Positions 1 through 64,000 of a DNA stretch of 64,000 bases are shown here, piece after piece. The translations under genes and the position numbers were made by a program. The stretch's first letter is position 1. Each line of letters starts with the position of its first letter. Below the pieces are notes generated by a model, which ran no database searches, had not been told where the DNA came from, and saw only the letters and a list, made by a program, of their open reading frames with translations. The stretch is from Bacteroidota bacterium (GTDB lineage: Bacteria; Bacteroidota; Bacteroidia; UKL13-3): positions 1-64,000 of the forward strand of contig JAIXSO010000052.1 in assembly GCA_027484685.1 (NCBI GenBank). The letters run 5' to 3'.

Positions 1-2
1 AG

Positions 3-83
3 CCATCTATCAGAAAAGATGTAGAAGAAACAAATCCTGAAATGTTAATGTTGTTTGATCAACAACTTTCATTAGTGGCTTAA
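3..83 (+). CDS. C-terminal end of an unidentified protein (partial)
   Basis: An open frame enters from the left edge and gives 26 residues ending LFDQQLSLVA before TAA at 81-83. It has no start codon inside the window and no motif I recognise. It lies tail to tail with a transposase remnant, so it may belong either to a normal gene or to mobile DNA. Only the reading frame itself supports it. Confidence 0.35.
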   Translation, partial: PSIRKDVEETNPEMLMLFDQQLSLVA

Positions 84-90
84 ACCGAAC

Positions 91-219
91 TCAGGTTATT
101 AGCTTACCATTCAGTTTTTTTACTTGAAAATCAACATTTGTTTCTTCTGCTATTTTATCAAAGTACTCAGCTGGTATTAGTGCTAATAAATCTAGCACTT
201 TCATTTTATTTTGCGACAT
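91..219 (-). pseudogene. Transposase N-terminal remnant
   Basis: A 42-residue frame starts at ATG (217-219). It contains the segments VLDLLALIPAEYFDKIAEE and VDFQVKKLNGKLI, which resemble from memory the N-terminus of IS4-type DDE transposases common in Bacteroidota. A full transposase would be several hundred residues. Here the frame stops at TGA (91-93) directly after the conserved start, so it is a scar and not a working gene. The family assignment is from recall and the truncation is read directly. Confidence 0.4.
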
Positions 220-484
220 ATAATTTTAGTTGTCGCAAGTTTCAAAATTCAAAGATTAATTTTAGATTCTACATCTTTCGTTATAAACAACAATACTGTT
301 AAATTGTATTGTTTCGTACAATCTTGATTGCAAATCCGAACTGGCGGATCTTGTGCGCTTGAGCTTTGCAAAGGAGACTACGAATAGTAAATGAAAAAAG
401 AGTTTGTAACTCTGAGTACTAGAGTTCATTACAAATCCACAGAATGCTTTGCTAACTCTATGAATAGTGTTTGTAATATTAAAA
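220..484. repeat. Intergenic stretch with short inverted repeats
   Basis: There is no convincing gene in this gap. It holds an imperfect inverted repeat at about 393-436, where TTTGTAA...TTACAAA encloses CTCT...AGAG, and the short word GAATAGT occurs twice (382-388 and 463-469). Such TTTGTAA/TTACAAA foldbacks are common intergenic repeats in Bacteroidota genomes. A 32-codon frame starting at 391 crosses the foldback and looks accidental. Next to the transposase remnant, this looks like a worn insertion region. Confidence 0.35.
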
Positions 485-508
485 GCTGACAGTTTTCAAG
501 CTGTCAGC
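485..508 (-). terminator. Terminator downstream of rsmA
   Basis: A perfect 8-bp stem, GCTGACAG (485-492) and CTGTCAGC (501-508), has an 8-nt loop and is followed on the minus strand by TTTTAATATT. It begins 13 bp after the rsmA stop codon. The weak U tract lowers confidence. Confidence 0.55.
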
Positions 509-521
509 CCTCATATTTTAT

Positions 522-1322
522 TTATTCCCCTAACAAAATAATGGTAAGCCTTACAAAATCTTGAACAGATAATTCTTCGGCTCGTTTATCGGCAAATTCA
601 GTAATTAAGCTTTTATCTTGCACCAACGAGTTAATGGCATTGCTTAATTTTTTTCTGCGTTGGTTAAAAGCCAGTTTTACTACTTGTTTAAACTTTTTAG
701 GGTCGCAGCCCAACTCCGTGTTTTTGCGCATTAACCTCACTACTCCTGATTTAACTTTGGGTGGTGGAGTAAATACTGTTTCGGGTACTGTAAATAAATA
801 TTCCACATCAAAATAAGCTTGGGTTATTACACTTAAAATACCATAATCTTTGGTGCGTGGTTTGGCGCCAAGACGCTCTGCCACTTCTTTTTGAAACATA
901 CCCACCATTAATGGAATTTTATGGCGTTTATCAATTAAAGTAAAAACTATTTGGCTCGAGATATTGTATGGAAAATTACCTACTAAACTGAATTCGTCTT
1001 TAAAATAATTATCAAAATTTAGTGCTAAAAAGTCAGCTTCTAGTAACCTGTTTTCTAATTGCGGATAATGCGATTGCAGGTAAGCTATCGACTCTTTGTC
1101 TAAATCAATGGCCCAAGTTTTAAAGTTGGTGTTTTGTAATAAATACTTGGTTAAAACGCCCATTCCTGGCCCTACTTCTAGTATATCAGGTGTTTGGCAT
1201 TTTTCGTTTAAGGCGTTTACTATATTAAATGCAATATTTTCATCATTTAAAAAATGCTGTCCTAAGTGTTTTTTTGCCCTTACATCGGAGCTTTTTTTAG
1301 CCGATAAATAGAATTTTTCCAT
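522..1322 (-). CDS. rsmA: 16S rRNA (adenine1518/1519-N6)-dimethyltransferase RsmA/KsgA
   Basis: This enzyme dimethylates two adjacent adenines in helix 45 of 16S rRNA during late 30S assembly, using S-adenosylmethionine. The sequence shows the family N-terminal motif KKHLGQHFL (residues 17-25), the SAM-binding loop EVGPGMGVLT (49-58), an acidic strand end AIDLD (71-75) and motif IV NFPYNIS (116-122, canonical NLPY). The length of 266 aa is normal. The ATG at 1320-1322 is the only start before the conserved N-terminus. A TAGCTTTG -7 element lies 10 bp upstream (1333-1340), and a hairpin terminator follows the stop. It is a stand-alone gene divergent from the next one. Confidence 0.95.
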   Translation of the reverse strand: MEKFYLSAKKSSDVRAKKHLGQHFLNDENIAFNIVNALNEKCQTPDILEVGPGMGVLTKYLLQNTNFKTWAIDLDKESIAYLQSHYPQLENRLLEADFLALNFDNYFKDEFSLVGNFPYNISSQIVFTLIDKRHKIPLMVGMFQKEVAERLGAKPRTKDYGILSVITQAYFDVEYLFTVPETVFTPPPKVKSGVVRLMRKNTELGCDPKKFKQVVKLAFNQRRKKLSNAINSLVQDKSLITEFADKRAEELSVQDFVRLTIILLGE

Positions 1323-1332
1323 ATATAATTGT

Positions 1333-1340
1333 CAAAGCTA
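1333..1340 (-). promoter_or_regulatory. Bacteroidota -7 element for rsmA
   Basis: On the minus strand the sequence TAGCTTTG matches the Bacteroidota primary-sigma -7 consensus TAnnTTTG exactly and lies 10 bp from the rsmA ATG, which implies a very short leader. No clear TTTG -33 is seen at 19-20 bp. It overlaps the divergent promoter region of the next gene. Confidence 0.4.
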
Positions 1341-1347
1341 AAAATAA

Positions 1348-1378
1348 TTTGCATTTATAACTACTAAAGTTATTTTTG
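1348..1378 (+). promoter_or_regulatory. Consensus promoter for the Lys-rich secreted protein
   Basis: TTTG (1348-1351), a 19-bp spacer and TATTTTTG (1371-1378) match the Bacteroidota -33/-7 consensus TTTG-N19-TAnnTTTG at every fixed position. The start codon is 25 bp downstream. Confidence 0.65.
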
Positions 1379-1403
1379 GAACGAAATTTAAACACATTTA
1401 CTC

Positions 1404-1661
1404 ATGAAAAATTTAACAAAAGTATTAGCCCTGTTTTTGGTGTTAGTTTTTGCCGCACCTAGTTTTGCTCAACAAAAACCTAAAAAAGCCGAAGCAAAAA
1501 AAGAAGTAAGCAAAGAGAAAAAAGCCGAAAAGAAAAAGGAAGAAAAGAAAGAAGAAGTAAAGTTAAAAAAAGATGGCACTCCTGATAAAAGATACAAGGA
1601 AAATAAGCCAAAGTTAAAAAAAGACGGTACTCCTGATAAAAGATACAAAGCCAATAGATAA
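1404..1661 (+). CDS. Small secreted Lys/Glu-rich protein with duplicated DGTPDKRY motif
   Basis: The 85-residue product starts with a clear signal peptide ending SFAQ (about residue 22). A highly charged Lys/Glu linker follows, then two copies of LKKDGTPDKRYK separated by three residues. The DGTPD-RYK motif resembles the short PBCV-type basic adaptor repeat also seen in small Bacteroidota exported proteins; that assignment is from memory. The function is unknown; the charge suggests binding to polyanions such as nucleic acid or acidic glycans in the periplasm. The gene has a consensus promoter, and its terminator stem begins within its last codons. Confidence 0.8.
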   Translation: MKNLTKVLALFLVLVFAAPSFAQQKPKKAEAKKEVSKEKKAEKKKEEKKEEVKLKKDGTPDKRYKENKPKLKKDGTPDKRYKANR

Positions 1662-1673
1662 TTGGCTTTTTTT
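1649..1673 (+). terminator. Intrinsic terminator overlapping the stop codon
   Basis: AGCCAAT (1649-1655) pairs with ATTGGCT (1661-1667), with a 5-nt loop and seven consecutive T. The left arm lies inside the last codons of the Lys-rich protein gene and the loop ends at its TAA. Confidence 0.75.
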
Positions 1674-1707
1674 ATGCCATTATTGTAAACTATTTTAAAT
1701 ACCAAAT

Positions 1708-2454
1708 ATGAAAAAAATAACTTACAGCCTTGCTTTAATTTTTTTAATAGCACGCTGCGGAACCGACCAATTTATTGATATGACACCAGTAGTAAATTTA
1801 ACAAACGGATTGGTCGTAAATATTATGTTTGATAGTACTTTGGTTGAAACGGTTTCGGGCGTTGTTGGTAGCAATAATAAAGCCGAATTTTGCCCTAACA
1901 GAAAAGGATTAGCCAATGCCGCTATTCATTTTAATAGGGTTGATTCAGCTCAAATTAACTTTGGCGATTTAGATGGAGCATCATTTACCAATGGCATATT
2001 TACAGCAAGCTGTTGGGTTTTATTAGAAGATACAACTTTGCCATGCGCAGTTTATAGCAAACGCAGTGCCCTTGGAGGTTTTGAATATAGTTTAGATAAT
2101 CATTTTAGGAACAAACAGTTTTTTAACTTTGATAATTGGATTGAAAATGGAACTTTTACTGTATATGGAATTGACCCGTTAAACGCCTCGGCACCAATTA
2201 ATTTAAACAATTGGCAACACTTGGTATATGTGGCCTATGGAACCAATTTAAAAGTATATGTAAATGGTGTTTTACAAACGGGAACCGATTTAAAAAACAG
2301 TGGTCAATCATTTAGCAATACCGAAAAACCTTTTGTGGTTGGTAATGGTGGGGGTTATGGTAGAAATTATTATTTCCAAGGAGCAATTGACGATTTGAAA
2401 ATGTATAACCGCGTGTTAAATGTTGATGAAATCAAAGCGTTATACGCCCAATAA
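1708..2454 (+). CDS. LamG/concanavalin A-like lipoprotein
   Basis: The 248-residue product has a short hydrophobic leader with a possible lipobox ending at Cys17. The residue before the Cys is Arg, which is unusual, so lipidation is likely but not certain. The rest is one LamG-type jellyroll: a start like AAIHFNRVDSAQINFGD, a middle strand NNWQHLVYVAYG, then LKVYVNGVLQTGT, and an end FQGAIDDLKMYNRVLNVDEI. This pattern is diagnostic of LamG_3-like carbohydrate- or protein-binding domains. It is probably exposed on the cell surface and its ligand is unknown. It sits alone between a terminator upstream and a bidirectional one downstream. Confidence 0.8.
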   Translation: MKKITYSLALIFLIARCGTDQFIDMTPVVNLTNGLVVNIMFDSTLVETVSGVVGSNNKAEFCPNRKGLANAAIHFNRVDSAQINFGDLDGASFTNGIFTASCWVLLEDTTLPCAVYSKRSALGGFEYSLDNHFRNKQFFNFDNWIENGTFTVYGIDPLNASAPINLNNWQHLVYVAYGTNLKVYVNGVLQTGTDLKNSGQSFSNTEKPFVVGNGGGYGRNYYFQGAIDDLKMYNRVLNVDEIKALYAQ

Positions 2455-2478
2455 AATAATCCTATTGTCAAAAGAAAA

Positions 2479-2512
2479 AGGCTACTCTAAATTTTAGAGT
2501 AGCCTTTTTTTT
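2479..2512. terminator. Bidirectional terminator
   Basis: AGGCTACTCTAAA (2479-2491) pairs with TTTAGAGTAGCCT (2493-2505). T-rich tracts follow on both strands (2505-2512 on plus; A-rich 2471-2479 read on minus). It separates the converging LamG lipoprotein and LruC genes and touches the LruC stop codon at 2511. Confidence 0.85.
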
Positions 2513-4004
2513 ATTTTACTATATATAAAGATTCGTAATCTCTATATTTTTCATTTTCCTCGTACCAATCTTTATAAATTTCGCCTTTGCTTTTAGCCCA
2601 TTCTGCAAAATAAACATATGCTTTAACAAAATCTGTTTTTTCGGTAGCATAAGGTATTTCAGCAGGAATATTCAATGCCCAAGGTAAATTATCTTTGGTT
2701 TTGTAGTAATTTCCTTCTTTGCTATTGTCATCAACTTGGCCAAATATTTTGGTGTCAGCTTTTTCGGTTGGTTCGTAACCCGCTAAATGCAATTCTTGTC
2801 CTCTTTCTTGGTTAATAATAATAAATGGATTGAAAATTTCTGGAGAGTAATCTTTCATTGAAACTTCGCCATTAGGAGCCTTTCCATCTGCATCTCTAAA
2901 TTTAACACTAAACGATAAAGTATTTGGTTTAACGTAAGTTGCTTTAGGGTCAACATTAACACCGCTTGAACCACCTGGGTTTGGTAAAATTTCATTTGCA
3001 CTGGTAAATGCAATAATGGTTGCAGTTTTTTGATCAGCTTCTGTGCCGTTTTTATTTAGGTTTAACCATTTTGCTTCTGTTTTTAAACCTTCAACACCAT
3101 ATATTTTGTCACTAGCAATGCCATTTAACATAAAACCAAAACCATTGTTAAAGCTAGCACCAATAGCTTTAGGTGTTATCTCATAGTTTATTTCTACAAT
3201 GTTATTATTTGCATCAGTAACAGTATTAAATCTGTAAGCTACAACTAAATCGTTAAAGTCGTAATCGCCCACAGCAGGCCATAAATCTTCAAACATTAAA
3301 GTTCCATTTCCTTTTTCTGGGTAAAAGTTGTTATAGGCTCTTTGTGCATCGTTAGGGTAAGCGTCATCGCTATCTTGTACGCCATCAGAATCAGCATCTA
3401 CAAATAATGCCATTGGTAAACAGCTGTTGGTTGGGTCAGCCCAATATGTTCCTGGAATTACTAAATCATCCATAAAACATCTTCCTGTTCCACCTACTCC
3501 CATAAAGCTAACCATTACTTTATATACATTATTGGTATTAGCTATTGAACTTGGAATAGCGTAAGACACGTTTCTAACATTGTTTGAGCCAGTTCCGCTA
3601 ATTGGTGCGGCAAATATGTAAGTAAATGAATCGGCTATGGCTGCTCCTTCTTTAAAGGTACCTGCTGCTGCATCGTAAGGAATAAATCTTACACGTAAAG
3701 AGCGCGATGTACCTGAGTTTCCATCTAATCTTACTTTAAAGGTAATATTTCCACTACCTGGTTTTAACCATGGCGATTTTACCCAAGTAGAAGTAGGTAA
3801 ACTACTAGTAAGTTGATTAGTTCTAGCCGAAAGGCCTCCACTAATTACCGTACTTGCTGAGTAGAACCCAGTAATAGCTCCCATAGCCCAACAATTGGCA
3901 TTACTTGGTAAATTGTTTGGTTCAAAATCCATTGTTACTTGCGCTTCTAGCTGCATAGTTAACATGGTAACGGCTGCGATTATAAAATTTTTTATTGTTT
4001 TCAT
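2511..4004 (-). CDS. LruC domain-containing exported protein
   Basis: This is a secreted protein of about 497 residues. I chose the ATG at 4002-4004; a TTG at 4022 would only add six residues before the signal peptide, which ends LEAQ. The N-terminal ~170 residues look like a beta-sandwich (DFEPNNLPSNANCWAMG...). A Ca-binding-type DADSDGVQDSDDAYP loop follows, then the LruC/DUF4842 signature FEDLWPAVGDYDFNDLVVAY and the rest of that domain to the C-terminus. LruC-domain proteins are surface or outer-membrane-associated in Leptospira and Bacteroidota; their molecular role is not established. It is the second gene of a pair, 7 bp after a small lipoprotein gene. Confidence 0.85.
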   Translation of the reverse strand: MKTIKNFIIAAVTMLTMQLEAQVTMDFEPNNLPSNANCWAMGAITGFYSASTVISGGLSARTNQLTSSLPTSTWVKSPWLKPGSGNITFKVRLDGNSGTSRSLRVRFIPYDAAAGTFKEGAAIADSFTYIFAAPISGTGSNNVRNVSYAIPSSIANTNNVYKVMVSFMGVGGTGRCFMDDLVIPGTYWADPTNSCLPMALFVDADSDGVQDSDDAYPNDAQRAYNNFYPEKGNGTLMFEDLWPAVGDYDFNDLVVAYRFNTVTDANNNIVEINYEITPKAIGASFNNGFGFMLNGIASDKIYGVEGLKTEAKWLNLNKNGTEADQKTATIIAFTSANEILPNPGGSSGVNVDPKATYVKPNTLSFSVKFRDADGKAPNGEVSMKDYSPEIFNPFIIINQERGQELHLAGYEPTEKADTKIFGQVDDNSKEGNYYKTKDNLPWALNIPAEIPYATEKTDFVKAYVYFAEWAKSKGEIYKDWYEENEKYRDYESLYIVK

Positions 4005-4011
4005 AGCTTTA

Positions 4012-4434
4012 TTATTGTTCAACTAAAGTAGTTTCGGTTATAAAATTAAAATCTATTCTTTTATTAGTAATATCTATTGTTTTTACAATACTTCCGTAGC
4101 TTACCACTACCTTTTTAAGGCTACTAGGCACAACTAAACTGGTTGTAAAAGCTTCGTTCATTTTTTGAAGTTTTTTGTAAATAACAACTCCAGTTTCGGT
4201 TTTAACAACCAAAGTATTAGTAATAGTTACAGGGGTGTTAGCTGCTGCAATGTTTAACGTTACATTACTTGTCGATTTCCAATCAAATGATGGATCTACT
4301 TTAATTTGCTTGAAATTAGTAATCTTTGGAGTGGTTTCTGTTTTCGATTCGGCATTTTCTAGTTTTTTACAACTAGTAAATGTTGTTTGTATCAATGCAA
4401 TTAATACAAATACTAATAAATGTTCTTTTCTCAT
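4012..4434 (-). CDS. Small lipoprotein encoded with the LruC protein
   Basis: The 140-residue product begins with a signal peptide and a lipobox ending FTSC (Cys at about residue 22), followed by a Lys/Glu/Thr-rich linker and one all-beta domain of ~95 residues containing NVTLNIAAANTPVTITNTLVV. I do not recognise the domain; it could be Ig-like. The stop lies 7 bp before the LruC ATG, so the two are almost certainly co-transcribed and may form a surface complex. Confidence 0.75.
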   Translation of the reverse strand: MRKEHLLVFVLIALIQTTFTSCKKLENAESKTETTPKITNFKQIKVDPSFDWKSTSNVTLNIAAANTPVTITNTLVVKTETGVVIYKKLQKMNEAFTTSLVVPSSLKKVVVSYGSIVKTIDITNKRIDFNFITETTLVEQ

Positions 4435-4797
4435 TTTTATTGTTTTTATGTTTTGTTCATTATTTACAAACCTTATGCCTTTTGAACTAAATTACTGATA
4501 ATGAGTTTTTTTTTTTTTTTTTCAAAAAGAAATAAAGGTTTTTTGTATCAAAATGGCTGTAATTTTCTCATTTTGATACTTTGTTTTTACAATGCTAATA
4601 TAATTAATGTGTAAAATAAGTAGCTGTAATGCAGGGTTATGCACTGCTGTTAAAATATGCACTATTTAGTTTAAATGGCAGTTCGTAGCATTTAAACTAC
4701 CTTTTTTTATATAAAAACAGAATAGGATTTATGCTAATTACAGATTAACTGAAAATTTATTAACTGCGACATTAAAAAATTTCTATCCTTTTGAAAC
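4435..4797. other. AT-rich intergenic region with T17 tract
   Basis: No gene is seen. The main landmark is an uninterrupted run of 17 T (4506-4522), 72 bp upstream of the lipoprotein/LruC operon start. Between the run and the ATG, the minus strand has an imperfect -7-like AAGGTTTG. The rest is AT-rich without hairpins or RNA-like structure that I can see. Confidence 0.5.
4506..4522. repeat. Homopolymer T(17)
   Basis: Seventeen consecutive T are read directly. The tract lies upstream of a surface lipoprotein operon, where slippage could change promoter spacing. It could equally be assembly or sequencing noise. Confidence 0.7.
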
Positions 4798-4822
4798 AAA
4801 AAAACCCTCATAAAAATGAAGG
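4798..4822 (-). terminator. Terminator downstream of purM
   Basis: On the minus strand CCTTCAT (4822-4816), a 4-nt loop and ATGAGGG (4811-4805) form a 7-bp stem with one G-U pair, followed by seven T. It begins 27 bp after the purM stop. Confidence 0.7.
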
Positions 4823-4849
4823 CTTAATAATTTGTTAGGTTAAATAAAT

Positions 4850-6013
4850 TTAGTAAATAAACTCACCGTGTTCGGTGGTAACTATTAACTCATTTTTCTC
4901 AGCAGCTTCTACATGACCTACTATTTGTGCATCAATATTGAATTTGCTAGCCAAGCTTATTAAATCTTGAGCAGTGTTTTTATCGGTATAAAACTCTAAT
5001 AAATTGCCCATGTTAAATACTTTATACATTTCGTGCCACTGACTATTGCTTTGGCTTTGAATCATGCTAAACAAAGGTGGCGTTTTAAACAAGTTGTTTT
5101 TTATAATGCGCAAATTTTTTACAAAATGTAAAACCTTGGTTTGTCCTCCACCTGTACAATGCACCATACCATCAATCTTATCAAAATGGGTTTCAAAAAT
5201 TTCTTTGATAATTGGGCTGAAAGTTCTAGTTGGAGAAAGTATCATTTTACCCACATTTAAAGGGTTTTCTGCAAGTTGTTCAGTTAATTTTAAACCACCG
5301 GTGTAAACCAAATCTTCGGGTACTTGTGGGTCAAAACTTTCGGTATAAGTTTTATAAAACGATGAAAGTACATCGTGGCGAGCCATGGTTAAACCATTGC
5401 TACCCATACCAGCATTATAACTTTTTTCGTAAGTAGTTTGTCCGTAGCTAGCAAAGCCAACTATTACATTTCCAGGTTTAATATTGTGGTTTGAAATAAC
5501 TTTACTTTTTTCAATACGCGCTGTTACGGTTGAATCAACAATAATGGTGCGAACCAAATCGCCCACATCGGCCGTTTCGCCACCAGTTGAATGTATATTG
5601 ATTCCATACGATTGCAACATGGCAATAAACTCTTCTGTACCTTCAATAATGGCTTGAATTACCTCGCCAGGAATTAAGTTTTTGTTCCTACCAATGGTGG
5701 ATGAAAGTACAATTTTATCGAAAGCGCCAACACAAAGTAAATCGTTTGTATTCATTACAATAGCATCTTGCGCTATGCCTTTCCAAACCGATAAATCACC
5801 TGTTTCTTTCCAATATAAATAAGCTAAACTCGATTTTGTTCCAGCTCCATCGGCATGCATGATATTGCAAAAACGCTCATCGCCACCCAAATAATCAGGA
5901 ACTATTTTACAAAAAGCTTGAGGAAATAATCCTTTATCCATGTTTTTAATGGCTGCGTGAACATCTTCTTTTTGCGATGAAACGCCACGTTTCATGTATT
6001 TATCGTTGGTCAT
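4850..6013 (-). CDS. purM: Phosphoribosylformylglycinamidine cyclo-ligase (AIR synthetase)
   Basis: This enzyme makes 5-aminoimidazole ribonucleotide from FGAM with ATP, the fifth step of de novo purine synthesis in the cytosol. The sequence has the RGVS start, the AIR-synthase motif HADGAGTKSS (53-62), the conserved segment GIAQDAIVMNTNDLLCVGA, and SSTIGRNKNLIPGEV with STGGETADVGD, all typical of the longer Bacteroidota PurM (387 aa). An ATG at codon 7 is also possible, but the longer start fits the family. No other purine gene is adjacent. Confidence 0.93.
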   Translation of the reverse strand: MTNDKYMKRGVSSQKEDVHAAIKNMDKGLFPQAFCKIVPDYLGGDERFCNIMHADGAGTKSSLAYLYWKETGDLSVWKGIAQDAIVMNTNDLLCVGAFDKIVLSSTIGRNKNLIPGEVIQAIIEGTEEFIAMLQSYGINIHSTGGETADVGDLVRTIIVDSTVTARIEKSKVISNHNIKPGNVIVGFASYGQTTYEKSYNAGMGSNGLTMARHDVLSSFYKTYTESFDPQVPEDLVYTGGLKLTEQLAENPLNVGKMILSPTRTFSPIIKEIFETHFDKIDGMVHCTGGGQTKVLHFVKNLRIIKNNLFKTPPLFSMIQSQSNSQWHEMYKVFNMGNLLEFYTDKNTAQDLISLASKFNIDAQIVGHVEAAEKNELIVTTEHGEFIY

Positions 6014-6099
6014 GAGTAGAGTTTTGAGGTGTAATTTCTAATGCTGCGAAGATGATTAAATTATTTTACTTAATAAACAGAAAAAGGAAGTATACGTTT

Positions 6100-6507
6100 T
6101 TATAGTCTGAAATTTATGGGTAATGTATATTTAACCCTAACCGCTTTTCCTCTCATTTTTCCAGGTACCCAATTAGGACTTAATTTTAAAATCCGAATCG
6201 CTTCTTCATCGCAGCCCCAACCCATTTTTCTCAACACTTCAATATTGGTTAATTTGCCGTTTTTTTCTACTATAAAACGAACAATTACTTTGCCTTCTAT
6301 TCCATTTTCTTTGGCTAATTGAGGATAAACAAGGCGTTGTCTTAAAAAACTATATAATGAATCTTCTCCGCCAATAAAACTTGGCATTTGCTCAGCTTCA
6401 ATCAAAACTTCTTCAGTTGAGTCTGCTTCCACATTTGGGTTTTGAGCATATAAAGTATTGCTGTTTAAACAAACAAAAAGTATAATTAAGTGAATAAGTG
6501 TTTTCAT
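6100..6507 (-). CDS. Periplasmic TonB C-terminal-domain protein
   Basis: The 135-residue product has a signal peptide ending LYAQ (about residue 22), an acidic linker and a TonB C-terminal domain: the lead-in QMPSFIGGEDSLYSFLRQ, YPQLAKENGIEGKVIVRFIV, a conserved turn NGKLTNIEVLR, and the final strands WVPGKMRGKAVRVKYTLP. Unlike true TonB it has a cleavable leader and no Pro-rich spanning region, so energy transduction is doubtful. It is the last of three minus-strand genes, 8 bp after the previous stop. The same C-terminal domain is fused to the first gene of the cluster (7293-8201). Confidence 0.85.
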   Translation of the reverse strand: MKTLIHLIILFVCLNSNTLYAQNPNVEADSTEEVLIEAEQMPSFIGGEDSLYSFLRQRLVYPQLAKENGIEGKVIVRFIVEKNGKLTNIEVLRKMGWGCDEEAIRILKLSPNWVPGKMRGKAVRVKYTLPINFRL

Positions 6508-6515
6508 TTTTAAAT

Positions 6516-7235
6516 TTATTTTTTGCGCAATATAGTATCTATTTTATAATCAGGCGCAATCATTCCCATGGTATGTATCAATTTTTCAGGATTGGTTCTT
6601 ATGGTGTCAGGCGGACTTATTTTCACCTTGCCTTTTAATATTTCATGTTTTATTGGTTCAGCAAAAATTGTATCCCCCATGATTTGATTTTCAGCAGGAA
6701 CTCCCATTATTTCTTCTTGTATATCAACTCCACCCATTTTTTCATTTATTATTGGTGCCACCACTTCTCCTTGTAATTTGATGGAATGATTTGCTGTAAT
6801 AAAATCAACTGGGTGTTTTACATCATGAATTGGTTCAATAACTTGGTTTTCTATTTTGGTTGTATCTTCTTTAGTTTTTACAGTGTCAATGAGTTTCACT
6901 TCTCCTAGTGTTGCTGGCTGTCCGTTATTATCGGTGCAGCTAAATAAAGTTGTTCCAAAAACCAGGAGTAATGCCAAAGCAAATTTTCGGCTAGCTGACA
7001 TTTGACTAAAAACAGTACTTGGAATTTGAATGTCAATTGGATTGAGTTGTTGTTTTTTAAACCTACCACATACTTTTTGTCCGTAATGTTTGGTAAAATA
7101 ATTTTGAATGTCTTCAGCAGAAAAGTGTGTAAAATCAATAACTGTTTTTTGGCAACTACCGCAAAATCGGCCTTGTTCGTTTGGAGTCATGGCGCCCCAA
7201 TTTTCGTGGCAGGGTTCTGGAATGGAAATTTTCAT
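6516..7235 (-). CDS. Cys-rich N-terminal domain membrane protein, paralogue without TonB domain
   Basis: The 239-residue product starts with a ~60-residue cytoplasmic domain, IPEPCHENW...TPNEQGRFCGSC plus QKTVIDFTHFS, whose Cys/His pattern suggests metal binding. One membrane segment follows at about 84-100 (FALALLLVFGTTLFSC), then a ~135-residue periplasmic tail rich in Val, Ile and acidic residues. The N-terminal half is nearly the same as that of the upstream gene, so this is a duplicate that lacks the C-terminal TonB-like domain; the following gene supplies that domain separately. The N-terminal module is frequent in Bacteroidota ahead of carboxypeptidase-regulatory or TonB-like domains. 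Its function is unknown. Confidence 0.75.
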   Translation of the reverse strand: MKISIPEPCHENWGAMTPNEQGRFCGSCQKTVIDFTHFSAEDIQNYFTKHYGQKVCGRFKKQQLNPIDIQIPSTVFSQMSASRKFALALLLVFGTTLFSCTDNNGQPATLGEVKLIDTVKTKEDTTKIENQVIEPIHDVKHPVDFITANHSIKLQGEVVAPIINEKMGGVDIQEEIMGVPAENQIMGDTIFAEPIKHEILKGKVKISPPDTIRTNPEKLIHTMGMIAPDYKIDTILRKK

Positions 7236-7292
7236 GGTATTTTGTATTTAACTAATACCAAGATGCAATTGGTTTTAATTTTCCATAAAAAA

Positions 7293-8201
7293 TTATTCGC
7301 CAATTTTTATTGGTAAAATCATTTTCATTCTTTCGGGTTTGTTAGTAAAACTTCCTGGTTTCCATTTTGGCAATAATTTAACAACACGAATGGCCTCTTG
7401 GTCCCAAGCATTGCCTAAACCTTTTAGCAAATTTACTTCTTTTATAGAGCCATCTATTTCAACATAGAATTCCACCATTATTTTTCCTTCAATATCAATT
7501 TGTAATAATTCCTTTGGAGTTGTCAAATTTTTTTTTAAAAATGCATATAATGAATCTTCACCTCCAATAAATTCAGGCATTACCTCGATACTACCAATAA
7601 CACCAATAACTATGTTGGTATCAGTTTTTTCTTGAATCATTCCCGTTGTGTATTCACCTTCCACTTCATTACCCTCTTGTGTTGTTCCTGTTTCGCTATT
7701 TTGTAAAACGTTGTTTTGTTTACTTTGGATTTTGTTTTTTGTTGGGGTAGTTAAAACAGCACCTTTTAATATTTGGGGCTCAGAGGTTATTGTTGTGAGT
7801 TCTATTGGATCAATTGCTGTTAGTGTATCTAGATTATTTTTTACTAAACTATCCACTACTTCAATTTTACTAATCGCTGCATTGTTTCCATTGTTATCGG
7901 TGCAGCTAAATAAAGTAGTTCCAAAAACAATAAATAATGCCAAAGCAAATTTTCGGCTTGAAGGAATATAGCTAAAAACTGTTTTAGGAATTTGAATATT
8001 GATTAAAGCTAGTTGCTCTTTTTTAAAATGATCACAAACTTTTTGCCCGTAATGTTTGGTAAAATAATTTTGAATGTCTTCAGCAGAAAAGTTGGTAAAA
8101 TCAACAACAGTTTTTTGGCAACTGCCACAAAGACGACCTTGTTCGTTGGGAGTCATTTTAGCCCAATCTTCGTGGCAAGGTTCAGGAATATTGATTTTCA
8201 T
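7293..8201 (-). CDS. Cys-rich N-terminal domain membrane protein with TonB C-terminal domain
   Basis: The 302-residue product has three parts: the Cys-rich cytoplasmic module (IPEPCHEDW...GRLCGSC, residues 5-30), one membrane helix (about 84-101) and a periplasmic linker ending in a TonB C-terminal-type domain (about 210-302: VMPEFIGGEDSLYAFLKKN, GKIMVEFYVEIDGSIKEV, WKPGSFTNKPERMKMILP). The topology matches TonB-like energy transducers, but the inside module is not ExbB/ExbD-related as far as I can see. It is the first gene of a three-gene cluster and is followed by a tandem duplicate in which the domains are split over two genes. Confidence 0.8.
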   Translation of the reverse strand: MKINIPEPCHEDWAKMTPNEQGRLCGSCQKTVVDFTNFSAEDIQNYFTKHYGQKVCDHFKKEQLALINIQIPKTVFSYIPSSRKFALALFIVFGTTLFSCTDNNGNNAAISKIEVVDSLVKNNLDTLTAIDPIELTTITSEPQILKGAVLTTPTKNKIQSKQNNVLQNSETGTTQEGNEVEGEYTTGMIQEKTDTNIVIGVIGSIEVMPEFIGGEDSLYAFLKKNLTTPKELLQIDIEGKIMVEFYVEIDGSIKEVNLLKGLGNAWDQEAIRVVKLLPKWKPGSFTNKPERMKMILPIKIGE

Positions 8202-8341
8202 AGAAATTTAGGTTTAAATATAAGTAATATATTTTAAACGATTGGATGTAACGAAACATTTATTCCTATAAAATTTTTTAGCTACGAAAAATCAAATCTC
8301 TACAAAAGAATGTTTTTTATAATTCAAATAGGTAATTTGGT

Positions 8342-8431
8342 CGTCATTGCGAGGCACGAAGCAATTACTTCCTTAGCGAGAAAACACTCTATTATTTGCT
8401 TTTAGATTGCCGCACTTCGCTCGCAATGACG
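8342..8431. repeat. Foldback intergenic repeat (CGTCATTGCGAG type)
   Basis: CGTCATTGCGAG (8342-8353) and CTCGCAATGACG (8420-8431) are perfect 12-bp inverted repeats, with further partial pairing inside (CGAAGCAAT against ATTGC...CTTCG). This GCGAGGCACGAAGCAAT-type element is a known dispersed palindromic repeat of Bacteroidota and other genomes. It lies between the HxpB-like phosphatase stop and the next upstream gene, and could be transcribed as a long hairpin. Confidence 0.75.
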
Positions 8432-8470
8432 TTTGTCCGTATTGTCGAATCCAAAATGTTAGAAAGTGTT

Positions 8471-9121
8471 TTACATTTCTACCATTTCCAATCTAAAATC
8501 TTCTAAACTTCTAAGCTTTTGATTAGCTAAATGCCAATAAGGTTCGTTTTGTTTTTCAGCTTCTGGAACTACTATACATTTCATGCGTGCTGCTTTAGCT
8601 GCCACCATTCCATTAACCGAATCTTCAAAAACCAAACATTCAGTAGGCAATACATTTAGTTGATTGGCAGTTGTTAAAAACACACTCGGATGTGGTTTGC
8701 CATAAGGCTCATTTTCGGCACTCACCAATAAATCAAAATACTGGCGAATATTTAATTTATCAACCACCACATTTATTAAACTCATAGCACTTGATGATGC
8801 CAAAGCTATTTTATAACCATTGGCTTTACAAAGCTTTAAAGTATCAACCACGCCTGGTAGTGCGTTTGCATTATCTGCTATCAATTGCTTAACCGTTTCT
8901 AATACATCTGCTTCTACAGCTTCAAAGTTTTTTTCGCCCCAGGGTTGGTAATTGTACCAATGTTCCACCACCTCATTTAGCCTAAAGCCCATTACTTGTC
9001 TGAGCAGTTCATCAGTAAGCGTTAAGCCTAATTTACCAAAACATTTTTTTTCGGCAATTTTCCAATAAGGTTCTGAATTAACCAAAAGGCCATCCATGTC
9101 GAATATAATTGCTTTAATCAT
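8471..9121 (-). CDS. hxpB: HAD-family sugar-phosphate phosphatase, HxpB/YniC-like
   Basis: This is a 216-residue HAD subfamily IA hydrolase. Motif I is FDMDGLLVNSEPYW (8-21, nucleophile Asp8), motif II is ALASSS, and motifs III/IV are YGKPHP and VFEDSVNGMVAAKAARM. Several stretches (GFRLNEVVEHWY, QPWG, LPGVVDTLKLCKANG, CIVVPEAEKQNEP) closely track E. coli YniC, a hexitol-phosphate and 2-deoxyglucose-6-phosphate phosphatase, so a small sugar phosphate substrate is likely. It is 11 bp downstream of arginine decarboxylase, probably in the same transcript, though no shared pathway is obvious. Confidence 0.82.
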   Translation of the reverse strand: MIKAIIFDMDGLLVNSEPYWKIAEKKCFGKLGLTLTDELLRQVMGFRLNEVVEHWYNYQPWGEKNFEAVEADVLETVKQLIADNANALPGVVDTLKLCKANGYKIALASSSAMSLINVVVDKLNIRQYFDLLVSAENEPYGKPHPSVFLTTANQLNVLPTECLVFEDSVNGMVAAKAARMKCIVVPEAEKQNEPYWHLANQKLRSLEDFRLEMVEM

Positions 9122-9132
9122 TTTGAAAGCAA

Positions 9133-10536
9133 TTAATAACCCAATACTTTAAGCATACTTTCAGGAGTTTGTTGCTCCGCAAAAACCTCGTATTTTAAAG
9201 TTCCGTCCTCGTTTTTATCAATAATAATATGTTTGGGTGCAGGTATTAAACAATGTTGAATTCCACCATATCCCCCCAAACTTTCTTGGTAAGCACCCGT
9301 ATGAAAAAAGCCCATTACCAAAGGTTCCCCTTCGCCTGTTTTTGGCATAAATACTTGGTTGGTATTGGTATCGCTATTATAAAAATCTTGACTATCGCAG
9401 GTTAAACCGCCCAAATTGATGCGTTGAAATTCTTTATCCCAATTGTTTACTGCTAACAAAATAAACTTTTGTCCAATGCCCCAAGTGTCGGGTAAAGTGG
9501 TAATAAACGAGCTATCAATCATTAACCATTTTTCTTTGTCGTTTTGCTCTTTTTCGCCAATTACCGAATACAAAATGCCACCACTTTCGCCAACTGTAAA
9601 CGAGCCAAATTCAGTAAAAATATTGGGCACTTCTAACTCTCTGCTTTCGCAAATGGTTTTGATGTAAAATACAATTTGGTCAATCATGTATTCATAATCG
9701 TACTCAACCCCAAGCGAGGTGTAAATTGGCATTCCACCACCAATATCAATGGTATCTAACTCAGGACAAACTTCTTTTAAATCGCAATAAACATGCACCA
9801 ATCGGGTTAATTCACTCCAAAAATAGGTAGTATCTTTTATGCCTGAGTTTACAAAAAAGTGAACCATTTTTAACTTAAACAATTCGTTGTCTTTTATTTT
9901 CGAATTGTATAAATCAACCACTTTTTTATAGCTCATTCCTAAGCGTGATGTATAAACCGAGAAGTTGGGCTCCTCTTCTGTGGCAATTCTCATCCCTAAT
10001 TTAGTAGTATTGGTAGTTTTGCTGGCTATTAAATCAAATTCTTCAGGATTATCAAGTACACAAATTAAGTTTTGAAAACCATTATTCACCGTTTTAGCAA
10101 TATTGGTAGCGTATAACTCATTTTTAAAACCGTTGCAAATAATGTATTTATCAGTATTAAACTTACCTTCTTGCGTAAGTTTAGCCAATATTTCTAAGTC
10201 GAAAGCGCTTGATGTTTCAATGTCTACATTGTTTTTAAGAGCTTCATTTAGCACAAAACTAAAATGAGAACTTTTGGTGCAATAACAGTAAAAGTATTTT
10301 CCTGAATAGTTATGTTTGGTTATGGCTTTTTCAAAAAGTTGATTGGCTTTTTGAATTTGGCTACTAATTTTTGGTAAATAACTAAATTTTAAAGGAGTAC
10401 CGTACTCTTTTACCAATCCCATCAAATCAATGCCATTAAAATGCAAGTGATTATCCATTACTTCAAATCCATGGCGCGGAAAAAAGAAAGTTTGATGAAT
10501 TAAATCGGTGTACCTGTTACGAAGTTGTGCTGTCAA
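9133..10536 (-). CDS. speA: Biosynthetic arginine decarboxylase (PLP fold III)
   Basis: This enzyme decarboxylates arginine to agmatine for polyamine synthesis. The 467-residue protein is the compact Bacteroidota form. It has the PLP-lysine segment CYCTKSSHF (Lys88), ETSSAFDLEIL, the glycine-rich phosphate loop DIGGGMP (about 266), EFGSFTVGESGG, and the active-site region LGGLTCDSQDFY. The start codon appears to be TTG (10534-10536); no in-frame ATG or GTG lies between it and the upstream stop, and the next Met (26) would remove the conserved YTDLIHQTFFFP start. Agmatine deiminase and other polyamine genes are not nearby. Confidence 0.9.
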   Translation of the reverse strand: MTAQLRNRYTDLIHQTFFFPRHGFEVMDNHLHFNGIDLMGLVKEYGTPLKFSYLPKISSQIQKANQLFEKAITKHNYSGKYFYCYCTKSSHFSFVLNEALKNNVDIETSSAFDLEILAKLTQEGKFNTDKYIICNGFKNELYATNIAKTVNNGFQNLICVLDNPEEFDLIASKTTNTTKLGMRIATEEEPNFSVYTSRLGMSYKKVVDLYNSKIKDNELFKLKMVHFFVNSGIKDTTYFWSELTRLVHVYCDLKEVCPELDTIDIGGGMPIYTSLGVEYDYEYMIDQIVFYIKTICESRELEVPNIFTEFGSFTVGESGGILYSVIGEKEQNDKEKWLMIDSSFITTLPDTWGIGQKFILLAVNNWDKEFQRINLGGLTCDSQDFYNSDTNTNQVFMPKTGEGEPLVMGFFHTGAYQESLGGYGGIQHCLIPAPKHIIIDKNEDGTLKYEVFAEQQTPESMLKVLGY

Positions 10537-10753
10537 TGCTATAAATGCTTATTTTAAAAATGTGAATGCAATTTTACACAAACGCAAAGGTTTTTTTGTA
10601 TGATTTTTTTGTGAAGTTTTTTGCGGCCACAGATGACCCAAATTTAAATAATTTATTTAACCAATTCTCACCTTTATCATCAAAATAATTTTGACCAAAT
10701 ACCCCCTTTGTTTTTTATTGCTTTATCTTCATGTTTGTAAATAATCGTGTTGC
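10537..10753. other. Intergenic region upstream of speA
   Basis: No gene is seen. The minus strand has TAAAATTG (10569-10576), a 7/8 match to the -7 consensus about 33 bp from the speA start, but no good -33 element. The remainder is AT-rich without notable hairpins. Confidence 0.4.
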
Positions 10754-10784
10754 TTTTAAGTACTTGGTTTTCCCTTTACTTTTG
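10754..10784 (+). promoter_or_regulatory. Promoter of the VOC-family gene
   Basis: TACTTTTG (10777-10784) matches TAnnTTTG exactly. A TTTT (10754-10757), a 3/4 match to TTTG, lies 19 bp upstream. The start codon is 53 bp downstream. Confidence 0.45.
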
Positions 10785-10837
10785 GTTACTGATTTATTCA
10801 TTTAATTAATAACAAAATTTCAATAACAAATAAAATT

Positions 10838-11269
10838 ATGGCAAGTATCAATCCTCATGTTAATTTTAATGGCAATGCCGAAGAAGCATTTAACTTTTAC
10901 AAATCTGTATTTGGTGGAGAGTTTAGCAGAATAGTTCGTTTTAAAGATTTGGCTAGTGATGATTTTCCTGTAGCACAACACGAAGAAGATAAAATAATGC
11001 ATATTGCTTTATCAATTGGTAAAAACTTTTTAATGGCTAACGATGTGCCCGAAATTTTTGGAAAAACCAACGAAAACGAAAACCGAAGCAAAATTGTAGT
11101 TCATGCAGAAAGTAAAGAAGAGGCCGATAAAATATACAATGGTCTTTCTGTTGGCGGACAAGTAGAAATGCCAATTTCTGATAGCCCTTGGGGTTCTTAT
11201 TTTGGTATGTTTAGAGATAAATATGGAATAGAATGGATGGTAGAATTTGATGCTAATAATAATGGATAA
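10838..11269 (+). CDS. VOC (glyoxalase/PhnB-like) superfamily protein
   Basis: The 143-residue protein is of the PhnB/3-demethylubiquinone methyltransferase-like branch of the VOC superfamily. The start INPHVNFNGNAEEAFNFYKS and the C-terminal segment PWGSYFGMFRDKYGIEWMVEF are the family hallmarks. VOC proteins are small cytosolic metal-dependent enzymes or binding proteins with very varied reactions, so no substrate can be named. It has its own promoter and no operon partner. Confidence 0.88.
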   Translation: MASINPHVNFNGNAEEAFNFYKSVFGGEFSRIVRFKDLASDDFPVAQHEEDKIMHIALSIGKNFLMANDVPEIFGKTNENENRSKIVVHAESKEEADKIYNGLSVGGQVEMPISDSPWGSYFGMFRDKYGIEWMVEFDANNNG

Positions 11270-11288
11270 TCAGTAGTAAATACATTCT

Positions 11289-11323
11289 TTTGTATTAGGA
11301 TAAGTTTTACTTTGGTAATTTTG
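11289..11323 (+). promoter_or_regulatory. Possible promoter of the small phosphatase gene
   Basis: TAATTTTG (11316-11323) is an exact -7 match, 14 bp before the ATG. The nearest TTTG (11289-11292) is 23 bp upstream, longer than ideal. Confidence 0.35.
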
Positions 11324-11337
11324 TGTTCTAATACAAA

Positions 11338-11685
11338 ATGAATACTAATAAGCTGAAAATACTTTTTGTTTGCACAGTTAATAGAATGCGGAGTGCAAAT
11401 GCCCATCAAATATTTGAAAACGATATAAGAATGGAGGTTAAATCAGCAGGAACAGATAAAACTGCTAATACAGTTTTGTCTATTGAATTATTAAATTGGG
11501 CTGATTCTATTATTGTGATGGAAAAATGCCATAGGAATTTTATAAGAAAAAATTTCCCAACTATTTATAATTCTAAAAAAATTGTGTGTCTTTATATTCC
11601 TGATGATTATGATTTTCTGCAACCTGAACTCATTGAAATTTTGAAGTATAAAATGGATGATGTTTTTAAACGAGGTTTGGTTTAA
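11338..11685 (+). CDS. Low-molecular-weight tyrosine phosphatase-like protein
   Basis: The 115-residue protein has the P-loop CTVNRMRS (Cys12, Arg18; the C-x5-R pattern of LMW phosphotyrosine phosphatases) directly after strand ILFV, then VKSAGTDKTAN and a conserved tail IPDDYDFLQPELIEIL. It belongs to the short ~110-residue branch that lacks the classical C-terminal Asp-Pro loop; its tail IPDDYDF may carry the general acid. Substrates of this branch are not well defined. The gene stands alone. Confidence 0.8.
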   Translation: MNTNKLKILFVCTVNRMRSANAHQIFENDIRMEVKSAGTDKTANTVLSIELLNWADSIIVMEKCHRNFIRKNFPTIYNSKKIVCLYIPDDYDFLQPELIEILKYKMDDVFKRGLV

Positions 11686-11754
11686 TGATAATTTCTTTTA
11701 ATGGTTAATTGGTATAAATTGTATCTGGAATCAATGGTTCAAACAGAACCTTTG

Positions 11755-11784
11755 TTTGAAAATACACATTTTATCGCATCTTTG
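11755..11784 (+). promoter_or_regulatory. Promoter of the RlmI-like methyltransferase gene
   Basis: TTTG (11755-11758), an 18-bp spacer and CATCTTTG (11777-11784; 7/8 match to TAnnTTTG) lie just before the chosen ATG at 11792, which implies an almost leaderless mRNA. This also argues against an in-frame upstream start at 11756. Confidence 0.45.
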
Positions 11785-11791
11785 CGGCTGC

Positions 11792-12967
11792 ATGAATTAC
11801 GAAAAAATTATTTTAAAAAGTGGTAGAGAACGTTCATTGATTAATCGCCATCCTTGGGTATTTAGTGGAGGTGTTAAGCAAATGCCTAAAGCGCCAAATG
11901 GCTCTATTGTAGAGGTTAGAACCAATACCGATGAGTTATTAGGTTACGGATTTTTTGCTCCAAACAGCCAAATCATGTGCCGATTGTTTGAGTTTACCAA
12001 TCAACCAATGGTAATTGATGAACAATATTGGAAAAATAAAATTACCCGTGCTTTTAATTACCGCAAGCAATTTATAAATGCTGAAACTACCAATATTTAT
12101 CGTTTAATTCATGCCGAAGGAGATTTTTTCCCTGGAATTATTATCGATATTTACAACAATGCTGCCGTTTGCCAAATTTTGGTAAAAGGAGTGGAGTTAA
12201 TTAGCCAATATGTATTTGAAGCATTACAAAGTTTAGGTTTTAATCATATTTATTTAAAAACCAAACAAAGTACCCAACTATTAGAGCAAGTTACTGATGG
12301 AAATAGATGGGTGAATGATGCTGTTTTGACTATGCCAATTGTTGGAAAAGAATATGGTGTAAAATTTAATATTGATGTAGAAACTGGTCAGAAAACCGGT
12401 TTTTTCATAGACCAACGCGAAAACCGCAGAACGCTTGGTGAGTTGAGTAAAGGTAAAACTGTTTTAAATACATTTAGCTATTCAGGCGGATTTAGTTTGT
12501 TTGCTTTGCAAAATGGTGCTACTTGGGTTGATTCGGTTGATAGCAGTAAAGAGGCTATTGAATTAGCTAACCAAAATGTTGCGTTAAATGGCTACAGTAA
12601 TCATGAAGGCATAGCTGCCGATTGTTTTGATTACTTAAAACAATGTGAAAAACAATACGATATCATTGTGCTCGATCCTCCTGCTTTTGCCAAACATTCG
12701 CGTGCGGTTGCAAATGCAACTAGAGGTTATCAAAGTTTAAATAAACTAGGAATTGAAAAAGTAAAACCAAATGGTTTAATATTTACTTTTAGCTGTAGCC
12801 AACACATTGATAAAGATTTATTCCGTAAAATAGTATTTAGCGCAGCTGCCGAAACCAAACGTAATGTGCGCATTGTTCGCCAATTAAGCCAACCCGATGA
12901 TCATCCAATAAATATTTATCACCCTGAAGGCGAATATTTAAAAGGATTGTTGTTACACGTTGAATAA
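11792..12967 (+). CDS. RlmI-type class I rRNA (cytosine-C5) methyltransferase
   Basis: The 391-residue protein has an N-terminal PUA domain (KIILKSGRERSLINRHPWVF, about 4-80), a central EEHEE-type region with IYRLIHAEGDFFPGIIID, and a SAM-dependent Rossmann domain with VLNTFSYSGGFSLFAL (SAM loop), YDIIVLDPPAFAK (motif IV) and FTFSCSQH (Cys nucleophile region). This is the architecture of E. coli RlmI, which methylates C1962 of 23S rRNA; the exact target base here is inferred. The start was chosen at ATG 11792 because it matches the PUA start and lies just after a promoter. Confidence 0.88.
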   Translation: MNYEKIILKSGRERSLINRHPWVFSGGVKQMPKAPNGSIVEVRTNTDELLGYGFFAPNSQIMCRLFEFTNQPMVIDEQYWKNKITRAFNYRKQFINAETTNIYRLIHAEGDFFPGIIIDIYNNAAVCQILVKGVELISQYVFEALQSLGFNHIYLKTKQSTQLLEQVTDGNRWVNDAVLTMPIVGKEYGVKFNIDVETGQKTGFFIDQRENRRTLGELSKGKTVLNTFSYSGGFSLFALQNGATWVDSVDSSKEAIELANQNVALNGYSNHEGIAADCFDYLKQCEKQYDIIVLDPPAFAKHSRAVANATRGYQSLNKLGIEKVKPNGLIFTFSCSQHIDKDLFRKIVFSAAAETKRNVRIVRQLSQPDDHPINIYHPEGEYLKGLLLHVE

Positions 12968-12977
12968 ATTTAATTGC

Positions 12978-14414
12978 TTAGTTTAAAGGTTTTCCGCTGT
13001 AAAAGTCTAATACTTTTTTTCTAAATACCAATTCGTATTTAGCTTGTAAATAATCAGTTTCGGCTTTTACATAACTATTTTTTGATGCCAAATAATCAGT
13101 TAAGCTTAATCCGCCTAACTCAAATTGTTTTTCGCTTATGTCAACCGCTTCTTTGTTAGCCTCCAACGATTGCAAAGCAGCAGTATGTCTTAATTGCGCA
13201 TTTTTAAAGTTCAACAAGGCTGTGTTGATGTTTTTAAATAAGTTTTGTTGGGTTTGTTTTTCCGTAAGTTTAGCTACTTCCATTTGTATGGTAGCTTTTT
13301 GAATATTGCTATTAACATTCCAACCGTTAAACACTGGAACTGATAGTGTAAAACCTAAACTAGTACCAAAATTTTTACTCATTTGATTGCCAAATGAAAC
13401 AGTTTCGGTATTTGGATATGAAATCCTGAATGAATTTACCACTTGATTTGTAACATCTACTACTCCAATTTGCACTGGAGTAAATATTGGATTGCCAACC
13501 CCTTGCGTATTCAAAGTAGTGTAAAACGAACTTAAACTTCCATTTAAAGTTAAGCGTGGGCTTCTACCGCCAAGTGCCACATAACGTTGTAAACTTGCAC
13601 TGCGCTCGCGTTGTTTTGCAGCCAACACATCTGGGCTTTGTTTTTCAAAATCGGTATAAATGGCTAAAGGCGAGCGGTTTTCATCTTCTACTACTACTTT
13701 GTTTACATCTAATTTAGCAATTTTATTTGCTGTATCAGGTTGCAAATCTATTAGCTGCCAAAGGTCTAAATACGCGCTGTTTAATAAGTTCTGTTGCGTA
13801 ATCAGGTTTAATTCTTCGCTTGCTAATTGAGCTTTAATTTGTAAAAGCCTGCTTTTGTTCAAACCTCCCAAATCATACAGTTTTTGTTGGCGTTCTAATT
13901 GAGTTTTAGTGGTTGTTATTTGGTTTTTTGCAGCATCTAACGCTTCATTTTGTTGTAAAACTCTTAAATACGAATTGGCTACATTTAATTTTAAAGTATT
14001 GCGGGTATTTTCTAAATCGTGTTTACTGGCTTGGTAATCACTTTCTTTTAAACGGATATTATTTACTGTTTGGAAACCATTAAATATAGGCATACTGGTT
14101 GATGCACCTAAACTATTGGTTCTAAAAGCTAAATTTTCTTCAGGCGTATTGGTTCGTGGGTTAATGTTAAAACCTGTTTGCCAATTATTAGTTGCCTGAG
14201 CATTTAAATTTGGCAAAGCAGCTAACTTACTTTGTTTGGCATCTATTTGCGCATTTTCGGTTTGTAAGTTTTGTTGCTTGGTTTGTATATTATTTTGCAA
14301 AGCAATATTTACGCACTCTTCTAGCGAGTAGGTTTTTTGAGCAAACACGCTGCTTTGTATAGTTAATAATGCTATACTAAAACAAAAAAATACTTTGACA
14401 TTAACTTTTAACAT
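12978..14414 (-). CDS. TolC-family outer-membrane efflux protein
   Basis: This is a 478-residue outer-membrane channel of type I or RND efflux. It has a signal peptide ending SVFAQ, then two homologous halves: the helix-rich half starting YSLEECVNIALQNNIQTKQQ and the second starting near SPDVLAAKQRE, each with a central beta segment (for example LGASTSMPIFNGFQTVNN and TLSVPVFNGWNVNSNIQ). TolC proteins form trimers that cross the outer membrane and periplasm. No membrane-fusion or inner-membrane pump gene is next to it, so its partner must lie elsewhere. It is divergent from the deacetylase gene with a palindrome between them. Confidence 0.9.
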   Translation of the reverse strand: MLKVNVKVFFCFSIALLTIQSSVFAQKTYSLEECVNIALQNNIQTKQQNLQTENAQIDAKQSKLAALPNLNAQATNNWQTGFNINPRTNTPEENLAFRTNSLGASTSMPIFNGFQTVNNIRLKESDYQASKHDLENTRNTLKLNVANSYLRVLQQNEALDAAKNQITTTKTQLERQQKLYDLGGLNKSRLLQIKAQLASEELNLITQQNLLNSAYLDLWQLIDLQPDTANKIAKLDVNKVVVEDENRSPLAIYTDFEKQSPDVLAAKQRERSASLQRYVALGGRSPRLTLNGSLSSFYTTLNTQGVGNPIFTPVQIGVVDVTNQVVNSFRISYPNTETVSFGNQMSKNFGTSLGFTLSVPVFNGWNVNSNIQKATIQMEVAKLTEKQTQQNLFKNINTALLNFKNAQLRHTAALQSLEANKEAVDISEKQFELGGLSLTDYLASKNSYVKAETDYLQAKYELVFRKKVLDFYSGKPLN

Positions 14415-14459
14415 ATACTGTTTTTTAGAAAAATTATTAAAATAAAAACCAAACGAAGG

Positions 14460-14481
14460 TTATTTTGCAGGCGCAAAATAA
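14460..14481. promoter_or_regulatory. Palindrome between tolC-family and deacetylase genes
   Basis: TATTTTGC-AGGC-GCAAAATA (14461-14480), extended by one more T-A pair at each side, is a perfect palindrome that touches the deacetylase ATG at 14481. It could be an operator for a dimeric repressor or a translation-blocking hairpin. Confidence 0.5.
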
Positions 14482-15089
14482 TGTTTAAATACACAATACC
14501 ACATTTACTTCGTTGGATTTATCCAAATTATACATGGAAGGTAAAAACCTCTGAAAAAGTGGTTTATTTTACTTTTGATGATGGTCCTCATCCTGAAATT
14601 ACACCATGGGTTTTGGAACAATTAGCTATTTATAACGCCAAAGCTACTTTTTTTATGGTTGGCGATAATATGGTAAAGTATCCTCAAATTGTTAACCAAG
14701 TTATAAATGCAGGGTGTAAAGTAGGAAATCATACCTTTAACCATTTAAAAGGTTGGTCCACTGAAACTGAAATGTATTTAGAAAATTTCAGAAAAAGTGA
14801 GGCAGTTTTAAAAACTGAATTATTTCGCCCTCCTTATGGCCGTATAAAAACAAGCCAAGCTAAAGCTATTTTAAAATCACATCAAGTAATTATGTGGGAC
14901 AGACTAAGCTGTGATTATGAGGCAAATTTAAATGTGTCTGAAAGTTTAAAAGCAATGAAAGCATTGCCAGCCAATGGTTCTATTTTTGTTTTTCATGATA
15001 GCGAAAAAGCTTTTCAAAATTTAAAAATTTTGTTACCCCAATTATTACAATTTTATTGCCAAAATGGCTATTCATTTTGTACAATTTAG
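14481..15089 (+). CDS. Polysaccharide deacetylase (NodB homology domain)
   Basis: The 202-residue protein has all five NodB motifs: TFDDGPHP (31-38, Asp33/Asp34), NHTFNH (83-88, metal His84/His88), RPPYG (116-120), DRLSCDY (140-146) and FVFHDS (169-174, His172). It removes acetyl groups from N-acetylglucosamine polymers such as peptidoglycan or chitin-like oligomers. An uncleaved hydrophobic start (IPHLLRWIYPNY) may tether it to the membrane, but a clear signal peptide is missing, so its location is uncertain. The ATG is preceded directly by a palindrome. Confidence 0.88.
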   Translation: MFKYTIPHLLRWIYPNYTWKVKTSEKVVYFTFDDGPHPEITPWVLEQLAIYNAKATFFMVGDNMVKYPQIVNQVINAGCKVGNHTFNHLKGWSTETEMYLENFRKSEAVLKTELFRPPYGRIKTSQAKAILKSHQVIMWDRLSCDYEANLNVSESLKAMKALPANGSIFVFHDSEKAFQNLKILLPQLLQFYCQNGYSFCTI

Positions 15090-15342
15090 TGTAAAATTAT
15101 TCCTCATTAATTTACTGCTATTCGTATTTTTCTTTCATTAACTTAAATAGTTTTTTAGCTTTTTTCTTCATTTGTCGCAGCAGCTTAAATTAATTTTGCA
15201 ACAGGTAAAATAAATATACGGCATTTTGGGTTATTTCATGTTAGCTTAATTCGAGTACCTATATTTTTGGTTGTTTCGTATTGTGTAAAAACCCACAAGT
15301 TTTCAACAAAATGAAAAGTATAAAATAAAACAAAAAAAGTAT
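15090..15342. other. Intergenic region before the giant adhesin
   Basis: No larger gene is seen. TATTTTTG at 15262-15269 is an exact -7 match on the plus strand, 81 bp before the small ORF at 15343, without a well-placed TTTG. It may drive both the small ORF and the adhesin. Confidence 0.4.
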
Positions 15343-15486
15343 ATGAAATCAATTTTAAATAAACCAACCAAGGTTATAAAAATTGCCTCTCTGATTCTAT
15401 TCAATTTTAAACAAGCATTGTCATCTTATCTATTTTGGAAAGGTGATAAACAGCATTTGCTTTTAAAGTTAATTTATTCTAAATAA
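15343..15486 (+). CDS. Possible 47-residue peptide upstream of the adhesin
   Basis: An uninterrupted frame ATG...TAA encodes 47 residues, basic with one weakly hydrophobic stretch (IKIASLILFNF). It ends 33 bp before the adhesin ATG and has a -7-like element upstream. It may be a leader peptide, a decayed gene or chance. I recognise no family. Confidence 0.3.
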   Translation: MKSILNKPTKVIKIASLILFNFKQALSSYLFWKGDKQHLLLKLIYSK

Positions 15487-15519
15487 TTTAAGCAATTGCA
15501 AAATCGAAAAATAAGCAAT

Positions 15520-18500
15520 ATGAAAAAAATAAATACAATTAAGCGATTTCTAAAGTTAAGTTTTTTGACGGCCCTTACAATTGGGTTTGTTTTCAACAAA
15601 GCGATAGCTCAAAGCCCAACCACTGGAAATTATTCAGTTTGTAAAGATGGTTCAGTTGTGGGCGGTTTAACTTCTACCAAGGGGTTTGTAGGAGCACCCA
15701 TGCCAAATTTTACGGGCAATACTACTGGAGCTCCAACAATCACTAGAGGAAGTTGTTCCGCAAATTCAAATCTTTACAATTATATTACTCATAGCTTTAC
15801 CGCACCAGTTACTGGACTGTATACATTTGATATGTGTGGAAGTGGCACAATTTGGGACGCTTATTTATACATTTATAACGCATCAAGTGTAAATCAGTCA
15901 ACAGCATGTAACAATATAATTGCTGAAAACGATGATGCTTGTTCTGTAGCAGGTTTTTCCAAAATTTCTGATGTGTCACTTGTTGGAGGAAATACATATA
16001 CTCTTTTAGTAGCAAGTTACCTGCCATCTCAATTTGGTGCTTATACCATTGTCACAACAATCCAAGATGGTGTAGAATGGTATACTGCTGCTAGTGGTGG
16101 TTCTCCAATTGGAAACACTTCACCATTTAATCCGGTTGGAGTTGCTGGTAGCGGTATAACCAATACATCTACTTCAGGAACAACAACATTCTATGCTCAA
16201 TATTTAGGAGGTTCAAGCAGAACTGCTGCAGATTTTACAATAATTGGTGTGCCTACAATTAATTCAGCAAACAAATTATCTTATAACGGTTCAGATTTGA
16301 GTTGTTTTAATGCTAATGACGGTCAAATTACTGTTTCGGCAATTAATGGTACCGGTACCATACAATATTCAAAAGACAATGGTAGTAATTGGCAATTAAG
16401 TAATGTATTTAGTGCATTGTCTCCAAATACTTACCAAATAAAGGTGAAAGATATAAACAGTTGCCCTACAAATTCAACTACAGTTGTAGTTAGTAATCCT
16501 TCAGAAATATCATTTACGATTAACAAATTATCATACAACGGATTAGATCTAACTTGTAATGGAAGTAGCACAGGGCAAATAACTGTTAATGCCAGTGGAG
16601 GAACTGGGGCATACATGTATTCAAAGGATGATGGCATCAATTGGCAAGTAAGTAATGTTTTCAGTGGATTAACTGCCAATACTTATTTAATAAAAGTAAA
16701 GGATGCAAATTCTTGTACAACTAATGCAACCTCTGTAACTATAAATAATCCAGTTGCGGTTTCATTCTCAGCCACTAAAACCTCATACAATGGTTCAGAT
16801 TTATCATGTTTTGGAGTTGCAGATGGTAAAATTACAATTACCAATCCAACAGGTGCAACTCCTTTTGAATATTCAAATAATAATGGTTCTACATACCAGT
16901 CAAGCAATATTTTTGCTGGTTTAGGTGAAGATCCATATTCAATAAAAGTTCGTGATGCAAATGGTTGTGTTTCTAATGCAACAGTTGTTACTATTGCTCC
17001 AGTAATGCCAATTGCTGCATCTGCAATTAGCAATGCTCCTGTTTGTGCTGGAACGCCACTTGTGCTTTCAGGTTCTGCTACGGGTGGTACAGGATCTTAT
17101 ACTTATTCTTGGACAGGCCCAAATAGTTATGTAAGTGATACAACTAACAGCGATTCGACTACTATCCCTGTTGCTACTTTAGCTATGAATGGCTTATTCA
17201 CTTTGGAAGTTAGAGATGCAAATAATTGTGCTTATAATGTATCAACTAATGTGGTAATAAATCCATCACCAACCTTTAGTTCAACTGCAGCCCCTGTGGC
17301 CAACACTATTTGCGAAGGCACATCAACAACCATAACATGCACTAACGGTTCAACTACTGCAAATCCAGCAGTATTTACCACTGCTTACTCAAATAATTTT
17401 AGTAGCTCAATAGGCAGCGCATGGACATTCCCAGCGGTAATTCCAGCAAATGTTCCAACCATTAAAACTTATGACGGTGGTTCAGTATTGGGTTATTTAA
17501 GCAACCAACAAGCCAAATTAAATCTTACGAGTTTGCCAACTCACGATTCAATTACAGTTGATTTTGATTTATACATACACGATACATGGGATGGAAACAG
17601 CACAGTAAGCGGTCCTGATATGTTCCGTGTTATTTTAGATAATGATACAGCTTTGAATACCACTTTCTCAAACGAAACATGGAATTCAACTACACAATCA
17701 TATCCAAGTAATTTTTCAGCTAGCAACCCAAGCTTTACAGGCTCATTAACTAGAACATTACCTACTGCTTGTAATTTTGGTGGAGGCTCATTAAGTGCTA
17801 AATACCATATTACTAAAAAAGTTGCTCATACAGCTTCAACCTTAGAAATGATTTTAGAAGCAGCAGGTTTAGAAAATGTTTGTAACGAAAGCTGGTCAAT
17901 TGATAATGTAGCTGTTCAGTACAGATCACAAACATCTAATAGCAATATAACTTGGACAAATCCTTCAGTAAATTCAAATTCAATTACAGTTTCGCCTGTA
18001 GTAAATACTTATTATAAAGCAACTTTAAATGGATGTTCTGATTCAATTCAAATAATTGTAAACCCAACTCCAAGAGCTGGTTTTACCATCAATACTGTTA
18101 ACCAATGTGTAACAGGAAATAGTTATGACTTTACCGATACAACCACATTAGCAGGTGGAGGCGCAATGACTTATGCTTGGACAATGGCAGGTGCTGCAAC
18201 TACAAGTGCAACAACCCAAAATGTAACAGGTAATACTTATGCCAGCCATGGTAGTTATAATGTTAGATTAGTTGCTACTTCAGTAGTAGGAAATTGTTCA
18301 GATGTTAGAGGCAGAGTTACCAAAACGGTTAATGTAAGTCCAAGAGTACAAATTACACAATCATCACCAAATCCTATTTGTGCTGGAAATACAATTCGTT
18401 TAACAGCTAACCAAGTATTAGGAGGCTCTAGCTCTGTTGTTTATACACCAACTTACACCAATAATTTTGAAACTTCAATTGGTTCAGCTTGGTCTTTCCC

Positions 18501-21186
18501 AGCAATTGTTCCTGCTAATGTGCCAACTATTCAATCATATAATGGTCAAAATGTATTAGGTTATTTAACTAATCAAAAAGCTGTTTACAATCAAACTGGT
18601 TTAGCTACTCATGATTATGTAAAAGTGGAATTTGATTTATACTTACACGACTCATGGGATGGTAACTCAACTGATATTATAGGTGGAAGTTTAATTGGAA
18701 AAGATATTTGGAATATGAGTGTGAATGGTTCAAACATCATTAATACTACATTCTCTAATTTCTCATATAGAACACAAGCTTATCCTAATAATATCCCAAC
18801 GGTTAACTTAAATGGAACCGATGCTGTTTCAAATACATTGCCAACACTTTGTAACCATAGTGGTGGTGCATTAAGCTCAGTGTATCGTATCTCAAAAATT
18901 ATACCTCATACTTCTGGTACATTTAACCTTGAATTAGAAGCATTAGGATTGGAAGAACTTTGTAACGAAAGTTGGTCAATTGATAATTTCAAAGTAGAAT
19001 TAGGTGTTAACACAGCAACTCCAACTTTGTTAAGTGCATGTAATGGTTTACCAGTTAGTGGAGGGCCAGTTGTTTACACAGTAAATCATTCAAATAATTT
19101 CCAAACTTCAATTGGTTCAGCTTGGAGTTTCCCAGCAATTTCTCCAGCTAATGAGCCTACTATTAAAGAATTTAATGGTGATTCTGTTTTAGGTTTCTTA
19201 ACTAATCAACAAGCCATTTATACCCAAAGCGGTTTAAGCTCACACGAGTATGTAAAAGTAGAGTTTGATTTATATTTACACGATACATGGGATGGAAATG
19301 ATCCATTTACTGGTGTTGATTCATGGAAAATGGATGTAGATGGTAACAATGTTATCAATACAACTTTCTCTAATTTTAGTTATAGAACACAAGCCTATCC
19401 AGCAAACTCACCAGCTGTTAATGCAAATTTTACAGGCGCAGTTAATTCTTCATTACCAGCTCGTTGTAATTTAGGTGGTGGTGCCCCAAGTAGTAAATAC
19501 CGTATTTCAAAAATTGTACCTCACAATGCAAGTTCAATTTCTATTGTATTAGAAGCATTAGGTTTAGAAGAATTATGTAACGAAAGCTGGTCAATTGATA
19601 ATTTTCAATTATCGTTAGGTGCAGGAAGTGCTCCAGTTAGTTCAGCTACTTGGAATGGTGGAAGTGCTACAGGTGCTACAAGTTGTTTTGTAGATGTTAC
19701 TCCAACAAATTCAACTGATTATACTGTAACTATTGGTGCTTGTACCAGTCCAATTACTAATATTGATGTTAGACCAGCTCCAACTCCTGCATTTACAATT
19801 AGTAATGCTTCTTGTAGTAGGACTGTTTCATTTACTAACACAAATATTGAATCAAATGTTACTTATCAATGGAATTTTGGTGATGGTTCAGCAGTTTACA
19901 TAGGTAACACAGCTCCAAACCATACTTACAGTGCAATTGGAACATATACTATTACTTTATCTGCAAGTATTTCAGGTGGATGTACACAAACTGTAACAAG
20001 AACAATCAAAATTGCTGATGCTCCTACTGCTGGTATTGCTTTTACTGGAGGTACAGGTTGTGGAAACAGTGTTCAATTTACTAATACATCTACTATACCT
20101 TCCGGAAATTCTGCAAGTTACTTATGGAGTTTTGGTGAAACTCCTGTTGCAGATACTTCAACTCAGGAGAGTCCACTACATAGTTATGTAGCAGATGGAA
20201 ATTATACTGTTACTTTAACAGTTTCAACTGGAACCAATTGTAGTGCAACTGCATCAGTTTCGGTTAATGCTTTAGCAGCTATTACTGGAAACCAAGCTAT
20301 ATTTACCGCTACAGTTGGCAGTGCTTGTGGAAATATGGTTACAACTACCAACTCTTCAACAGGACCTAATAATCAGTATTTATGGAATTTTGGTGATGGC
20401 AATACTTCAAACGAAGTTACTCCAACTCATTACTATACTACTGGTGGCTTTAAAACAATTACTCTAACAATTGTAAATGGTGTTGGTTGTGCTACTACTT
20501 CTAGTAAAATTGTTAACATTTCTGAAAATTCTGGTACTAATGGTAGGGTAGGAGTTGATTTTGCAATAACTCCAAGTACTAGTCAAGTTTTATTAACTAA
20601 TAATTTTGGTTTTGAACCGTCATTTACAAATTATCCAAATAATAATCCTGTGGTTTATTGCGCAGGCTCACCAACTTGGACTTATGGCGATGGAACAGGA
20701 TCTAACAACACTATTATTTATAGCAAACAATATACTGCTGCTGGAACTTACACGGTAAGAATTGTTCAACAAACCACTAATACAGGCTGTTTTGCTGAGG
20801 CAAGTAAAACGGTAACTGTTTTACCTAATCCATTAATGCAACTTTCGCCTATTACCTTTAAAGACGGTCAAATTGCAATGTTAAACACTAACTCATCTAC
20901 TGGTGTTGGTAGTGTAAATATTACTAAAACTGATGTGTCTATGTATCCTAATCCAAATAAGGGTTCATTTAAGGTAAAAGTAAACAACTTGAATGTAAAT
21001 GAGGGTGAAATAGCTGTTGTAGATATGTTAGGTAGAGAAATTTATAAAACAAATTTTAACAATAAAGCAAATGTTGAGTTGATTGAAATTAATAATTTAA
21101 ATGCTGCTCCAGGCACATACCATTTGGTTATTTCTTCAAATGGAAATGTATCTGCTAGAAAATCATTTGTAATTATTGCTGAGTAG
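15520..21186 (+). CDS. Giant T9SS-exported adhesin with SprB-type, PKD and jellyroll repeats (type A CTD)
   Basis: The product is about 1888 residues. I chose ATG 15520, which gives a clean signal peptide ending KAIAQ; a TTG at 15496 only adds eight residues. Order: a PPC-like N-terminal beta domain (about 50-185, with THSFTAPVTGLYTFDMCGSG), three SprB-type repeats (about 250-500, each YNG-DL-C...GQITV), Ig/PKD-like modules, three copies of a ~200-residue module (starting near 620, 977 and 1187) that share IGSAW-FPA, HD-WDGN and CNESWSIDN, four PKD-type domains (about 1427-1777, WNFGDG and variants), then a type A sorting domain (MYPNPNKGSFKVKVNN to the end). It is exported by the T9SS and probably acts in surface adhesion or gliding. 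Confidence 0.9.
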   Translation: MKKINTIKRFLKLSFLTALTIGFVFNKAIAQSPTTGNYSVCKDGSVVGGLTSTKGFVGAPMPNFTGNTTGAPTITRGSCSANSNLYNYITHSFTAPVTGLYTFDMCGSGTIWDAYLYIYNASSVNQSTACNNIIAENDDACSVAGFSKISDVSLVGGNTYTLLVASYLPSQFGAYTIVTTIQDGVEWYTAASGGSPIGNTSPFNPVGVAGSGITNTSTSGTTTFYAQYLGGSSRTAADFTIIGVPTINSANKLSYNGSDLSCFNANDGQITVSAINGTGTIQYSKDNGSNWQLSNVFSALSPNTYQIKVKDINSCPTNSTTVVVSNPSEISFTINKLSYNGLDLTCNGSSTGQITVNASGGTGAYMYSKDDGINWQVSNVFSGLTANTYLIKVKDANSCTTNATSVTINNPVAVSFSATKTSYNGSDLSCFGVADGKITITNPTGATPFEYSNNNGSTYQSSNIFAGLGEDPYSIKVRDANGCVSNATVVTIAPVMPIAASAISNAPVCAGTPLVLSGSATGGTGSYTYSWTGPNSYVSDTTNSDSTTIPVATLAMNGLFTLEVRDANNCAYNVSTNVVINPSPTFSSTAAPVANTICEGTSTTITCTNGSTTANPAVFTTAYSNNFSSSIGSAWTFPAVIPANVPTIKTYDGGSVLGYLSNQQAKLNLTSLPTHDSITVDFDLYIHDTWDGNSTVSGPDMFRVILDNDTALNTTFSNETWNSTTQSYPSNFSASNPSFTGSLTRTLPTACNFGGGSLSAKYHITKKVAHTASTLEMILEAAGLENVCNESWSIDNVAVQYRSQTSNSNITWTNPSVNSNSITVSPVVNTYYKATLNGCSDSIQIIVNPTPRAGFTINTVNQCVTGNSYDFTDTTTLAGGGAMTYAWTMAGAATTSATTQNVTGNTYASHGSYNVRLVATSVVGNCSDVRGRVTKTVNVSPRVQITQSSPNPICAGNTIRLTANQVLGGSSSVVYTPTYTNNFETSIGSAWSFPAIVPANVPTIQSYNGQNVLGYLTNQKAVYNQTGLATHDYVKVEFDLYLHDSWDGNSTDIIGGSLIGKDIWNMSVNGSNIINTTFSNFSYRTQAYPNNIPTVNLNGTDAVSNTLPTLCNHSGGALSSVYRISKIIPHTSGTFNLELEALGLEELCNESWSIDNFKVELGVNTATPTLLSACNGLPVSGGPVVYTVNHSNNFQTSIGSAWSFPAISPANEPTIKEFNGDSVLGFLTNQQAIYTQSGLSSHEYVKVEFDLYLHDTWDGNDPFTGVDSWKMDVDGNNVINTTFSNFSYRTQAYPANSPAVNANFTGAVNSSLPARCNLGGGAPSSKYRISKIVPHNASSISIVLEALGLEELCNESWSIDNFQLSLGAGSAPVSSATWNGGSATGATSCFVDVTPTNSTDYTVTIGACTSPITNIDVRPAPTPAFTISNASCSRTVSFTNTNIESNVTYQWNFGDGSAVYIGNTAPNHTYSAIGTYTITLSASISGGCTQTVTRTIKIADAPTAGIAFTGGTGCGNSVQFTNTSTIPSGNSASYLWSFGETPVADTSTQESPLHSYVADGNYTVTLTVSTGTNCSATASVSVNALAAITGNQAIFTATVGSACGNMVTTTNSSTGPNNQYLWNFGDGNTSNEVTPTHYYTTGGFKTITLTIVNGVGCATTSSKIVNISENSGTNGRVGVDFAITPSTSQVLLTNNFGFEPSFTNYPNNNPVVYCAGSPTWTYGDGTGSNNTIIYSKQYTAAGTYTVRIVQQTTNTGCFAEASKTVTVLPNPLMQLSPITFKDGQIAMLNTNSSTGVGSVNITKTDVSMYPNPNKGSFKVKVNNLNVNEGEIAVVDMLGREIYKTNFNNKANVELIEINNLNAAPGTYHLVISSNGNVSARKSFVIIAE
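17380..19615 (+). repeat. Three tandem ~600-bp modules inside the adhesin gene
   Basis: Three in-frame segments, starting near 17380, 18450 and 19080, share long protein identities and evident DNA similarity, for example around TCAATTGGTTCAGCTTGG in copies 2 and 3. Copies 2 and 3 are the closest pair. Confidence 0.7.
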
Positions 21187-21203
21187 TAAAATACCATATA
21201 AAT

Positions 21204-21241
21204 AAAAAAGGAGGCTATCAATATTGATAGCCTCCTTTTTT
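21204..21241. terminator. Perfect bidirectional terminator
   Basis: A 19-bp perfect palindrome (21204-21222 / 21223-21241) has core GGAGGCTATC and six A/T at both outer ends. It serves both the adhesin gene and the converging response-regulator gene. Confidence 0.9.
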
Positions 21242-21258
21242 ATTTATAAATATTGGAA

Positions 21259-21642
21259 TTAGTAAGCACTTACAATCTTCATAATTGTTTCATTGTCTGT
21301 TGGGTCTGCAAGTATTCCTGTGATTTCACAATTATTTTTTGCTTTTAAGTTATCCTCTGCCGAAATATGAGCACTAATTAAATATACATCTACCTTTTTG
21401 TCTTTATTGATATTGCTAAACTCATCAAGGAATTCCCATCCATTCATAAAAGGCATGTTTATATCCAATAGAATTATTTCGGGTAATGTAAAATCATTTA
21501 CGGATAAAGCTTTAATTGCCTCTTCGCCATTTGTGTAGGTTAATATTTGCTCGCAAATATTTAACTTAGAAATGCTCTTTTTAAGAATAAATGTGAAAAT
21601 ATCATCATCATTTATTATACAAATGGTTTTTACTTTAAACAT
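21259..21642 (-). CDS. Single-domain response regulator with altered conserved Lys
   Basis: The 127-residue receiver domain has no output domain. It has the acidic cluster NDDD (11-14), phospho-acceptor Asp60 in LLDINMPFMNGWEF and the Ser switch in YLISAH. The normally invariant Lys-Pro after beta-5 is replaced: the segment reads ILADPTDN, so Asp-Pro stands where Lys-Pro is expected. Phosphorylation chemistry may be altered. No kinase lies nearby. TTACTTTG (21663-21670 on the minus strand), close to the -7 consensus, lies 20 bp upstream. Confidence 0.85.
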   Translation of the reverse strand: MFKVKTICIINDDDIFTFILKKSISKLNICEQILTYTNGEEAIKALSVNDFTLPEIILLDINMPFMNGWEFLDEFSNINKDKKVDVYLISAHISAEDNLKAKNNCEITGILADPTDNETIMKIVSAY

Positions 21643-21753
21643 TTTTTACGTCTATTCTTTTGCAAAGTAATAACTATTAATTAAAAACTAATTTTTGCGA
21701 ATAAAATATTACCTAATTAATTATAAGTAAGGTTATTTTCTTTATTTTGAAAC

Positions 21754-22197
21754 ATGAATGACATTTTTTTTAGTGATGAGTATTTTATGAAACAAGCCAT
21801 AATGGAAGCTCAAAAAGCATTTAGCATAGGTGAAGTTCCTGTTGGGTGTGTAGTGGTTTCTAATAATCAAATTATTGGAAAAGGACATAATTTAACCGAA
21901 AGATTAAACGATGTTACAGCTCATGCTGAAATGCAAGCTATAACTGCTGCCGCAGGGTTTTTAGGTGCAAAATATTTAAATGATTGTACGCTATACGTTA
22001 CCTTAGAACCTTGTGTTATGTGCGCTGGAGCCATATTTTGGGCGCAGTTCGATAGAGTAGTCTTTGGAGCTTCCGATGATAAAAGAGGCTTTGAAAAAGC
22101 CATGGTTAAATTGCATCCTAAAACAAAAATAGAAAAGGGTATATTAGCTTTAGAAGCGGCAGATTTAATGAAGCAATTTTTTAAAAATTTAAGGTAA
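21754..22197 (+). CDS. tadA: tRNA-specific adenosine-34 deaminase TadA
   Basis: This zinc enzyme converts A34 to inosine in tRNA-Arg(ACG). The 147-residue protein has VPVGCVVVSNN, the zinc/catalytic motif HAEMQA (His57, Glu59) and PCVMCAGA (Cys87, Cys90), plus FGASDDKRG typical of TadA. The length is normal. Its 3' end overlaps the converging isochorismate-synthase gene by 9 bp, with no room for a terminator between them. Confidence 0.93.
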   Translation: MNDIFFSDEYFMKQAIMEAQKAFSIGEVPVGCVVVSNNQIIGKGHNLTERLNDVTAHAEMQAITAAAGFLGAKYLNDCTLYVTLEPCVMCAGAIFWAQFDRVVFGASDDKRGFEKAMVKLHPKTKIEKGILALEAADLMKQFFKNLR

Positions 22198-23184
22198 ATA
22201 ATTACCTAATGTTTTTAGTTTGTTTTTAGTTTCAAGCCATTCTGCCTCCGCATTTGATTTTTTGGTAATTCCGCAGCCAGCATATAGGTTAATATGATTC
22301 TTAAATAATTCCATACACCTTAAGTTTACATACAAGTTAGTTTCGCTTTTGGTCATAATTCCAACAAAACCTGTGTAGAATTTTCTTTCTAGGTTTTCAT
22401 TTTCATTAATGAAATCAATAGCATTTTGTTTTGGTAAACCACCCACCGCTGGTGTTGGGTTTAAGTCTTTTACAAAATTGGCTATTGTTGCATCATTATA
22501 TTTAAATGTATAATGAGTATATAAGTGTTTTAAATGCCCAGTAATTAAATCTGTAGGACCAAGTTGAGATAGTGTTTCAATTAGGTTTTGAGCTGCAATT
22601 GCCTCTATAAAAATTTCAACTTGGTGCTGTTCATCAATTTCTTTATTTCCCCAATTTTGTTTGCTATTATTAAGCATTGTGCCCGCTAAAGCTATTGTTT
22701 CTATGGTTTGGTAATTGGTTCTTAGGAATATTTCTGGAGTTGCTGCTATCCAAGTTCCTGTAACTGCACTTGATACTGCGTAAACAAACGAATTGGGATA
22801 ATTTAAACATAGATTTAAAAAATAAGAGTTTATATCTAGTTCATAATCAATTTTTTGCTTAAAACATCTTGCCAATACCACTTTGCTTATACTTGATGTT
22901 TGTTGCATTGTATCTATGGCTTTAGTTGTTTTAGCTACAAATTCGGCTTTTGAATCATAATTCATTTTGGAGTTTGGTGAATAGCCAATAATTTCAAATT
23001 TGTCTATATCACTTTTTAACTGAATTTCATAAGCTAAATTTCCGCTGTTGTATGGCGAAAAAAGGAATACATCGTCTATTATGTCAACAAATGAAATTGG
23101 TTTTAGTACAGGGTTTATAATGCCTGTTTTTTTAACAATTTCTTTTCTTCCTGGTAGTTTGTAAAATACAGTTGCTTTACTCAA
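22189..23184 (-). CDS. menF: Isochorismate synthase (chorismate-binding family)
   Basis: This enzyme converts chorismate to isochorismate, the entry to menaquinone synthesis. The 331-residue protein keeps the C-terminal chorismate-binding fold: SISKVVLARCF, TWIAATPEIFLR, ETIALAGTM, HTPAVGG-type NPTPAVGGLPK, FYTGFVGIM, NLRCMELF and LYAGCGITKKSNAEAEWLETKNKL. It is short, as in many Bacteroidota MenF. An entC-like role for a siderophore is possible, but the adjoining thioesterase favours menaquinone. The start appears to be TTG (23182-23184), 6 bp after the upstream stop. Confidence 0.87.
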   Translation of the reverse strand: MSKATVFYKLPGRKEIVKKTGIINPVLKPISFVDIIDDVFLFSPYNSGNLAYEIQLKSDIDKFEIIGYSPNSKMNYDSKAEFVAKTTKAIDTMQQTSSISKVVLARCFKQKIDYELDINSYFLNLCLNYPNSFVYAVSSAVTGTWIAATPEIFLRTNYQTIETIALAGTMLNNSKQNWGNKEIDEQHQVEIFIEAIAAQNLIETLSQLGPTDLITGHLKHLYTHYTFKYNDATIANFVKDLNPTPAVGGLPKQNAIDFINENENLERKFYTGFVGIMTKSETNLYVNLRCMELFKNHINLYAGCGITKKSNAEAEWLETKNKLKTLGNYLP

Positions 23185-23190
23185 AATAGC

Positions 23191-23622
23191 TTATTTTCTT
23201 ATTTCAATTACGCTCATGGTTAATCGGCTAATGCAGCAAAGTTTGTTTTCATCATCGGTAATTTTAATTTCCCAAACTTGTGTTGATTTGCCTAAATGTA
23301 ATTGTGTGGCTTTTCCATAAACCCAACCTTTGCCAGCTGAACGAATATGGTTTGCATTAATATCTAACCCAAGTGCAACATATTTGTTTCTATCAATACA
23401 TAAGTTAGCGGCCATGCTGCCAACTGTTTCGGCTAATGCACAAAAGGCGCCACCATTTACAACTCCAAGTGGTTGAGTAGTTCTATGGTCAACTGGCATT
23501 TTTGCTATTAAATAATCGCTGGTTAGTTCTATAAACTCAATTCCTAACCATTCACTCATGGTGTTTTTGTTTCTTAATTGCAGTGCTTCTAAGGTTACTT
23601 CAGGTGTTATTATTAATGACAT
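23191..23622 (-). CDS. menI: Hotdog-fold thioesterase, probable DHNA-CoA hydrolase
   Basis: The 143-residue PaaI-type hotdog protein has the helix motif VVNGGAFCALAETVGS with catalytic Glu, preceded by HRTTQPLG, and strands ALGLDINANHI and WEIKITDDENKLCCISRLTM. In this family the closest functional match is 1,4-dihydroxy-2-naphthoyl-CoA hydrolase. Being 6 bp upstream of isochorismate synthase makes a menaquinone-pathway role likely. The symbol rests on context as much as on sequence. Confidence 0.75.
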   Translation of the reverse strand: MSLIITPEVTLEALQLRNKNTMSEWLGIEFIELTSDYLIAKMPVDHRTTQPLGVVNGGAFCALAETVGSMAANLCIDRNKYVALGLDINANHIRSAGKGWVYGKATQLHLGKSTQVWEIKITDDENKLCCISRLTMSVIEIRK

Positions 23623-23653
23623 GTTTTGTAAATTACTTTTAAAATCTAAAAAT

Positions 23654-23691
23654 AAAAAAAGCCATCAACTAGTTAATTGATGGCTTTTTTT
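23654..23691 (-). terminator. Terminator between the DUF4468-like gene and the menaquinone pair
   Basis: AAAAAAAGCCATCAA (23654-23668) and TTGATGGCTTTTTTT (23677-23691) form a 15-bp stem with an 8-nt loop. It ends the minus-strand gene at 23702-24388 and insulates menI, whose start is 32 bp further on. Confidence 0.85.
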
Positions 23692-23701
23692 ATAAAATAT
23701 T

Positions 23702-24388
23702 TTACCATTCGTCTTCATCTACCACTTTAGGATCTTTCATGGCTGTTTGAAACTTAGCTATGGTATCTTTAATTTCTTTATCTGCATATCTTAAAATGAT
23801 ATCGTTTCCTCTAATATTGCTTGTTGAATTGTAGTAGTACTCAAAATAATTTCTGAATGGTTTGCCATTAGCAGGAGTTGGCCCTTGATGAACCAAATTA
23901 GTAATGGTATATTTATATCTGCCTTCTTTGATATATACAGTCATTTTAAATTCATATTTACCAATACTTTTTTTGTTATATTTATTGGCATAAGAGTATG
24001 CAGTGATTGAACCGTTCATAACTAATTTTTGACCATATTTTTGTAATTCAAAAATGCTTTTATCTTTTCCAAAAAGTTTTTCTCCAAACTTTTTGGCACG
24101 CGCGTAGAGTGAATCACTTCCGCTTTCTTCTTGTTCAACTACACCACTGTAAGTTATTAAATTAGTGTTTGAGTCTAAATTTAATACAATTCTTTTGTAA
24201 CCAACAACTGTATTAGCCTCACCATTTTCTGATGATTCTTTGGTTGAATCATCACCTCCGCTGTTAGTTGAAGTACTATCAGTATAACTGTAATCGTATG
24301 TTGGCGATGTTTGATCTTGCCCTTGAGCAAATACAATTTGGTTAACTCCTAAAAGAAAAATTGTTAAAACGAAGCTTATTGTTTTCAA
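23702..24388 (-). CDS. Exported protein, DUF4468-like
   Basis: The 228-residue product has a signal peptide ending IVFAQ (about 22), a Ser/Thr/Asp-rich linker to about residue 62 and a domain starting VGYKRIVLNLDSNTNLITYSGVV, then DSLYARAKKFGEKLFG, MNGSITAYSYANK, YEFKMTVYIKEGRYKYTITNLVH and a C-terminal helix. This order (strand, helix, AKxF, strand pair, KDGRYRY-like turn) resembles the DUF4468 / TBP-like domain of Bacteroidota periplasmic proteins. Function unknown. The start codon is TTG (24386-24388), with an exact -7 element TATTTTTG at 24420-24427 on the minus strand. Confidence 0.7.
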   Translation of the reverse strand: MKTISFVLTIFLLGVNQIVFAQGQDQTSPTYDYSYTDSTSTNSGGDDSTKESSENGEANTVVGYKRIVLNLDSNTNLITYSGVVEQEESGSDSLYARAKKFGEKLFGKDKSIFELQKYGQKLVMNGSITAYSYANKYNKKSIGKYEFKMTVYIKEGRYKYTITNLVHQGPTPANGKPFRNYFEYYYNSTSNIRGNDIILRYADKEIKDTIAKFQTAMKDPKVVDEDEW

Positions 24389-24538
24389 TTTAGTTATGAT
24401 TAATTATTAATTTAGACATCAAAAATAATGAAAAGCATTGAAATATGTAACTTTTTTTTATTTTTTAACTTAGTAATCAATTTAAATGCCAAATTTTTTG
24501 TTTTGAATAGTTTAACTTGCAACTAATTATTTTTACGC

Positions 24539-25228
24539 ATGAAATCAATTCTGTTTTTGCATGGTGCCTTAAATTCGTCTGTTCAGTTTGACTCATTAAA
24601 GTTAAAACTGTCTAATGATTACAATGTTCACACCCTTAATTTTAGTGGGCATGGCGGTAATTTAATTCCACTAGGAGGGCTTTCGTTCGAAGTATTTGTA
24701 AGCGATATTTTTAATTATCTAAATACCAATAAAATCGAAAAAATTAATTTGTTTGGTTACAGTATGGGTGGTTATGCAGCATTGATGTTTGCTTTAAAAT
24801 ATCCTGAAAAAGTAGAAAAAATTTTTACATGTAGTACCAAATTGAAGTGGGATTTAGCATCGGCAGCTAAAGAAACTGAGTTTTTAAATCCGGAAAAAAT
24901 GCTTGAAAAAGTTCCAGCATTTGCCAATAACTTGATGGTCTTACATGGCATGAATGTTTGGAAAAATTTGCTCAATAGCACAAGTAATATGATGATGGAT
25001 TTAGCTAAAGGAAAACTAATTTTAGATGAAGATTTTGCCAAAATTATAGCACCTGTTATGTTGGCTGTTGGTGATAAAGATAAAACCGCTAATTATCTAG
25101 ATACAGTGGGTGTGTATAAACTTATTCCAAATGCTCAACTAGCTGTTTTTCCAAATACGCCACATGAATTTAATAGAATTAATGAAGACTTTTTGGTGGC
25201 TTTAATCAATCAATTTTTTAACAATTAA
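24539..25228 (+). CDS. Alpha/beta hydrolase
   Basis: The 229-residue cytosolic hydrolase has the oxyanion motif LHGA (7-10), nucleophile elbow GYSMGG (73-78, Ser75), an acidic position in VGDKDKT and a catalytic His in TPHEF near the C-terminus, so the triad is complete. The substrate cannot be told from sequence; the family includes esterases and MenH-type enzymes. It is 13 bp upstream of a thioredoxin-fold gene and probably co-transcribed with it. Confidence 0.85.
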   Translation: MKSILFLHGALNSSVQFDSLKLKLSNDYNVHTLNFSGHGGNLIPLGGLSFEVFVSDIFNYLNTNKIEKINLFGYSMGGYAALMFALKYPEKVEKIFTCSTKLKWDLASAAKETEFLNPEKMLEKVPAFANNLMVLHGMNVWKNLLNSTSNMMMDLAKGKLILDEDFAKIIAPVMLAVGDKDKTANYLDTVGVYKLIPNAQLAVFPNTPHEFNRINEDFLVALINQFFNN

Positions 25229-25241
25229 TAGCAATAATGTT

Positions 25242-25697
25242 ATGAAAAATATATTCTTGGCTTTTGCCATTTTGCTTGTATGTGGTTCATTTAAAATTAG
25301 TACAGACGAACTTAAATGGCTTGACTGGAATACTGGTTATCCATTAGCAAAAAAAACCAATAAAATAGTGTTGGTAGATGCTTATACTGATTGGTGTGGT
25401 TGGTGTAAAAAAATGGACAGAGATACCTATGCCAATCAAAAGGTTATCAGTATGTTAAATAAAGATTTTGTGGTAATTAAGTTTAACCCAGAAATAAAAG
25501 ATGCTGAATATGAACTTGAAGGTCATAAAGTGTCAGGTCGTGAGTTATTTGCTCAACTTACTCAAGGTAAATCTACTGGATTTCCAACCACTTATTTTAT
25601 TGAACCTAATAAGAAACAAATACAGGTGGCAGCAGGTTATCTTGGTCCTGATGATTTTATAAAAGTATTAGAACAAGTAAAGGGAATTTTGAAGTAG
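25242..25697 (+). CDS. Exported thioredoxin-fold protein (WCGWC)
   Basis: The 151-residue product has an N-terminal hydrophobic leader and a thioredoxin-like domain with active site DWCGWCKK (Cys52, Cys55), followed by cis-Pro context TGFPTTYFI. The leader contains a Cys (LLVCG) that could be a poor lipobox, so it may be periplasmic or lipid-anchored. The family (thioredoxin_7/DUF255-like) reduces or isomerises disulfides in exported proteins. It follows the alpha/beta hydrolase by 13 bp and ends at a terminator. Confidence 0.85.
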   Translation: MKNIFLAFAILLVCGSFKISTDELKWLDWNTGYPLAKKTNKIVLVDAYTDWCGWCKKMDRDTYANQKVISMLNKDFVVIKFNPEIKDAEYELEGHKVSGRELFAQLTQGKSTGFPTTYFIEPNKKQIQVAAGYLGPDDFIKVLEQVKGILK

Positions 25698-25734
25698 GAT
25701 TTTATATTTTTGTTAAATGTTTTGTTGGTATTAT

Positions 25735-25777
25735 AAAAAAAAGCCACTTTAGTATATTTTACTAAGTGGCCTTTTTT
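25735..25777. terminator. Bidirectional terminator
   Basis: GCCACTTTAGTA (25743-25754) pairs with TACTAAGTGGC (25760-25770), with one bulged T. It is flanked by eight A on the left and six T on the right. It separates the converging thioredoxin and icd genes. Confidence 0.8.
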
Positions 25778-25795
25778 ATGTTTAATTATTTCGTT

Positions 25796-27262
25796 TTATT
25801 GACCTTGCGCCAATGAATAACCTGGTTTATCGCCAAATTTTCTAAGCAATTCAACCGAAGTAACCAATATATCTTTTGTTATTTTTCCTGCTAATTCATA
25901 TATTTCAACAACGTTAGCTTCATAACCATTTACTGTTTCAATACGCACTCTGTATTGGTCAACACATTCGGTAAAAACTGAACCTGTAGGCCAAACTTGA
26001 GTTCCACGATTTGAAATCATAATCAGTTTGAAATTTTCATTCAAATGTTTTTGAACTATCGGTGCAATTAAATCGGCAGTGCCATTGAACTCCACAAATA
26101 AATCTGCTCCAACAATGCTTTCTTTTATTCCAACTTCGCGTTGAGTAAACATTACTTTTTGGTTATTTGGACGAGTTGGTAAATGGAAGGTACTAGTTGA
26201 ACTTGTTTCGCGTGCTTTATTGTTTTCAGGCTCTTTGCCTAAATTAGCTATGATTGTGTTAGCAAAATCAGTAGTATTTAAACTTGGTTTTGATTTGTCG
26301 CCAAAATCGCCAGTATGTGCACCTTGCGATAAAGTATATAATAAAGCATTTTCAATTAAGTTAGCTTTGTCCATTATTCCTAAATGGCGCAACATCATTA
26401 AGCCACTTAACAATAACGAAGTTGGATTAGCAATATTTTTACCTGTAATATCAGGCGCAGTTCCGTGTACAGCCTCAAATATTGAAATATTTTCACCAAT
26501 ATTTGCCGAAGGGGCAAAACCCAAACCACCAACTAAGCCAGCACATAAATCACTCATGATATCACCTTGAAGGTTCGTTAAAACTACTACTTCAAAGGTT
26601 TGAGGATATGCTACCAATTTCATGGCTAAATCATCTACAATTATATCGTTTGCAGTAATTTCAGGATAATCTTTAGCTACTTCGTAAAAAGTTTCTAAAA
26701 ATAAACCATCAGTTAGTTTCATAATATTGGCTTTGTGAGCACAAGTTACTTTTTTAAAGCCTTCTTTGCGAGCCATTTCAAAAGCAAATTTATGAACTTG
26801 TAAACTACCTGGACGGGTAATAAATCTGCGGCACAAAGCAACATCTTGCGTTAACATGTGTTCAATTCCGCCATAAGTATCTTCAATATTTTCGCGAACT
26901 ATGGTTAAGTCAATTGGAATTCCTGCTTTAGAAAATACCGTATTCACTCCTTCTAACGATCTAAAATGACGTCTGTTTGCAAAGGTGCTCCAAGTTTTAC
27001 GAGCTGTTACATTTATACTTTTAACACCTTTTCCTTTAGGTGTTTCCATTGGTCCTTTAAATAAAATTCCATTGGTTTCTACACTGTTTTTGGCCTCCTC
27101 GGTCATTCCTGTTCCAAAGCCTTTGTCGTAAATGCTTTTTCCCATATCAATAAACTCGTATTGTAAAGGAACTTGCGCAGCATCAAAAATGCCTATTACT
27201 GCATCCATTATCTCTGGACCTATACCATCGCCTTTGGCTACCGAAATTTTAATATTACCCAT
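25796..27262 (-). CDS. icd: NADP-type isocitrate dehydrogenase, long form
   Basis: This enzyme oxidatively decarboxylates isocitrate to 2-oxoglutarate in the TCA cycle. The ~488-residue protein has VAKGDGIGPEIMDAV, the substrate-binding VRENIEDTYGGIEH, HKANIMKLTDG, the metal site VDDLAMKLV, DLCAGLVGGLGFAPSANIGE and AVHGTAPDITGKNIANP. About 150 extra residues follow the catalytic core, as in the Thermus-type homologue. I chose ATG 27262, since the TTG further up lies within the promoter: TAAGTTTG (27296-27303). Cofactor use is inferred from the family. Confidence 0.9.
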   Translation of the reverse strand: MGNIKISVAKGDGIGPEIMDAVIGIFDAAQVPLQYEFIDMGKSIYDKGFGTGMTEEAKNSVETNGILFKGPMETPKGKGVKSINVTARKTWSTFANRRHFRSLEGVNTVFSKAGIPIDLTIVRENIEDTYGGIEHMLTQDVALCRRFITRPGSLQVHKFAFEMARKEGFKKVTCAHKANIMKLTDGLFLETFYEVAKDYPEITANDIIVDDLAMKLVAYPQTFEVVVLTNLQGDIMSDLCAGLVGGLGFAPSANIGENISIFEAVHGTAPDITGKNIANPTSLLLSGLMMLRHLGIMDKANLIENALLYTLSQGAHTGDFGDKSKPSLNTTDFANTIIANLGKEPENNKARETSSTSTFHLPTRPNNQKVMFTQREVGIKESIVGADLFVEFNGTADLIAPIVQKHLNENFKLIMISNRGTQVWPTGSVFTECVDQYRVRIETVNGYEANVVEIYELAGKITKDILVTSVELLRKFGDKPGYSLAQGQ

Positions 27263-27295
27263 ATTTAAAGTTTTTGTGTTTTTTTTATTTTGGTG

Positions 27296-27326
27296 CAAAC
27301 TTAACTTTTACCAGCTGTTTTTCAAT
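27296..27326 (-). promoter_or_regulatory. Promoter of icd
   Basis: Read on the minus strand: ATTG (27326-27323), a 19-bp spacer and TAAGTTTG (27303-27296), an exact -7 match. It lies 34 bp upstream of the chosen icd ATG and overlaps the TTG that would give a longer protein, so it decides the start. Confidence 0.6.
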
Positions 27327-27383
27327 GTTATTATCTATTTCAAATAACTGATTTTACTTAAAAATTTAGTATATGAATTATGG

Positions 27384-27833
27384 TTAAATACTTTGTTGTA
27401 AAAGCATTTCGCAAACCAATTTATCAATTGGAAAGGTGAGCTGTTCAGGTTTTAGTTTTGAAAGGCTAACCCATTTAAAATGAAGCGTTTCTGTTTTACC
27501 ATGTTCGATTACTTCAAATGGTTCTAAATTTATTTCTATTGGAAATTGAATTGGTTCTACTTTGTAATAAATGGAAATAAGTTGGTCAGTTGCCCTAAAG
27601 GCACTTTGCTGGAAAAAATCGGTGGTGTAAAAATGTTCTTTCACATCTATTGTTAAATTACATTCTTCCATAAATTCTCTTCTCAGGCATTCCACAGTGC
27701 CTTCGCCAAGTTCCAAACCACCGCCAGGAAATTTGGTAAATTTAAAATCATCTATTTGTTCATCAACCAAAAGTATTTCGTTTAGCTGATTAACTAATAA
27801 ACCATAAACCCTGATATTTAGTCTGTTTATCAT
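27384..27833 (-). CDS. Nudix hydrolase
   Basis: The 149-residue protein has a Nudix box GGLELGEGTVECLRREFMEE (about 38-57) that keeps G-x5-E-x7-REUxEE, but the following Gly of the consensus is Asn (EECNL). Nudix enzymes cleave nucleoside-diphosphate-linked compounds with Mg; the substrate here is unknown. It overlaps the upstream beta-barrel gene by 4 bp (ATGA), so it is translationally coupled. Confidence 0.85.
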   Translation of the reverse strand: MINRLNIRVYGLLVNQLNEILLVDEQIDDFKFTKFPGGGLELGEGTVECLRREFMEECNLTIDVKEHFYTTDFFQQSAFRATDQLISIYYKVEPIQFPIEINLEPFEVIEHGKTETLHFKWVSLSKLKPEQLTFPIDKLVCEMLLQQSI

Positions 27834-28657
27834 TTCTTCAAATCATCAAGCGAGTAAATAACACCAAAACTAAGGTTAAAATACCAAGGTCTTGCTTCTA
27901 ATTGGTTACTACTAACAGATAAAGGAAAATAACCAAACATGGGCTGGCAAATGAGTTTAATTTGTTTTTTATAATCGTAATCTAATCGGGTTCCAAGCAT
28001 AAAATTGGCTGAAAAAGTATTAGCTTTAAAGCCTGTACTATCAATTGAAAAACTACTTTTATCATCAATTTTAAAACCATCGTTTAATACTGCGTTTATA
28101 TCGTGCTTTAGTAGAATATTGAAACCAACTCCACCACTTAAGCTTACCTTCACTTTTTGCCCAACCGACCTAGCATTTACATGGTAATTAAACAATAAAG
28201 GAACTTGCAAATATTGGTATCTGTAGTTTAGTTTTATATTTCTTTCTACGTTGGTATTTTCAACTATTTGCCCGCTTGTGCTGCCAACTCCCGGATAGGT
28301 ATAATCCTTATATTTTAAGTTGTTTAATTGCCTTTGATGCCCTAAAACTATGTAACTTAAACCACATTGTAAGTCAAAATCGCGGTTTATTTGGTAAATA
28401 ATTCCAATTTGTGGGCTAAAGTTTAGTCGCCAAGTTTCTTTGTTCGAGGTTGAATCTTGGTATTGTTTAAAGGTTTGGTAGCTGTTTGCCATATCGCTAC
28501 TGCTCGATGAATTAAACGAACCATTAAATACAGCTCCAATTGAACCATATAACTCAATGGAAGATGTTTTAATTTTTTGGGCGCTTGCAATATTTACTGC
28601 CAATAAAAGTAAAATGGCTGTATTAATCTTTTTCAAATTCAAGTTCATCGTTGTCAT
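27830..28657 (-). CDS. Outer-membrane beta-barrel protein (PorT-like)
   Basis: The 275-residue product has a signal peptide ending IASAQ and alternating beta strands with aromatic girdles (WRLNFSPQIGIIYQI, FDLQCGLSYIVLGHQ, YQYLQVPLLFNYHV, VSLSGGVGFNILL, YFNLSFGVIYSL), the pattern of PorT/OMP_b-brl_2 eight-stranded barrels. Two in-frame ATGs exist (28657 and 28648). It overlaps the AsmA-like gene by 26-35 bp and the Nudix gene by 4 bp, so the three form one operon. Function unknown; the context with AsmA suggests envelope maintenance. Confidence 0.78.
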   Translation of the reverse strand: MTTMNLNLKKINTAILLLLAVNIASAQKIKTSSIELYGSIGAVFNGSFNSSSSSDMANSYQTFKQYQDSTSNKETWRLNFSPQIGIIYQINRDFDLQCGLSYIVLGHQRQLNNLKYKDYTYPGVGSTSGQIVENTNVERNIKLNYRYQYLQVPLLFNYHVNARSVGQKVKVSLSGGVGFNILLKHDINAVLNDGFKIDDKSSFSIDSTGFKANTFSANFMLGTRLDYDYKKQIKLICQPMFGYFPLSVSSNQLEARPWYFNLSFGVIYSLDDLKK

Positions 28658-31133
28658 TTTGTTTTTCTTTGGGTTTATCGGTGGTTTTGGTATTGTTTGG
28701 AATTATCCCCACCTCTTTTTTTAGTGTTTCAATAATGCTTTTGCTTTCCACTTTTGCTTTTTCTTTTATGTTTTGCTTAACGGCCGTTTTATTGTAAACA
28801 AACTTCAAATTGTCTATTGGCCCACGCATATTTATAAATAAATTGATTCCTTTTTTCTTTTCATCTTCTTCGCCAAATTCATTGTCTTTAGCTTTCAGTT
28901 TTTTTCTCAATACTTCACTTAAATTTACCTTTAAATCGTAATCTATAAAGTTATCAAAGTTTTGACTGCCGCTCAGTGTAATGTTCACAGCATTGTTTTC
29001 AATCAGCATTTTAGGAATGGTAATGGTTTGTTCCCTAATTTCAATGGTATTATTTAGTTCCGCAAATTTTAAATTTTGCAAATCAGTTAAACTTACAAAT
29101 TTACTTAAAGCTGCTAGTGGTTTGTAGTTAATAAGCTCACCATTTAGCAATTGAATTTTTATTTGCGCATAAATTTTATCTGTTTTACAATTTAGTTTTT
29201 CGTCCCAAACTCCTGCAAAATCAATACTCCCGTTATAGGTTCCTTTTAAATTTTGAGCAGTAATATTGGTTTGTCCAAAATTATTACATTGCCTAAATGC
29301 CTCGGTTACATTTATATTTTTCAGGTCAATTTTACTTTCCACAAAATAATTTCCTTGCTTGCTATTAAGCACTTTAGCTGCAAAATTTACACTTCCGTTA
29401 AGTGCATTTAACTTGGCTTGGTTTATAATAATTTGCATAGGCAAAACCTGTATTTTGCACGATAAATTATTGGCAATAAAGTTATTGTATTTGAATTTGT
29501 CGATATTTGCATTTATTTGTAAATCAATATTTTGTGGTATGTTATATTTGCTTTCTGTATTGGTTGATTTTTTTGTTTCGGGCATAAAAATAACATGTTC
29601 CATATCTACATAATTGCTGTTGTAGTTAATATTGGCCACCAAATTTTCGTTATTACCAAATAAATAACCTAAAAAATTATTTAAGCTTCCACTAATTTTT
29701 ACATCCGACTGATTGAGGTTTACATTGCATTTTTCTATGTCTAAATTGGCTCCGTTTAAAGCAAAATTAGCTTCCAAATTATCTATTTTTTTATCAAAAT
29801 CTTTAATTTTTAAGTTGTTAACCAATAAATTAAATTTACCGTAATTACCTGCTTGTTTCCAAACATTGCTGGTGTTTTTGTCAGCTAAATTAGCTTTAAT
29901 TTTTGTGTCGAAACCAATATTACCTTTTATGCTTTCAATGGCTTTTACTGGAAAAAGTTGAAATAAATTCTCTAAATTCATAGTTCCAACCAATGCCAAA
30001 TCAAGTTTAGGCGAAGCCAAATTTTCTATGGTTATATCTCCGTTAATTTGGTCATTAGCTAATTTGGCTTTTATGTTGTTAAGCACCAATAAACTGGTTG
30101 TTAGGTCTTGTTTTGCGCCATTGTTAAACTTACCCATCATCGAAATATTGTTGAGTTCAATATTGAGTTTTTTGTTGTGAATACTGCCATTACTTACTCC
30201 AAAATCAACCAATATTTTTGGATTGCTAACTGGCGATATCAAACCATTTACGGTTCCTTTAAAAAATACATTTCCTTTGCTTTCGTATTCCAATACCTCG
30301 GCCGGAATTTTTATGGGTAACAAACTGAATAATGAAGCAATGCTTATTTTTTTAGAATCAAAATCTAGTTGCACTTCGCTTCCTACTTGCTTGCCGGTTA
30401 TTAATCCGTTCAACAATAAATCAAGTTCGTTTATTTTTAGTTCAGCATTTTTAAATGCATACGTTTTTTTATTGTTATTAACAGCAATATTGGCTTTTAT
30501 AACCACGTTTTTATTTTTTACAAAATTTAAATTGCTGCTGGTAATGTGGTTTACAAATGTGTTGGCATAAGCATTTAGTTTAAACTCAGTGTTTTTAAAA
30601 CTTCCATTAAATTCAGCTTCATTTATTTGAGTTTTATAGTGCTGATTACTTTGTAAATCGTTAAAATTAAAGTTAACACGTTTAAGCTTTACTTTTTCTA
30701 AATCAATTAAAAAGTTGGTGTTTTTGCTTTCTTGTTCATTACTGCCTTTTACTATATCTAGGTTCGATTTGCCATTTTCGTCTATTTTTAAATTTATGGT
30801 AGCACTATCAATGGTAATTATTTGGATATGGTAATTTTTATTTAAAATATCTTTTATGTTAAAGCCAAAATACAAGTGATTGGCCGTTAATATATTTTCA
30901 GTTTTGGTTTGCAGCGAAACGCCAATCAAATCAAGGCTTACATTTGGAAAATTTTGAAAAATGGTGACATCGCTATTTTTAACTTGTAGTTCAGCATTGA
31001 GGTTGTTGTTAATTTGTTCAATCACAAAATTGGTTAAAATGCGTTTGTTGTTAAACAGGTAGCCTACAAAAACGGCTGCGGCAAATAACAAAAACAGGAT
31101 GCTGGCAAGTAATATTTTAAAAAATGGTTTCAC
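28623..31133 (-). CDS. AsmA-family envelope protein
   Basis: The 836-residue product has one N-terminal membrane helix (about 5-27) and then a long periplasmic beta-rich stretch. The N-terminal AsmA signature is visible (FQNFPNVSLDLIGVSL, AELQVKNSDVTIF), and the C-terminal AsmA-like region has NITAQNLKGTYNGSIDFAG and ALSKFVSLTDLQNLKFAEL. AsmA-like proteins are bridge-type lipid transport proteins of the TamB/YhdP clan, supporting outer-membrane lipid balance. The start codon is GTG (31131-31133), directly before the membrane helix. The tail is very acidic and basic (about 790-836). First gene of the operon with the beta-barrel and Nudix genes. Confidence 0.87.
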   Translation of the reverse strand: MKPFFKILLASILFLLFAAAVFVGYLFNNKRILTNFVIEQINNNLNAELQVKNSDVTIFQNFPNVSLDLIGVSLQTKTENILTANHLYFGFNIKDILNKNYHIQIITIDSATINLKIDENGKSNLDIVKGSNEQESKNTNFLIDLEKVKLKRVNFNFNDLQSNQHYKTQINEAEFNGSFKNTEFKLNAYANTFVNHITSSNLNFVKNKNVVIKANIAVNNNKKTYAFKNAELKINELDLLLNGLITGKQVGSEVQLDFDSKKISIASLFSLLPIKIPAEVLEYESKGNVFFKGTVNGLISPVSNPKILVDFGVSNGSIHNKKLNIELNNISMMGKFNNGAKQDLTTSLLVLNNIKAKLANDQINGDITIENLASPKLDLALVGTMNLENLFQLFPVKAIESIKGNIGFDTKIKANLADKNTSNVWKQAGNYGKFNLLVNNLKIKDFDKKIDNLEANFALNGANLDIEKCNVNLNQSDVKISGSLNNFLGYLFGNNENLVANINYNSNYVDMEHVIFMPETKKSTNTESKYNIPQNIDLQINANIDKFKYNNFIANNLSCKIQVLPMQIIINQAKLNALNGSVNFAAKVLNSKQGNYFVESKIDLKNINVTEAFRQCNNFGQTNITAQNLKGTYNGSIDFAGVWDEKLNCKTDKIYAQIKIQLLNGELINYKPLAALSKFVSLTDLQNLKFAELNNTIEIREQTITIPKMLIENNAVNITLSGSQNFDNFIDYDLKVNLSEVLRKKLKAKDNEFGEEDEKKKGINLFINMRGPIDNLKFVYNKTAVKQNIKEKAKVESKSIIETLKKEVGIIPNNTKTTDKPKEKQNDNDELEFEKD

Positions 31134-31275
31134 AGTATATTATAGAACGCAAATTTGCAGCATATATTTTATATTGGAAATAAAGTAAAATGCACATTTT
31201 TTTGAATGTGTACTTTATTTTATTGCTAAGATTATTAGGACTTAAGAAAAAAAACAGGAATTTTTTTGAAAATGT

Positions 31276-31306
31276 TTTGCATTATTAAATTGTATATCTA
31301 TATTTG
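31276..31306 (+). promoter_or_regulatory. Consensus promoter of tRNA-Val
   Basis: TTTG (31276-31279), a 19-bp spacer and TATATTTG (31299-31306) match every fixed base of the Bacteroidota primary promoter. The mature tRNA starts 37 bp downstream. Confidence 0.8.
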
Positions 31307-31342
31307 CACTCCCCAAAACGAACAACACAATCGTTTTAAAAT

Positions 31343-31417
31343 GGAGGCATAGCTCAGCTGGTTCAGAGCATCTGCCTTACAAGCAGAGGGTCACAGGTTC
31401 GAATCCTGTTGCCTCCA
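31343..31417 (+). tRNA. tRNA-Val (anticodon TAC)
   Basis: The 75-nt cloverleaf is complete: acceptor GGAGGCA/TGCCTCC, D stem GCTC/GAGC, anticodon stem TCTGC/GCAGA with loop CTTACAA (anticodon TAC, valine), variable loop GGGTC, T stem ACAGG/CCTGT with TTCGAAT loop, and discriminator A at 31417. The 3' CCA is not encoded. It has its own consensus promoter and terminator. Confidence 0.96.
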
Positions 31418-31425
31418 CTAAAATT

Positions 31426-31461
31426 AAAAGGCTTATAAGTTCAAACTTGTAAGCCTTTTTT
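31426..31461 (+). terminator. Terminator of tRNA-Val
   Basis: AAAAGGCTTATAAGTT (31426-31441) pairs with AACTTGTAAGCCTTTT (31444-31459) with one wobble and a very short loop, followed by T. Confidence 0.8.
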
Positions 31462-31509
31462 ATTTATCTAAAGTTTGGTGTTTTATTTAGATTAGTATGG
31501 TTGGCATTT

Positions 31510-31763
31510 TCCTTTTGTTGCATGTAACGAATGACGTTCTTATTTAATTTTATATGTTAAATTAAATGACTCTAAAGGAGTCATATGTTTATAGAAAATA
31601 TATTTCATAAAACATTCGACCCCATCGGGGTCGCACCCACCAACCAATTGATGTTTGCTATAAACATTTGACCTTTTCAAGGTCAGGAATTCCTTCACTT
31701 CATGACATTGCACTTGTATCGGCTTGGGTGTGGGTTAGTAGTTTCCTTTTGTTGGTTGGAACA
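31510..31763. repeat. Multi-hairpin repeat, copy A
   Basis: This is a ~250-bp element also present at 32488-32735. It contains three short hairpins: GACTCTAAAGGAGTC (31568-31582), CGACCCCATCGGGGTCG (31617-31633) and TGACCTTTTCAAGGTCA (31669-31685). TGTTTATAG (31586-31594) and CTATAAACA (31658-31666) pair around the middle one. Both ends carry TTTTGTTGcaT/GGTTGGAAC-like words. No open frame is conserved between the copies, so it is a non-coding repeat and possibly an RNA. The gap between tRNA-Val and the first small gene holds nothing else. Confidence 0.85.
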
Positions 31764-31790
31764 AGCGGAAACTCAAAGCAACTGGGCGAT

Positions 31791-32318
31791 CTACAATATT
31801 TTTATAGTCAACTTAAACGTTCTTACAAATGTGTCTACAAGTGATTTTTTGACATTATAAGAAATCAAAAGTAAAATTGGACAAAAAATGAATAATGAAA
31901 AAAGTCCCGTTATAAAAGAATTATCATAATTAGGCAATGAGAAAATTGTAAAGAATATTATAATTAATCCGCCAAGAAAAAAAGCAAGAAACAGCAGAGC
32001 AAATGCTGAGTTTGGTTGGATTGTAACAATAATTTTTGAACCTAATTTTTCTTCTGTTATTTGCCCTTTAAGTTCTGCACTCATTCCATCAAAACCACCA
32101 ATATTTATATTACCAAATTCTACTTTATGTGTTATTATAAAGTTGTAATTTGAATCAATTTGTCCAGATAGGTTAGGTGTATGAAATACATTATTTGACT
32201 TATCGAGTATTGATTTCATTTCTTCATAAATGTCTTTTGCAGAATTCTCACTAAAGAAAATTATAGAACTTGCTGTTAAGTTTTCTTCGATAAATTTTAT
32301 TGGCTGTTTGTATTTCAT
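31791..32318 (-). CDS. Unknown protein with two C-terminal membrane helices
   Basis: The 175-residue product has a soluble N-terminal part of ~105 residues (KFIEENLTASSIIFFSENS..., IGGFDGMSAELKGQI) and two membrane helices (about 107-130 and 138-153). I recognise no family. It is the last of five minus-strand small genes in the repeat-rich island; repeat R1 ends 54 bp before its start and multi-hairpin repeat A follows its stop by ~27 bp. Confidence 0.7.
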   Translation of the reverse strand: MKYKQPIKFIEENLTASSIIFFSENSAKDIYEEMKSILDKSNNVFHTPNLSGQIDSNYNFIITHKVEFGNINIGGFDGMSAELKGQITEEKLGSKIIVTIQPNSAFALLFLAFFLGGLIIIFFTIFSLPNYDNSFITGLFSLFIFCPILLLISYNVKKSLVDTFVRTFKLTIKIL

Positions 32319-32371
32319 TAAGTTTACTAATAATTTATGAATACAAATTTATGTTATCTAAACACTTTTTT

Positions 32372-32475
32372 TGCCGATGTTAGTGTTTAGCGAAGCGTCA
32401 CCAATACCAAATTTTATATTTCAAATAACGTAATTATTTAATAAAAAACTTCTTAGTTTTTGGCTAAAGCGGTTT
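32372..32475. repeat. Hairpin repeat R1
   Basis: First of four ~100-bp copies (others 33290-33391, 33994-34096, 35104-35187). Shared parts: a hairpin GATGTTAGTG...TTTAGCGAAGCGTCACC at one end, a middle TTTCAAATAACGTAATTATT and a second small hairpin region TTAG-TTTTT-GGCTAAAG at the other end. In this copy the right arm is degenerate. Confidence 0.85.
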
Positions 32476-32487
32476 GAATTTGTTATT

Positions 32488-32735
32488 TTCTTTTTGTTGC
32501 TTGGAACGAAGTACGCTCTTATTCAAAGTTATATGTTAATGAAATGACTCCAAAGGAGTCACATGTTTATAGAAAATATATTTCATAAAACATTCGACCC
32601 CATCGGGGTCGCACCCACCAATCAATTGCTGTTTGCTATAAACATTTGACCTTTTCAAGGTCAGGAATTCCTTCACTTTATGACATTGCACTTGTACAGG
32701 TTGGGGGGGTAGTAGTTTACTTTTGTTGGTTGATG
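32488..32735. repeat. Multi-hairpin repeat, copy B
   Basis: It is very similar to 31510-31763 over ~245 bp. The middle hairpin and the TGACCTTTTCAAGGTCA hairpin are identical, and the first is GACTCCAAAGGAGTC. It lies directly beside repeat R1, filling the gap between the stop of the gene at 32802 and repeat R1. The copies differ at scattered positions, so the duplication is not very recent. Confidence 0.85.
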
Positions 32736-32801
32736 AGAGCGGACAATCGTAACTGCGCTTCAATTCACTTTATGAAATAATTCAAGACTAGCTAGGGCTA
32801 A

Positions 32802-33266
32802 TTATATTAGTTTATTTATTAAGTATACTTTAACCAAAACATACTTTTTATCTGAATTATATTTAGATGTGCCATTATAACTGTTAATTATTTCAAATTC
32901 GCATGTTTTGTTTATAATATAAGTACTCCTTAAATATAAATTTATTCTTGTAAATCCAAATGTTTTCATGTATTTTCTTCTAAATAATTTGCTTTTCACA
33001 CCATGATTAAAAATTGCTTTAGCAAAGTTGTTTGAAATGTTTTTAACTAGTTGTTTAACATCACTTTCTTGAAAAGTATCGCCTAAAATGTATAATAAGC
33101 TAAAATTTATTTTTTTTAATACTGTTTTTGATTCATACGAATCATATACATTATCATCTAATAAACAATATGTATAATATTTCCCTGAACATATATTATT
33201 ATTTTGAGCATTTAAACCATATAAAAATAAAAATAGGGTCACTTGTATTATTAAAATTTTTTTCAT
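32802..33266 (-). CDS. Small exported protein of unknown function
   Basis: The 154-residue product has a signal peptide ending GLNAQ (about 21) and a mature Lys/Asn-rich alpha/beta domain with four Cys, suggesting periplasmic disulfides. I recognise no family; NISNNFAKAIFNHGVKSKLF and YLRSTYIINKTCEFEI are the best search seeds. Repeat R2 ends 24 bp before its ATG. The word ACTAGCTAGGG lies just after its stop (32787-32797). Confidence 0.7.
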   Translation of the reverse strand: MKKILIIQVTLFLFLYGLNAQNNNICSGKYYTYCLLDDNVYDSYESKTVLKKINFSLLYILGDTFQESDVKQLVKNISNNFAKAIFNHGVKSKLFRRKYMKTFGFTRINLYLRSTYIINKTCEFEIINSYNGTSKYNSDKKYVLVKVYLINKLI

Positions 33267-33289
33267 TAGTTCTATTAATTTATTTCCTC

Positions 33290-33391
33290 TGCGGATGTTG
33301 GTGTTTAGCGAAGCGTCACCAACATCAAATTTTATAATTCAAATAACGTAATTATTCAATAAAAAACTATTTAGTTTTGGCTAAAGTGGTT
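33290..33391. repeat. Hairpin repeat R2
   Basis: The best-formed copy. GATGTTGGTG (33294-33303) and CACCAACATC (33317-33326) are perfect 10-bp inverted repeats, followed by the shared TTCAAATAACGTAATTATT and CTATTTAGTTTTGGCTAAAG. It lies between two small genes on the minus strand. Confidence 0.9.
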
Positions 33392-33526
33392 GTGCTTTGT
33401 TTTGCATTTTGTTGCATTGAACACGCCAAATGCCGTGCACTAGCTTTGCTGTATTTCAATTGCTTTAGCTAGGGACAAGCTTTGCAGAGTTTACTTGCGC
33501 TAGCTAGGTACTCACATATAAATCAA
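33392..33526. repeat. Short shared words downstream of a small gene
   Basis: TTTTGTTGCATTGAAC (about 33408) matches the ends of the multi-hairpin repeats. TTAGCTAGGGACA (33464-33476) and GCGCTAGCTAGG (33497-33508) match a word just past the neighbouring gene's stop (32787-32797). TAGCTTTGC-like words recur. This is a mosaic of repeat pieces and holds no gene. Confidence 0.55.
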
Positions 33527-33955
33527 TTACTCCATTAAATATTCTGAATTTAATACTTTTGTTTTTTTTACATTAAAAGCTAAAACACCCAAAAGTGGAA
33601 TATCTACTAAACAGGATTTGGATTCTTCCAAATATAATCCATTTACAATATAGGAATAAATATACCTATTATCTTTTAATGTATCAATTTGATCCGGAAC
33701 ACCTAAAACTTTAAATAGAATAGAAACACTTTCATTATTAAATTTATTCTCTTTTAAAATAAAATCTGTTATTATCATTCTGTCTCCATTAGCACCACAA
33801 GAATCATTTTTCCATAACTTTATTGAATTAGAGTCCAAAAATTTATTTTGACATTTAACACTAGATATTGAAAAGCCTAATATTAGCATAAACAAAAATT
33901 TAATAAAAAATTGTTTAGTAAATAAATACCTTAAATAATTAATACCTTGTTCCAT
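33527..33955 (-). CDS. Small exported protein of unknown function
   Basis: The 142-residue product has a long positively charged start and a hydrophobic leader (about 17-36) ending KCQ, so it is exported. The mature part contains ILFKVLGVPDQIDTLKDNRYIYSYIV, a pattern of LLG-PD then an aromatic strand that recalls BamE/SmpA-like small domains; this is a weak resemblance. Repeat R3 ends 39 bp before the ATG, and GCGCTAGCTAGG lies after the stop. Confidence 0.68.
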   Translation of the reverse strand: MEQGINYLRYLFTKQFFIKFLFMLILGFSISSVKCQNKFLDSNSIKLWKNDSCGANGDRMIITDFILKENKFNNESVSILFKVLGVPDQIDTLKDNRYIYSYIVNGLYLEESKSCLVDIPLLGVLAFNVKKTKVLNSEYLME

Positions 33956-33993
33956 CAGCTCTATATATTATATTCGTACAAATTCCAATATTC

Positions 33994-34096
33994 TGCCAAT
34001 GTTGGTGTTTAGTGAAGCACCAACAACATCAAATTTTATATTTCAAATAACGTAATTATTTAATAAAAAACTATTTAGTTTTGGCTAAAGTGGTTG
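33994..34096. repeat. Hairpin repeat R3
   Basis: The third copy. The hairpin arms are TGTTGGTG and CACCAACA with a shorter loop than R2, so the stem is kept although the sequence changed. The middle TTTCAAATAACGTAATTATT and CTATTTAGTTTTGGCTAAAG are identical to other copies. Confidence 0.88.
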
Positions 34097-34114
34097 GATT
34101 AGCATTTGCTCAAA

Positions 34115-34663
34115 TCAATTACATTTAATTATTTCAAATGTGTTTATAACATAAATATCATCGATTGACTTATTTACAATTAAATGAATACAATAATTAT
34201 ACTTACCATTTTTTTTAATATCGTAAACCATTTTTCCATCTACACCCCTATAATGTTTTTTACCTTTGAAAGTGTAGTAAATCCCACTTCTACCTACTCT
34301 CCCGAGATCTAAATTATCAATGGATAAAACTAACTCTTCCCTATTAGCAATTGAAAAGTATTTTACTTTAATAAAATATGGAACCAAGACTAATTCCATT
34401 AATAAAAGGCTAGTGCAGAAAGCAAATAAAATTCTTTTTAAAAATGTTAAATAGTTTTTAGAAAGAAAAAACATTTTTATTTCTTGGTAATTTACCATCA
34501 TTACCATTACAAATAGAGCAATAATAGGTAGTTTGTATTTAAATAATGAAATGCCTATCAAGCTTTTAAAAATTAGATGGTAAAGAATAAAATTAATTGC
34601 CAAAAAAGAAAATAATAAGGCATCTACAAAGTTTTCTTCAAATTTTACAAATCGTAACAACAT
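34115..34663 (-). CDS. Unknown membrane protein with four helices
   Basis: The 182-residue product has four predicted membrane helices (about 12-32, 45-60, 72-95 and nearby) and a C-terminal ~80-residue soluble domain (ELVLSIDNLDLGRVGRSGIYYTFKGKKHYRGV). I recognise no family. Its stop is 18 bp from repeat R3. The gap to the next gene (34664-34782) lacks a full repeat and shows only a possible remnant, ATTTAGCTAAGGCCATTGG. Confidence 0.65.
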   Translation of the reverse strand: MLLRFVKFEENFVDALLFSFLAINFILYHLIFKSLIGISLFKYKLPIIALFVMVMMVNYQEIKMFFLSKNYLTFLKRILFAFCTSLLLMELVLVPYFIKVKYFSIANREELVLSIDNLDLGRVGRSGIYYTFKGKKHYRGVDGKMVYDIKKNGKYNYCIHLIVNKSIDDIYVINTFEIIKCN

Positions 34664-34782
34664 GGTATAAAATTAATAATTTCTAGTTAAAATAGGTATT
34701 TTTATGAAGACAATATTTAGCTAAGGCCATTGGTTTGGCGTTCTTTTACGATAAATTATAGCCTTATTGACGAATATTAAAA

Positions 34783-35079
34783 TCAAAGTGTTTCCTCTAT
34801 CATTTTCACCTCCCCTTCCTTTTCTTTTGTGTTAATTATTTGAATAAAAATTATTCCAACTATTAATGAATATATGCAAAGCAGAATAAAAGAAATGAGC
34901 ATTTTGTTTGGATTCTTTCTGTAAACAACAATAATAGAAATTAAGTAACAAAAAGTATATAAAGCAGAAAGTAAAACGAATATAATATCACCGGCATCTC
35001 TTTGAAGAAATGCAAATATGGATATTAGCATAAACCCAATATTGATTATTATCGAATGTTTTAAAATTAGTTTAAACAT
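34783..35079 (-). CDS. Small three-helix membrane protein of unknown function
   Basis: The 98-residue product has three hydrophobic segments (about 8-25, 32-51, 59-82) and a charged C-terminal tail (KEKEGEVKMIEETL). No family is recognised. It starts 25 bp after repeat R4 and probably shares a transcript with the four-helix gene that follows. Confidence 0.65.
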   Translation of the reverse strand: MFKLILKHSIIINIGFMLISIFAFLQRDAGDIIFVLLSALYTFCYLISIIVVYRKNPNKMLISFILLCIYSLIVGIIFIQIINTKEKEGEVKMIEETL

Positions 35080-35103
35080 GATAGTTTTATTCCATCTATT
35101 TTC

Positions 35104-35187
35104 TGCCGATGTTGGTGTTTAGCGAAGCGTCACCAACATTGAATTTTTTATTTCAAATAACGTAATTGTTTAATAAAAAATCTTTTA
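35104..35187. repeat. Hairpin repeat R4 (shortened)
   Basis: The fourth copy, with hairpin GATGTTGGTG...CACCAACATT and the shared middle TTTCAAATAACGTAATTGTT. It ends at AATAAAAAAT and lacks the last ~20 bp found in R1-R3, stopping 8 bp from the stop codon of the beta-barrel gene. Confidence 0.85.
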
Positions 35188-35195
35188 CTAATCTT

Positions 35196-35708
35196 CTAAA
35201 ACTTAAAATACAATGCCGCTTCGCCTGTTACATTGTAGTTTTTAGCATTTTGGTAAAGGGCATATCCTGTCATTAAGTTAAAGCCAATATTTTTTACTAT
35301 GGTTACTTCAAATCCAAAACCTAATCCATTGTTAAAATAGGCTTCTTCCTCTTTTTTGTCGTATAAGCCATTTACTTGGTTATAGGCTGCTGAATTGCTG
35401 TTGCTGTAATAATGGTTGGCTTGGTATAAGTACAAAGCAGTTTTGTCGGTTTCCATTAATTGGTATAAAAAAGTTAGCCCCGTGCTAAACCTTGTTATAG
35501 ACTCTGATTTGTATGGAGCAAAATTAACTTGCACGCCAAATTTGTTAGGCGTATATCTGTACGAAAGGCCATAACCAGTAGTAAAACCAGCTCCAGCACC
35601 TAAGGCATGTTTGTGTTTAACTGTTTCGGTTTTTTGTGCAAAAACATTTATGCTCAATAATGATATTGAAAGTAAAATGAAGTATTTAATGGTGCGAGGT
35701 TGCTTCAT
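35196..35708 (-). CDS. Small outer-membrane beta-barrel protein
   Basis: The 170-residue product has a signal peptide ending NVFAQ and strands GAGAGFTTGYGLSYRYT, FGVQVNFAPY, STGLTFLYQLM, LGFGFEVTIV and GEAALYFKF. The C-terminal Phe fits an outer-membrane barrel of about eight strands. The exact -7 element TATATTTG lies 17 bp upstream (35725-35732, minus strand). The gene separates the repeat island from the FecA-like receptor; its role is unknown. Confidence 0.75.
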   Translation of the reverse strand: MKQPRTIKYFILLSISLLSINVFAQKTETVKHKHALGAGAGFTTGYGLSYRYTPNKFGVQVNFAPYKSESITRFSTGLTFLYQLMETDKTALYLYQANHYYSNSNSAAYNQVNGLYDKKEEEAYFNNGLGFGFEVTIVKNIGFNLMTGYALYQNAKNYNVTGEAALYFKF

Positions 35709-35796
35709 AAAATTTGGTTTATTTCAAATATAGGCATTTGCTTGCCAATTGATTAAACTACGCAAATAATTATGTTCAATACTCCAAAATTAATGG

Positions 35797-37980
35797 TTAA
35801 AAGTTTACACCAAAACTTAAATAGTAAGTTCTTCCGTTGCCAGGTAATAATCCAGGTCCAGGATATCCACCCGATCTTCTAGTAGCATAAACTTCATCGG
35901 TTAAATTGTTAACTCCAGCTTTTATATTGTAATGTTCTAATAAGCCATACGAAGCTGATAAATCTAGTACCTTATAGCCATCAATTTTTCCAACTTGATA
36001 ATTGCTATTAGGTGTTACAGTATTTAAAGCATCTGTATATATTTGGCTGGTATTGCTATAAAGTAAAGTGGTAGAAAATGATTTAATGGCATAAGTTAAA
36101 CCAAATCTATTGATGAACTGTGGGGCATTTTCAACCCATTTTCCATTATAACTTTTTAATGGATCTGTTTCTAATGAACTTACGTATTTTGCTTCCATAA
36201 ATGAGTTAGAACTAAACAAACTTACGTTTCCAAATTTGTTATTTTCAGTAAATAATTTTACTAAGTTTAACTCAATGTAAGATTCAATTCCTTTGCTTAC
36301 TGATTGGCCAATATTGGTTCTAAAATTATTGCCATTTTTAATTATGGTTCCAATTCTGTTATTATAATTTAAGTAAAACAAGCTAATATCAAATGTTATC
36401 CAATTTTTAACCGCTCCTCGGTAGCCTAAATCTGCATTATAGCCGTTGGCATCTTTTAAATTAGGGTCAATTACATCGGTGCTGCTTGCTGGTGTAAATT
36501 CTGAAAAAGTTACAGGTCTATATGCCTGCGAAAAATTGGCATATAAAGTAGTTTTATTACTAAAATTATACTCACTTCCTACACCAGCTAATATTATATT
36601 TCTGCTGCTTTCGTCACTTTGAATTTTACTAACATTGCCATTTATACTTCCTTCTATTTTATTGATAATTCCTTCGTAACGAATGCCGGGAACTATTTTA
36701 AAATGTTTGGTTATATTAAATATATTTTCAGCAAAAATTGCCACGTTTTGCGTTTGAAATGTTAAATCTCTACTGTACTGATTATTGTTTACCCAAATAT
36801 TAAAATCAGAACCTGTGGTGCCTACGCCAAGTTGTTTTCTTTGTGTATTGCCTATGTAAGCTCTTACACCCGTGGCCAATGTTTGGTTCAATTTAAATAA
36901 ATTGTATTTAAAAATTAACCTAGCCTCTGTTCCAATATTGTTATAAAAATCTCTATCTACTTGTCGCTGACTATATTGCAAAGTATTAGGATTTATGGTA
37001 TCTACCACATTTATTGCTCTTATAAAACCAACACTATTGCGTTCGCTAAAAGTAGCAAAGCTTTTTACTAATAAGTTGAGTTTTGAATTGATGTCGTATT
37101 TTATGGTTAAATTAGCTACGTTCCATGGTGTACCAATCCAATTGCGGTTTCTAGCTGATTGTTTGGCATTGGTTTTAAGCTGCGCGTCCGTTAATCCACC
37201 AGGTTGTTGGCTGCTGTAATCCATATTGGTATATTCAATTCCAATATTCAGTTTTTTAGTAAATTGATAATTGATATTAGCATAAAAGGTTTTGGTATTG
37301 TATTCACTGTTATCGCGCCATCCATCGGCTTTTCGTTGATGAAAAAAAGCATAATAATTCCATTTTTTTACAGTTCCTCCTATGGCAGAATAAGAGTTAA
37401 ACAAACCATAATTTCCTTGAGTAATTTGTTGTTCAAAAGTAATTGGCTTATTTGGATTGCCTTTTTTAATTTGATAATTGAGGAAGCCACCAAATTGAGT
37501 TCCATATTGTAACGAAGCTGCTCCCCTCACCAATTCAATTTTTGAAAGTGCCTCAGCGGGTGGAGTATAATAAGCTTCAGGATAACCAAATGCCTCTGAG
37601 GCAATATCATAACCATTCTGGCGTACATTAAACTCCCACGATCGGTTGGGACTTAATCCTCTTGTTGATACATTGGTTTGAATTCCAGAACCATCGTTTT
37701 CCCAAATTTGAATGCCTGGAACTTTGCTAAATATTTGACGTGTATTGTTTATGCTTAAATCGGCATTTATTTTTTCTACGTTTATTACATCTGTTTTTTT
37801 ACCTGCGTAAATAGCGTTATCTTTTATGTCGGGCATACGCTCTATACTGTTTGTATTTTTTTGTTCCTTTATTAATATTTCTGATAAATTGGTAACCTTT
37901 GTAGAATCGTAGTTTTGTGCAAAAGAGTATTTTGAAAATAAAAATATAAGAATTGAAATAAGCGTAATTTTAATGTTCAT
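35797..37980 (-). CDS. TonB-dependent outer-membrane receptor, FecA-like
   Basis: The 727-residue product has a signal peptide ending SFAQ, a plug domain (about 40-165: INNTRQIFSKVPGIQIWEND, STRGLSPNRSWEFNVRQNG, IELVRGAASLQYGTQFGG) and a 22-strand barrel ending in Phe. The stretch SSQQPGGLTDAQ and the C-terminal ATRRSGGYPGPGLLPGNGRT match the ferric-dicitrate receptor family FecA, so an iron chelate is the likely ligand. There is no FecR-type signalling extension. A Fur-type palindrome in the promoter (38011-38027) supports iron control. Confidence 0.87.
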   Translation of the reverse strand: MNIKITLISILIFLFSKYSFAQNYDSTKVTNLSEILIKEQKNTNSIERMPDIKDNAIYAGKKTDVINVEKINADLSINNTRQIFSKVPGIQIWENDGSGIQTNVSTRGLSPNRSWEFNVRQNGYDIASEAFGYPEAYYTPPAEALSKIELVRGAASLQYGTQFGGFLNYQIKKGNPNKPITFEQQITQGNYGLFNSYSAIGGTVKKWNYYAFFHQRKADGWRDNSEYNTKTFYANINYQFTKKLNIGIEYTNMDYSSQQPGGLTDAQLKTNAKQSARNRNWIGTPWNVANLTIKYDINSKLNLLVKSFATFSERNSVGFIRAINVVDTINPNTLQYSQRQVDRDFYNNIGTEARLIFKYNLFKLNQTLATGVRAYIGNTQRKQLGVGTTGSDFNIWVNNNQYSRDLTFQTQNVAIFAENIFNITKHFKIVPGIRYEGIINKIEGSINGNVSKIQSDESSRNIILAGVGSEYNFSNKTTLYANFSQAYRPVTFSEFTPASSTDVIDPNLKDANGYNADLGYRGAVKNWITFDISLFYLNYNNRIGTIIKNGNNFRTNIGQSVSKGIESYIELNLVKLFTENNKFGNVSLFSSNSFMEAKYVSSLETDPLKSYNGKWVENAPQFINRFGLTYAIKSFSTTLLYSNTSQIYTDALNTVTPNSNYQVGKIDGYKVLDLSASYGLLEHYNIKAGVNNLTDEVYATRRSGGYPGPGLLPGNGRTYYLSFGVNF

Positions 37981-37999
37981 TTTATGCGATTTAATGCTG

Positions 38000-38030
38000 C
38001 AAGATTATTATTTAGAATTATTCTAAACAA
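38000..38030 (-). promoter_or_regulatory. Promoter of the FecA-like receptor
   Basis: On the minus strand: TTG (38030-38028), a 20-bp spacer and TAATCTTG (38007-38000; 7/8 of the -7 consensus), 19 bp before the ATG. The Fur-type palindrome fills the spacer, an ideal repressor position. Confidence 0.5.
38011..38027. promoter_or_regulatory. Fur-family operator (8-1-8 palindrome)
   Basis: TTTAGAATTATTCTAAA is a perfect 8-1-8 inverted repeat. Its core TTAGAAT-N-ATTCTAA has the 7-1-7 form of Fur/PerR-family boxes. It lies between the -33 and -7 elements of the receptor gene. A DtxR-type regulator is an alternative. Confidence 0.65.
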
Positions 38031-38190
38031 TGATATTTCCACAGTTTTTAAAATTATGTTGTTTTTAAATTGTAATAAATTGAAAATCAATATTATATTT
38101 TTTATTTTCGCTAAAATTGTAATTGAACTAAATTAGTTGAAAAGTTAGGTTTTGATGTTTGGAGTCTCTTATTATTTTAAAAAAAACTTC

Positions 38191-38222
38191 TTTGTTTAAA
38201 CCAATTTGTATTGATATACTTG
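38191..38222 (+). promoter_or_regulatory. Promoter of the TPR/AAA operon
   Basis: TTTG (38191-38194), a 20-bp spacer and TATACTTG (38215-38222; 7/8 match), 31 bp before the ATG. Confidence 0.55.
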
Positions 38223-38253
38223 AAAAGTTAATTTTATTTAACTTAAAAATTTT

Positions 38254-39588
38254 ATGACTGACGAACAAATAAATAATTTAAAAGAAGCATTGCAGTTTTC
38301 GCCTAATAATACCGTTTTGCGTAAAATGTTGGCAGAAGCTTTGTTTAATTTAACTCGTTACCAAGAGGCAGAAAATGAGTATAAAACTTTGCTTGATATT
38401 GATTCGGGTGCCGATATAAAAACGGGTTTGGCTAAATGTTTTTATCAATTACAAAAGGTAGAGGCGGCTCATATTTTATTAGATGAAATATTAAAACAAG
38501 AACCAGACCATGCTGAGGCTAACTATTATTTTGCCAAAGCAAGTTTTTTGAAAGGTGATTATAAACAAGCCAAACTTTCGTACGATATAGCTAGTAGTTT
38601 AAACGATGATTTTGAGGATGATGATTTTGAACTTCAGGTAAATCAAAAGTTGCGTGAAAGTGGTATGGCTGTTGCTAATTTAGCCGATGATTTGAATGAA
38701 AATGATGATAATTTTTTTGCCGATATTGAAAAACCAAAAATTAATTTTAGCGATGTTGGTGGAATGGATAAAGTAAAAGAGGAGATTGCCTTAAAGGTAA
38801 TTCATCCGCTTAATAATCCTGAAATTTACAAAGCATTTGGTAAAAAAATTGGTGGAGGTATTTTGCTTTATGGTCCTCCGGGATGCGGTAAAACGCATAT
38901 TGCGCGAGCTACAGCAGGAGAAATTAAAGCAAATTTTATTTCTGTAGGCATAAGCGATGTGTTAGATATGTGGCAAGGAAATAGTGAAAAGAATTTACAT
39001 TCATTATTTCAAAAAGCCCGTAACTCAACTCCCTGTGTATTGTTTTTTGATGAGGTAGATGCTATGGGCGCTAGTCGTTCAGATATGCGCAGCAATAGTT
39101 CAAGGTTTTTAATCAATCAGTTTTTAGAAGAAATGGATGGTGTAAAACACTCGAACGAAGGCGTTTTAATTATGGCTGCTACCAATAGTCCTTGGTATGT
39201 AGATTCAGCTTTTAGGCGTTCAGGAAGGTTTGATAGAATTATTTTTGTATCGCCACCTGATGCTATAGCCCGCGAAGAAATTTTAAATATTTACTTAAAA
39301 GATAAGCCAACAGAACAAATAGATGTTAAAGCCATTGTAAAAAGTACAGAAGAGTTTACTGGAGCTGATATGAAAGCATTAATTGATGTGGCCATTGAAA
39401 GTAAACTACCTGAATCTATTAAACAAAATAAGGTTATTCCTATTAATACTTCTGATTTAAAAAAGGCAGTTTCTATGGTTAAATCCCCTACCAAAGAATG
39501 GTTTAGCAGTGCAAAAAATTATGCTTTATACTCAAACGATGGCGGCCAATACGATGATATTTTGAAATATTTAAACCTTAAAAAGTAA
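38254..39588 (+). CDS. TPR-AAA+ ATPase
   Basis: The 444-residue cytosolic protein has N-terminal TPR-like repeats (about 1-125), an acidic linker (about 110-155: FEDDDFE, NENDDN) and one Cdc48/Vps4-type AAA+ module with Walker A GPPGCGKT (about 207-214), Walker B FFDEVDA (about 264), sensor-1 MAATNSP and the arginine-finger region RRSGRFDR. FSDVGGMDKVKEEI is the typical AAA lead-in. The TPRs probably pick the substrate. It is first of three genes; the next starts on the following base and also has TPRs, so they may form one complex. Confidence 0.88.
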   Translation: MTDEQINNLKEALQFSPNNTVLRKMLAEALFNLTRYQEAENEYKTLLDIDSGADIKTGLAKCFYQLQKVEAAHILLDEILKQEPDHAEANYYFAKASFLKGDYKQAKLSYDIASSLNDDFEDDDFELQVNQKLRESGMAVANLADDLNENDDNFFADIEKPKINFSDVGGMDKVKEEIALKVIHPLNNPEIYKAFGKKIGGGILLYGPPGCGKTHIARATAGEIKANFISVGISDVLDMWQGNSEKNLHSLFQKARNSTPCVLFFDEVDAMGASRSDMRSNSSRFLINQFLEEMDGVKHSNEGVLIMAATNSPWYVDSAFRRSGRFDRIIFVSPPDAIAREEILNIYLKDKPTEQIDVKAIVKSTEEFTGADMKALIDVAIESKLPESIKQNKVIPINTSDLKKAVSMVKSPTKEWFSSAKNYALYSNDGGQYDDILKYLNLKK

Positions 39589-40827
39589 ATGGATATAGAA
39601 AAATTCATTGAAAGGGCACGCATACTTATTGATTTAAACAGGAAAAAGGAAGCTGTTAAAGAGCTGCATGAAGCATTGGTTTATGAGCCTGAAAATCTGT
39701 ATGTTCTACTAATGCTTTGCGGGTGTTATTACGATTTAGGTAATAACAAAGAGTCGATGGCATTGGCCAAAAAAATAATTGGTATTAATCCAGAATCTGA
39801 TCTGGGTTTTTATTATTTGGCAATCAATTATGGTGCTATGGATAATTATCCTTTGGCATTTAAAAACATTGATATAGCCATTAATATTGAACCGTGGGAT
39901 GCTGATTATTTTGCGTATAAAGCCGCATTGTACATTGATGAAAAGGAATGGGAAAAAGCTTTAGAAGTTACTGATGAAGCGTTGGCCATTGACCCTGAAA
40001 ATACACAAGCGCTCAATCATAGAATTACAGCTTTAACCAAACTGAATAGAAAAGAGGAGATTTTAACCCATGTAGATGAAGTTTTGGCTGCTGATCCTGA
40101 AAATGCATATTCGCATAGCACCATTGGTTGGAGTAAGTTAGAAACCAAAGATTACAAAGAAGCGCAAAAACATTTTGCAGAAGCATTGCGCCTTGACCCA
40201 AATTCAAATAATGCCAGGGTTGGTATGGTAAATGCCATTAAGGGAAGTAATTTTTTATATAGTTTGGTGCTTAGGTATTCGTTTTGGATAAATAACCACA
40301 AAGGAAATATAGGCTGGGGAATAGGGATAGGAATTTTTGTTTTTTCAAGGTTTTTGAAATTATTAACCGCTATTTCTCCCATATTCTTCTTACTGTTTTT
40401 GGTGTTATTCTTTTTGATTTATTTAAGTTGGATAATCAATCCAATATCCAATTTAATTTTAAAGTTTGATCCATTTGGAAAATACCTTTTAACCAAAGAT
40501 GAAGACAAGGCGGTTAATATTGTTAGTGCGGGCTTAATTTTGGGAATTTTATTTTTGGCTGGTGGTGCCTTTACAGAAAGTACTGCTTTGTTTTACTTGT
40601 CGTTTGTATCGTTCACGTTAATTATTCCTTTCTCAAACTACTTTGATTCGGACGAGCATGAGAAAACACCTAGGTTTTTATATTACTGTTATATTTTAGC
40701 AGCATTGGCTGTCATTTCGTTAATATTCCATTTTATTAACTCCAATATAGCAACAGGTTTTGGAGTAGCTTATTTAATCGGTGTGGTAGCTTACACTTGG
40801 GTTAAACCATTTTTATCAAAAGTTTAA
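39589..40827 (+). CDS. TPR membrane protein, partner of the AAA+ ATPase
   Basis: The 412-residue product has about six TPRs (1-220, for example AIAIDPENTQALNHR-like and ALRLDPNSNNARVG ends) and then six or so membrane helices (from about 245 to the C-terminus). There is no signal peptide, so the TPRs face the cytosol. The ATG follows the AAA stop with no gap. A membrane-anchored TPR scaffold for the ATPase is the simplest reading. Function otherwise unknown. Confidence 0.78.
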   Translation: MDIEKFIERARILIDLNRKKEAVKELHEALVYEPENLYVLLMLCGCYYDLGNNKESMALAKKIIGINPESDLGFYYLAINYGAMDNYPLAFKNIDIAINIEPWDADYFAYKAALYIDEKEWEKALEVTDEALAIDPENTQALNHRITALTKLNRKEEILTHVDEVLAADPENAYSHSTIGWSKLETKDYKEAQKHFAEALRLDPNSNNARVGMVNAIKGSNFLYSLVLRYSFWINNHKGNIGWGIGIGIFVFSRFLKLLTAISPIFFLLFLVLFFLIYLSWIINPISNLILKFDPFGKYLLTKDEDKAVNIVSAGLILGILFLAGGAFTESTALFYLSFVSFTLIIPFSNYFDSDEHEKTPRFLYYCYILAALAVISLIFHFINSNIATGFGVAYLIGVVAYTWVKPFLSKV

Positions 40828-40828
40828 A

Positions 40829-41305
40829 ATGATGGATTTTTCATTTACAACCAAGCTTGAAAGGCTACCTAGTAATTTGTCTTATACTGCTTTGTTTTTG
40901 CCTTACGAAATTGTGGCGCAAATACCCGAAAAAGGCAGGGTGAGGGTGGCAGGTAAACTAAATGGTATAACTCCTTTTAACTTGGCTGTTTTAAACTTGA
41001 AAGAAGGGCCAAAATATTTAATGATTGGAAGTCAATTACGCAGAGAAGCCAAAATTAAAGAAGGCGATTTGGTTCAAGTTTCTTTTAAATTGGTAGATTC
41101 TGAATTACTCGAAATTCCGGAAGAATTTAAGGAAGCTTTGCTTTTAGATGACAAAGCTGCTGTTATATTTAATTCGTTTACAACTGGCTATAAACGAAGT
41201 TTGATGCATTACATCACTTCTACTAAAAATGTTGATACGCGAATAAAACGTTCATTTGAGTTGATTGAAAAGATTAAATTAGGAATAGCTTTCAGTAAAC
41301 AATAA
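40829..41305 (+). CDS. YdeI / DUF1905 family protein
   Basis: The 158-residue product has a DUF1905 beta-barrel first (FTTKLERLP...YTALFLPYEIVAQIPEKGRVRVAGKLNGI) and a short YdeI/OmpD-associated helical part (IPEEFKEALLLDDKAAVIFNSFTTGYKRSLMHYI) with Lys-rich helices at the end. YdeI-type proteins have been linked to resistance to antimicrobial peptides, but their activity is unknown. It starts 1 bp after the TPR membrane gene and is the last in the operon. Confidence 0.82.
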   Translation: MMDFSFTTKLERLPSNLSYTALFLPYEIVAQIPEKGRVRVAGKLNGITPFNLAVLNLKEGPKYLMIGSQLRREAKIKEGDLVQVSFKLVDSELLEIPEEFKEALLLDDKAAVIFNSFTTGYKRSLMHYITSTKNVDTRIKRSFELIEKIKLGIAFSKQ

Positions 41306-41549
41306 ATTTTTCCAGTTGTTTTATTTTCCCGCAGTCTCAGTATTGTTTTATTTAAATGGGTTTTATTTTATGTAGATAGTTGATTTTGATTATAAGTTGT
41401 TATTTGTTAATAAAAAAGTGATGAAATATATTTATTAATAAAATAATAACATTATTTTTAATATAAATTATAATTTCATAATGATGCAGAGACTAAGTTA
41501 TTTAACTATTCTGTAAAATAAATGTAAAATATTACAACACTAATTTTAA

Positions 41550-41580
41550 CTTGTTTAATTCAAGGGTTGCCATAATTTTA
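41550..41580 (+). promoter_or_regulatory. Possible promoter of the giant LamG protein gene
   Basis: CTTG (41550-41553), a 19-bp spacer and TAATTTTA (41573-41580; 7/8 match), 22 bp before ATG 41602. If correct, the TTG start at 41551 cannot be used. The rest of the 296-bp gap before the gene is very AT-rich and holds nothing else that I can see. Confidence 0.35.
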
Positions 41581-41601
41581 CAAAAAAATTTCAATTCGAT
41601 T

Positions 41602-44600
41602 ATGAATATAAAATTATACTCCAATTTTTCTTTAAAATTGATGGTAAAACTTGCCCTGAGTTTTCTGCTTTTTTTATCTTTTCAAATTGCTAAGGCTCAG
41701 AATCCCTTTTTTAATGGAAACGTAGACGTAGACACAAAATACGAAAATTGTACTGGAAAAATTACTATAAAAGTGCTCTTTTTGAGAGTTGGCTCAGGTA
41801 GTACATCCAATATGAATTTATACTACAAAAATGGCAGCGGGGTTCGAATAAAAATATTACAATTAAATAATTACAATAATGGGGGTACTAACTTCTTTGA
41901 CATGGGAAACTTTTGGTGGGTCACGTCAAATGGGGCAAATATATCACGGGGTTTTTTCAATAATAATGGTAATGATCACACGGTAGAATTTGTATGGAAT
42001 AATCCACCAGCAGATATTGTAAATGGAAGTAATCCATTTTATAACATTTCAACCGAAGGTACTTTTGCCGGTAATCCTTGGTCAATAACCGATAAAATTG
42101 TTCAATTGCCCATTTTAACGCCACCTGCCGGGTTATTCACCTCAGATGGGGTTTACTGCGATAGGGTAAAATTAGATTGGACTTTACCTAATAGTTTTCC
42201 TTGCGGCTTTAGCCAACAAGTTTATAGAAATAATCAAATTGTTGCCACCGTTGGTCCCACAGTAAATACCTATGATGATTATGGTTCAGGTTCAGGCAAT
42301 CATAATTATACAGTAAGGGCTATCCATACCCCTAGTAGCTCACCCGCTGCAATTACTACTATTCAGTCAAATCCTTCTCAGGGTTCTAAAAGACCTTCAG
42401 TAAGCGCTCCATCTGGTATAACTGCTACTGATTCTAGATGTGATGGTAAAATTTCGGTAAATTGGAGTTATTATAATAATAATCCGATTAGTTTTAAGGT
42501 TTATAGAGCAACGAGTCCAACGGGAACATTTGGTTTAGTAGGTACAGTTGATGGTGGTGAGCGTTCTTATGAAGAAAATGCACCGCAAAGAACCATATCG
42601 TATTACTATAAAGTTGCAACCGAAGGAATATGTGGTGAAACTTTATCCGGAAACTCCTACGATGGAGCTTCTCCTACTGTGCCTGCCGCCCCAACAGGTG
42701 TTTCTGCTTCTCCTAGTACTTCTACTATAACTGTTTCGTGGAATTACTCTCAAACTGATATTACTGGTTTTGTGGTAGAAAGATCATCTCAAAGTGGAAC
42801 AACCTACGAACAAATTGATAACCCTTTAGCTAGAAGTTATGTTGATGCCAATGTTTCTCCATGTGTTAATTATACTTATAAAGTACGTGCAAAAAATAAT
42901 TGTGCACCAACGGGAACTGCTTCAACCAACACTTTTACTACTAGGATTTTTCCTGTAATTAATAATTCTTTTAACGGTAATACCAATAAATTAAAATGTT
43001 CAAAAGGTTATTATTCAAATTTAGTTCAACTAGAATGGAGTACTGTTAACGTGGATGTATTAACTTCATATAGGGTTTATAGAAAAGTGTATGGTAGTAC
43101 TTCTGATTCAACCTTAATTGGATCTGCAGCAATGGGTGAAGGTGTATATGTTGATAATAATGCTATTACAGGAGTTTTATATAAATATACTTTAATTGGA
43201 GTTTTAAATTGTGCAGGTTTTACGCTTTTCTCAAACCCAACAGAGGATATAGGATTTAGAAGGGCTTTTGGAACCGTAAGTGGTCAAATAACTTACGATG
43301 GTGGCATTGCTCTGAAGGGTGCTAAAGTAAGAGTTGCACCAACAAGTTTAACATCAAGTTCAGTTGGAGCTTCTATGTTGTTCAGTGGTTCAAATAGCTT
43401 AAGTGTTCCTGCATCAAGTAAGCTATCATTTACTAACGGTGCTACTATTGAAGCTTGGTTTAAACCTTCGGATGTTTCAGGTAATAAGGATTTGATAAGA
43501 TTAACTTCAGGCTCTAAGTCAATTAGTGTTAGTTTAACAGCAAACAAAATTACTTTAACTGCAAATAATGGTTCAGATTCTAGAACAAGAACAACAACAA
43601 ATTCTCAATTTAATATTGCAGCAAATAATTATAACCAAGTATCGGCTATTTTAAGATCTGATTCGTTATTTATTTATGTAAATGGAATAGCTGCTGATTC
43701 ATTAACACTTACAGGTTTTACATACCTGCCTTTAAATACGTCATCAATTTCGATGGGAACATCGTTTGTTGGAAATTTGGACGAGGTAAGGATTTACAAC
43801 TACCCTAAACTTCGAAAAGATATTGATTTAGATTGGGCTCGCAGAGTAAGTCCAGATGATGATGGTTTAGTGGCTTATTATACTTTTGATGAAAATATTT
43901 CAAATTATAATGGATTTTTTGATTACTCAAAACAAGGCACAGTATTTAATGAAAACCACGGTACCATTTCTGGTGCAGTATTTAATAATTCTATTCCTAC
44001 TAATGATCAATTATCATTTGCAAGCTTTACCGATGAAAATGGTTTTTATGTAGTTACCTTTATAACCTTTGTTGGAGGTGGGGAATTGTTTAGAATTGCA
44101 CCTTCATTTTTAACCCATACATTTAGTCCACCTGTTAGAATTGTTTCATTAAGCGAAGGTGCTTCGGTAATTAATCAACTAGATTTTATCGATCAATCTT
44201 CATTTGCAGTATCAGGTGATGTATTTTATTATAATTCATCATGTCCGGCAGAAGGAATTTATCTTACCATTGATGGCGAAAGAGTAATAAGAAGCGGAGA
44301 GGCTGTTACAACAGATCAATTTGGTAAATTTGAAATTAAAGTTCCTGTTGGTAATCATATTATTAGAGCTGAAAAAGAAGGACATATTTTTAGTGCTGGT
44401 CGTTTCCCAACTACAGGTTTTTACGATTTCCAAAATGTAACCGATGGTATTCATTTTATTGATAGTACATTAATAAAAATTGTGGGTAGAGCTGTTGGAG
44501 GTGCTATTGAAGCCAATAAAAAAATTGGCTTAAAAAAATCAATTAATAATATTGGTAGAACAAGAATTCACTTTAAATCTCAATTAGGAAATGGCTGCAG

Positions 44601-47600
44601 CAGAATTTCAATTACTACCAATGATACTACTGGAGAATATACAGCCTACTTACCACCACTAATTTATACAGTAGATACTTTAAAAGTACTTACTAATTTG
44701 GTAGCTAATTTTGGTACACAAAGTATTTTAGATTTAACTAAGGTGGCGGGCAAGTCATTCTTTGTATCTGATACCACCTATATATCAGGTACTTCAAATA
44801 TTTCAAGAATTGATTCAACATCTTATAATATTAGAAGAGATTTTATAACCTATAATACACCTCAACTAACTTTTGCACGTATTAGAAATAAAACATTAAC
44901 AGATAGTAGTTTTATAGGTGAAAGCCAAATAATAAATGGTTCAGATACCATTCAGTTATTGCCTACAAATCCATTTCCTTATCCTATTTTTTACCAGTTT
45001 AAGGAGTATAGCGCTAGGGTTTACGCTTATGATATTTATACTAATTATGATAAAGTTCCTCCAGTACAATATAAAGTGCCTTTAGATGGAACATTAAAAG
45101 TTTACAACTCACTAGGTTCTCAACCTTCTTCTACTTCTGATTCATCTTTTTTAGAAGTTAGAAATGGGGTTACTACTTATACATTTCGAGGCGGAACACC
45201 CAATTTAACAATTAATAATAGCAACCCATCACAAAGTTTTACCAAATCAATGCAGGCAATTTTTTATACAGCAGGCAATACAGGGGTTCGCTTTGGAGAA
45301 TGGTTGCCAAATCCTGGAAATACTCCTTTTAGAGGCTATTTATTTGGAGGAAGAACAAGAGGTACCAATTTCGTAACATCTGGTCCACAAAAAGTTGATT
45401 TAATTTTAAGGGACCCTCCTGGAACTGCTAGTTCGTCTACTTGGGCTAAAAATACCAATTATACAACTATCAAACGTTATTCTAACTTAAATACTGTTGG
45501 TGGAAGTTTTATGGGAACTGTTTATTTAGGTGGTAAATGGGAAACAGGTGTGGCATTGGGTGCTTTATTTGCATTAGAATCAGAACTAGGAGGAAGTGCT
45601 GGATTTGGAGTTACTAAAGAAACTACAACAGGAAAGAATGGTGAGTTATTAGAAACCATGAGTTCTAATATCAGTATTTCAACTGGTGGTGGTTCTGATC
45701 AAGTTGGAGCTAAAGCCGACATACTTTTTGGACATTCAACCAATTATAAATTTGGATTAGCAGATAACTTAATGTTGGTGAGTGATGCCGAGTGTAGTGT
45801 TCCCGGAACAATTTGTGGTTCAACTAGTTATAATGGATATAAATTTGGTATCAAATCAAATTTATCAGTTGATCCTAGAGGAATTAATACTGTTTTTGCT
45901 TACACAGTTGGCGAGATTGAGGATATTGTAATACCTAATTTACAAAAAGTTAGAAATAGGATGATCGTTCAAAGTAAAAAAGCTAATGGTACACCTAAAT
46001 ATATTGTTAACTTTACTGATGATAATGATCCAAATTACGAAAAGAAATTTGCATCAAATAATGATGATCCAATTTGGGGAACAAGCAGAAGCGATAATAA
46101 TCCTTTAACGCAAACAGAAGCCGATAAAAGCGGTCCAAGTTATACTTTCCGTCCTGATAGAACTTTAGATATTGACTCTGTAAGATTTTACAATACTCAA
46201 ATTAAATTATGGAAAGATGCGTTGGCTAAAAATGAAAAAGAAAAATATGAAGCATTTGCCTTGAATGTTGGCAATATTTTAAATAGCGGCACCAATACGA
46301 GTATTGGTAAAGCATCTATAACTAGGGAGTTTGCGGCCACAAGAAGCAAGGAAGAAACTACTCAAGAAGAGGTTTATTTGGCGCATGATGAAGCATTTGG
46401 TTTTAAAGCAATTTCAGGCGGATCAGGTATTGAATTTGCTGGAAGTTTAACTCTTGGTGGTACAGATATGAAAGACGAAGGAAGTTCTGCAGACTCTACG
46501 GTAACAATTGGTTATACATTAAATGATGGTGATGATGGTGATTTAATTTCGGTAGATATTGTTGATCCTGGAACTGGAAATGGACATTTATTTAGATTAA
46601 CGGGTGGTCAAACGTCTTGTCCGTTTGAAGGAAAAGATTGGGCACATTATTATAAACCAAGCGATACCATTTCGTCAACAACAAGATTTGAGGATGAAGA
46701 AAGCGTTCAGTTAAGTGAAGGAACAGCGCAACGTCATGTTCCTACCATTCAAATTCCTCAGCCAGTTAAATTTAACGTGCCAGCAGACCAACCAGCTACA
46801 TTCATATTGCAATTAGGAAATCAAAGTGAGTCAGATGATGAGCAACAATATGATTTAAGAGTAATTGAGGTTACTAACCCTAATGGGGCAGTATTAACTA
46901 TTGATGGATTGGATCCTAATCGAGCATTTACTGTTCCATTTGGAACCAATATAAGTAAAACATTGAGTATAAAACGCGGAACAGAGTATTATGATTATGA
47001 CAGTATTTTATTAGTATTGAAATCACCTTGTGATGACGATATTGTTGATTCTGTTTATGTTTCTGTTCATTTTATTCCAACATGTACTTCTCCATTGGTT
47101 TATAACCCAGGCGATAAATGGACTTTAAATACTAGTTTTAAAGATACCATGAATGTGGTAATTTCAGGTTACGATTACAACTTTGGTGGATTTAAAAATA
47201 TTTCATTCCAATATAAACCATCATCAAGTTCAAGATGGAATATTTTAGAAACTTTCCATAAAGTACCGGATTCAACTCAAGTTGAAATACCTACGCTTAG
47301 ACCATATATTGAATATGCTTGGACTATGCGCCAACTTCCTGATGGTCCTTATGATATTAGAGCAGTAAGTACTTGTTCTGCACCTGGTCATCCAGATGCT
47401 GTTAAAGAATCGGAAGTAAGCAGTGGTTTGGCTGATAGGGTTAATCCTAGTCCTTTTGGAAATCCATCACCTGCTGATGGCATTTTATCGCCAAACGATG
47501 AAATTCAAATTCAGTTTAATGAGCCTGTAGACAATGCCTCGTTAAGTTTCCAAAACTTTGATATAAGAGGAGTTTTAAATGGAAGCGCTTTGCAAAATAC

Positions 47601-50600
47601 AGCTAGTTTGTTTTTTGATGGTGATAATGATTTTGTGGAGATTCCAACAGGATTGAACTTAACCAAAAAATCATTCTCATTAGAGCTTTGGGCTAGAAGA
47701 AAAACTTTGGGAACTGAACAAGTAATTTTCTCTCAAGGTATTGATTCTGCTCAATACATGGCAATAGGTTTTGATGCTGAAAACAAATTCTATTTTAGAA
47801 TTGGCAACGAAAAAATTAGAGCCAATTTAGCCATGACCGATACATTAACATTCCATCATTATACTGTATCGTTTAATTTTGATCAAGACTTGTGTCAATT
47901 GTTTACCGATGGAAATGTTTCTAATACAGGTAACACCAGAATTTATAATAATTATGAAGGCGGAGGTAAAACCTTTATTGGAAAATTAGCTCAAAATAAC
48001 GGTAATTTCTTCAATGGTAATTTGCGAGATTTTAGACTTTGGGGAAAAACAAGAACATCAGTTGATATATTAACATCTATCAACCAAAGTTTGAAAGGAA
48101 CTGAAGCAGGTATTATGGCTAATTGGAGATTAGATGAGGCGAACGGAACTGAAGCTAAAGATTATGTGAGGTCACGACATGCAACTATTCGTAACGCAGT
48201 TTGGCAAATTTCACCTAAAGGCCGTTCGTACAGAATTAATAACGAGCCATTGGCTGTTAACGCTGCTGATATTGCTTTCTCATTTGAAACTGACTTTACA
48301 ATTGAGTTTTGGTTTAAAGGAGCAAATACACCTAACAAAGTGGCGTTGTTCTCAAATGGCAGAGGCGACTCTACTGATGTTAATCCTGGAATTAAATGGA
48401 GTATTGAAAAAGACTCCATTGGAAGGATTTTTATTAAACACCGAGGGTTAAATTTTGAAGCAGTATCTGATAATTATTTCGATGGAAATTGGCATCATTT
48501 TGCTTTAGTAATGCAACGTTCAACAAGTATAGCTGCATTTATTGATGGTAATTTACAAAAAAGTACTTACCCTGCCGAGTTTAAAGAATTTGGTGGCGAT
48601 AAGTTTTGGATTGGTGCAAGAGCATATCAAAATATAAGTTCTACAGTTTTAGATAGAACATTTAACGGTTATATTGATGAAGTAAGAATTTGGAATTCAG
48701 CAAGAACTCAATCACAAGTAAACAGAGATAGGGTGAATCGCTTGGCTGGAACCGAAACTGGATTAGTTTTCTATTTACCATTCGAAACTTATACTTTAAA
48801 CCTTGGTGTTCCTATTTTAACGCCTAGCGTTTTAGATATGAAAAACAGCGCTAGGTTAATAACAGGAGTAACTGCATTAGGAAGCGGATTAAGCGATGAA
48901 ACACCAACTATTAAGTTACAACGCCCAGTTCAATCTATTAACTTCAATTACTCAGTAAATCAAGATAAAATTATTTTAACGCCTACCACTTTACCAGAGT
49001 TAATTGAAAATGTTACTTTAGACGTAACTGTAAAAGACGTTTATGATTTAAATGGTAATAAAATGCAATCGCCAAAAACATGGATAGCTTATGTAGATAA
49101 GAACCAAGTTAAATGGCAAGATCAAGATTTTGATTTTAATAAAAAAGCAGGTGAAGCCCTCACATTTACTAGTAATATTGTAAATTCTGGTGGAGCTTTA
49201 AAACAATTTAATATTCAAAATTTACCACCTTGGCTTTCTGCCAATCCTGCTTCGGGAACAATTTCGCCTAATAGTTTTAAAACTATTACATTTACTATTG
49301 ATCCTAATGTGAACATTGGAAGCTATGAAAATGAAGTACAATTGTTAACCGACTTTGGATATCCTGATGGGTTATTAGTTAAATTAAAAGTGTATGCTCC
49401 TATTCCTTCTACTTGGACAGTTAATTCTGCTAATTTCCAAAATAGTATGAGTATAGTTGGTCAAATTAGAATTAACAATGTTATTTCAACAAATCCTGAT
49501 GATAAATTAGCTGTTTTTGTAGATGGCGTTTGCAGAGGTATTTGTGGATTACAATACTATCCTCAAATTGATAGATACTATGCATTCTTGAATGTTTACA
49601 GCAATGCTTCTCAAGGCGAAACCTTAGAATTTAAAATTTGGAATGCTGGTGAAGGTAAAATTCATTCAGATGTAACACCTAAAATTCAGTTTTTAACCAA
49701 CGGACAAATAGGAACAATTAGCAATCCGCAAATATTTAATGCCAGTGATAAATTAACTCGTTATATTCCATTAGCAACTGGTTGGAACTGGATTTCTTTC
49801 AATTTGAGTATGAAAGACTCTAGTGATATCAATAAATTGTTTAGAGGAATAACAAGTGGTAATGGCGATATTTTTAGAAGCCAAACTATGTTTGCTGATT
49901 ACAGTGTTCTAAATGGCTGGGCAGGAAGTATAGCTAACCCAATGGTGGGTGTGAAACCTGAAATGTCTTACAGATTAAGAAGCTCTGTTGTTGATACTTT
50001 AGCTATTTCGGGTGTTGAAATTGATCCTACTACAAGACCAATTAGAATTGATTCTGGTTGGAATTGGTTAGGATTTATTTCGCAAAGAAATTTAAGTGTT
50101 GCTGAGGCCTTCTCTTCACTAAGTGCCACAAGTGGCGATTTAATTAAGAGTCAAAATCAGTTTGCTTTGTATGATGTAAATATAGGATGGGTAGGAAGTT
50201 TAACAGCCTTAACACCTAATAAAGGTTATATGTATAGAGCTGGTGCAGGAAGTGTTTTTGCATATCCAAAATCAGCTATGTTTGGAAAAACTGCTGTTGA
50301 TGTAAATAATTATAATAGTAACTACTTCAAATTTGATGCAACTAAGTTTGAAAGGAATATGAGTGCTGTAATTGATGCAGGAGCTTGTAACAGTGCGCTA
50401 TCTAATGGTAGATTAAGTTTAGGTGCTTACAGCAATGGTGAATTAAGAGGAGTAACCAAAGTATCTACTTTAGACAATGGTAAAAATCTTTATTTCTTAA
50501 ATATTTCTTCAAATACCAACGATGAAAAAGTAAGCTTTAAATTACTGGATGAAAAAAATGGTAAAACTTACGAATTATTGGGTGATATGAATTTTGATGC

Positions 50601-50958
50601 TAACAAATTAGTAGGTTCAATTTCAAGTCCATTCAATTTAAAAGTATCAACTACGTTTAATTGTAATGATTTTTCTTCTAACTTAACCAATGGATTAAAT
50701 GTATTTGTTTATCCTAATCCGTTTAGTACCAATATTGTGTTAAATGTACAAGGTATAAATTCACCTAAAGTTCAAGTGAATGTAGTTGATATTACAGGAA
50801 AAGCAGTTGATAATTTTGAACAATCAACCCTTGGAAATACCAATATTAATATAGATTGGAATCCTGCAGATAGAGGAGTTTCTTTAAAACAAGGAGCCTA
50901 CTTCATTGAAGTTTTAGCTGGAGACCAAGTTGTTAGAGCTAAAGTAATCAAATACTAA
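41602..50958 (+). CDS. 3118-residue T9SS surface protein with nested LamG domains (type A CTD)
   Basis: The signal peptide ends AKAQ. I chose ATG 41602 since the longer TTG form adds a non-leader stretch. Order: a unique N-terminal beta domain; fibronectin-III domains (to about 550); a carboxypeptidase-regulatory-like domain split by a LamG domain (about 555-830); a second such domain (SGDVFYYNSSCPAEGIYL); a long unique middle (about 960-1830); an Ig-like domain (SPADGILSPNDEIQIQFNEP) split by two LamG domains (about 1995-2410); a module shared with the next protein (about 2610-2720); two GWNW repeats; and a type A sorting domain (VFVYPNPFSTNIVLNVQG to the end). It is exported by the T9SS to the cell surface, probably to bind glycans or cells. 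Confidence 0.9.
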   Translation: MNIKLYSNFSLKLMVKLALSFLLFLSFQIAKAQNPFFNGNVDVDTKYENCTGKITIKVLFLRVGSGSTSNMNLYYKNGSGVRIKILQLNNYNNGGTNFFDMGNFWWVTSNGANISRGFFNNNGNDHTVEFVWNNPPADIVNGSNPFYNISTEGTFAGNPWSITDKIVQLPILTPPAGLFTSDGVYCDRVKLDWTLPNSFPCGFSQQVYRNNQIVATVGPTVNTYDDYGSGSGNHNYTVRAIHTPSSSPAAITTIQSNPSQGSKRPSVSAPSGITATDSRCDGKISVNWSYYNNNPISFKVYRATSPTGTFGLVGTVDGGERSYEENAPQRTISYYYKVATEGICGETLSGNSYDGASPTVPAAPTGVSASPSTSTITVSWNYSQTDITGFVVERSSQSGTTYEQIDNPLARSYVDANVSPCVNYTYKVRAKNNCAPTGTASTNTFTTRIFPVINNSFNGNTNKLKCSKGYYSNLVQLEWSTVNVDVLTSYRVYRKVYGSTSDSTLIGSAAMGEGVYVDNNAITGVLYKYTLIGVLNCAGFTLFSNPTEDIGFRRAFGTVSGQITYDGGIALKGAKVRVAPTSLTSSSVGASMLFSGSNSLSVPASSKLSFTNGATIEAWFKPSDVSGNKDLIRLTSGSKSISVSLTANKITLTANNGSDSRTRTTTNSQFNIAANNYNQVSAILRSDSLFIYVNGIAADSLTLTGFTYLPLNTSSISMGTSFVGNLDEVRIYNYPKLRKDIDLDWARRVSPDDDGLVAYYTFDENISNYNGFFDYSKQGTVFNENHGTISGAVFNNSIPTNDQLSFASFTDENGFYVVTFITFVGGGELFRIAPSFLTHTFSPPVRIVSLSEGASVINQLDFIDQSSFAVSGDVFYYNSSCPAEGIYLTIDGERVIRSGEAVTTDQFGKFEIKVPVGNHIIRAEKEGHIFSAGRFPTTGFYDFQNVTDGIHFIDSTLIKIVGRAVGGAIEANKKIGLKKSINNIGRTRIHFKSQLGNGCSRISITTNDTTGEYTAYLPPLIYTVDTLKVLTNLVANFGTQSILDLTKVAGKSFFVSDTTYISGTSNISRIDSTSYNIRRDFITYNTPQLTFARIRNKTLTDSSFIGESQIINGSDTIQLLPTNPFPYPIFYQFKEYSARVYAYDIYTNYDKVPPVQYKVPLDGTLKVYNSLGSQPSSTSDSSFLEVRNGVTTYTFRGGTPNLTINNSNPSQSFTKSMQAIFYTAGNTGVRFGEWLPNPGNTPFRGYLFGGRTRGTNFVTSGPQKVDLILRDPPGTASSSTWAKNTNYTTIKRYSNLNTVGGSFMGTVYLGGKWETGVALGALFALESELGGSAGFGVTKETTTGKNGELLETMSSNISISTGGGSDQVGAKADILFGHSTNYKFGLADNLMLVSDAECSVPGTICGSTSYNGYKFGIKSNLSVDPRGINTVFAYTVGEIEDIVIPNLQKVRNRMIVQSKKANGTPKYIVNFTDDNDPNYEKKFASNNDDPIWGTSRSDNNPLTQTEADKSGPSYTFRPDRTLDIDSVRFYNTQIKLWKDALAKNEKEKYEAFALNVGNILNSGTNTSIGKASITREFAATRSKEETTQEEVYLAHDEAFGFKAISGGSGIEFAGSLTLGGTDMKDEGSSADSTVTIGYTLNDGDDGDLISVDIVDPGTGNGHLFRLTGGQTSCPFEGKDWAHYYKPSDTISSTTRFEDEESVQLSEGTAQRHVPTIQIPQPVKFNVPADQPATFILQLGNQSESDDEQQYDLRVIEVTNPNGAVLTIDGLDPNRAFTVPFGTNISKTLSIKRGTEYYDYDSILLVLKSPCDDDIVDSVYVSVHFIPTCTSPLVYNPGDKWTLNTSFKDTMNVVISGYDYNFGGFKNISFQYKPSSSSRWNILETFHKVPDSTQVEIPTLRPYIEYAWTMRQLPDGPYDIRAVSTCSAPGHPDAVKESEVSSGLADRVNPSPFGNPSPADGILSPNDEIQIQFNEPVDNASLSFQNFDIRGVLNGSALQNTASLFFDGDNDFVEIPTGLNLTKKSFSLELWARRKTLGTEQVIFSQGIDSAQYMAIGFDAENKFYFRIGNEKIRANLAMTDTLTFHHYTVSFNFDQDLCQLFTDGNVSNTGNTRIYNNYEGGGKTFIGKLAQNNGNFFNGNLRDFRLWGKTRTSVDILTSINQSLKGTEAGIMANWRLDEANGTEAKDYVRSRHATIRNAVWQISPKGRSYRINNEPLAVNAADIAFSFETDFTIEFWFKGANTPNKVALFSNGRGDSTDVNPGIKWSIEKDSIGRIFIKHRGLNFEAVSDNYFDGNWHHFALVMQRSTSIAAFIDGNLQKSTYPAEFKEFGGDKFWIGARAYQNISSTVLDRTFNGYIDEVRIWNSARTQSQVNRDRVNRLAGTETGLVFYLPFETYTLNLGVPILTPSVLDMKNSARLITGVTALGSGLSDETPTIKLQRPVQSINFNYSVNQDKIILTPTTLPELIENVTLDVTVKDVYDLNGNKMQSPKTWIAYVDKNQVKWQDQDFDFNKKAGEALTFTSNIVNSGGALKQFNIQNLPPWLSANPASGTISPNSFKTITFTIDPNVNIGSYENEVQLLTDFGYPDGLLVKLKVYAPIPSTWTVNSANFQNSMSIVGQIRINNVISTNPDDKLAVFVDGVCRGICGLQYYPQIDRYYAFLNVYSNASQGETLEFKIWNAGEGKIHSDVTPKIQFLTNGQIGTISNPQIFNASDKLTRYIPLATGWNWISFNLSMKDSSDINKLFRGITSGNGDIFRSQTMFADYSVLNGWAGSIANPMVGVKPEMSYRLRSSVVDTLAISGVEIDPTTRPIRIDSGWNWLGFISQRNLSVAEAFSSLSATSGDLIKSQNQFALYDVNIGWVGSLTALTPNKGYMYRAGAGSVFAYPKSAMFGKTAVDVNNYNSNYFKFDATKFERNMSAVIDAGACNSALSNGRLSLGAYSNGELRGVTKVSTLDNGKNLYFLNISSNTNDEKVSFKLLDEKNGKTYELLGDMNFDANKLVGSISSPFNLKVSTTFNCNDFSSNLTNGLNVFVYPNPFSTNIVLNVQGINSPKVQVNVVDITGKAVDNFEQSTLGNTNINIDWNPADRGVSLKQGAYFIEVLAGDQVVRAKVIKY

Positions 50959-50980
50959 TTATCAAATAATTATAAAATAG

Positions 50981-51007
50981 AAAAGACGTGAAAATGTCAC
51001 GTCTTTT
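50981..51007 (+). terminator. Hairpin between the two giant genes
   Basis: AAAAGACGTGA (50981-50991) and TCACGTCTTTT (50997-51007) form a perfect 11-bp stem with a 5-nt loop, 22 bp after the stop. The U tract is short (TTTTCTT), so it may attenuate rather than stop transcription. It rules out the GTG start at 50988 for the next gene. Confidence 0.65.
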
Positions 51008-51047
51008 CTTCATAAAACTACCCAAAATAAATTTTACCCATAAACGC

Positions 51048-54000
51048 ATGAAATTTAAACATTTACTTTTTTCGTTACTTTTAGTTTTATTTCAAAAAGT
51101 AACTTTTGCAGCTGCCCCCACATGGAGCGTAGTACCAGCCTCGTATCAATATAGCATGACAGTAACTGCGGTTGCGAATGTAAATTGTGCTGAGTTATTG
51201 AATCCGAGCAATAGAATAGGCGCATTTGTAGGCAACACTTGTGTAGGAACCGCTCTTACTAGTACAGTTATTAATGGAAAATACATTGCATCGATAGTAG
51301 TTTATAGCAATACAACCTCAGGTGAAACAGTACAATTTAAAATTTACAATTCAGTAAACGATTCGGTGTATGATGCATTAACCACAGCCACATTTCAGGA
51401 CAATGCTTCATTTGGCGTAACGAGTAGCCCTTTTGTGGTAAGAAATAACAATGCACCAACCGATTTAACATTAAGTAATAATTCAGTATTAGAAAGTGCA
51501 ACAGTTGGAACCACAGTTGGAACTTTTACATCAGTAGATCCAGATGCAGGACAAACCTTTGCTTACGGTTTAGTAAGTGGAGCAGGAAGCACAGGCAATA
51601 GTAGATTTACCATAGTAGGAAATCAATTAAGAACAGCAAATACTTTAAATTTCAATATTCAAAATTCGTTTAATATCAGGGTAAGAACTACGGATAATTT
51701 AGGATGTAATACCGAGCAAACTTTTACCATAAATGTGGTAGATGTAAACACAGCCCCAACCCAAATATTTATAAGCGATTCAACGATAGCAGAAAACAGT
51801 GCAGCATTAACAGTATTAGGAAGTTTAACAGCGTTAGACCAAGATGCGGGCGAAACATTTAGCTATAGCTTAGTAAGTGGAATTGGAAGTACAGACAATG
51901 CAAGCTTTAACATACAAGGCAGTTCACTACGCAGTTTGGCACCATTTAACTTTGAAGTAAAATCGAGTTATAGCATACGTGTAAGAGTAACAGATGGAGC
52001 CAGTAATACATTTGAGCGTGCAATAACAGTATTGGTACGCGACATGAACGATGCGCCAACCAATGTATTATTAAACGGAAATGCAACAGGTGTGAGCTTT
52101 GCAGAAAATAAACCCTTAGGCTCGTTGATAGCCACCATAAGCACCACAGATGAAGATGCGAGCAATACATTTATATATAGCTTTGTAAACATAGCAGGCA
52201 ATAACAATAGTGATTTTATTATTGTTGGCAATCAATTAAGAACCAATAACCTATTTGACTTTGAAACCCGCCAAAACTACGCAGTGTTTGTACAAACCAA
52301 CGATGGTAATGGAGGATTATTAACCAAACAATTTTCATTAACCGTATCCGATAGCAACGATGCACCAACAGCTATTGCATTAACCAATAGAGACATAGCA
52401 GAAAACTTAGCAATAAGAAACTTTGTAGGCAAACTATCCACTACCGATGCCGATGCAGTCAATAACTTTACTTACAGCTTGGTAACAGGTGGCGGAAGTG
52501 GAGGCAATAGTTCATTTTTAATTAGCAACGATAGTTTATATACCAATGCCATATTTGATTTTGAAGTAACTAATAGTTATAGCATTAGAGTAAATGTAAA
52601 CGATGGCAATGGTGGAAGCTACCAACAAAACTTTACCATCAATATTATCAATGCCAACGATGCACCAACCGATTTAAATATAACCAGCAACCAAATAGCC
52701 GAAAACTTAGCAGTCAATTCAGTAGTTGGCACGCTGTCAACAATAGATCAAGATGTGGCCAATACCTATACTTATTCATTGGTATCAGGAGTAGGCTCCA
52801 CTAACAATGCCAGCTTTAATATATCAGGTAGTAGCTTAAGAACATCAGCAACTTTTGATTTTGAAACCAAAAGTAGTTACACTATACGATTAAGAACCAC
52901 CGATAATATGGGAGGATTTTACGAAAAAAGCATAACGGTAAACATTACCGATGCCAACGATCCACCAACCAATATTTTATTAACCAACGATACTATTAAC
53001 GAAAACCAGTCTATCAATACATTGATAGGTACACTATCAAGCGTAACTCAAGATGTGGCCAATACATTTACATATAGCTTTGATAATTCAACAGTAGGCA
53101 ATAACAACTCAAGTTTTTTAATAGTAGGCAACCAATTAAGAACAGGCGTTTCGTTTGATTTTGAAACCAAAAATACCTACTTGGTTTATATCAATACCAA
53201 CGATGGTAATGGCGGAACATTGACGAAACAATTCCAAATCAATGTAAAAAACCTAAACGATGCCCCAGTAGATATATTAATAAGCAATTCAAGTGTAAAC
53301 GAAAACAGATTAGGCGAAGCATTTGTAGGCAAACTATCAACAATAGATGCAGACAATGACCCTAGTTATTCATACACGTTAACAGCAGGCTTAGGCAATA
53401 CAGATAATAGCAGATTTACAGTAAGACAAGACAGTTTATTTGCCAATACCACATTTGATTTTGAAACAAAATCAGCCTACACTATTAGAATACAAACAAG
53501 CGATAATAGAGGAGGTACTTACCAAGAAATTTTTCCAATAACAGTGTTAAATGCCAATGATACCCCAACCAATATATTATTGAGCGAAAACACCATTAAC
53601 GAAAATTTACCAGCCAATAGTGCTATAGGAAACTTTAGTACAACAGACCAAGATACAGGCAGTACGTTTACCTACACACTGGTAAGCGGAACAGGCAGTA
53701 CCGATAATGGTAACTTTGTTATTGCAGGCAATGTATTACGTAGTTCAGCAGCCTTTGATTTTGAAACCAAAAATAGCTATTCAGTAAGAATAAGAACAAC
53801 CGATAACTTAGGCTTATGGTTTGAAAAAGTATTTACCATATTGATAAACAATGTAAACGATGCACCAACCAATATTACTTTAAGCAACGATACGATAGTA
53901 GAAAACAGAGCCATCAACTCTTTGGTAGGTAGCTTTAGCACCACCGATCAAGACGTAGCCAATATATTTAACTATAGCTTTGCCAACATAGCAGGCAATA

Positions 54001-57000
54001 GCAATAATTTATTTGTTTTAACAGGTAATCAGTTAAGAACAACCTCATTATTTAATTTTGAAGCACAAAGAACCTACTTTGTATATGTACAAACCAACGA
54101 TGGCAATGGAGGTACTTTTACCAAACAGTTCCAAATAAATGTAAAAGATAGCAATGATGCTCCAGTAGATTTATCATTAAGTACCCCAAGCATCAATGAA
54201 AACAAACCAATAGGTTCGTACATTGGCCAATTTAGCACCTCAGACCCTGACCAAAACAACACCTTTGCATACAGTTTAGTAAGCGGTACAGGTTCAACCA
54301 ACAACAGCAGTTTTTCGGTAAGAAACGATAGTTTATTCAGTGCCGCGGTATTGAATTTTGAAGTTCAAAATACCTTTACCATACGTGTAAGAACTACAGA
54401 TAATGGCCTATTGAATTTCGAAAAATCATTTACCATTACCGTAAACGATAGCAATGATTTTCCAACTGCCATTACCTTAAGCACTTCAGCAGTAAGCGAG
54501 AATGTGCCACTAGGTACCACCATTGGCACCTTAGGCACAGTAGATACCGATGCCGGACAAACGTTTACTTATTCATTGGTGAATGGAGCAGGGTCAAGTG
54601 GAAATAACTTATTTGCCATACAAAATGGCGTATTAAGAACCAATGCCATATTTAATTTTGAACAACAAAGAAGATACACGATTAGAATCCAAACCAATGA
54701 TGGCAATGGTGGAACCTATACCGATACGTTCAACATATCGATATTAAATACCAACGATGCACCAACCAATATTGCGTTAAGTAACAATACAATTAGCGAA
54801 AACAGAAATATAGGCTCATCAATAGGCTTTTTAAGTACTACCGATGAAGATTCTGCAAGTACCTTTAACTATAGCTTTGCCAATATTGGCACCAACGACA
54901 ATACCAGCTTTATTATAAATGGCAATGAAATAAAAACCAATATGAGCTTTAACTACGAAGCCAAAGCATTATATGTAGTACAAATACAAACCAATGATGG
55001 CAATGGTGGCACCTTTACCAAACAGTTTTTAATAAACATAGCCGATAGTAACGATGCCCCAACTGATATAGTTTTAAATAACAATACCATTTTAGAAAAC
55101 CAGCCAATAAGAACCTTTGTTACCAAACTAAGCACCACCGATATAGATGTACCAGCAGGCATATTTACTTATACATTGGTATCAGGAGTAGGAGCAACAC
55201 ACAATGCTAGCTTCTTAATCAGTAACGATACCTTGTATAGCAATACCGTATTTAATTTTGAAGCCTTATCACAATTAAGTATCAGAGTAAGAACTACCGA
55301 TAATGGAAGTTTGAGTACAGAAAAAGCGTTTACAATTAATGTAGTAGATGCTAACGATGCACCAACAGCATTAAATCTATCGAATAATACGGTAAGTGAA
55401 AATGTAGCCTTGAGAACCCGCATCGGCTTATTAAGTTCAACCGATGCCGATGCAAGCAGTACATTTACCTATTCATTGGTAAGTGGAGCAGGCAGTACCG
55501 ATAATGGCTCATTTATAGTTCAAGGAAACGAATTAAGAACCAATTCATTTTTGAATTTTGAAGTTAAAAAAACTTTTTCAGTACGCATACAAACCAACGA
55601 TAATAATGGAGGTACATTTGAACAAGTATTTACCATCAATGTGGCTGATAGCAATGATGCTCCAACCAATATTAGTTTAAGCAATAATATATTCCCAGAA
55701 AACAGACCCATATCGAGCGTGGTAGGTAGTTTAAGTACAACTGATGAAGACCCAACAGATTTATTCACCTACTCATTTGTAAACGTATTAGGAAACGATA
55801 ATGGTGCATTTTTCATCAATGGCAATCAAATAAGAAGTTTTGCCAACTTTGATTATGAAACCAAACGCGTATATAATATTTATGTACAAAGTACAGATGG
55901 AAACGCAGTAACAACCAAACAATTTGTAATCAATATTACCGATAGTAACGATGCGCCAACCAACTTGATGATGACAGCCAATGTGGTAAACGAAAATGCA
56001 CCAATCAATACCTTTGTGGGCGTATTATATACCCAAGATGCAGATGCTGCAGATAACTTTACCTATAGCTTTGTAAATGGAATAGGCTCAAGCAATAATA
56101 CTTCATTTAGAATAAGCAATGACAGTTTGTATAGCAATGGAGTATTTGACTTTGAAAACAAAGCAAGCTATAGCATCAGGCTAAAAGTAACCGATTCAGG
56201 CTTATTAGGCTTTGAAAAGCAATTTGATATTGTGATAAACAATACCAATGATGCACCAACCAATATTACCTTAAGCAACTCAGATATTATAGAAAACAAA
56301 CTATCAAGAACCACCGTTGGCTTATTATCAACTGCTGATGCTGATGCAAACACCTTTACCTACAGTTTAGTATCAGGTGTAGGCAGTGCAGACAATGCAT
56401 CATTTATTATACAAGGCAATGAACTAAAGAGCAATAGAAGCTTTAATTACGAGCAACAAAACCAATTTAATATCAGAATCCAAACCAACGATGGCAATGG
56501 CGGTACATTTGAAAAAGCATTTGTAATTAGCATTATAGATAGCAACGATGCACCAACTAACATAGTATTGAGCAATAGTTTGATAGCAGAAAATGCATTT
56601 ATAGGCAGTAAAATAGCCGATATAAGCACCATAGACCAAGATGCAGGCGATGCATTTAACTATAGCTTTGTAAACATAGGAGGTAACCAAAACAGCAACT
56701 TTATTATAGTAGGAAACGAGTTAAGAACCAATACGGTATTTGATTACGAAACCAAAAACTTCTACTTAATCTACTTACAATCGACCGATGCAACAGGCGC
56801 ATCAGTTACCAAACAATTTATGATCAACATAAAAGACAGTAGCGATGCCCCAACAGCCATGGATTTAAGCTTTAAAACAGTAGCTGAAAACCTAGCAGTA
56901 GGCACTACTATTGGTAACTTTACCGCTACCGATGCAGACCAATTTGGCAATTTTAACTATACCTTGGTAGGCGGAGCAGGCTCAAACGATAATGGCCAAT

Positions 57001-58016
57001 TTACCATATCAGGCGATACGTTAAAAACCAATGCCGTATTTAACTTTGAAGTAAAAAAATCGTATACCATTAGAGTACGCGTTACCGATGTAACCAATAC
57101 CTTTTACGAAAAACAATTTACCATAGGTATAGACGATGCGAATGATGCACCAACCGCATTTAACATCAACAATACAACCTTAAACGAAAATGCAGCATTA
57201 GGCACAGAAGTTGGTTTGTTTACAACAACCGATGCAGATGTAAACGATGTACATACCTACAGCTTGGTAACAGGCACAGGCAGTACCGATAATGCACGAT
57301 TTGTAGTAGCTGGCAATAAACTAGTAAGCAATTTAGTAGCTAATTACGAAACAAAAAATAGCTACACAGTGCGCGTAAGAAGCACCGACTTATTGGGAGA
57401 CTTTATAGAAAATAGCTACACCATAAGCATAGTAGATATAAGCGAAAGACCAGCAATAGCTAAACAAACCTTTGCAGTAAGCGAGTCAGACACGGTAGGA
57501 TATGTATTTGGAACAGTAACAGCTACTAGTCCAGATGCAGGAGCCATATTACGCTACAGCATAGCAGAAACACAAAGTACCTTTGCTATCAATGCAGTAA
57601 CAGGCGAGATAAGCCCATTGGTAAAATTAGATTACGAAAAACAAGGCGTATATAAATTTAAAATAGTGGTAACCGATGCACAAACATCACCACTTTACGA
57701 CACAGCCGAATTGGTAATAAACGTAAAAGACGTAATAGAAGTAAAACAACCATTACCAGTAAATAACTACCTATCGCCAAACAACGATGGCTACAACGAC
57801 TTTTTTGTAATAGATAACGTATCGTTATATGCAGATTATAGCTTAACCATATTTAACGAAAGTGGCTTAGAAATATTTAAAGTATCGAGCAATTACCAAA
57901 ACAATTGGGATGCCACTTACGAAGGCAATACCTTATCAACAGGCGTGTACTATTATGTATTTAGCAATAGCAAAACAGGCGATACGTTTAAAGGCGCTAT
58001 CAATATTATTAAATAA
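51048..58016 (+). CDS. 2322-residue cadherin-repeat adhesin with type B (gliding) sorting domain
   Basis: The signal peptide (MKFKHLLFSLLLVLF..., cleaved near VTFAA) is followed by a ~110-residue module shared with the upstream protein. Next come 21 cadherin-type domains of ~95 residues (about 135-2125), each starting with an NDAPT-like link and holding Ca-binding D-x-D and N-D motifs, except the last, whose link is SERPA. The end is CHU_C/type B T9SS sorting domain NNYLSPNNDGYNDFFVIDNV...GVYYYVFSN (about 2245-2322). Domains follow an A-B-C order of three. It is probably an adhesin for gliding or cell contact, exported with the PorP/SprF protein encoded 23 bp downstream. Confidence 0.92.
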   Translation: MKFKHLLFSLLLVLFQKVTFAAAPTWSVVPASYQYSMTVTAVANVNCAELLNPSNRIGAFVGNTCVGTALTSTVINGKYIASIVVYSNTTSGETVQFKIYNSVNDSVYDALTTATFQDNASFGVTSSPFVVRNNNAPTDLTLSNNSVLESATVGTTVGTFTSVDPDAGQTFAYGLVSGAGSTGNSRFTIVGNQLRTANTLNFNIQNSFNIRVRTTDNLGCNTEQTFTINVVDVNTAPTQIFISDSTIAENSAALTVLGSLTALDQDAGETFSYSLVSGIGSTDNASFNIQGSSLRSLAPFNFEVKSSYSIRVRVTDGASNTFERAITVLVRDMNDAPTNVLLNGNATGVSFAENKPLGSLIATISTTDEDASNTFIYSFVNIAGNNNSDFIIVGNQLRTNNLFDFETRQNYAVFVQTNDGNGGLLTKQFSLTVSDSNDAPTAIALTNRDIAENLAIRNFVGKLSTTDADAVNNFTYSLVTGGGSGGNSSFLISNDSLYTNAIFDFEVTNSYSIRVNVNDGNGGSYQQNFTINIINANDAPTDLNITSNQIAENLAVNSVVGTLSTIDQDVANTYTYSLVSGVGSTNNASFNISGSSLRTSATFDFETKSSYTIRLRTTDNMGGFYEKSITVNITDANDPPTNILLTNDTINENQSINTLIGTLSSVTQDVANTFTYSFDNSTVGNNNSSFLIVGNQLRTGVSFDFETKNTYLVYINTNDGNGGTLTKQFQINVKNLNDAPVDILISNSSVNENRLGEAFVGKLSTIDADNDPSYSYTLTAGLGNTDNSRFTVRQDSLFANTTFDFETKSAYTIRIQTSDNRGGTYQEIFPITVLNANDTPTNILLSENTINENLPANSAIGNFSTTDQDTGSTFTYTLVSGTGSTDNGNFVIAGNVLRSSAAFDFETKNSYSVRIRTTDNLGLWFEKVFTILINNVNDAPTNITLSNDTIVENRAINSLVGSFSTTDQDVANIFNYSFANIAGNSNNLFVLTGNQLRTTSLFNFEAQRTYFVYVQTNDGNGGTFTKQFQINVKDSNDAPVDLSLSTPSINENKPIGSYIGQFSTSDPDQNNTFAYSLVSGTGSTNNSSFSVRNDSLFSAAVLNFEVQNTFTIRVRTTDNGLLNFEKSFTITVNDSNDFPTAITLSTSAVSENVPLGTTIGTLGTVDTDAGQTFTYSLVNGAGSSGNNLFAIQNGVLRTNAIFNFEQQRRYTIRIQTNDGNGGTYTDTFNISILNTNDAPTNIALSNNTISENRNIGSSIGFLSTTDEDSASTFNYSFANIGTNDNTSFIINGNEIKTNMSFNYEAKALYVVQIQTNDGNGGTFTKQFLINIADSNDAPTDIVLNNNTILENQPIRTFVTKLSTTDIDVPAGIFTYTLVSGVGATHNASFLISNDTLYSNTVFNFEALSQLSIRVRTTDNGSLSTEKAFTINVVDANDAPTALNLSNNTVSENVALRTRIGLLSSTDADASSTFTYSLVSGAGSTDNGSFIVQGNELRTNSFLNFEVKKTFSVRIQTNDNNGGTFEQVFTINVADSNDAPTNISLSNNIFPENRPISSVVGSLSTTDEDPTDLFTYSFVNVLGNDNGAFFINGNQIRSFANFDYETKRVYNIYVQSTDGNAVTTKQFVINITDSNDAPTNLMMTANVVNENAPINTFVGVLYTQDADAADNFTYSFVNGIGSSNNTSFRISNDSLYSNGVFDFENKASYSIRLKVTDSGLLGFEKQFDIVINNTNDAPTNITLSNSDIIENKLSRTTVGLLSTADADANTFTYSLVSGVGSADNASFIIQGNELKSNRSFNYEQQNQFNIRIQTNDGNGGTFEKAFVISIIDSNDAPTNIVLSNSLIAENAFIGSKIADISTIDQDAGDAFNYSFVNIGGNQNSNFIIVGNELRTNTVFDYETKNFYLIYLQSTDATGASVTKQFMINIKDSSDAPTAMDLSFKTVAENLAVGTTIGNFTATDADQFGNFNYTLVGGAGSNDNGQFTISGDTLKTNAVFNFEVKKSYTIRVRVTDVTNTFYEKQFTIGIDDANDAPTAFNINNTTLNENAALGTEVGLFTTTDADVNDVHTYSLVTGTGSTDNARFVVAGNKLVSNLVANYETKNSYTVRVRSTDLLGDFIENSYTISIVDISERPAIAKQTFAVSESDTVGYVFGTVTATSPDAGAILRYSIAETQSTFAINAVTGEISPLVKLDYEKQGVYKFKIVVTDAQTSPLYDTAELVINVKDVIEVKQPLPVNNYLSPNNDGYNDFFVIDNVSLYADYSLTIFNESGLEIFKVSSNYQNNWDATYEGNTLSTGVYYYVFSNSKTGDTFKGAINIIK
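51450..57430 (+). repeat. Tandem cadherin-domain repeats with three-domain period
   Basis: About 21 units of ~285 bp are strongly alike in protein and partly in DNA, for example GATGCACCAACCAATATT. Every third unit (3, 6, 9, 12, 15, 18) carries YSF-N and TKQF marks, giving a ~855-bp higher-order unit. Confidence 0.85.
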
Positions 58017-58039
58017 ACTAATTAATAGAACTTACTAAA

Positions 58040-59194
58040 ATGAAAATATTTAAAAAATCGACCATTGTAATAAACGTAACAGTAACAGTTTTATTGATTA
58101 TTACTTTACAAGTAAAAGCCCAAGATAGATCAAGCTTTTACACCAATATACTAAATCCATTTTTGGCCAACCCAGCTATGGCAGGCAGTACCGATAATAT
58201 ACATGCTATATTCAATACCAACTCGTACTTGGGTGGAATAGAATCAATGCCACGTACGTATAACTTTGGAATCCATAGCCCACTGAACAATACCAGTGGA
58301 GCAGGGTTAAAAGTAATTAGCAATTGGAGAGGTGCTTTCCAAACTATTAATGTAGAAGGTGCATATAGCAAACAAGTAAAATTTACAGCCAATAACATAG
58401 TTACCTTTGGATTAAGCTTAGGCTTTGTACAAACCAACTTAAAAAACGAAATGCTAAGCGGCCAAGTAGATTTAAACGACCCAACCCTATCCAACCCTAA
58501 CCTGAATAAAATACTATTAACATCAGGTGCAGGCGCGGTATATCGTTACAAAAAAAGTTTAGAGATATATGCCTCATCACCCATGTTAGTAACAGGCGAC
58601 CAAAGATTAACAGGCTTTTTTGTGGCAGGAGCCAATTACTCGTTTAAAGTAGATAAAGCAGGCGCGTATGCCTTAAAACCTATGGTAAACTACTATAACT
58701 TTGAAAATGCACCAAAAATGTTTGATGGCATATTGGCAGGTACATGGAACGAAACCATAACCCTGCAAGCAGGCTATAGAAACAATGGAGCCGTAATAAG
58801 CGCCATAGGCTTTAACTTTAAAAACCTAACCATAGGCTATGCTTACTTACACAGCACAGGTAATGTAAATAACTTAGTAACTGCACAAAACGAAATAGCC
58901 ATAGCATTAAATTTTAAAAAGTTTGAAAAAAACGTACGCAAAAAACAAGAAATAGTAAGTGAGCAGGTAATACAAGACCAAATAGACAAGATAAACGATA
59001 GAGTAAATGGCTTGATAAACATAGAAAAATCGAATCCAGGCTTGGTAAATGTAAAAACCGAAATGGTAAAACTGAATAAAGAACTAGAGAAAATATTGGT
59101 AAAATACAAAATAGAAAACATAGAACAATTAAAGAAAATAAAAGAATTACAAGTAAATATAGAACTGTTAATAGCCAAATACAATGATAAATAA
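58040..59194 (+). CDS. PorP/SprF-family outer-membrane protein with C-terminal coiled coil
   Basis: The 384-residue product has a signal peptide ending VKAQ, then the PorP/SprF start DRSSFYTNILNPFLANPAMAG and barrel strands to about residue 300 (AIGFNFKNLTIGYAYLHS, EIAIALNFKKF). SprF-like proteins hold or guide type B T9SS cargo at the outer membrane. Here a Lys/Glu-rich coiled-coil tail of ~85 residues (about 300-384) follows the barrel; most family members end soon after the last strand. The gene follows the type B adhesin by 23 bp and overlaps the OmpA-domain gene by 11 bp. Confidence 0.9.
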   Translation: MKIFKKSTIVINVTVTVLLIITLQVKAQDRSSFYTNILNPFLANPAMAGSTDNIHAIFNTNSYLGGIESMPRTYNFGIHSPLNNTSGAGLKVISNWRGAFQTINVEGAYSKQVKFTANNIVTFGLSLGFVQTNLKNEMLSGQVDLNDPTLSNPNLNKILLTSGAGAVYRYKKSLEIYASSPMLVTGDQRLTGFFVAGANYSFKVDKAGAYALKPMVNYYNFENAPKMFDGILAGTWNETITLQAGYRNNGAVISAIGFNFKNLTIGYAYLHSTGNVNNLVTAQNEIAIALNFKKFEKNVRKKQEIVSEQVIQDQIDKINDRVNGLINIEKSNPGLVNVKTEMVKLNKELEKILVKYKIENIEQLKKIKELQVNIELLIAKYNDK

Positions 59195-59894
59195 ACCCAT
59201 GCAGCTATCGGTTTTATTATTGTTAACATTGCTGTTTGCGGGAGTCCACTTGCAAGCACAAACAAAAAAAGACAGTAGCAATGCCGAGATAAAAAAGCAA
59301 GCCGTAGAAATGCGCGAGAAGCTAAATAACTATTTGGCAGAAAAGCTAGAGGAGAACAAAAACATCAATAGCTTAGTAATAAAAGGAGGAGCAGTGGGGT
59401 ATATGAACGACTCGTTGGTAAACACCATTTTATTACAACAAATGGAGCTTAATGTACTAAAAGAAAAATACCAAGTCTTGGAAGCAGTGGTAGGCAACCT
59501 GAACTCCTATAACCAAATGAGTGCAGAAAAAGCCAATGGCCCATTTGTAAACCCGAGTACAGGCGGAAACTATATACAGTATGCCGATAAGCAACTGAAC
59601 TTATACTTTTCGTTTAACGAATACGAATTAAACGAAAACCAAAAAGAAGTATTAAACACGTTTTTAGCAAACCAAAAAGGCAAACGTGCCAAAGTAATAA
59701 GCTATACTGATTGGCGCGGTAAAAGCAAAGTAAATAACCAAATAGGTAAAAAACGTGCTAATACCGTAACCAAAATACTCAAAGGCAAAGTAAAAGGCTA
59801 TGCAGTAAACATCAATACCAAATGCAATATCAACATGGCCAACGAAGGCCTAAACGCCCAATGGTGCAGACGTATAGAAATAATCTTGGAATAA
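59184..59894 (+). CDS. OmpA-domain protein of the PorP/SprF locus
   Basis: The 236-residue product has a signal peptide ending HLQAQ (about 26), a helical, probably coiled-coil region (about 30-110) and a C-terminal OmpA-like peptidoglycan-binding domain (about 140-236: LYFSFNEYELNENQ, SYTDWRGKSKVNNQIGKKRA, RRIEIIL). The Asp and Arg that bind diaminopimelate are present (TDWRG and KKRA). ATG 59184 overlaps the previous gene; ATG 59199 is an alternative start. It likely links the PorP/SprF-adhesin complex to peptidoglycan, as T9SS PorE-like proteins do. Confidence 0.87.
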   Translation: MINKPMQLSVLLLLTLLFAGVHLQAQTKKDSSNAEIKKQAVEMREKLNNYLAEKLEENKNINSLVIKGGAVGYMNDSLVNTILLQQMELNVLKEKYQVLEAVVGNLNSYNQMSAEKANGPFVNPSTGGNYIQYADKQLNLYFSFNEYELNENQKEVLNTFLANQKGKRAKVISYTDWRGKSKVNNQIGKKRANTVTKILKGKVKGYAVNINTKCNINMANEGLNAQWCRRIEIILE

Positions 59895-59925
59895 CAAAAT
59901 CAAACAAATTTACCATTACCCCTAA

Positions 59926-59959
59926 CAAAAAAAGCAACTCATTTGAGTTGCTTTTTTTG
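59926..59959. terminator. Bidirectional terminator
   Basis: A perfect 16-bp stem (59926-59941 / 59944-59959) with core GCAACTCA and seven A/T on both sides ends the adhesin locus and the converging lipoprotein gene. Confidence 0.9.
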
Positions 59960-59960
59960 T

Positions 59961-60590
59961 TTAACAGCCATATTGTGCTTGAATGGAGATAATTTTTGTA
60001 GTATTAGCATTACTTATTTTTAAGAAGTATTTACTAATGATAACACTAGTTACATCCTTTATTTTCGTACTATCGTTTAAGGCTTCAATAAACGATGTTC
60101 CATCACAATTATTTTTTATATCATCAACAATATTTTTATGGTAATAGTTATTGATAGGGATAATATTTTGCTGAATTGAAGGTATAACAAAAGAGTTATT
60201 GGTTATAGGTAAACTTTGCCAAGGATAATAGCTGTGTTTTCCATTGTAAAGAACGCAACTTTTATCTTGAGCATTGTTTACTACAAGGCTGGTTTCGTAA
60301 CTAAATTCAATTACATAATTATTCGACAATAAGCTACTTGTTTTAATTGTGTGCCCTTCAATTGGTTCCTCAAATTGTTCTTCAAAATAAAAAGTATCTG
60401 TCGATACATTTAAATCAATACTACTAATAAATGCAGAAAGTGATTTATTGGTATTTATAATTTGAGCTTCTTCTTGAAGGGGTGTGTCAACAATAGTACT
60501 GTCTTGTAAATTTTCAACTGTATTACTTTCGTTGGTATTGCAGGCAAATAAAAGTATTAAACTAGCAGTACTTAAAATTATTTTTTTCAT
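59961..60590 (-). CDS. Lipoprotein of unknown function
   Basis: The 209-residue product has a leader with lipobox LLFAC (Cys17), a Glu/Asn/Thr-rich linker to about 50 and a beta-rich domain (VSTDTFYFEEQFEEPIEGH, NYVIEFSYETSLVV, YYPWQSLPI). Two later Cys may pair. No family is recognised. Its ATG overlaps the previous stop by one base (TAATG), so it is translationally coupled to the lipoprotein gene upstream. Confidence 0.7.
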   Translation of the reverse strand: MKKIILSTASLILLFACNTNESNTVENLQDSTIVDTPLQEEAQIINTNKSLSAFISSIDLNVSTDTFYFEEQFEEPIEGHTIKTSSLLSNNYVIEFSYETSLVVNNAQDKSCVLYNGKHSYYPWQSLPITNNSFVIPSIQQNIIPINNYYHKNIVDDIKNNCDGTSFIEALNDSTKIKDVTSVIISKYFLKISNANTTKIISIQAQYGC

Positions 60591-61180
60591 TATTTAAAAT
60601 CCCTGAAATTGTAATTGGTGTTTAAACCATTGCTATAGTATTTTGGTGTAACTTTTTTTTGTAATTTATAAGTTGCATCAGCATAAACATTCATGCCAAA
60701 TCCACATTCTCCAAATCCGCTTACAGTTTCTAGTTTTATCTCATTGTTCATAAAGTAAAACTTAATTTTACAAGTTGACTCATACTCGGCTGGTTGGTAT
60801 AAAGCGCTGTCGTTTTTTACAATAAGTCTTCCTGTAGTAATTCCTAGGTTAAACGATGGACTACCAATACAAACATTGATATGGAATAAAACACTTGTAT
60901 CAGATTCAGGATATATGAGCAATAAACCTTGATTGCCTTCCACTTCGTTACTAAAGTCAAAGCCATAAATTCCTAGGTACTTAGAGGTGGCATATTCTTT
61001 TATAAATTCGGCATCTTCTTCGTTTATTTCCTCTGTAGGTGCTACCACATTTTCTTCAATTATTGTATCCTGAATTGAAGCTGCTTCAGCCCCTTCTTCT
61101 TCTATATTTGTGGAGTTGTTTTGGCAACTTAATAATGTAAAAAAAATTAAAGAAATAAGTGTAAGTAGTTTTATTTTCAT
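60590..61180 (-). CDS. Lipoprotein of unknown function
   Basis: The 196-residue product has lipobox LLSC (Cys19), an acidic linker and a beta domain (KYLGIYGFDFSNEVEGNQGLLLIY, SVLFHINVCIGSPSFNLG, LETVSGFGECGFGMNVYAD) with three Cys. The YxGxY... start resembles small lipocalin-like or copper-resistance NlpE-like lipoprotein domains, but only loosely. It is coupled to the next lipoprotein gene. A perfect inverted repeat abuts its ATG. Confidence 0.7.
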   Translation of the reverse strand: MKIKLLTLISLIFFTLLSCQNNSTNIEEEGAEAASIQDTIIEENVVAPTEEINEEDAEFIKEYATSKYLGIYGFDFSNEVEGNQGLLLIYPESDTSVLFHINVCIGSPSFNLGITTGRLIVKNDSALYQPAEYESTCKIKFYFMNNEIKLETVSGFGECGFGMNVYADATYKLQKKVTPKYYSNGLNTNYNFRDFK

Positions 61181-61217
61181 TCAGATTGATTAATGTAATC
61201 AAACTAAATCAATCTGA
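61181..61217. promoter_or_regulatory. Inverted repeat touching the lipoprotein ATG
   Basis: TCAGATTGATT (61181-61191) and AATCAATCTGA (61207-61217) are perfect 11-bp inverted repeats with a 15-nt loop, directly upstream of the ATG at 61178-61180. With no U tract it is not a typical terminator and may be an operator or a leader hairpin. Confidence 0.5.
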
Positions 61218-61233
61218 TTTAACTTTCCAAATA

Positions 61234-62991
61234 TTAATTTTTCCAATTATAAACTTCAAATCTTATGGTGTCGTTTTTTATATAAGTTCTAAAAGGTAAG
61301 TTAGGGTAATTATTGCCTTTTTTATCAATAAATTCAGTATCCCAACTGCCTTTAGTAATTTTAAATTCATTGTAGCTTTTATCAAAATTGTTCAAATAAA
61401 GTATCCTTTTATTGGCTCCAAAATTCAAAAATCTGAATTGTTCGTCTTTTTCGTTCCAATTATTAAAATCGCCAGTTAAGTAAATAGGCTCCTTGCTGTC
61501 TGTTGGCAGTTTATCTATAATAAACACCAATTTTCTTTTTGGAGTGTAATTATACCAATTGATTATTTTTAAATAAATTGTATCAGATGTATTGCAACAT
61601 TCAAAGCGTCTATTATTCATTCTTTCCACTCTGTAATTAGCTTCCTCGTTGTCCCAATTGCCATTAACTATTTTAAATTCATGGGCATTGTTATCTTTTA
61701 ACCTTAAGGTATAAATGTATTTAAAAGGAGCTATTTTTCTGAAAATATATCTGTCATCGCTAGCATTCCAATTATTAAAATCGCCTGCTAGAAATATCTT
61801 GTCGTAATTGCTGGTATAGTTAGGAACATTTATAACAAACGTGATTTTTCTTGACTTATCGCTGATATTAATTTTTTCAGGAATTTCTTTTGGTTCAGGT
61901 TTCAAAATTTCTACTATTCCTGGTAAAAGTATTTCAAGTGCAGAGGCACGTTTTTGAATACGCTCATTATAGTTAGGAGCTTTATCAAACCAATTTTCTA
62001 TATTAACAAAGGTGGTGTCGTTTTTACTTAAGTCAACTTTTCTGTTGTTTAATGGGTTGAATAAAATATCTGCCTCTTCAAAATCCCATCCGCCTCTAGT
62101 AATTTTAAATTGATGGATTTTTTTATCTTGAAATGCCATTGATAAAGTGTATTTGCCATTGCTAAGTTTGGTAAATTGTAAGTTTTTATCGTATGGATTC
62201 CAACCATTGAAATCGCCAACCAAAAATATAGAAGCATTTTTAGGTGTATTTACTGGTAATTTATTAATAACAAAAGTGTGTTTGGTATGGTTTTTTAAAG
62301 GCAAATCGAGCCATGCTTTTATATTAATATGTAAAGTATCTTTTTTGCCAAAATCAAGTGTTCGTATATCTACTTCTTTACCAAATTCATTGGCTTCTAC
62401 TGTTTCGTTAAAACCGCGGTTTATTTTAAATTCCAGGTTGTTTCGTTGTCTAAATACGGTTAAATAAAATTTGCCATTATTGGCTTTGGTAAATTTTGAA
62501 TTCGGTTTAGCGCAAGTCCAATCATTAATATTTCCAATTAGGAAAATAGATGCGTTTTTAGGCGAATTTTCAGGAATTGAATCTATTACTATAACAATTT
62601 TTGAGCAATTAGCTGGCTCTAAATCGTGCCAACTTGCTATGCTATTTGCTATCCATTCGTCTGTTTCGGTGGTGGTAAAAGTACGGTTTCCAAAATCGCC
62701 ACCGCAGCTATCGGTTTCTGTGGTTGTCCAATCTCCTCGGGTAAATTTATATTCAATTTTACCAAAACCTGCTGGTAAAGCAGCCCAATATTTTTGAGTT
62801 TCGGCATCAAATTTTAACAAATAATTAGGGTCGCCAGGATTCCAATTATTAAAGTTTCCGGCCACAAATATTTGAGCACCTTTTGGCGTATTAGGTGGCA
62901 ATGAGGTAATAAATACTTTTTTTTGCGTACAACTAACTATTGCTGCAAGCATTATAAAAAAAGCAATTACAAGTGGATACTTCTTAATCAT
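61234..62991 (-). CDS. Lipoprotein with five tandem CBM48/AMPK-glycogen-binding-like domains
   Basis: The ~585-residue product starts at ATG 62991; the TTG at 63012 overlaps the regulator gene. The lipobox is IVSC. The rest is five ~100-110-residue E-set domains, each with an F/L-x-G-x-F-N-x-W core: VAGNFNNWNPGDPN, LIGNINDWTCAKPN, LVGDFNGWNPYDKN, LAGDFNNWNASDDR and LTGDFNNWNEKDEQ, each followed by a Y/F-FK-R/N-G-W strand. This is the glycogen/starch-binding CBM48 fold, so it likely binds alpha-glucans or acts as a cell-surface sensor. Repeat 2 has Cys in place of the usual Asn-Pro turn. The gene ends 16 bp from the inverted repeat at 61181-61217. Confidence 0.82.
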   Translation of the reverse strand: MIKKYPLVIAFFIMLAAIVSCTQKKVFITSLPPNTPKGAQIFVAGNFNNWNPGDPNYLLKFDAETQKYWAALPAGFGKIEYKFTRGDWTTTETDSCGGDFGNRTFTTTETDEWIANSIASWHDLEPANCSKIVIVIDSIPENSPKNASIFLIGNINDWTCAKPNSKFTKANNGKFYLTVFRQRNNLEFKINRGFNETVEANEFGKEVDIRTLDFGKKDTLHINIKAWLDLPLKNHTKHTFVINKLPVNTPKNASIFLVGDFNGWNPYDKNLQFTKLSNGKYTLSMAFQDKKIHQFKITRGGWDFEEADILFNPLNNRKVDLSKNDTTFVNIENWFDKAPNYNERIQKRASALEILLPGIVEILKPEPKEIPEKINISDKSRKITFVINVPNYTSNYDKIFLAGDFNNWNASDDRYIFRKIAPFKYIYTLRLKDNNAHEFKIVNGNWDNEEANYRVERMNNRRFECCNTSDTIYLKIINWYNYTPKRKLVFIIDKLPTDSKEPIYLTGDFNNWNEKDEQFRFLNFGANKRILYLNNFDKSYNEFKITKGSWDTEFIDKKGNNYPNLPFRTYIKNDTIRFEVYNWKN

Positions 62992-63001
62992 TTTAATGGT
63001 G

Positions 63002-63760
63002 TTATGAATCAATCCAACTTAAAAATTCATCTACTTTTACGCGGCTTACCAATACTTCTTCTTCCGTTTTTGGGCTTAATTCAACCAATAACCTACTGTT
63101 AAAATGTTTATGAACTTTTTTAATTGATTGGATTGAAATAATATGGCTTCGAGTAGCTCTAAAAAAGTTTTTAGGGTCAAGTTGACTTTCTAATTCATCC
63201 AATCTAAAATCAACAATACTTTTTTGGTTTTGATGATTTACCAAATAAATGGTATTTCTATCTGCATAAAAATAGGCTACATCGGCCACAGGAATAAATT
63301 TATATTGATCGCCAATTTTGGTTAAAAAGCGGGTTTTGTAAGTTTTATTGGGTTGAAAAAGTTCTTTTAATTTATTGGTATCAACCGCTTGGTTGGCTAA
63401 TACATTCTTTAAATTTTCTAGTTTGGTTAAAGCATTTACTAAAGCTTTTTCTTCAATGGGTTTTAGCAAATAGTCAATGCTATTGAGCTGAAATGCTTTA
63501 ATGGCATACTCATCGTAAGCAGTAGTAAATATAACAGGTATTGTAATTTTTACATGGTCAAATATTTCAAAACTCAATCCATCGGCTAATTGAATGTCTA
63601 AAAAAATCAAATCAAAATTTTGACTATCCGAAAGCCATTCTACCGCATCTTGTACACTGTCAATTTCTTTAACAACAGTAATATTTGGGTTGATGTTTTT
63701 TAAAATGCGCTTTAGTTCAAGCCTAGCAAATGGCTCATCTTCAATAATTACTACTTTCAT
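63002..63760 (-). CDS. LytTR-type response regulator
   Basis: The 252-residue protein has a receiver domain with acidic pair EDE (7-9), phospho-acceptor Asp55 in IFLDIQLADG, Thr in FTTAYDEYA and Lys100 in DYLLKP. A LytTR DNA-binding domain follows (about 143-252: TRFLTKIGDQYKFIPVADV, FFRATRSHIISIQSIKKV). It lies 3 bp after the sensor kinase and 10 bp before the CBM48 lipoprotein, so the three genes form one unit; the lipoprotein is a likely sensory or target component. Confidence 0.92.
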   Translation of the reverse strand: MKVVIIEDEPFARLELKRILKNINPNITVVKEIDSVQDAVEWLSDSQNFDLIFLDIQLADGLSFEIFDHVKITIPVIFTTAYDEYAIKAFQLNSIDYLLKPIEEKALVNALTKLENLKNVLANQAVDTNKLKELFQPNKTYKTRFLTKIGDQYKFIPVADVAYFYADRNTIYLVNHQNQKSIVDFRLDELESQLDPKNFFRATRSHIISIQSIKKVHKHFNSRLLVELSPKTEEEVLVSRVKVDEFLSWIDS

Positions 63761-63763
63761 TTT

Positions 63764-64000
63764 TTAATCAATTAATGGAACCGAAACCTTAAAAATTTTA
63801 TCCGTTTTTTCAATAGCAATTTTTCTATCGCTTAAATATTCGTATCGGTTGCTAATCATTACCAAGCCTAATCCGCTTGAGTATTCTTTGGTTTCTTTAA
63901 CTTGTAAATTATTACTTACTTCTAAAGTGTTTCCAATGGTTTTAATACTAATGGTTAAAGGTTTACTGCTGCTAACAATATTGTGTTTTATAGCATTTTC
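63764..64000 (-). CDS. Sensor histidine kinase C-terminus (LytS-type, partial)
   Basis: The last 78 residues of a kinase run off the right edge. The ATPase N box ENAIKHN is at the edge, and the G box SSGLGLVMISNRYEYL and a final strand follow. It belongs to the His_kinase (LytS/YehU) family that pairs with LytTR regulators. The stop at 63764-63766 is 3 bp from the regulator ATG. The sensor part lies outside the window. Confidence 0.88.
   Translation of the reverse strand, partial: ENAIKHNIVSSSKPLTISIKTIGNTLEVSNNLQVKETKEYSSGLGLVMISNRYEYLSDRKIAIEKTDKIFKVSVPLID

Follow-up and report, generated by a model that had tools for sequence, protein, structure and literature searches.

The window, a 64,000-nt stretch of a Bacteroidota genome (contig C53), carries a row of five small genes that is probably a toxin-less array of orphan immunity genes and a part of the genome's Rhs polymorphic-toxin cassette system. 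We read it as an orphan-immunity store because its spacers are the same DNA that precedes toxin-plus-antidote genes elsewhere in this genome. The array most likely stores antidotes to the toxins of rivals, with its own toxin genes gone. Its spacers are those of Rhs cassettes, one of its genes has a toxin-linked homolog, the whole block is absent from relatives, and the hairpin form of the spacer is absent from the toxin cassettes.

The five genes are all on the minus strand, and no toxin gene accompanies them. In gene direction they are gene 34783 (34783..35079), a membrane protein of 98 aa; gene 34115 (34115..34663), a membrane protein of 182 aa without its own spacer; gene 33527 (33527..33955), an exported protein of 142 aa; gene 32802 (32802..33266), 154 aa with a signal-peptide-like start; and gene 31791 (31791..32318), a putative orphan immunity protein of 175 aa with an alpha/beta N-terminal domain and two predicted membrane helices. 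They are 98–182 codons long with a GC content of 20–27%, and are separated by gaps of 116–483 nt. The GC content of the block is 27%, compared with 31–33% in the flanks. The small genes and the four repeat copies reported in the first-pass annotation are real, and every element lies where it had been placed. That annotation had all five genes interleaved with repeats; we found four repeat-headed units, as four of the five genes have a spacer in front of them and the 119 nt between genes 34783 and 34115 contain no repeat. Searches of the five genes against Pfam and NCBIfam gave nothing over the cut-offs, and no immunity family was recognised. The predicted structure of gene 32802 (pLDDT 44) was too low in confidence and was not used. 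That of gene 31791 (pLDDT 70) gave weak and inconsistent PDB matches, none at E ≤ 0.001. The window showed no Rhs remnant, which counts against the orphan-immunity reading, as does the lack of a recognised immunity family.

On its right the array is bordered by a tRNA-Val (tac) gene (31343..31418, plus strand), whose position beside the AsmA-like gene is conserved in all relatives examined; a search against Rfam matched the tRNA alone. Behind the tRNA lies a terminator-like palindrome (31419..31466), where homology to the relatives stops. The left flank is the gene of a conserved exported protein of 170 aa (35196..35708, minus strand), 97% identical in the relative G003, and homology to G003 stops at its stop codon. 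Wherever a conserved flank could be located in a relative (six at the tRNA-Val flank and six at the TonB flank), the block from 31467 to 35196 was missing, and the block lies at a synteny break. Since the whole block is absent from congeners, content differs between close relatives. Homologs of single genes were found: gene 31791 has one in each of two congeners, a lone gene (48%) and a gene within a spacer array (25%), and gene 33527 has a weak one in G006:C42 (33%), which stands behind a part-A spacer. None was found for gene 34115 in 64 genomes of the family. The earlier description of the region as a cassette-like array is supported by the absence of the block at both flanks and by the use of the repeat as a spacer of Rhs toxin/immunity arrays elsewhere.

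The ~105-nt repeat (family D1, copies 77–92% identical to the reference copy) is a composite of two halves, A and B, which are distributed independently. Part A consists of a terminator-like palindrome and a promoter-like, AT-rich stretch, and part B is a REP-like hairpin. All four spacers are on the minus strand. Spacer R1 (32370–32474) has a degenerate terminator palindrome, the promoter-like stretch and the hairpin (32379–32405). Spacers R2 (33288–33392, hairpin 33297–33323) and R3 (33992–34096, hairpin 34001–34027) also have both parts. Spacer R4 (35102–35188, hairpin 35111–35137) lacks the left palindrome arm of part A; as a copy of the repeat family it spans 35102–35206, with its leftmost bases in overlap with the end of gene 35196. 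Folding gave −14 kcal/mol for the best copy (z −3.9) and weaker results for the copies at 32379 (z −0.9) and 34001 (z −1.5). The claim that spacer R3 keeps its stem was only partly right: a hairpin is there, but it is one of the weaker two and its stem is altered.

Part B is scattered genome-wide with ~32 matches. The genome also has 15 Y1_Tnp matches, and three part-B copies surround one of them (C63:117855); this Y1/RAYT-like transposase gene is broken. As a short dispersed extragenic palindrome with copies around a Y1 transposase relative, part B resembles REP/RAYT systems (PMC2817692, PMC3733652). However, the GTAG/CGTC tag at the stem foot of those systems was not seen in part B, whose flanks are GATG...CATCGGCA or CTTG...CAAGGGC with GGCA/GGGC as the 3′ neighbour, and the copy number found was only moderate. 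The first-pass annotation had taken the hairpin arms for the recombination element. This was not supported, as the hairpin belongs to a different, REP-like repeat found throughout the genome, and the cassette-linked half is the AT-rich one, which had not been singled out.

A dispersed hairpin around a broken transposase gene also speaks for an ordinary hotspot of intergenic repeats, where unrelated small genes and REP- or terminator-like repeats sit by a tRNA with no link to toxins. The block is AT-rich, lies beside a tRNA at a synteny break, and four of its five genes have no clear toxin-linked homolog, all of which agrees with such a hotspot. The distribution of part A does not. Under E-value limits, our searches found 43 part-A matches in the same genome, clustered in arrays, and in this genome and its genus part A precedes Rhs-core toxin/immunity cassettes. 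Among the copies fetched, 25 lead into Rhs cassettes when judged by ORF class and 27 when judged by leader sequence; against the orphan-immunity reading, 31 part-A copies (class 'none') have no same-strand ORF within 300 nt. The Rhs identity of genes behind part A is given by matches to Rhs_assc_core (TIGR03696) at E 1e-10 and 1e-13. The combined A+B form was found at 0 of the 27 Rhs-leader spacers and in 10 copies elsewhere.

Two further results argue against the hotspot, which we consider unlikely. Gene 32802 has a homolog (39%, E=3e-17) on another contig of the genome (G000:C61, L070 1020-1499), which sits 12 nt directly behind an Rhs-core toxin tip gene. In addition, toxin-less small genes behind spacers are enriched for putative immunity homologs: 5 of 29 matched a set of 78 Rhs-following genes, compared with 0 of 137 control ORFs (Fisher p = 1.2e-4), although three of these five look MORN-repeat-like and their matches are less specific. 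Homology to a toxin-linked gene supports an immunity nature for gene 32802, the one array gene with a clear homolog of this kind. The other four may have the same function, and we infer that all five encode immunity proteins giving protection from the toxins of competitors or kin.

The palindromic core of part A, AACCGCTTTAG-CCAAAAA-CTAAAGCGGTT, has 11-bp arms and a 6–7-bp spacer, and with TTTTTT behind it the core has the textbook form of an intrinsic terminator (−14 kcal/mol). The window copies have a broken palindrome, and for this reason we rejected them as working terminators. "Promoter-like" refers only to the position and the AT-rich, TTTG-containing sequence of part A; a sigma-70 promoter scan, run with a pattern that is not the Bacteroidota one, gave no excess over shuffles. 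Each spacer joins a terminator-like end, belonging to the cassette before it, to the promoter-like start of the next, both in part A. In the window array part A is followed by the REP-like hairpin and then immediately by the gene of a small exported or membrane protein in the place of the toxin tip, and part A may transcribe the array genes one by one.

A tyrosine recombinase near other copies, which the first-pass annotation had proposed to look for, was found as a pair. The spacer family is tied to this tandem pair (recombinases R1/R2), for which there are 26 Bacteroidota loci, 23 of them with Rhs genes. One recombinase has the full catalytic set, and the other consistently lacks the first catalytic arginine and the box II histidine. 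The pair of the present genome is on contig C61; no PF00589 match was found on contig C53. A search of phages and plasmids for the recombinase gave only distant relatives, including an informative Aureibacter plasmid. There, the insertion of an 8,169-bp element with an R1/R2-type pair can be seen at base level: it falls precisely within rhs core codons Y-G-F|NGKE, and the former toxin tip has been displaced by the element.

Exchange of Rhs tips is usually explained by homologous recombination. The recombinase pair suggests that site-specific integration into the rhs core can be another way to swap tips. The pair would integrate a toxin-tip/immunity element precisely into rhs core codons, and the old tip with its immunity gene would be moved downstream, where a constant leader precedes it. 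As rounds repeat, old toxins would come to stand in ordered arrays, and in the end only immunity genes would be left; such arrays would be a chronological archive of former weapons and antidotes. The Aureibacter insertion and the linkage of the pair to Rhs genes support this scheme, and we tentatively suggest, at somewhat less than even chances, that the window array is a toxin-less by-product and archive of such a dedicated tip-swapping system. The only tie of the insertion step to the window is the shared spacer. Growth of the array could have come from recombination between the repeated spacers, either homologous or in trans by the tyrosine recombinases of the toxin arrays.

The array could instead be actively mobile, with R1/R2-type recombinases recognising the core of part A and shuttling small genes as in an integron. 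In its geometry the core matches a tyrosine-recombinase site, a recombinase gene itself lies behind a part-A spacer in several contigs, and at some loci the core is where homology between species stops. However, the core with TTTTTT is equally a terminator, its palindrome is broken in the window, and the Aureibacter junction lies in rhs core codons rather than in a terminator, which makes this improbable. Classical integron cassettes, which likewise consist of small co-oriented genes with repeats between them, are far less probable still. No IntI match over the TIGR02249 cut-off was found in the genome, and integron identity was rejected on this ground; the best matches lack the model segment ~180–238. 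The attC layout was not seen in the repeats, in agreement with the first-pass annotation.

The best descriptions of orphan-immunity arrays come from gut Bacteroidales. Polyimmunity loci (Zhang et al. 2012, PMC3482391), known from Bacteroidetes, are tandem co-oriented immunity-like genes without toxins; they vary between close relatives, have short gaps, are likely single operons and sometimes lie near XerC/D recombinases. The window array shares the tandem, toxin-less organisation and the varying content. It differs in its wider gaps, in the terminator/promoter-like spacer of every repeat-headed unit, in having these spacers in common with the genome's own Rhs toxin cassettes, and in lacking a recognised Imm family. 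In the recombinase-associated acquired interbacterial defence (rAID) arrays of Bacteroidales (PMC12247911), short genes of low GC content all point the same way, have conserved motifs between them and encode predicted orphan immunity proteins, which guard against effectors from other bacteria. The window genes fit their size (~100–300 codons), orientation and GC content (below 41%), and the window repeat is a conserved intergenic motif, a likeness in presence only. In contrast, no tyrosine recombinase accompanies the array, which lies outside the reported lineages, has a spacer traced to Rhs cassettes and carries an added REP-like hairpin. Displaced ('orphan') Rhs tip cassettes have the same spacer in the same genome, but in them a toxin tip precedes the immunity gene, whereas the window array has no toxin tip. 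The best reading makes the window array a relative of polyimmunity loci and rAID arrays that has spacers of its own and lacks a linked recombinase; with both already described, calling it an undescribed kind was too strong. The biogenesis of rAID arrays is an area of active research according to the authors (PMC12247911). Spacers common to orphan genes and Rhs toxin cassettes tie the histories of the two kinds of array, toxin and immunity, directly together, and they give a testable source for the orphan genes.

The tRNA-Val beside the array and the two-half composition of the repeat had been overlooked earlier, as had a duplicated block of ~270 nt. This block is common to the regions downstream of gene 31791 (31498..31774, minus strand, families D2, D5 and D8) and gene 32802 (32480..32748, minus strand), which share 169 nt at 94% plus flanking matches. 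The short word CTAGCTAG, already noted after two stops, follows those of genes 33527 and 32802.

Between tRNA-Val (31343-31418) and the gene of a conserved exported protein (35196-35708, minus strand), the minus strand carries five small genes (31791, 32802, 33527, 34115 and 34783, named by start coordinate) and a ~105-nt repeat in four copies. The first-pass annotation had reported these small genes and repeats, and the elements were found at the locus. Its description of genes interleaved with repeats applies to four repeat-headed units and not to gene 34115. With no repeat ahead of this gene, the array comprises four such units, and the first of them holds two genes. The encoded proteins are 98-182 aa long and are predicted from sequence to have membrane or signal-peptide-like segments; searches against Pfam and NCBIfam gave no family above cut-off.

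The ~105-nt repeat is a composite of two halves. With one copy as query, about 32 places were found in the same genome, the majority matching the hairpin half only. When relatives were searched, the other half, part A, was found alone, clustered at about 1-2 kb spacing. The hairpin half has the sequence GTTGGTGACGCTTCGCTAAACACCAAC, then GGCA or GGGC. Its behaviour is like that of a REP sequence: copies are scattered, the best of them fold well, and a broken Y1 transposase relative at contig C63 has three around it. Aligned copies of part A consist of a palindrome, AACCGCTTTAG-CCAAAAA-CTAAAGCGGTT, T6 and then an AT-rich stretch up to the ATG of a toxin cassette. The intact palindrome has a folding energy of -14.2 kcal/mol (z -4.6). 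In the window copies this palindrome is broken. The two halves bear differently on the first-pass reading of a recombination-built gene array: part A is clustered ahead of Rhs cassettes, whereas the hairpin half is dispersed.

Rhs cassettes, in which a toxin tip gene is followed by an immunity-type gene, have part A as their spacer. On contig C61 of the same genome, it stands ahead of a series of genes beginning MHLTNFHFYNNKNYLYSKPVKGLQG...YGFxFNGKE. The RHS-associated core domain TIGR03696 was present in both genes of this series that were scanned, and the majority of the series have a small gene next, mostly for an exported or membrane protein. Part A has 43 matches in this genome; two close relatives have 24 and 19, three others have 4-5 each, and a further three congeners have none. 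The next gene after the fetched copies was Rhs in 25, a recombinase in 2, small in 32 and large in 1, with nothing within 300 nt in 31; this tally counts copies read, not independent events, and a few loci overlap. In the first spacer of another array (G003:C10; L071 2909-2974), the palindrome core is inverted, TTTAGTTTTGGCTAAA.

The hairpin was present in 0/27 spacers with an Rhs leader, and all 10 hairpin-carrying spacers, four of them in the window, have no toxin behind. On the simplest reading, the form with part A and hairpin has a single origin as a spacer without a toxin and was later copied ahead of different immunity-like genes.

Gene 32802 matches a C61 gene whose start lies 12 nt past the end of an Rhs tip gene (39% identity, 142 columns, E 3e-17). 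Among toxin-less small genes behind spacers, 5/29 matched a set of 78 direct Rhs followers, compared with 0/137 control ORFs (Fisher p = 1.2e-4); three of the five are MORN-repeat-like in look. Relatives of gene 31791 were found in a spacer array of relative G006 (25%) and as a lone gene in G005 (48%); for gene 33527, a weak relative stands behind a G006 spacer. Gene 34115 has no relative among 64 genomes of the family. The best explanation, which we consider probable, is an orphan-immunity array whose spacers are also those of this genome's Rhs toxin cassettes.

Toxin-less polyimmunity loci, sometimes beside XerC/D genes, and displaced toxin cassettes have been described (Zhang et al. 2012, PMC3482391). 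In the rAID arrays of Bacteroidales, short co-oriented genes for orphan immunity occur together with a recombinase and with intergenic motifs that are conserved (PMC12247911). By analogy, the window array would work like both, yet it departs from each in one defining feature: unlike in polyimmunity loci, its gaps are not short, and unlike in rAID arrays, it has no linked recombinase. To grow such an array, homologous recombination of the kind documented among the tandem immunity genes of T7SS clusters (PMC9484751) would be enough. A ~270-nt block is common to the downstream parts of genes 31791 and 32802 (31498-31774 and 32480-32748). It contains palindromes such as TGACTCCTTTGGAGTCA and GACCCCGATGGGGTC, and similar sequence follows spacers in another array (L083 4579-5077).

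A tyrosine recombinase near other repeat copies, which the first-pass annotation had proposed to look for, does exist. Two adjacent genes, R1 and R2, lie among Rhs cassettes on C61 (L070 9764-11554) and on three contigs of relative G003, with a spacer ahead of the pair in three cases (C61, G003:C72 and G003:C63). With residues assigned by eye, the expected catalytic residues of R1 are invariant across seven relatives, and in 7/7 the first arginine and the box II histidine are missing from R2. A scan of 84,980 genomes gave 26 close R1 relatives (pairs on L164-L189). All are from Bacteroidota, among them MAGs labelled Flavobacterium, Chryseobacterium, Chitinophagales and Crocinitomicaceae, and R2 was behind R1 in 26/26 loci. 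An Rhs gene was in the fetched flank of 23/26 R1 loci and 0/53 control loci, a contrast that is indicative, as the control loci are shorter on average. Five of the genomes with R1 loci contributed to the Rhs profile; leaving these and G003 out gave 15/18, and the three loci without an Rhs gene are on contigs of 6-7 kb. Our confidence in a role for the pair is lower than in the orphan-immunity reading. On L070, L150, L151, L152 and L163, Rhs cassettes lie on both sides of the pair in opposite orientations. Contigs L070 and L150 end with inverted, nearly identical copies of the cassette start. Together, these features of the family may reflect an invertible toxin switch.

Plasmid pAT2 of Aureibacter tunicatorum has an 8,169 bp element in two tandem copies (L196, NZ_AP025307.1, 8826-17002). 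It contains an Rhs tip, a small gene, an HTH gene, a primase-like gene and an R1/R2-like pair. Each junction lies within the Y-G-F codons of the rhs core motif (YGFNGKE) and has the 8-bp TATGGATT; downstream, past the end of the element, is an apparent old tip (annotated polymorphic toxin type 47). In the B1(2017) genome, homology of the full-length rhs gene to displaced tips also starts at the Y-G-F codons. These junctions at rhs core codons suggest that recombinases of this type put new tips into rhs genes. In the window's genus, the constant cassette leader leads us to infer that the same may have occurred. In open-licence papers, our literature search turned up no account of Rhs tips being inserted by tyrosine recombinases.

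Compared with its relatives, the array is an island. All six relatives read keep the AsmA-like gene and tRNA-Val, and homology to the six stops in or just past the tRNA's terminator. On the other side, the TonB receptor gene adjoins different neighbours across six relatives; in G003, the closest there, homology reaches the stop of gene 35196 and ends. The array genes were absent at both flanks in every relative compared (six per flank). The gene for a 1143-aa protein is next after gene 35196 in G003 and adjoins the tRNA in G006, which places the array at a synteny break. Spacer arrays repeatedly have a single common flank between close relatives (window 31467-35196; L071/L083, L156/L162 and L103/L154), and may be rearrangement hot spots. 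Elsewhere in the window, 41551-50958 is a very large open frame of 3135 aa, which looks exported and multi-domain and has a sorting-like C-terminus.
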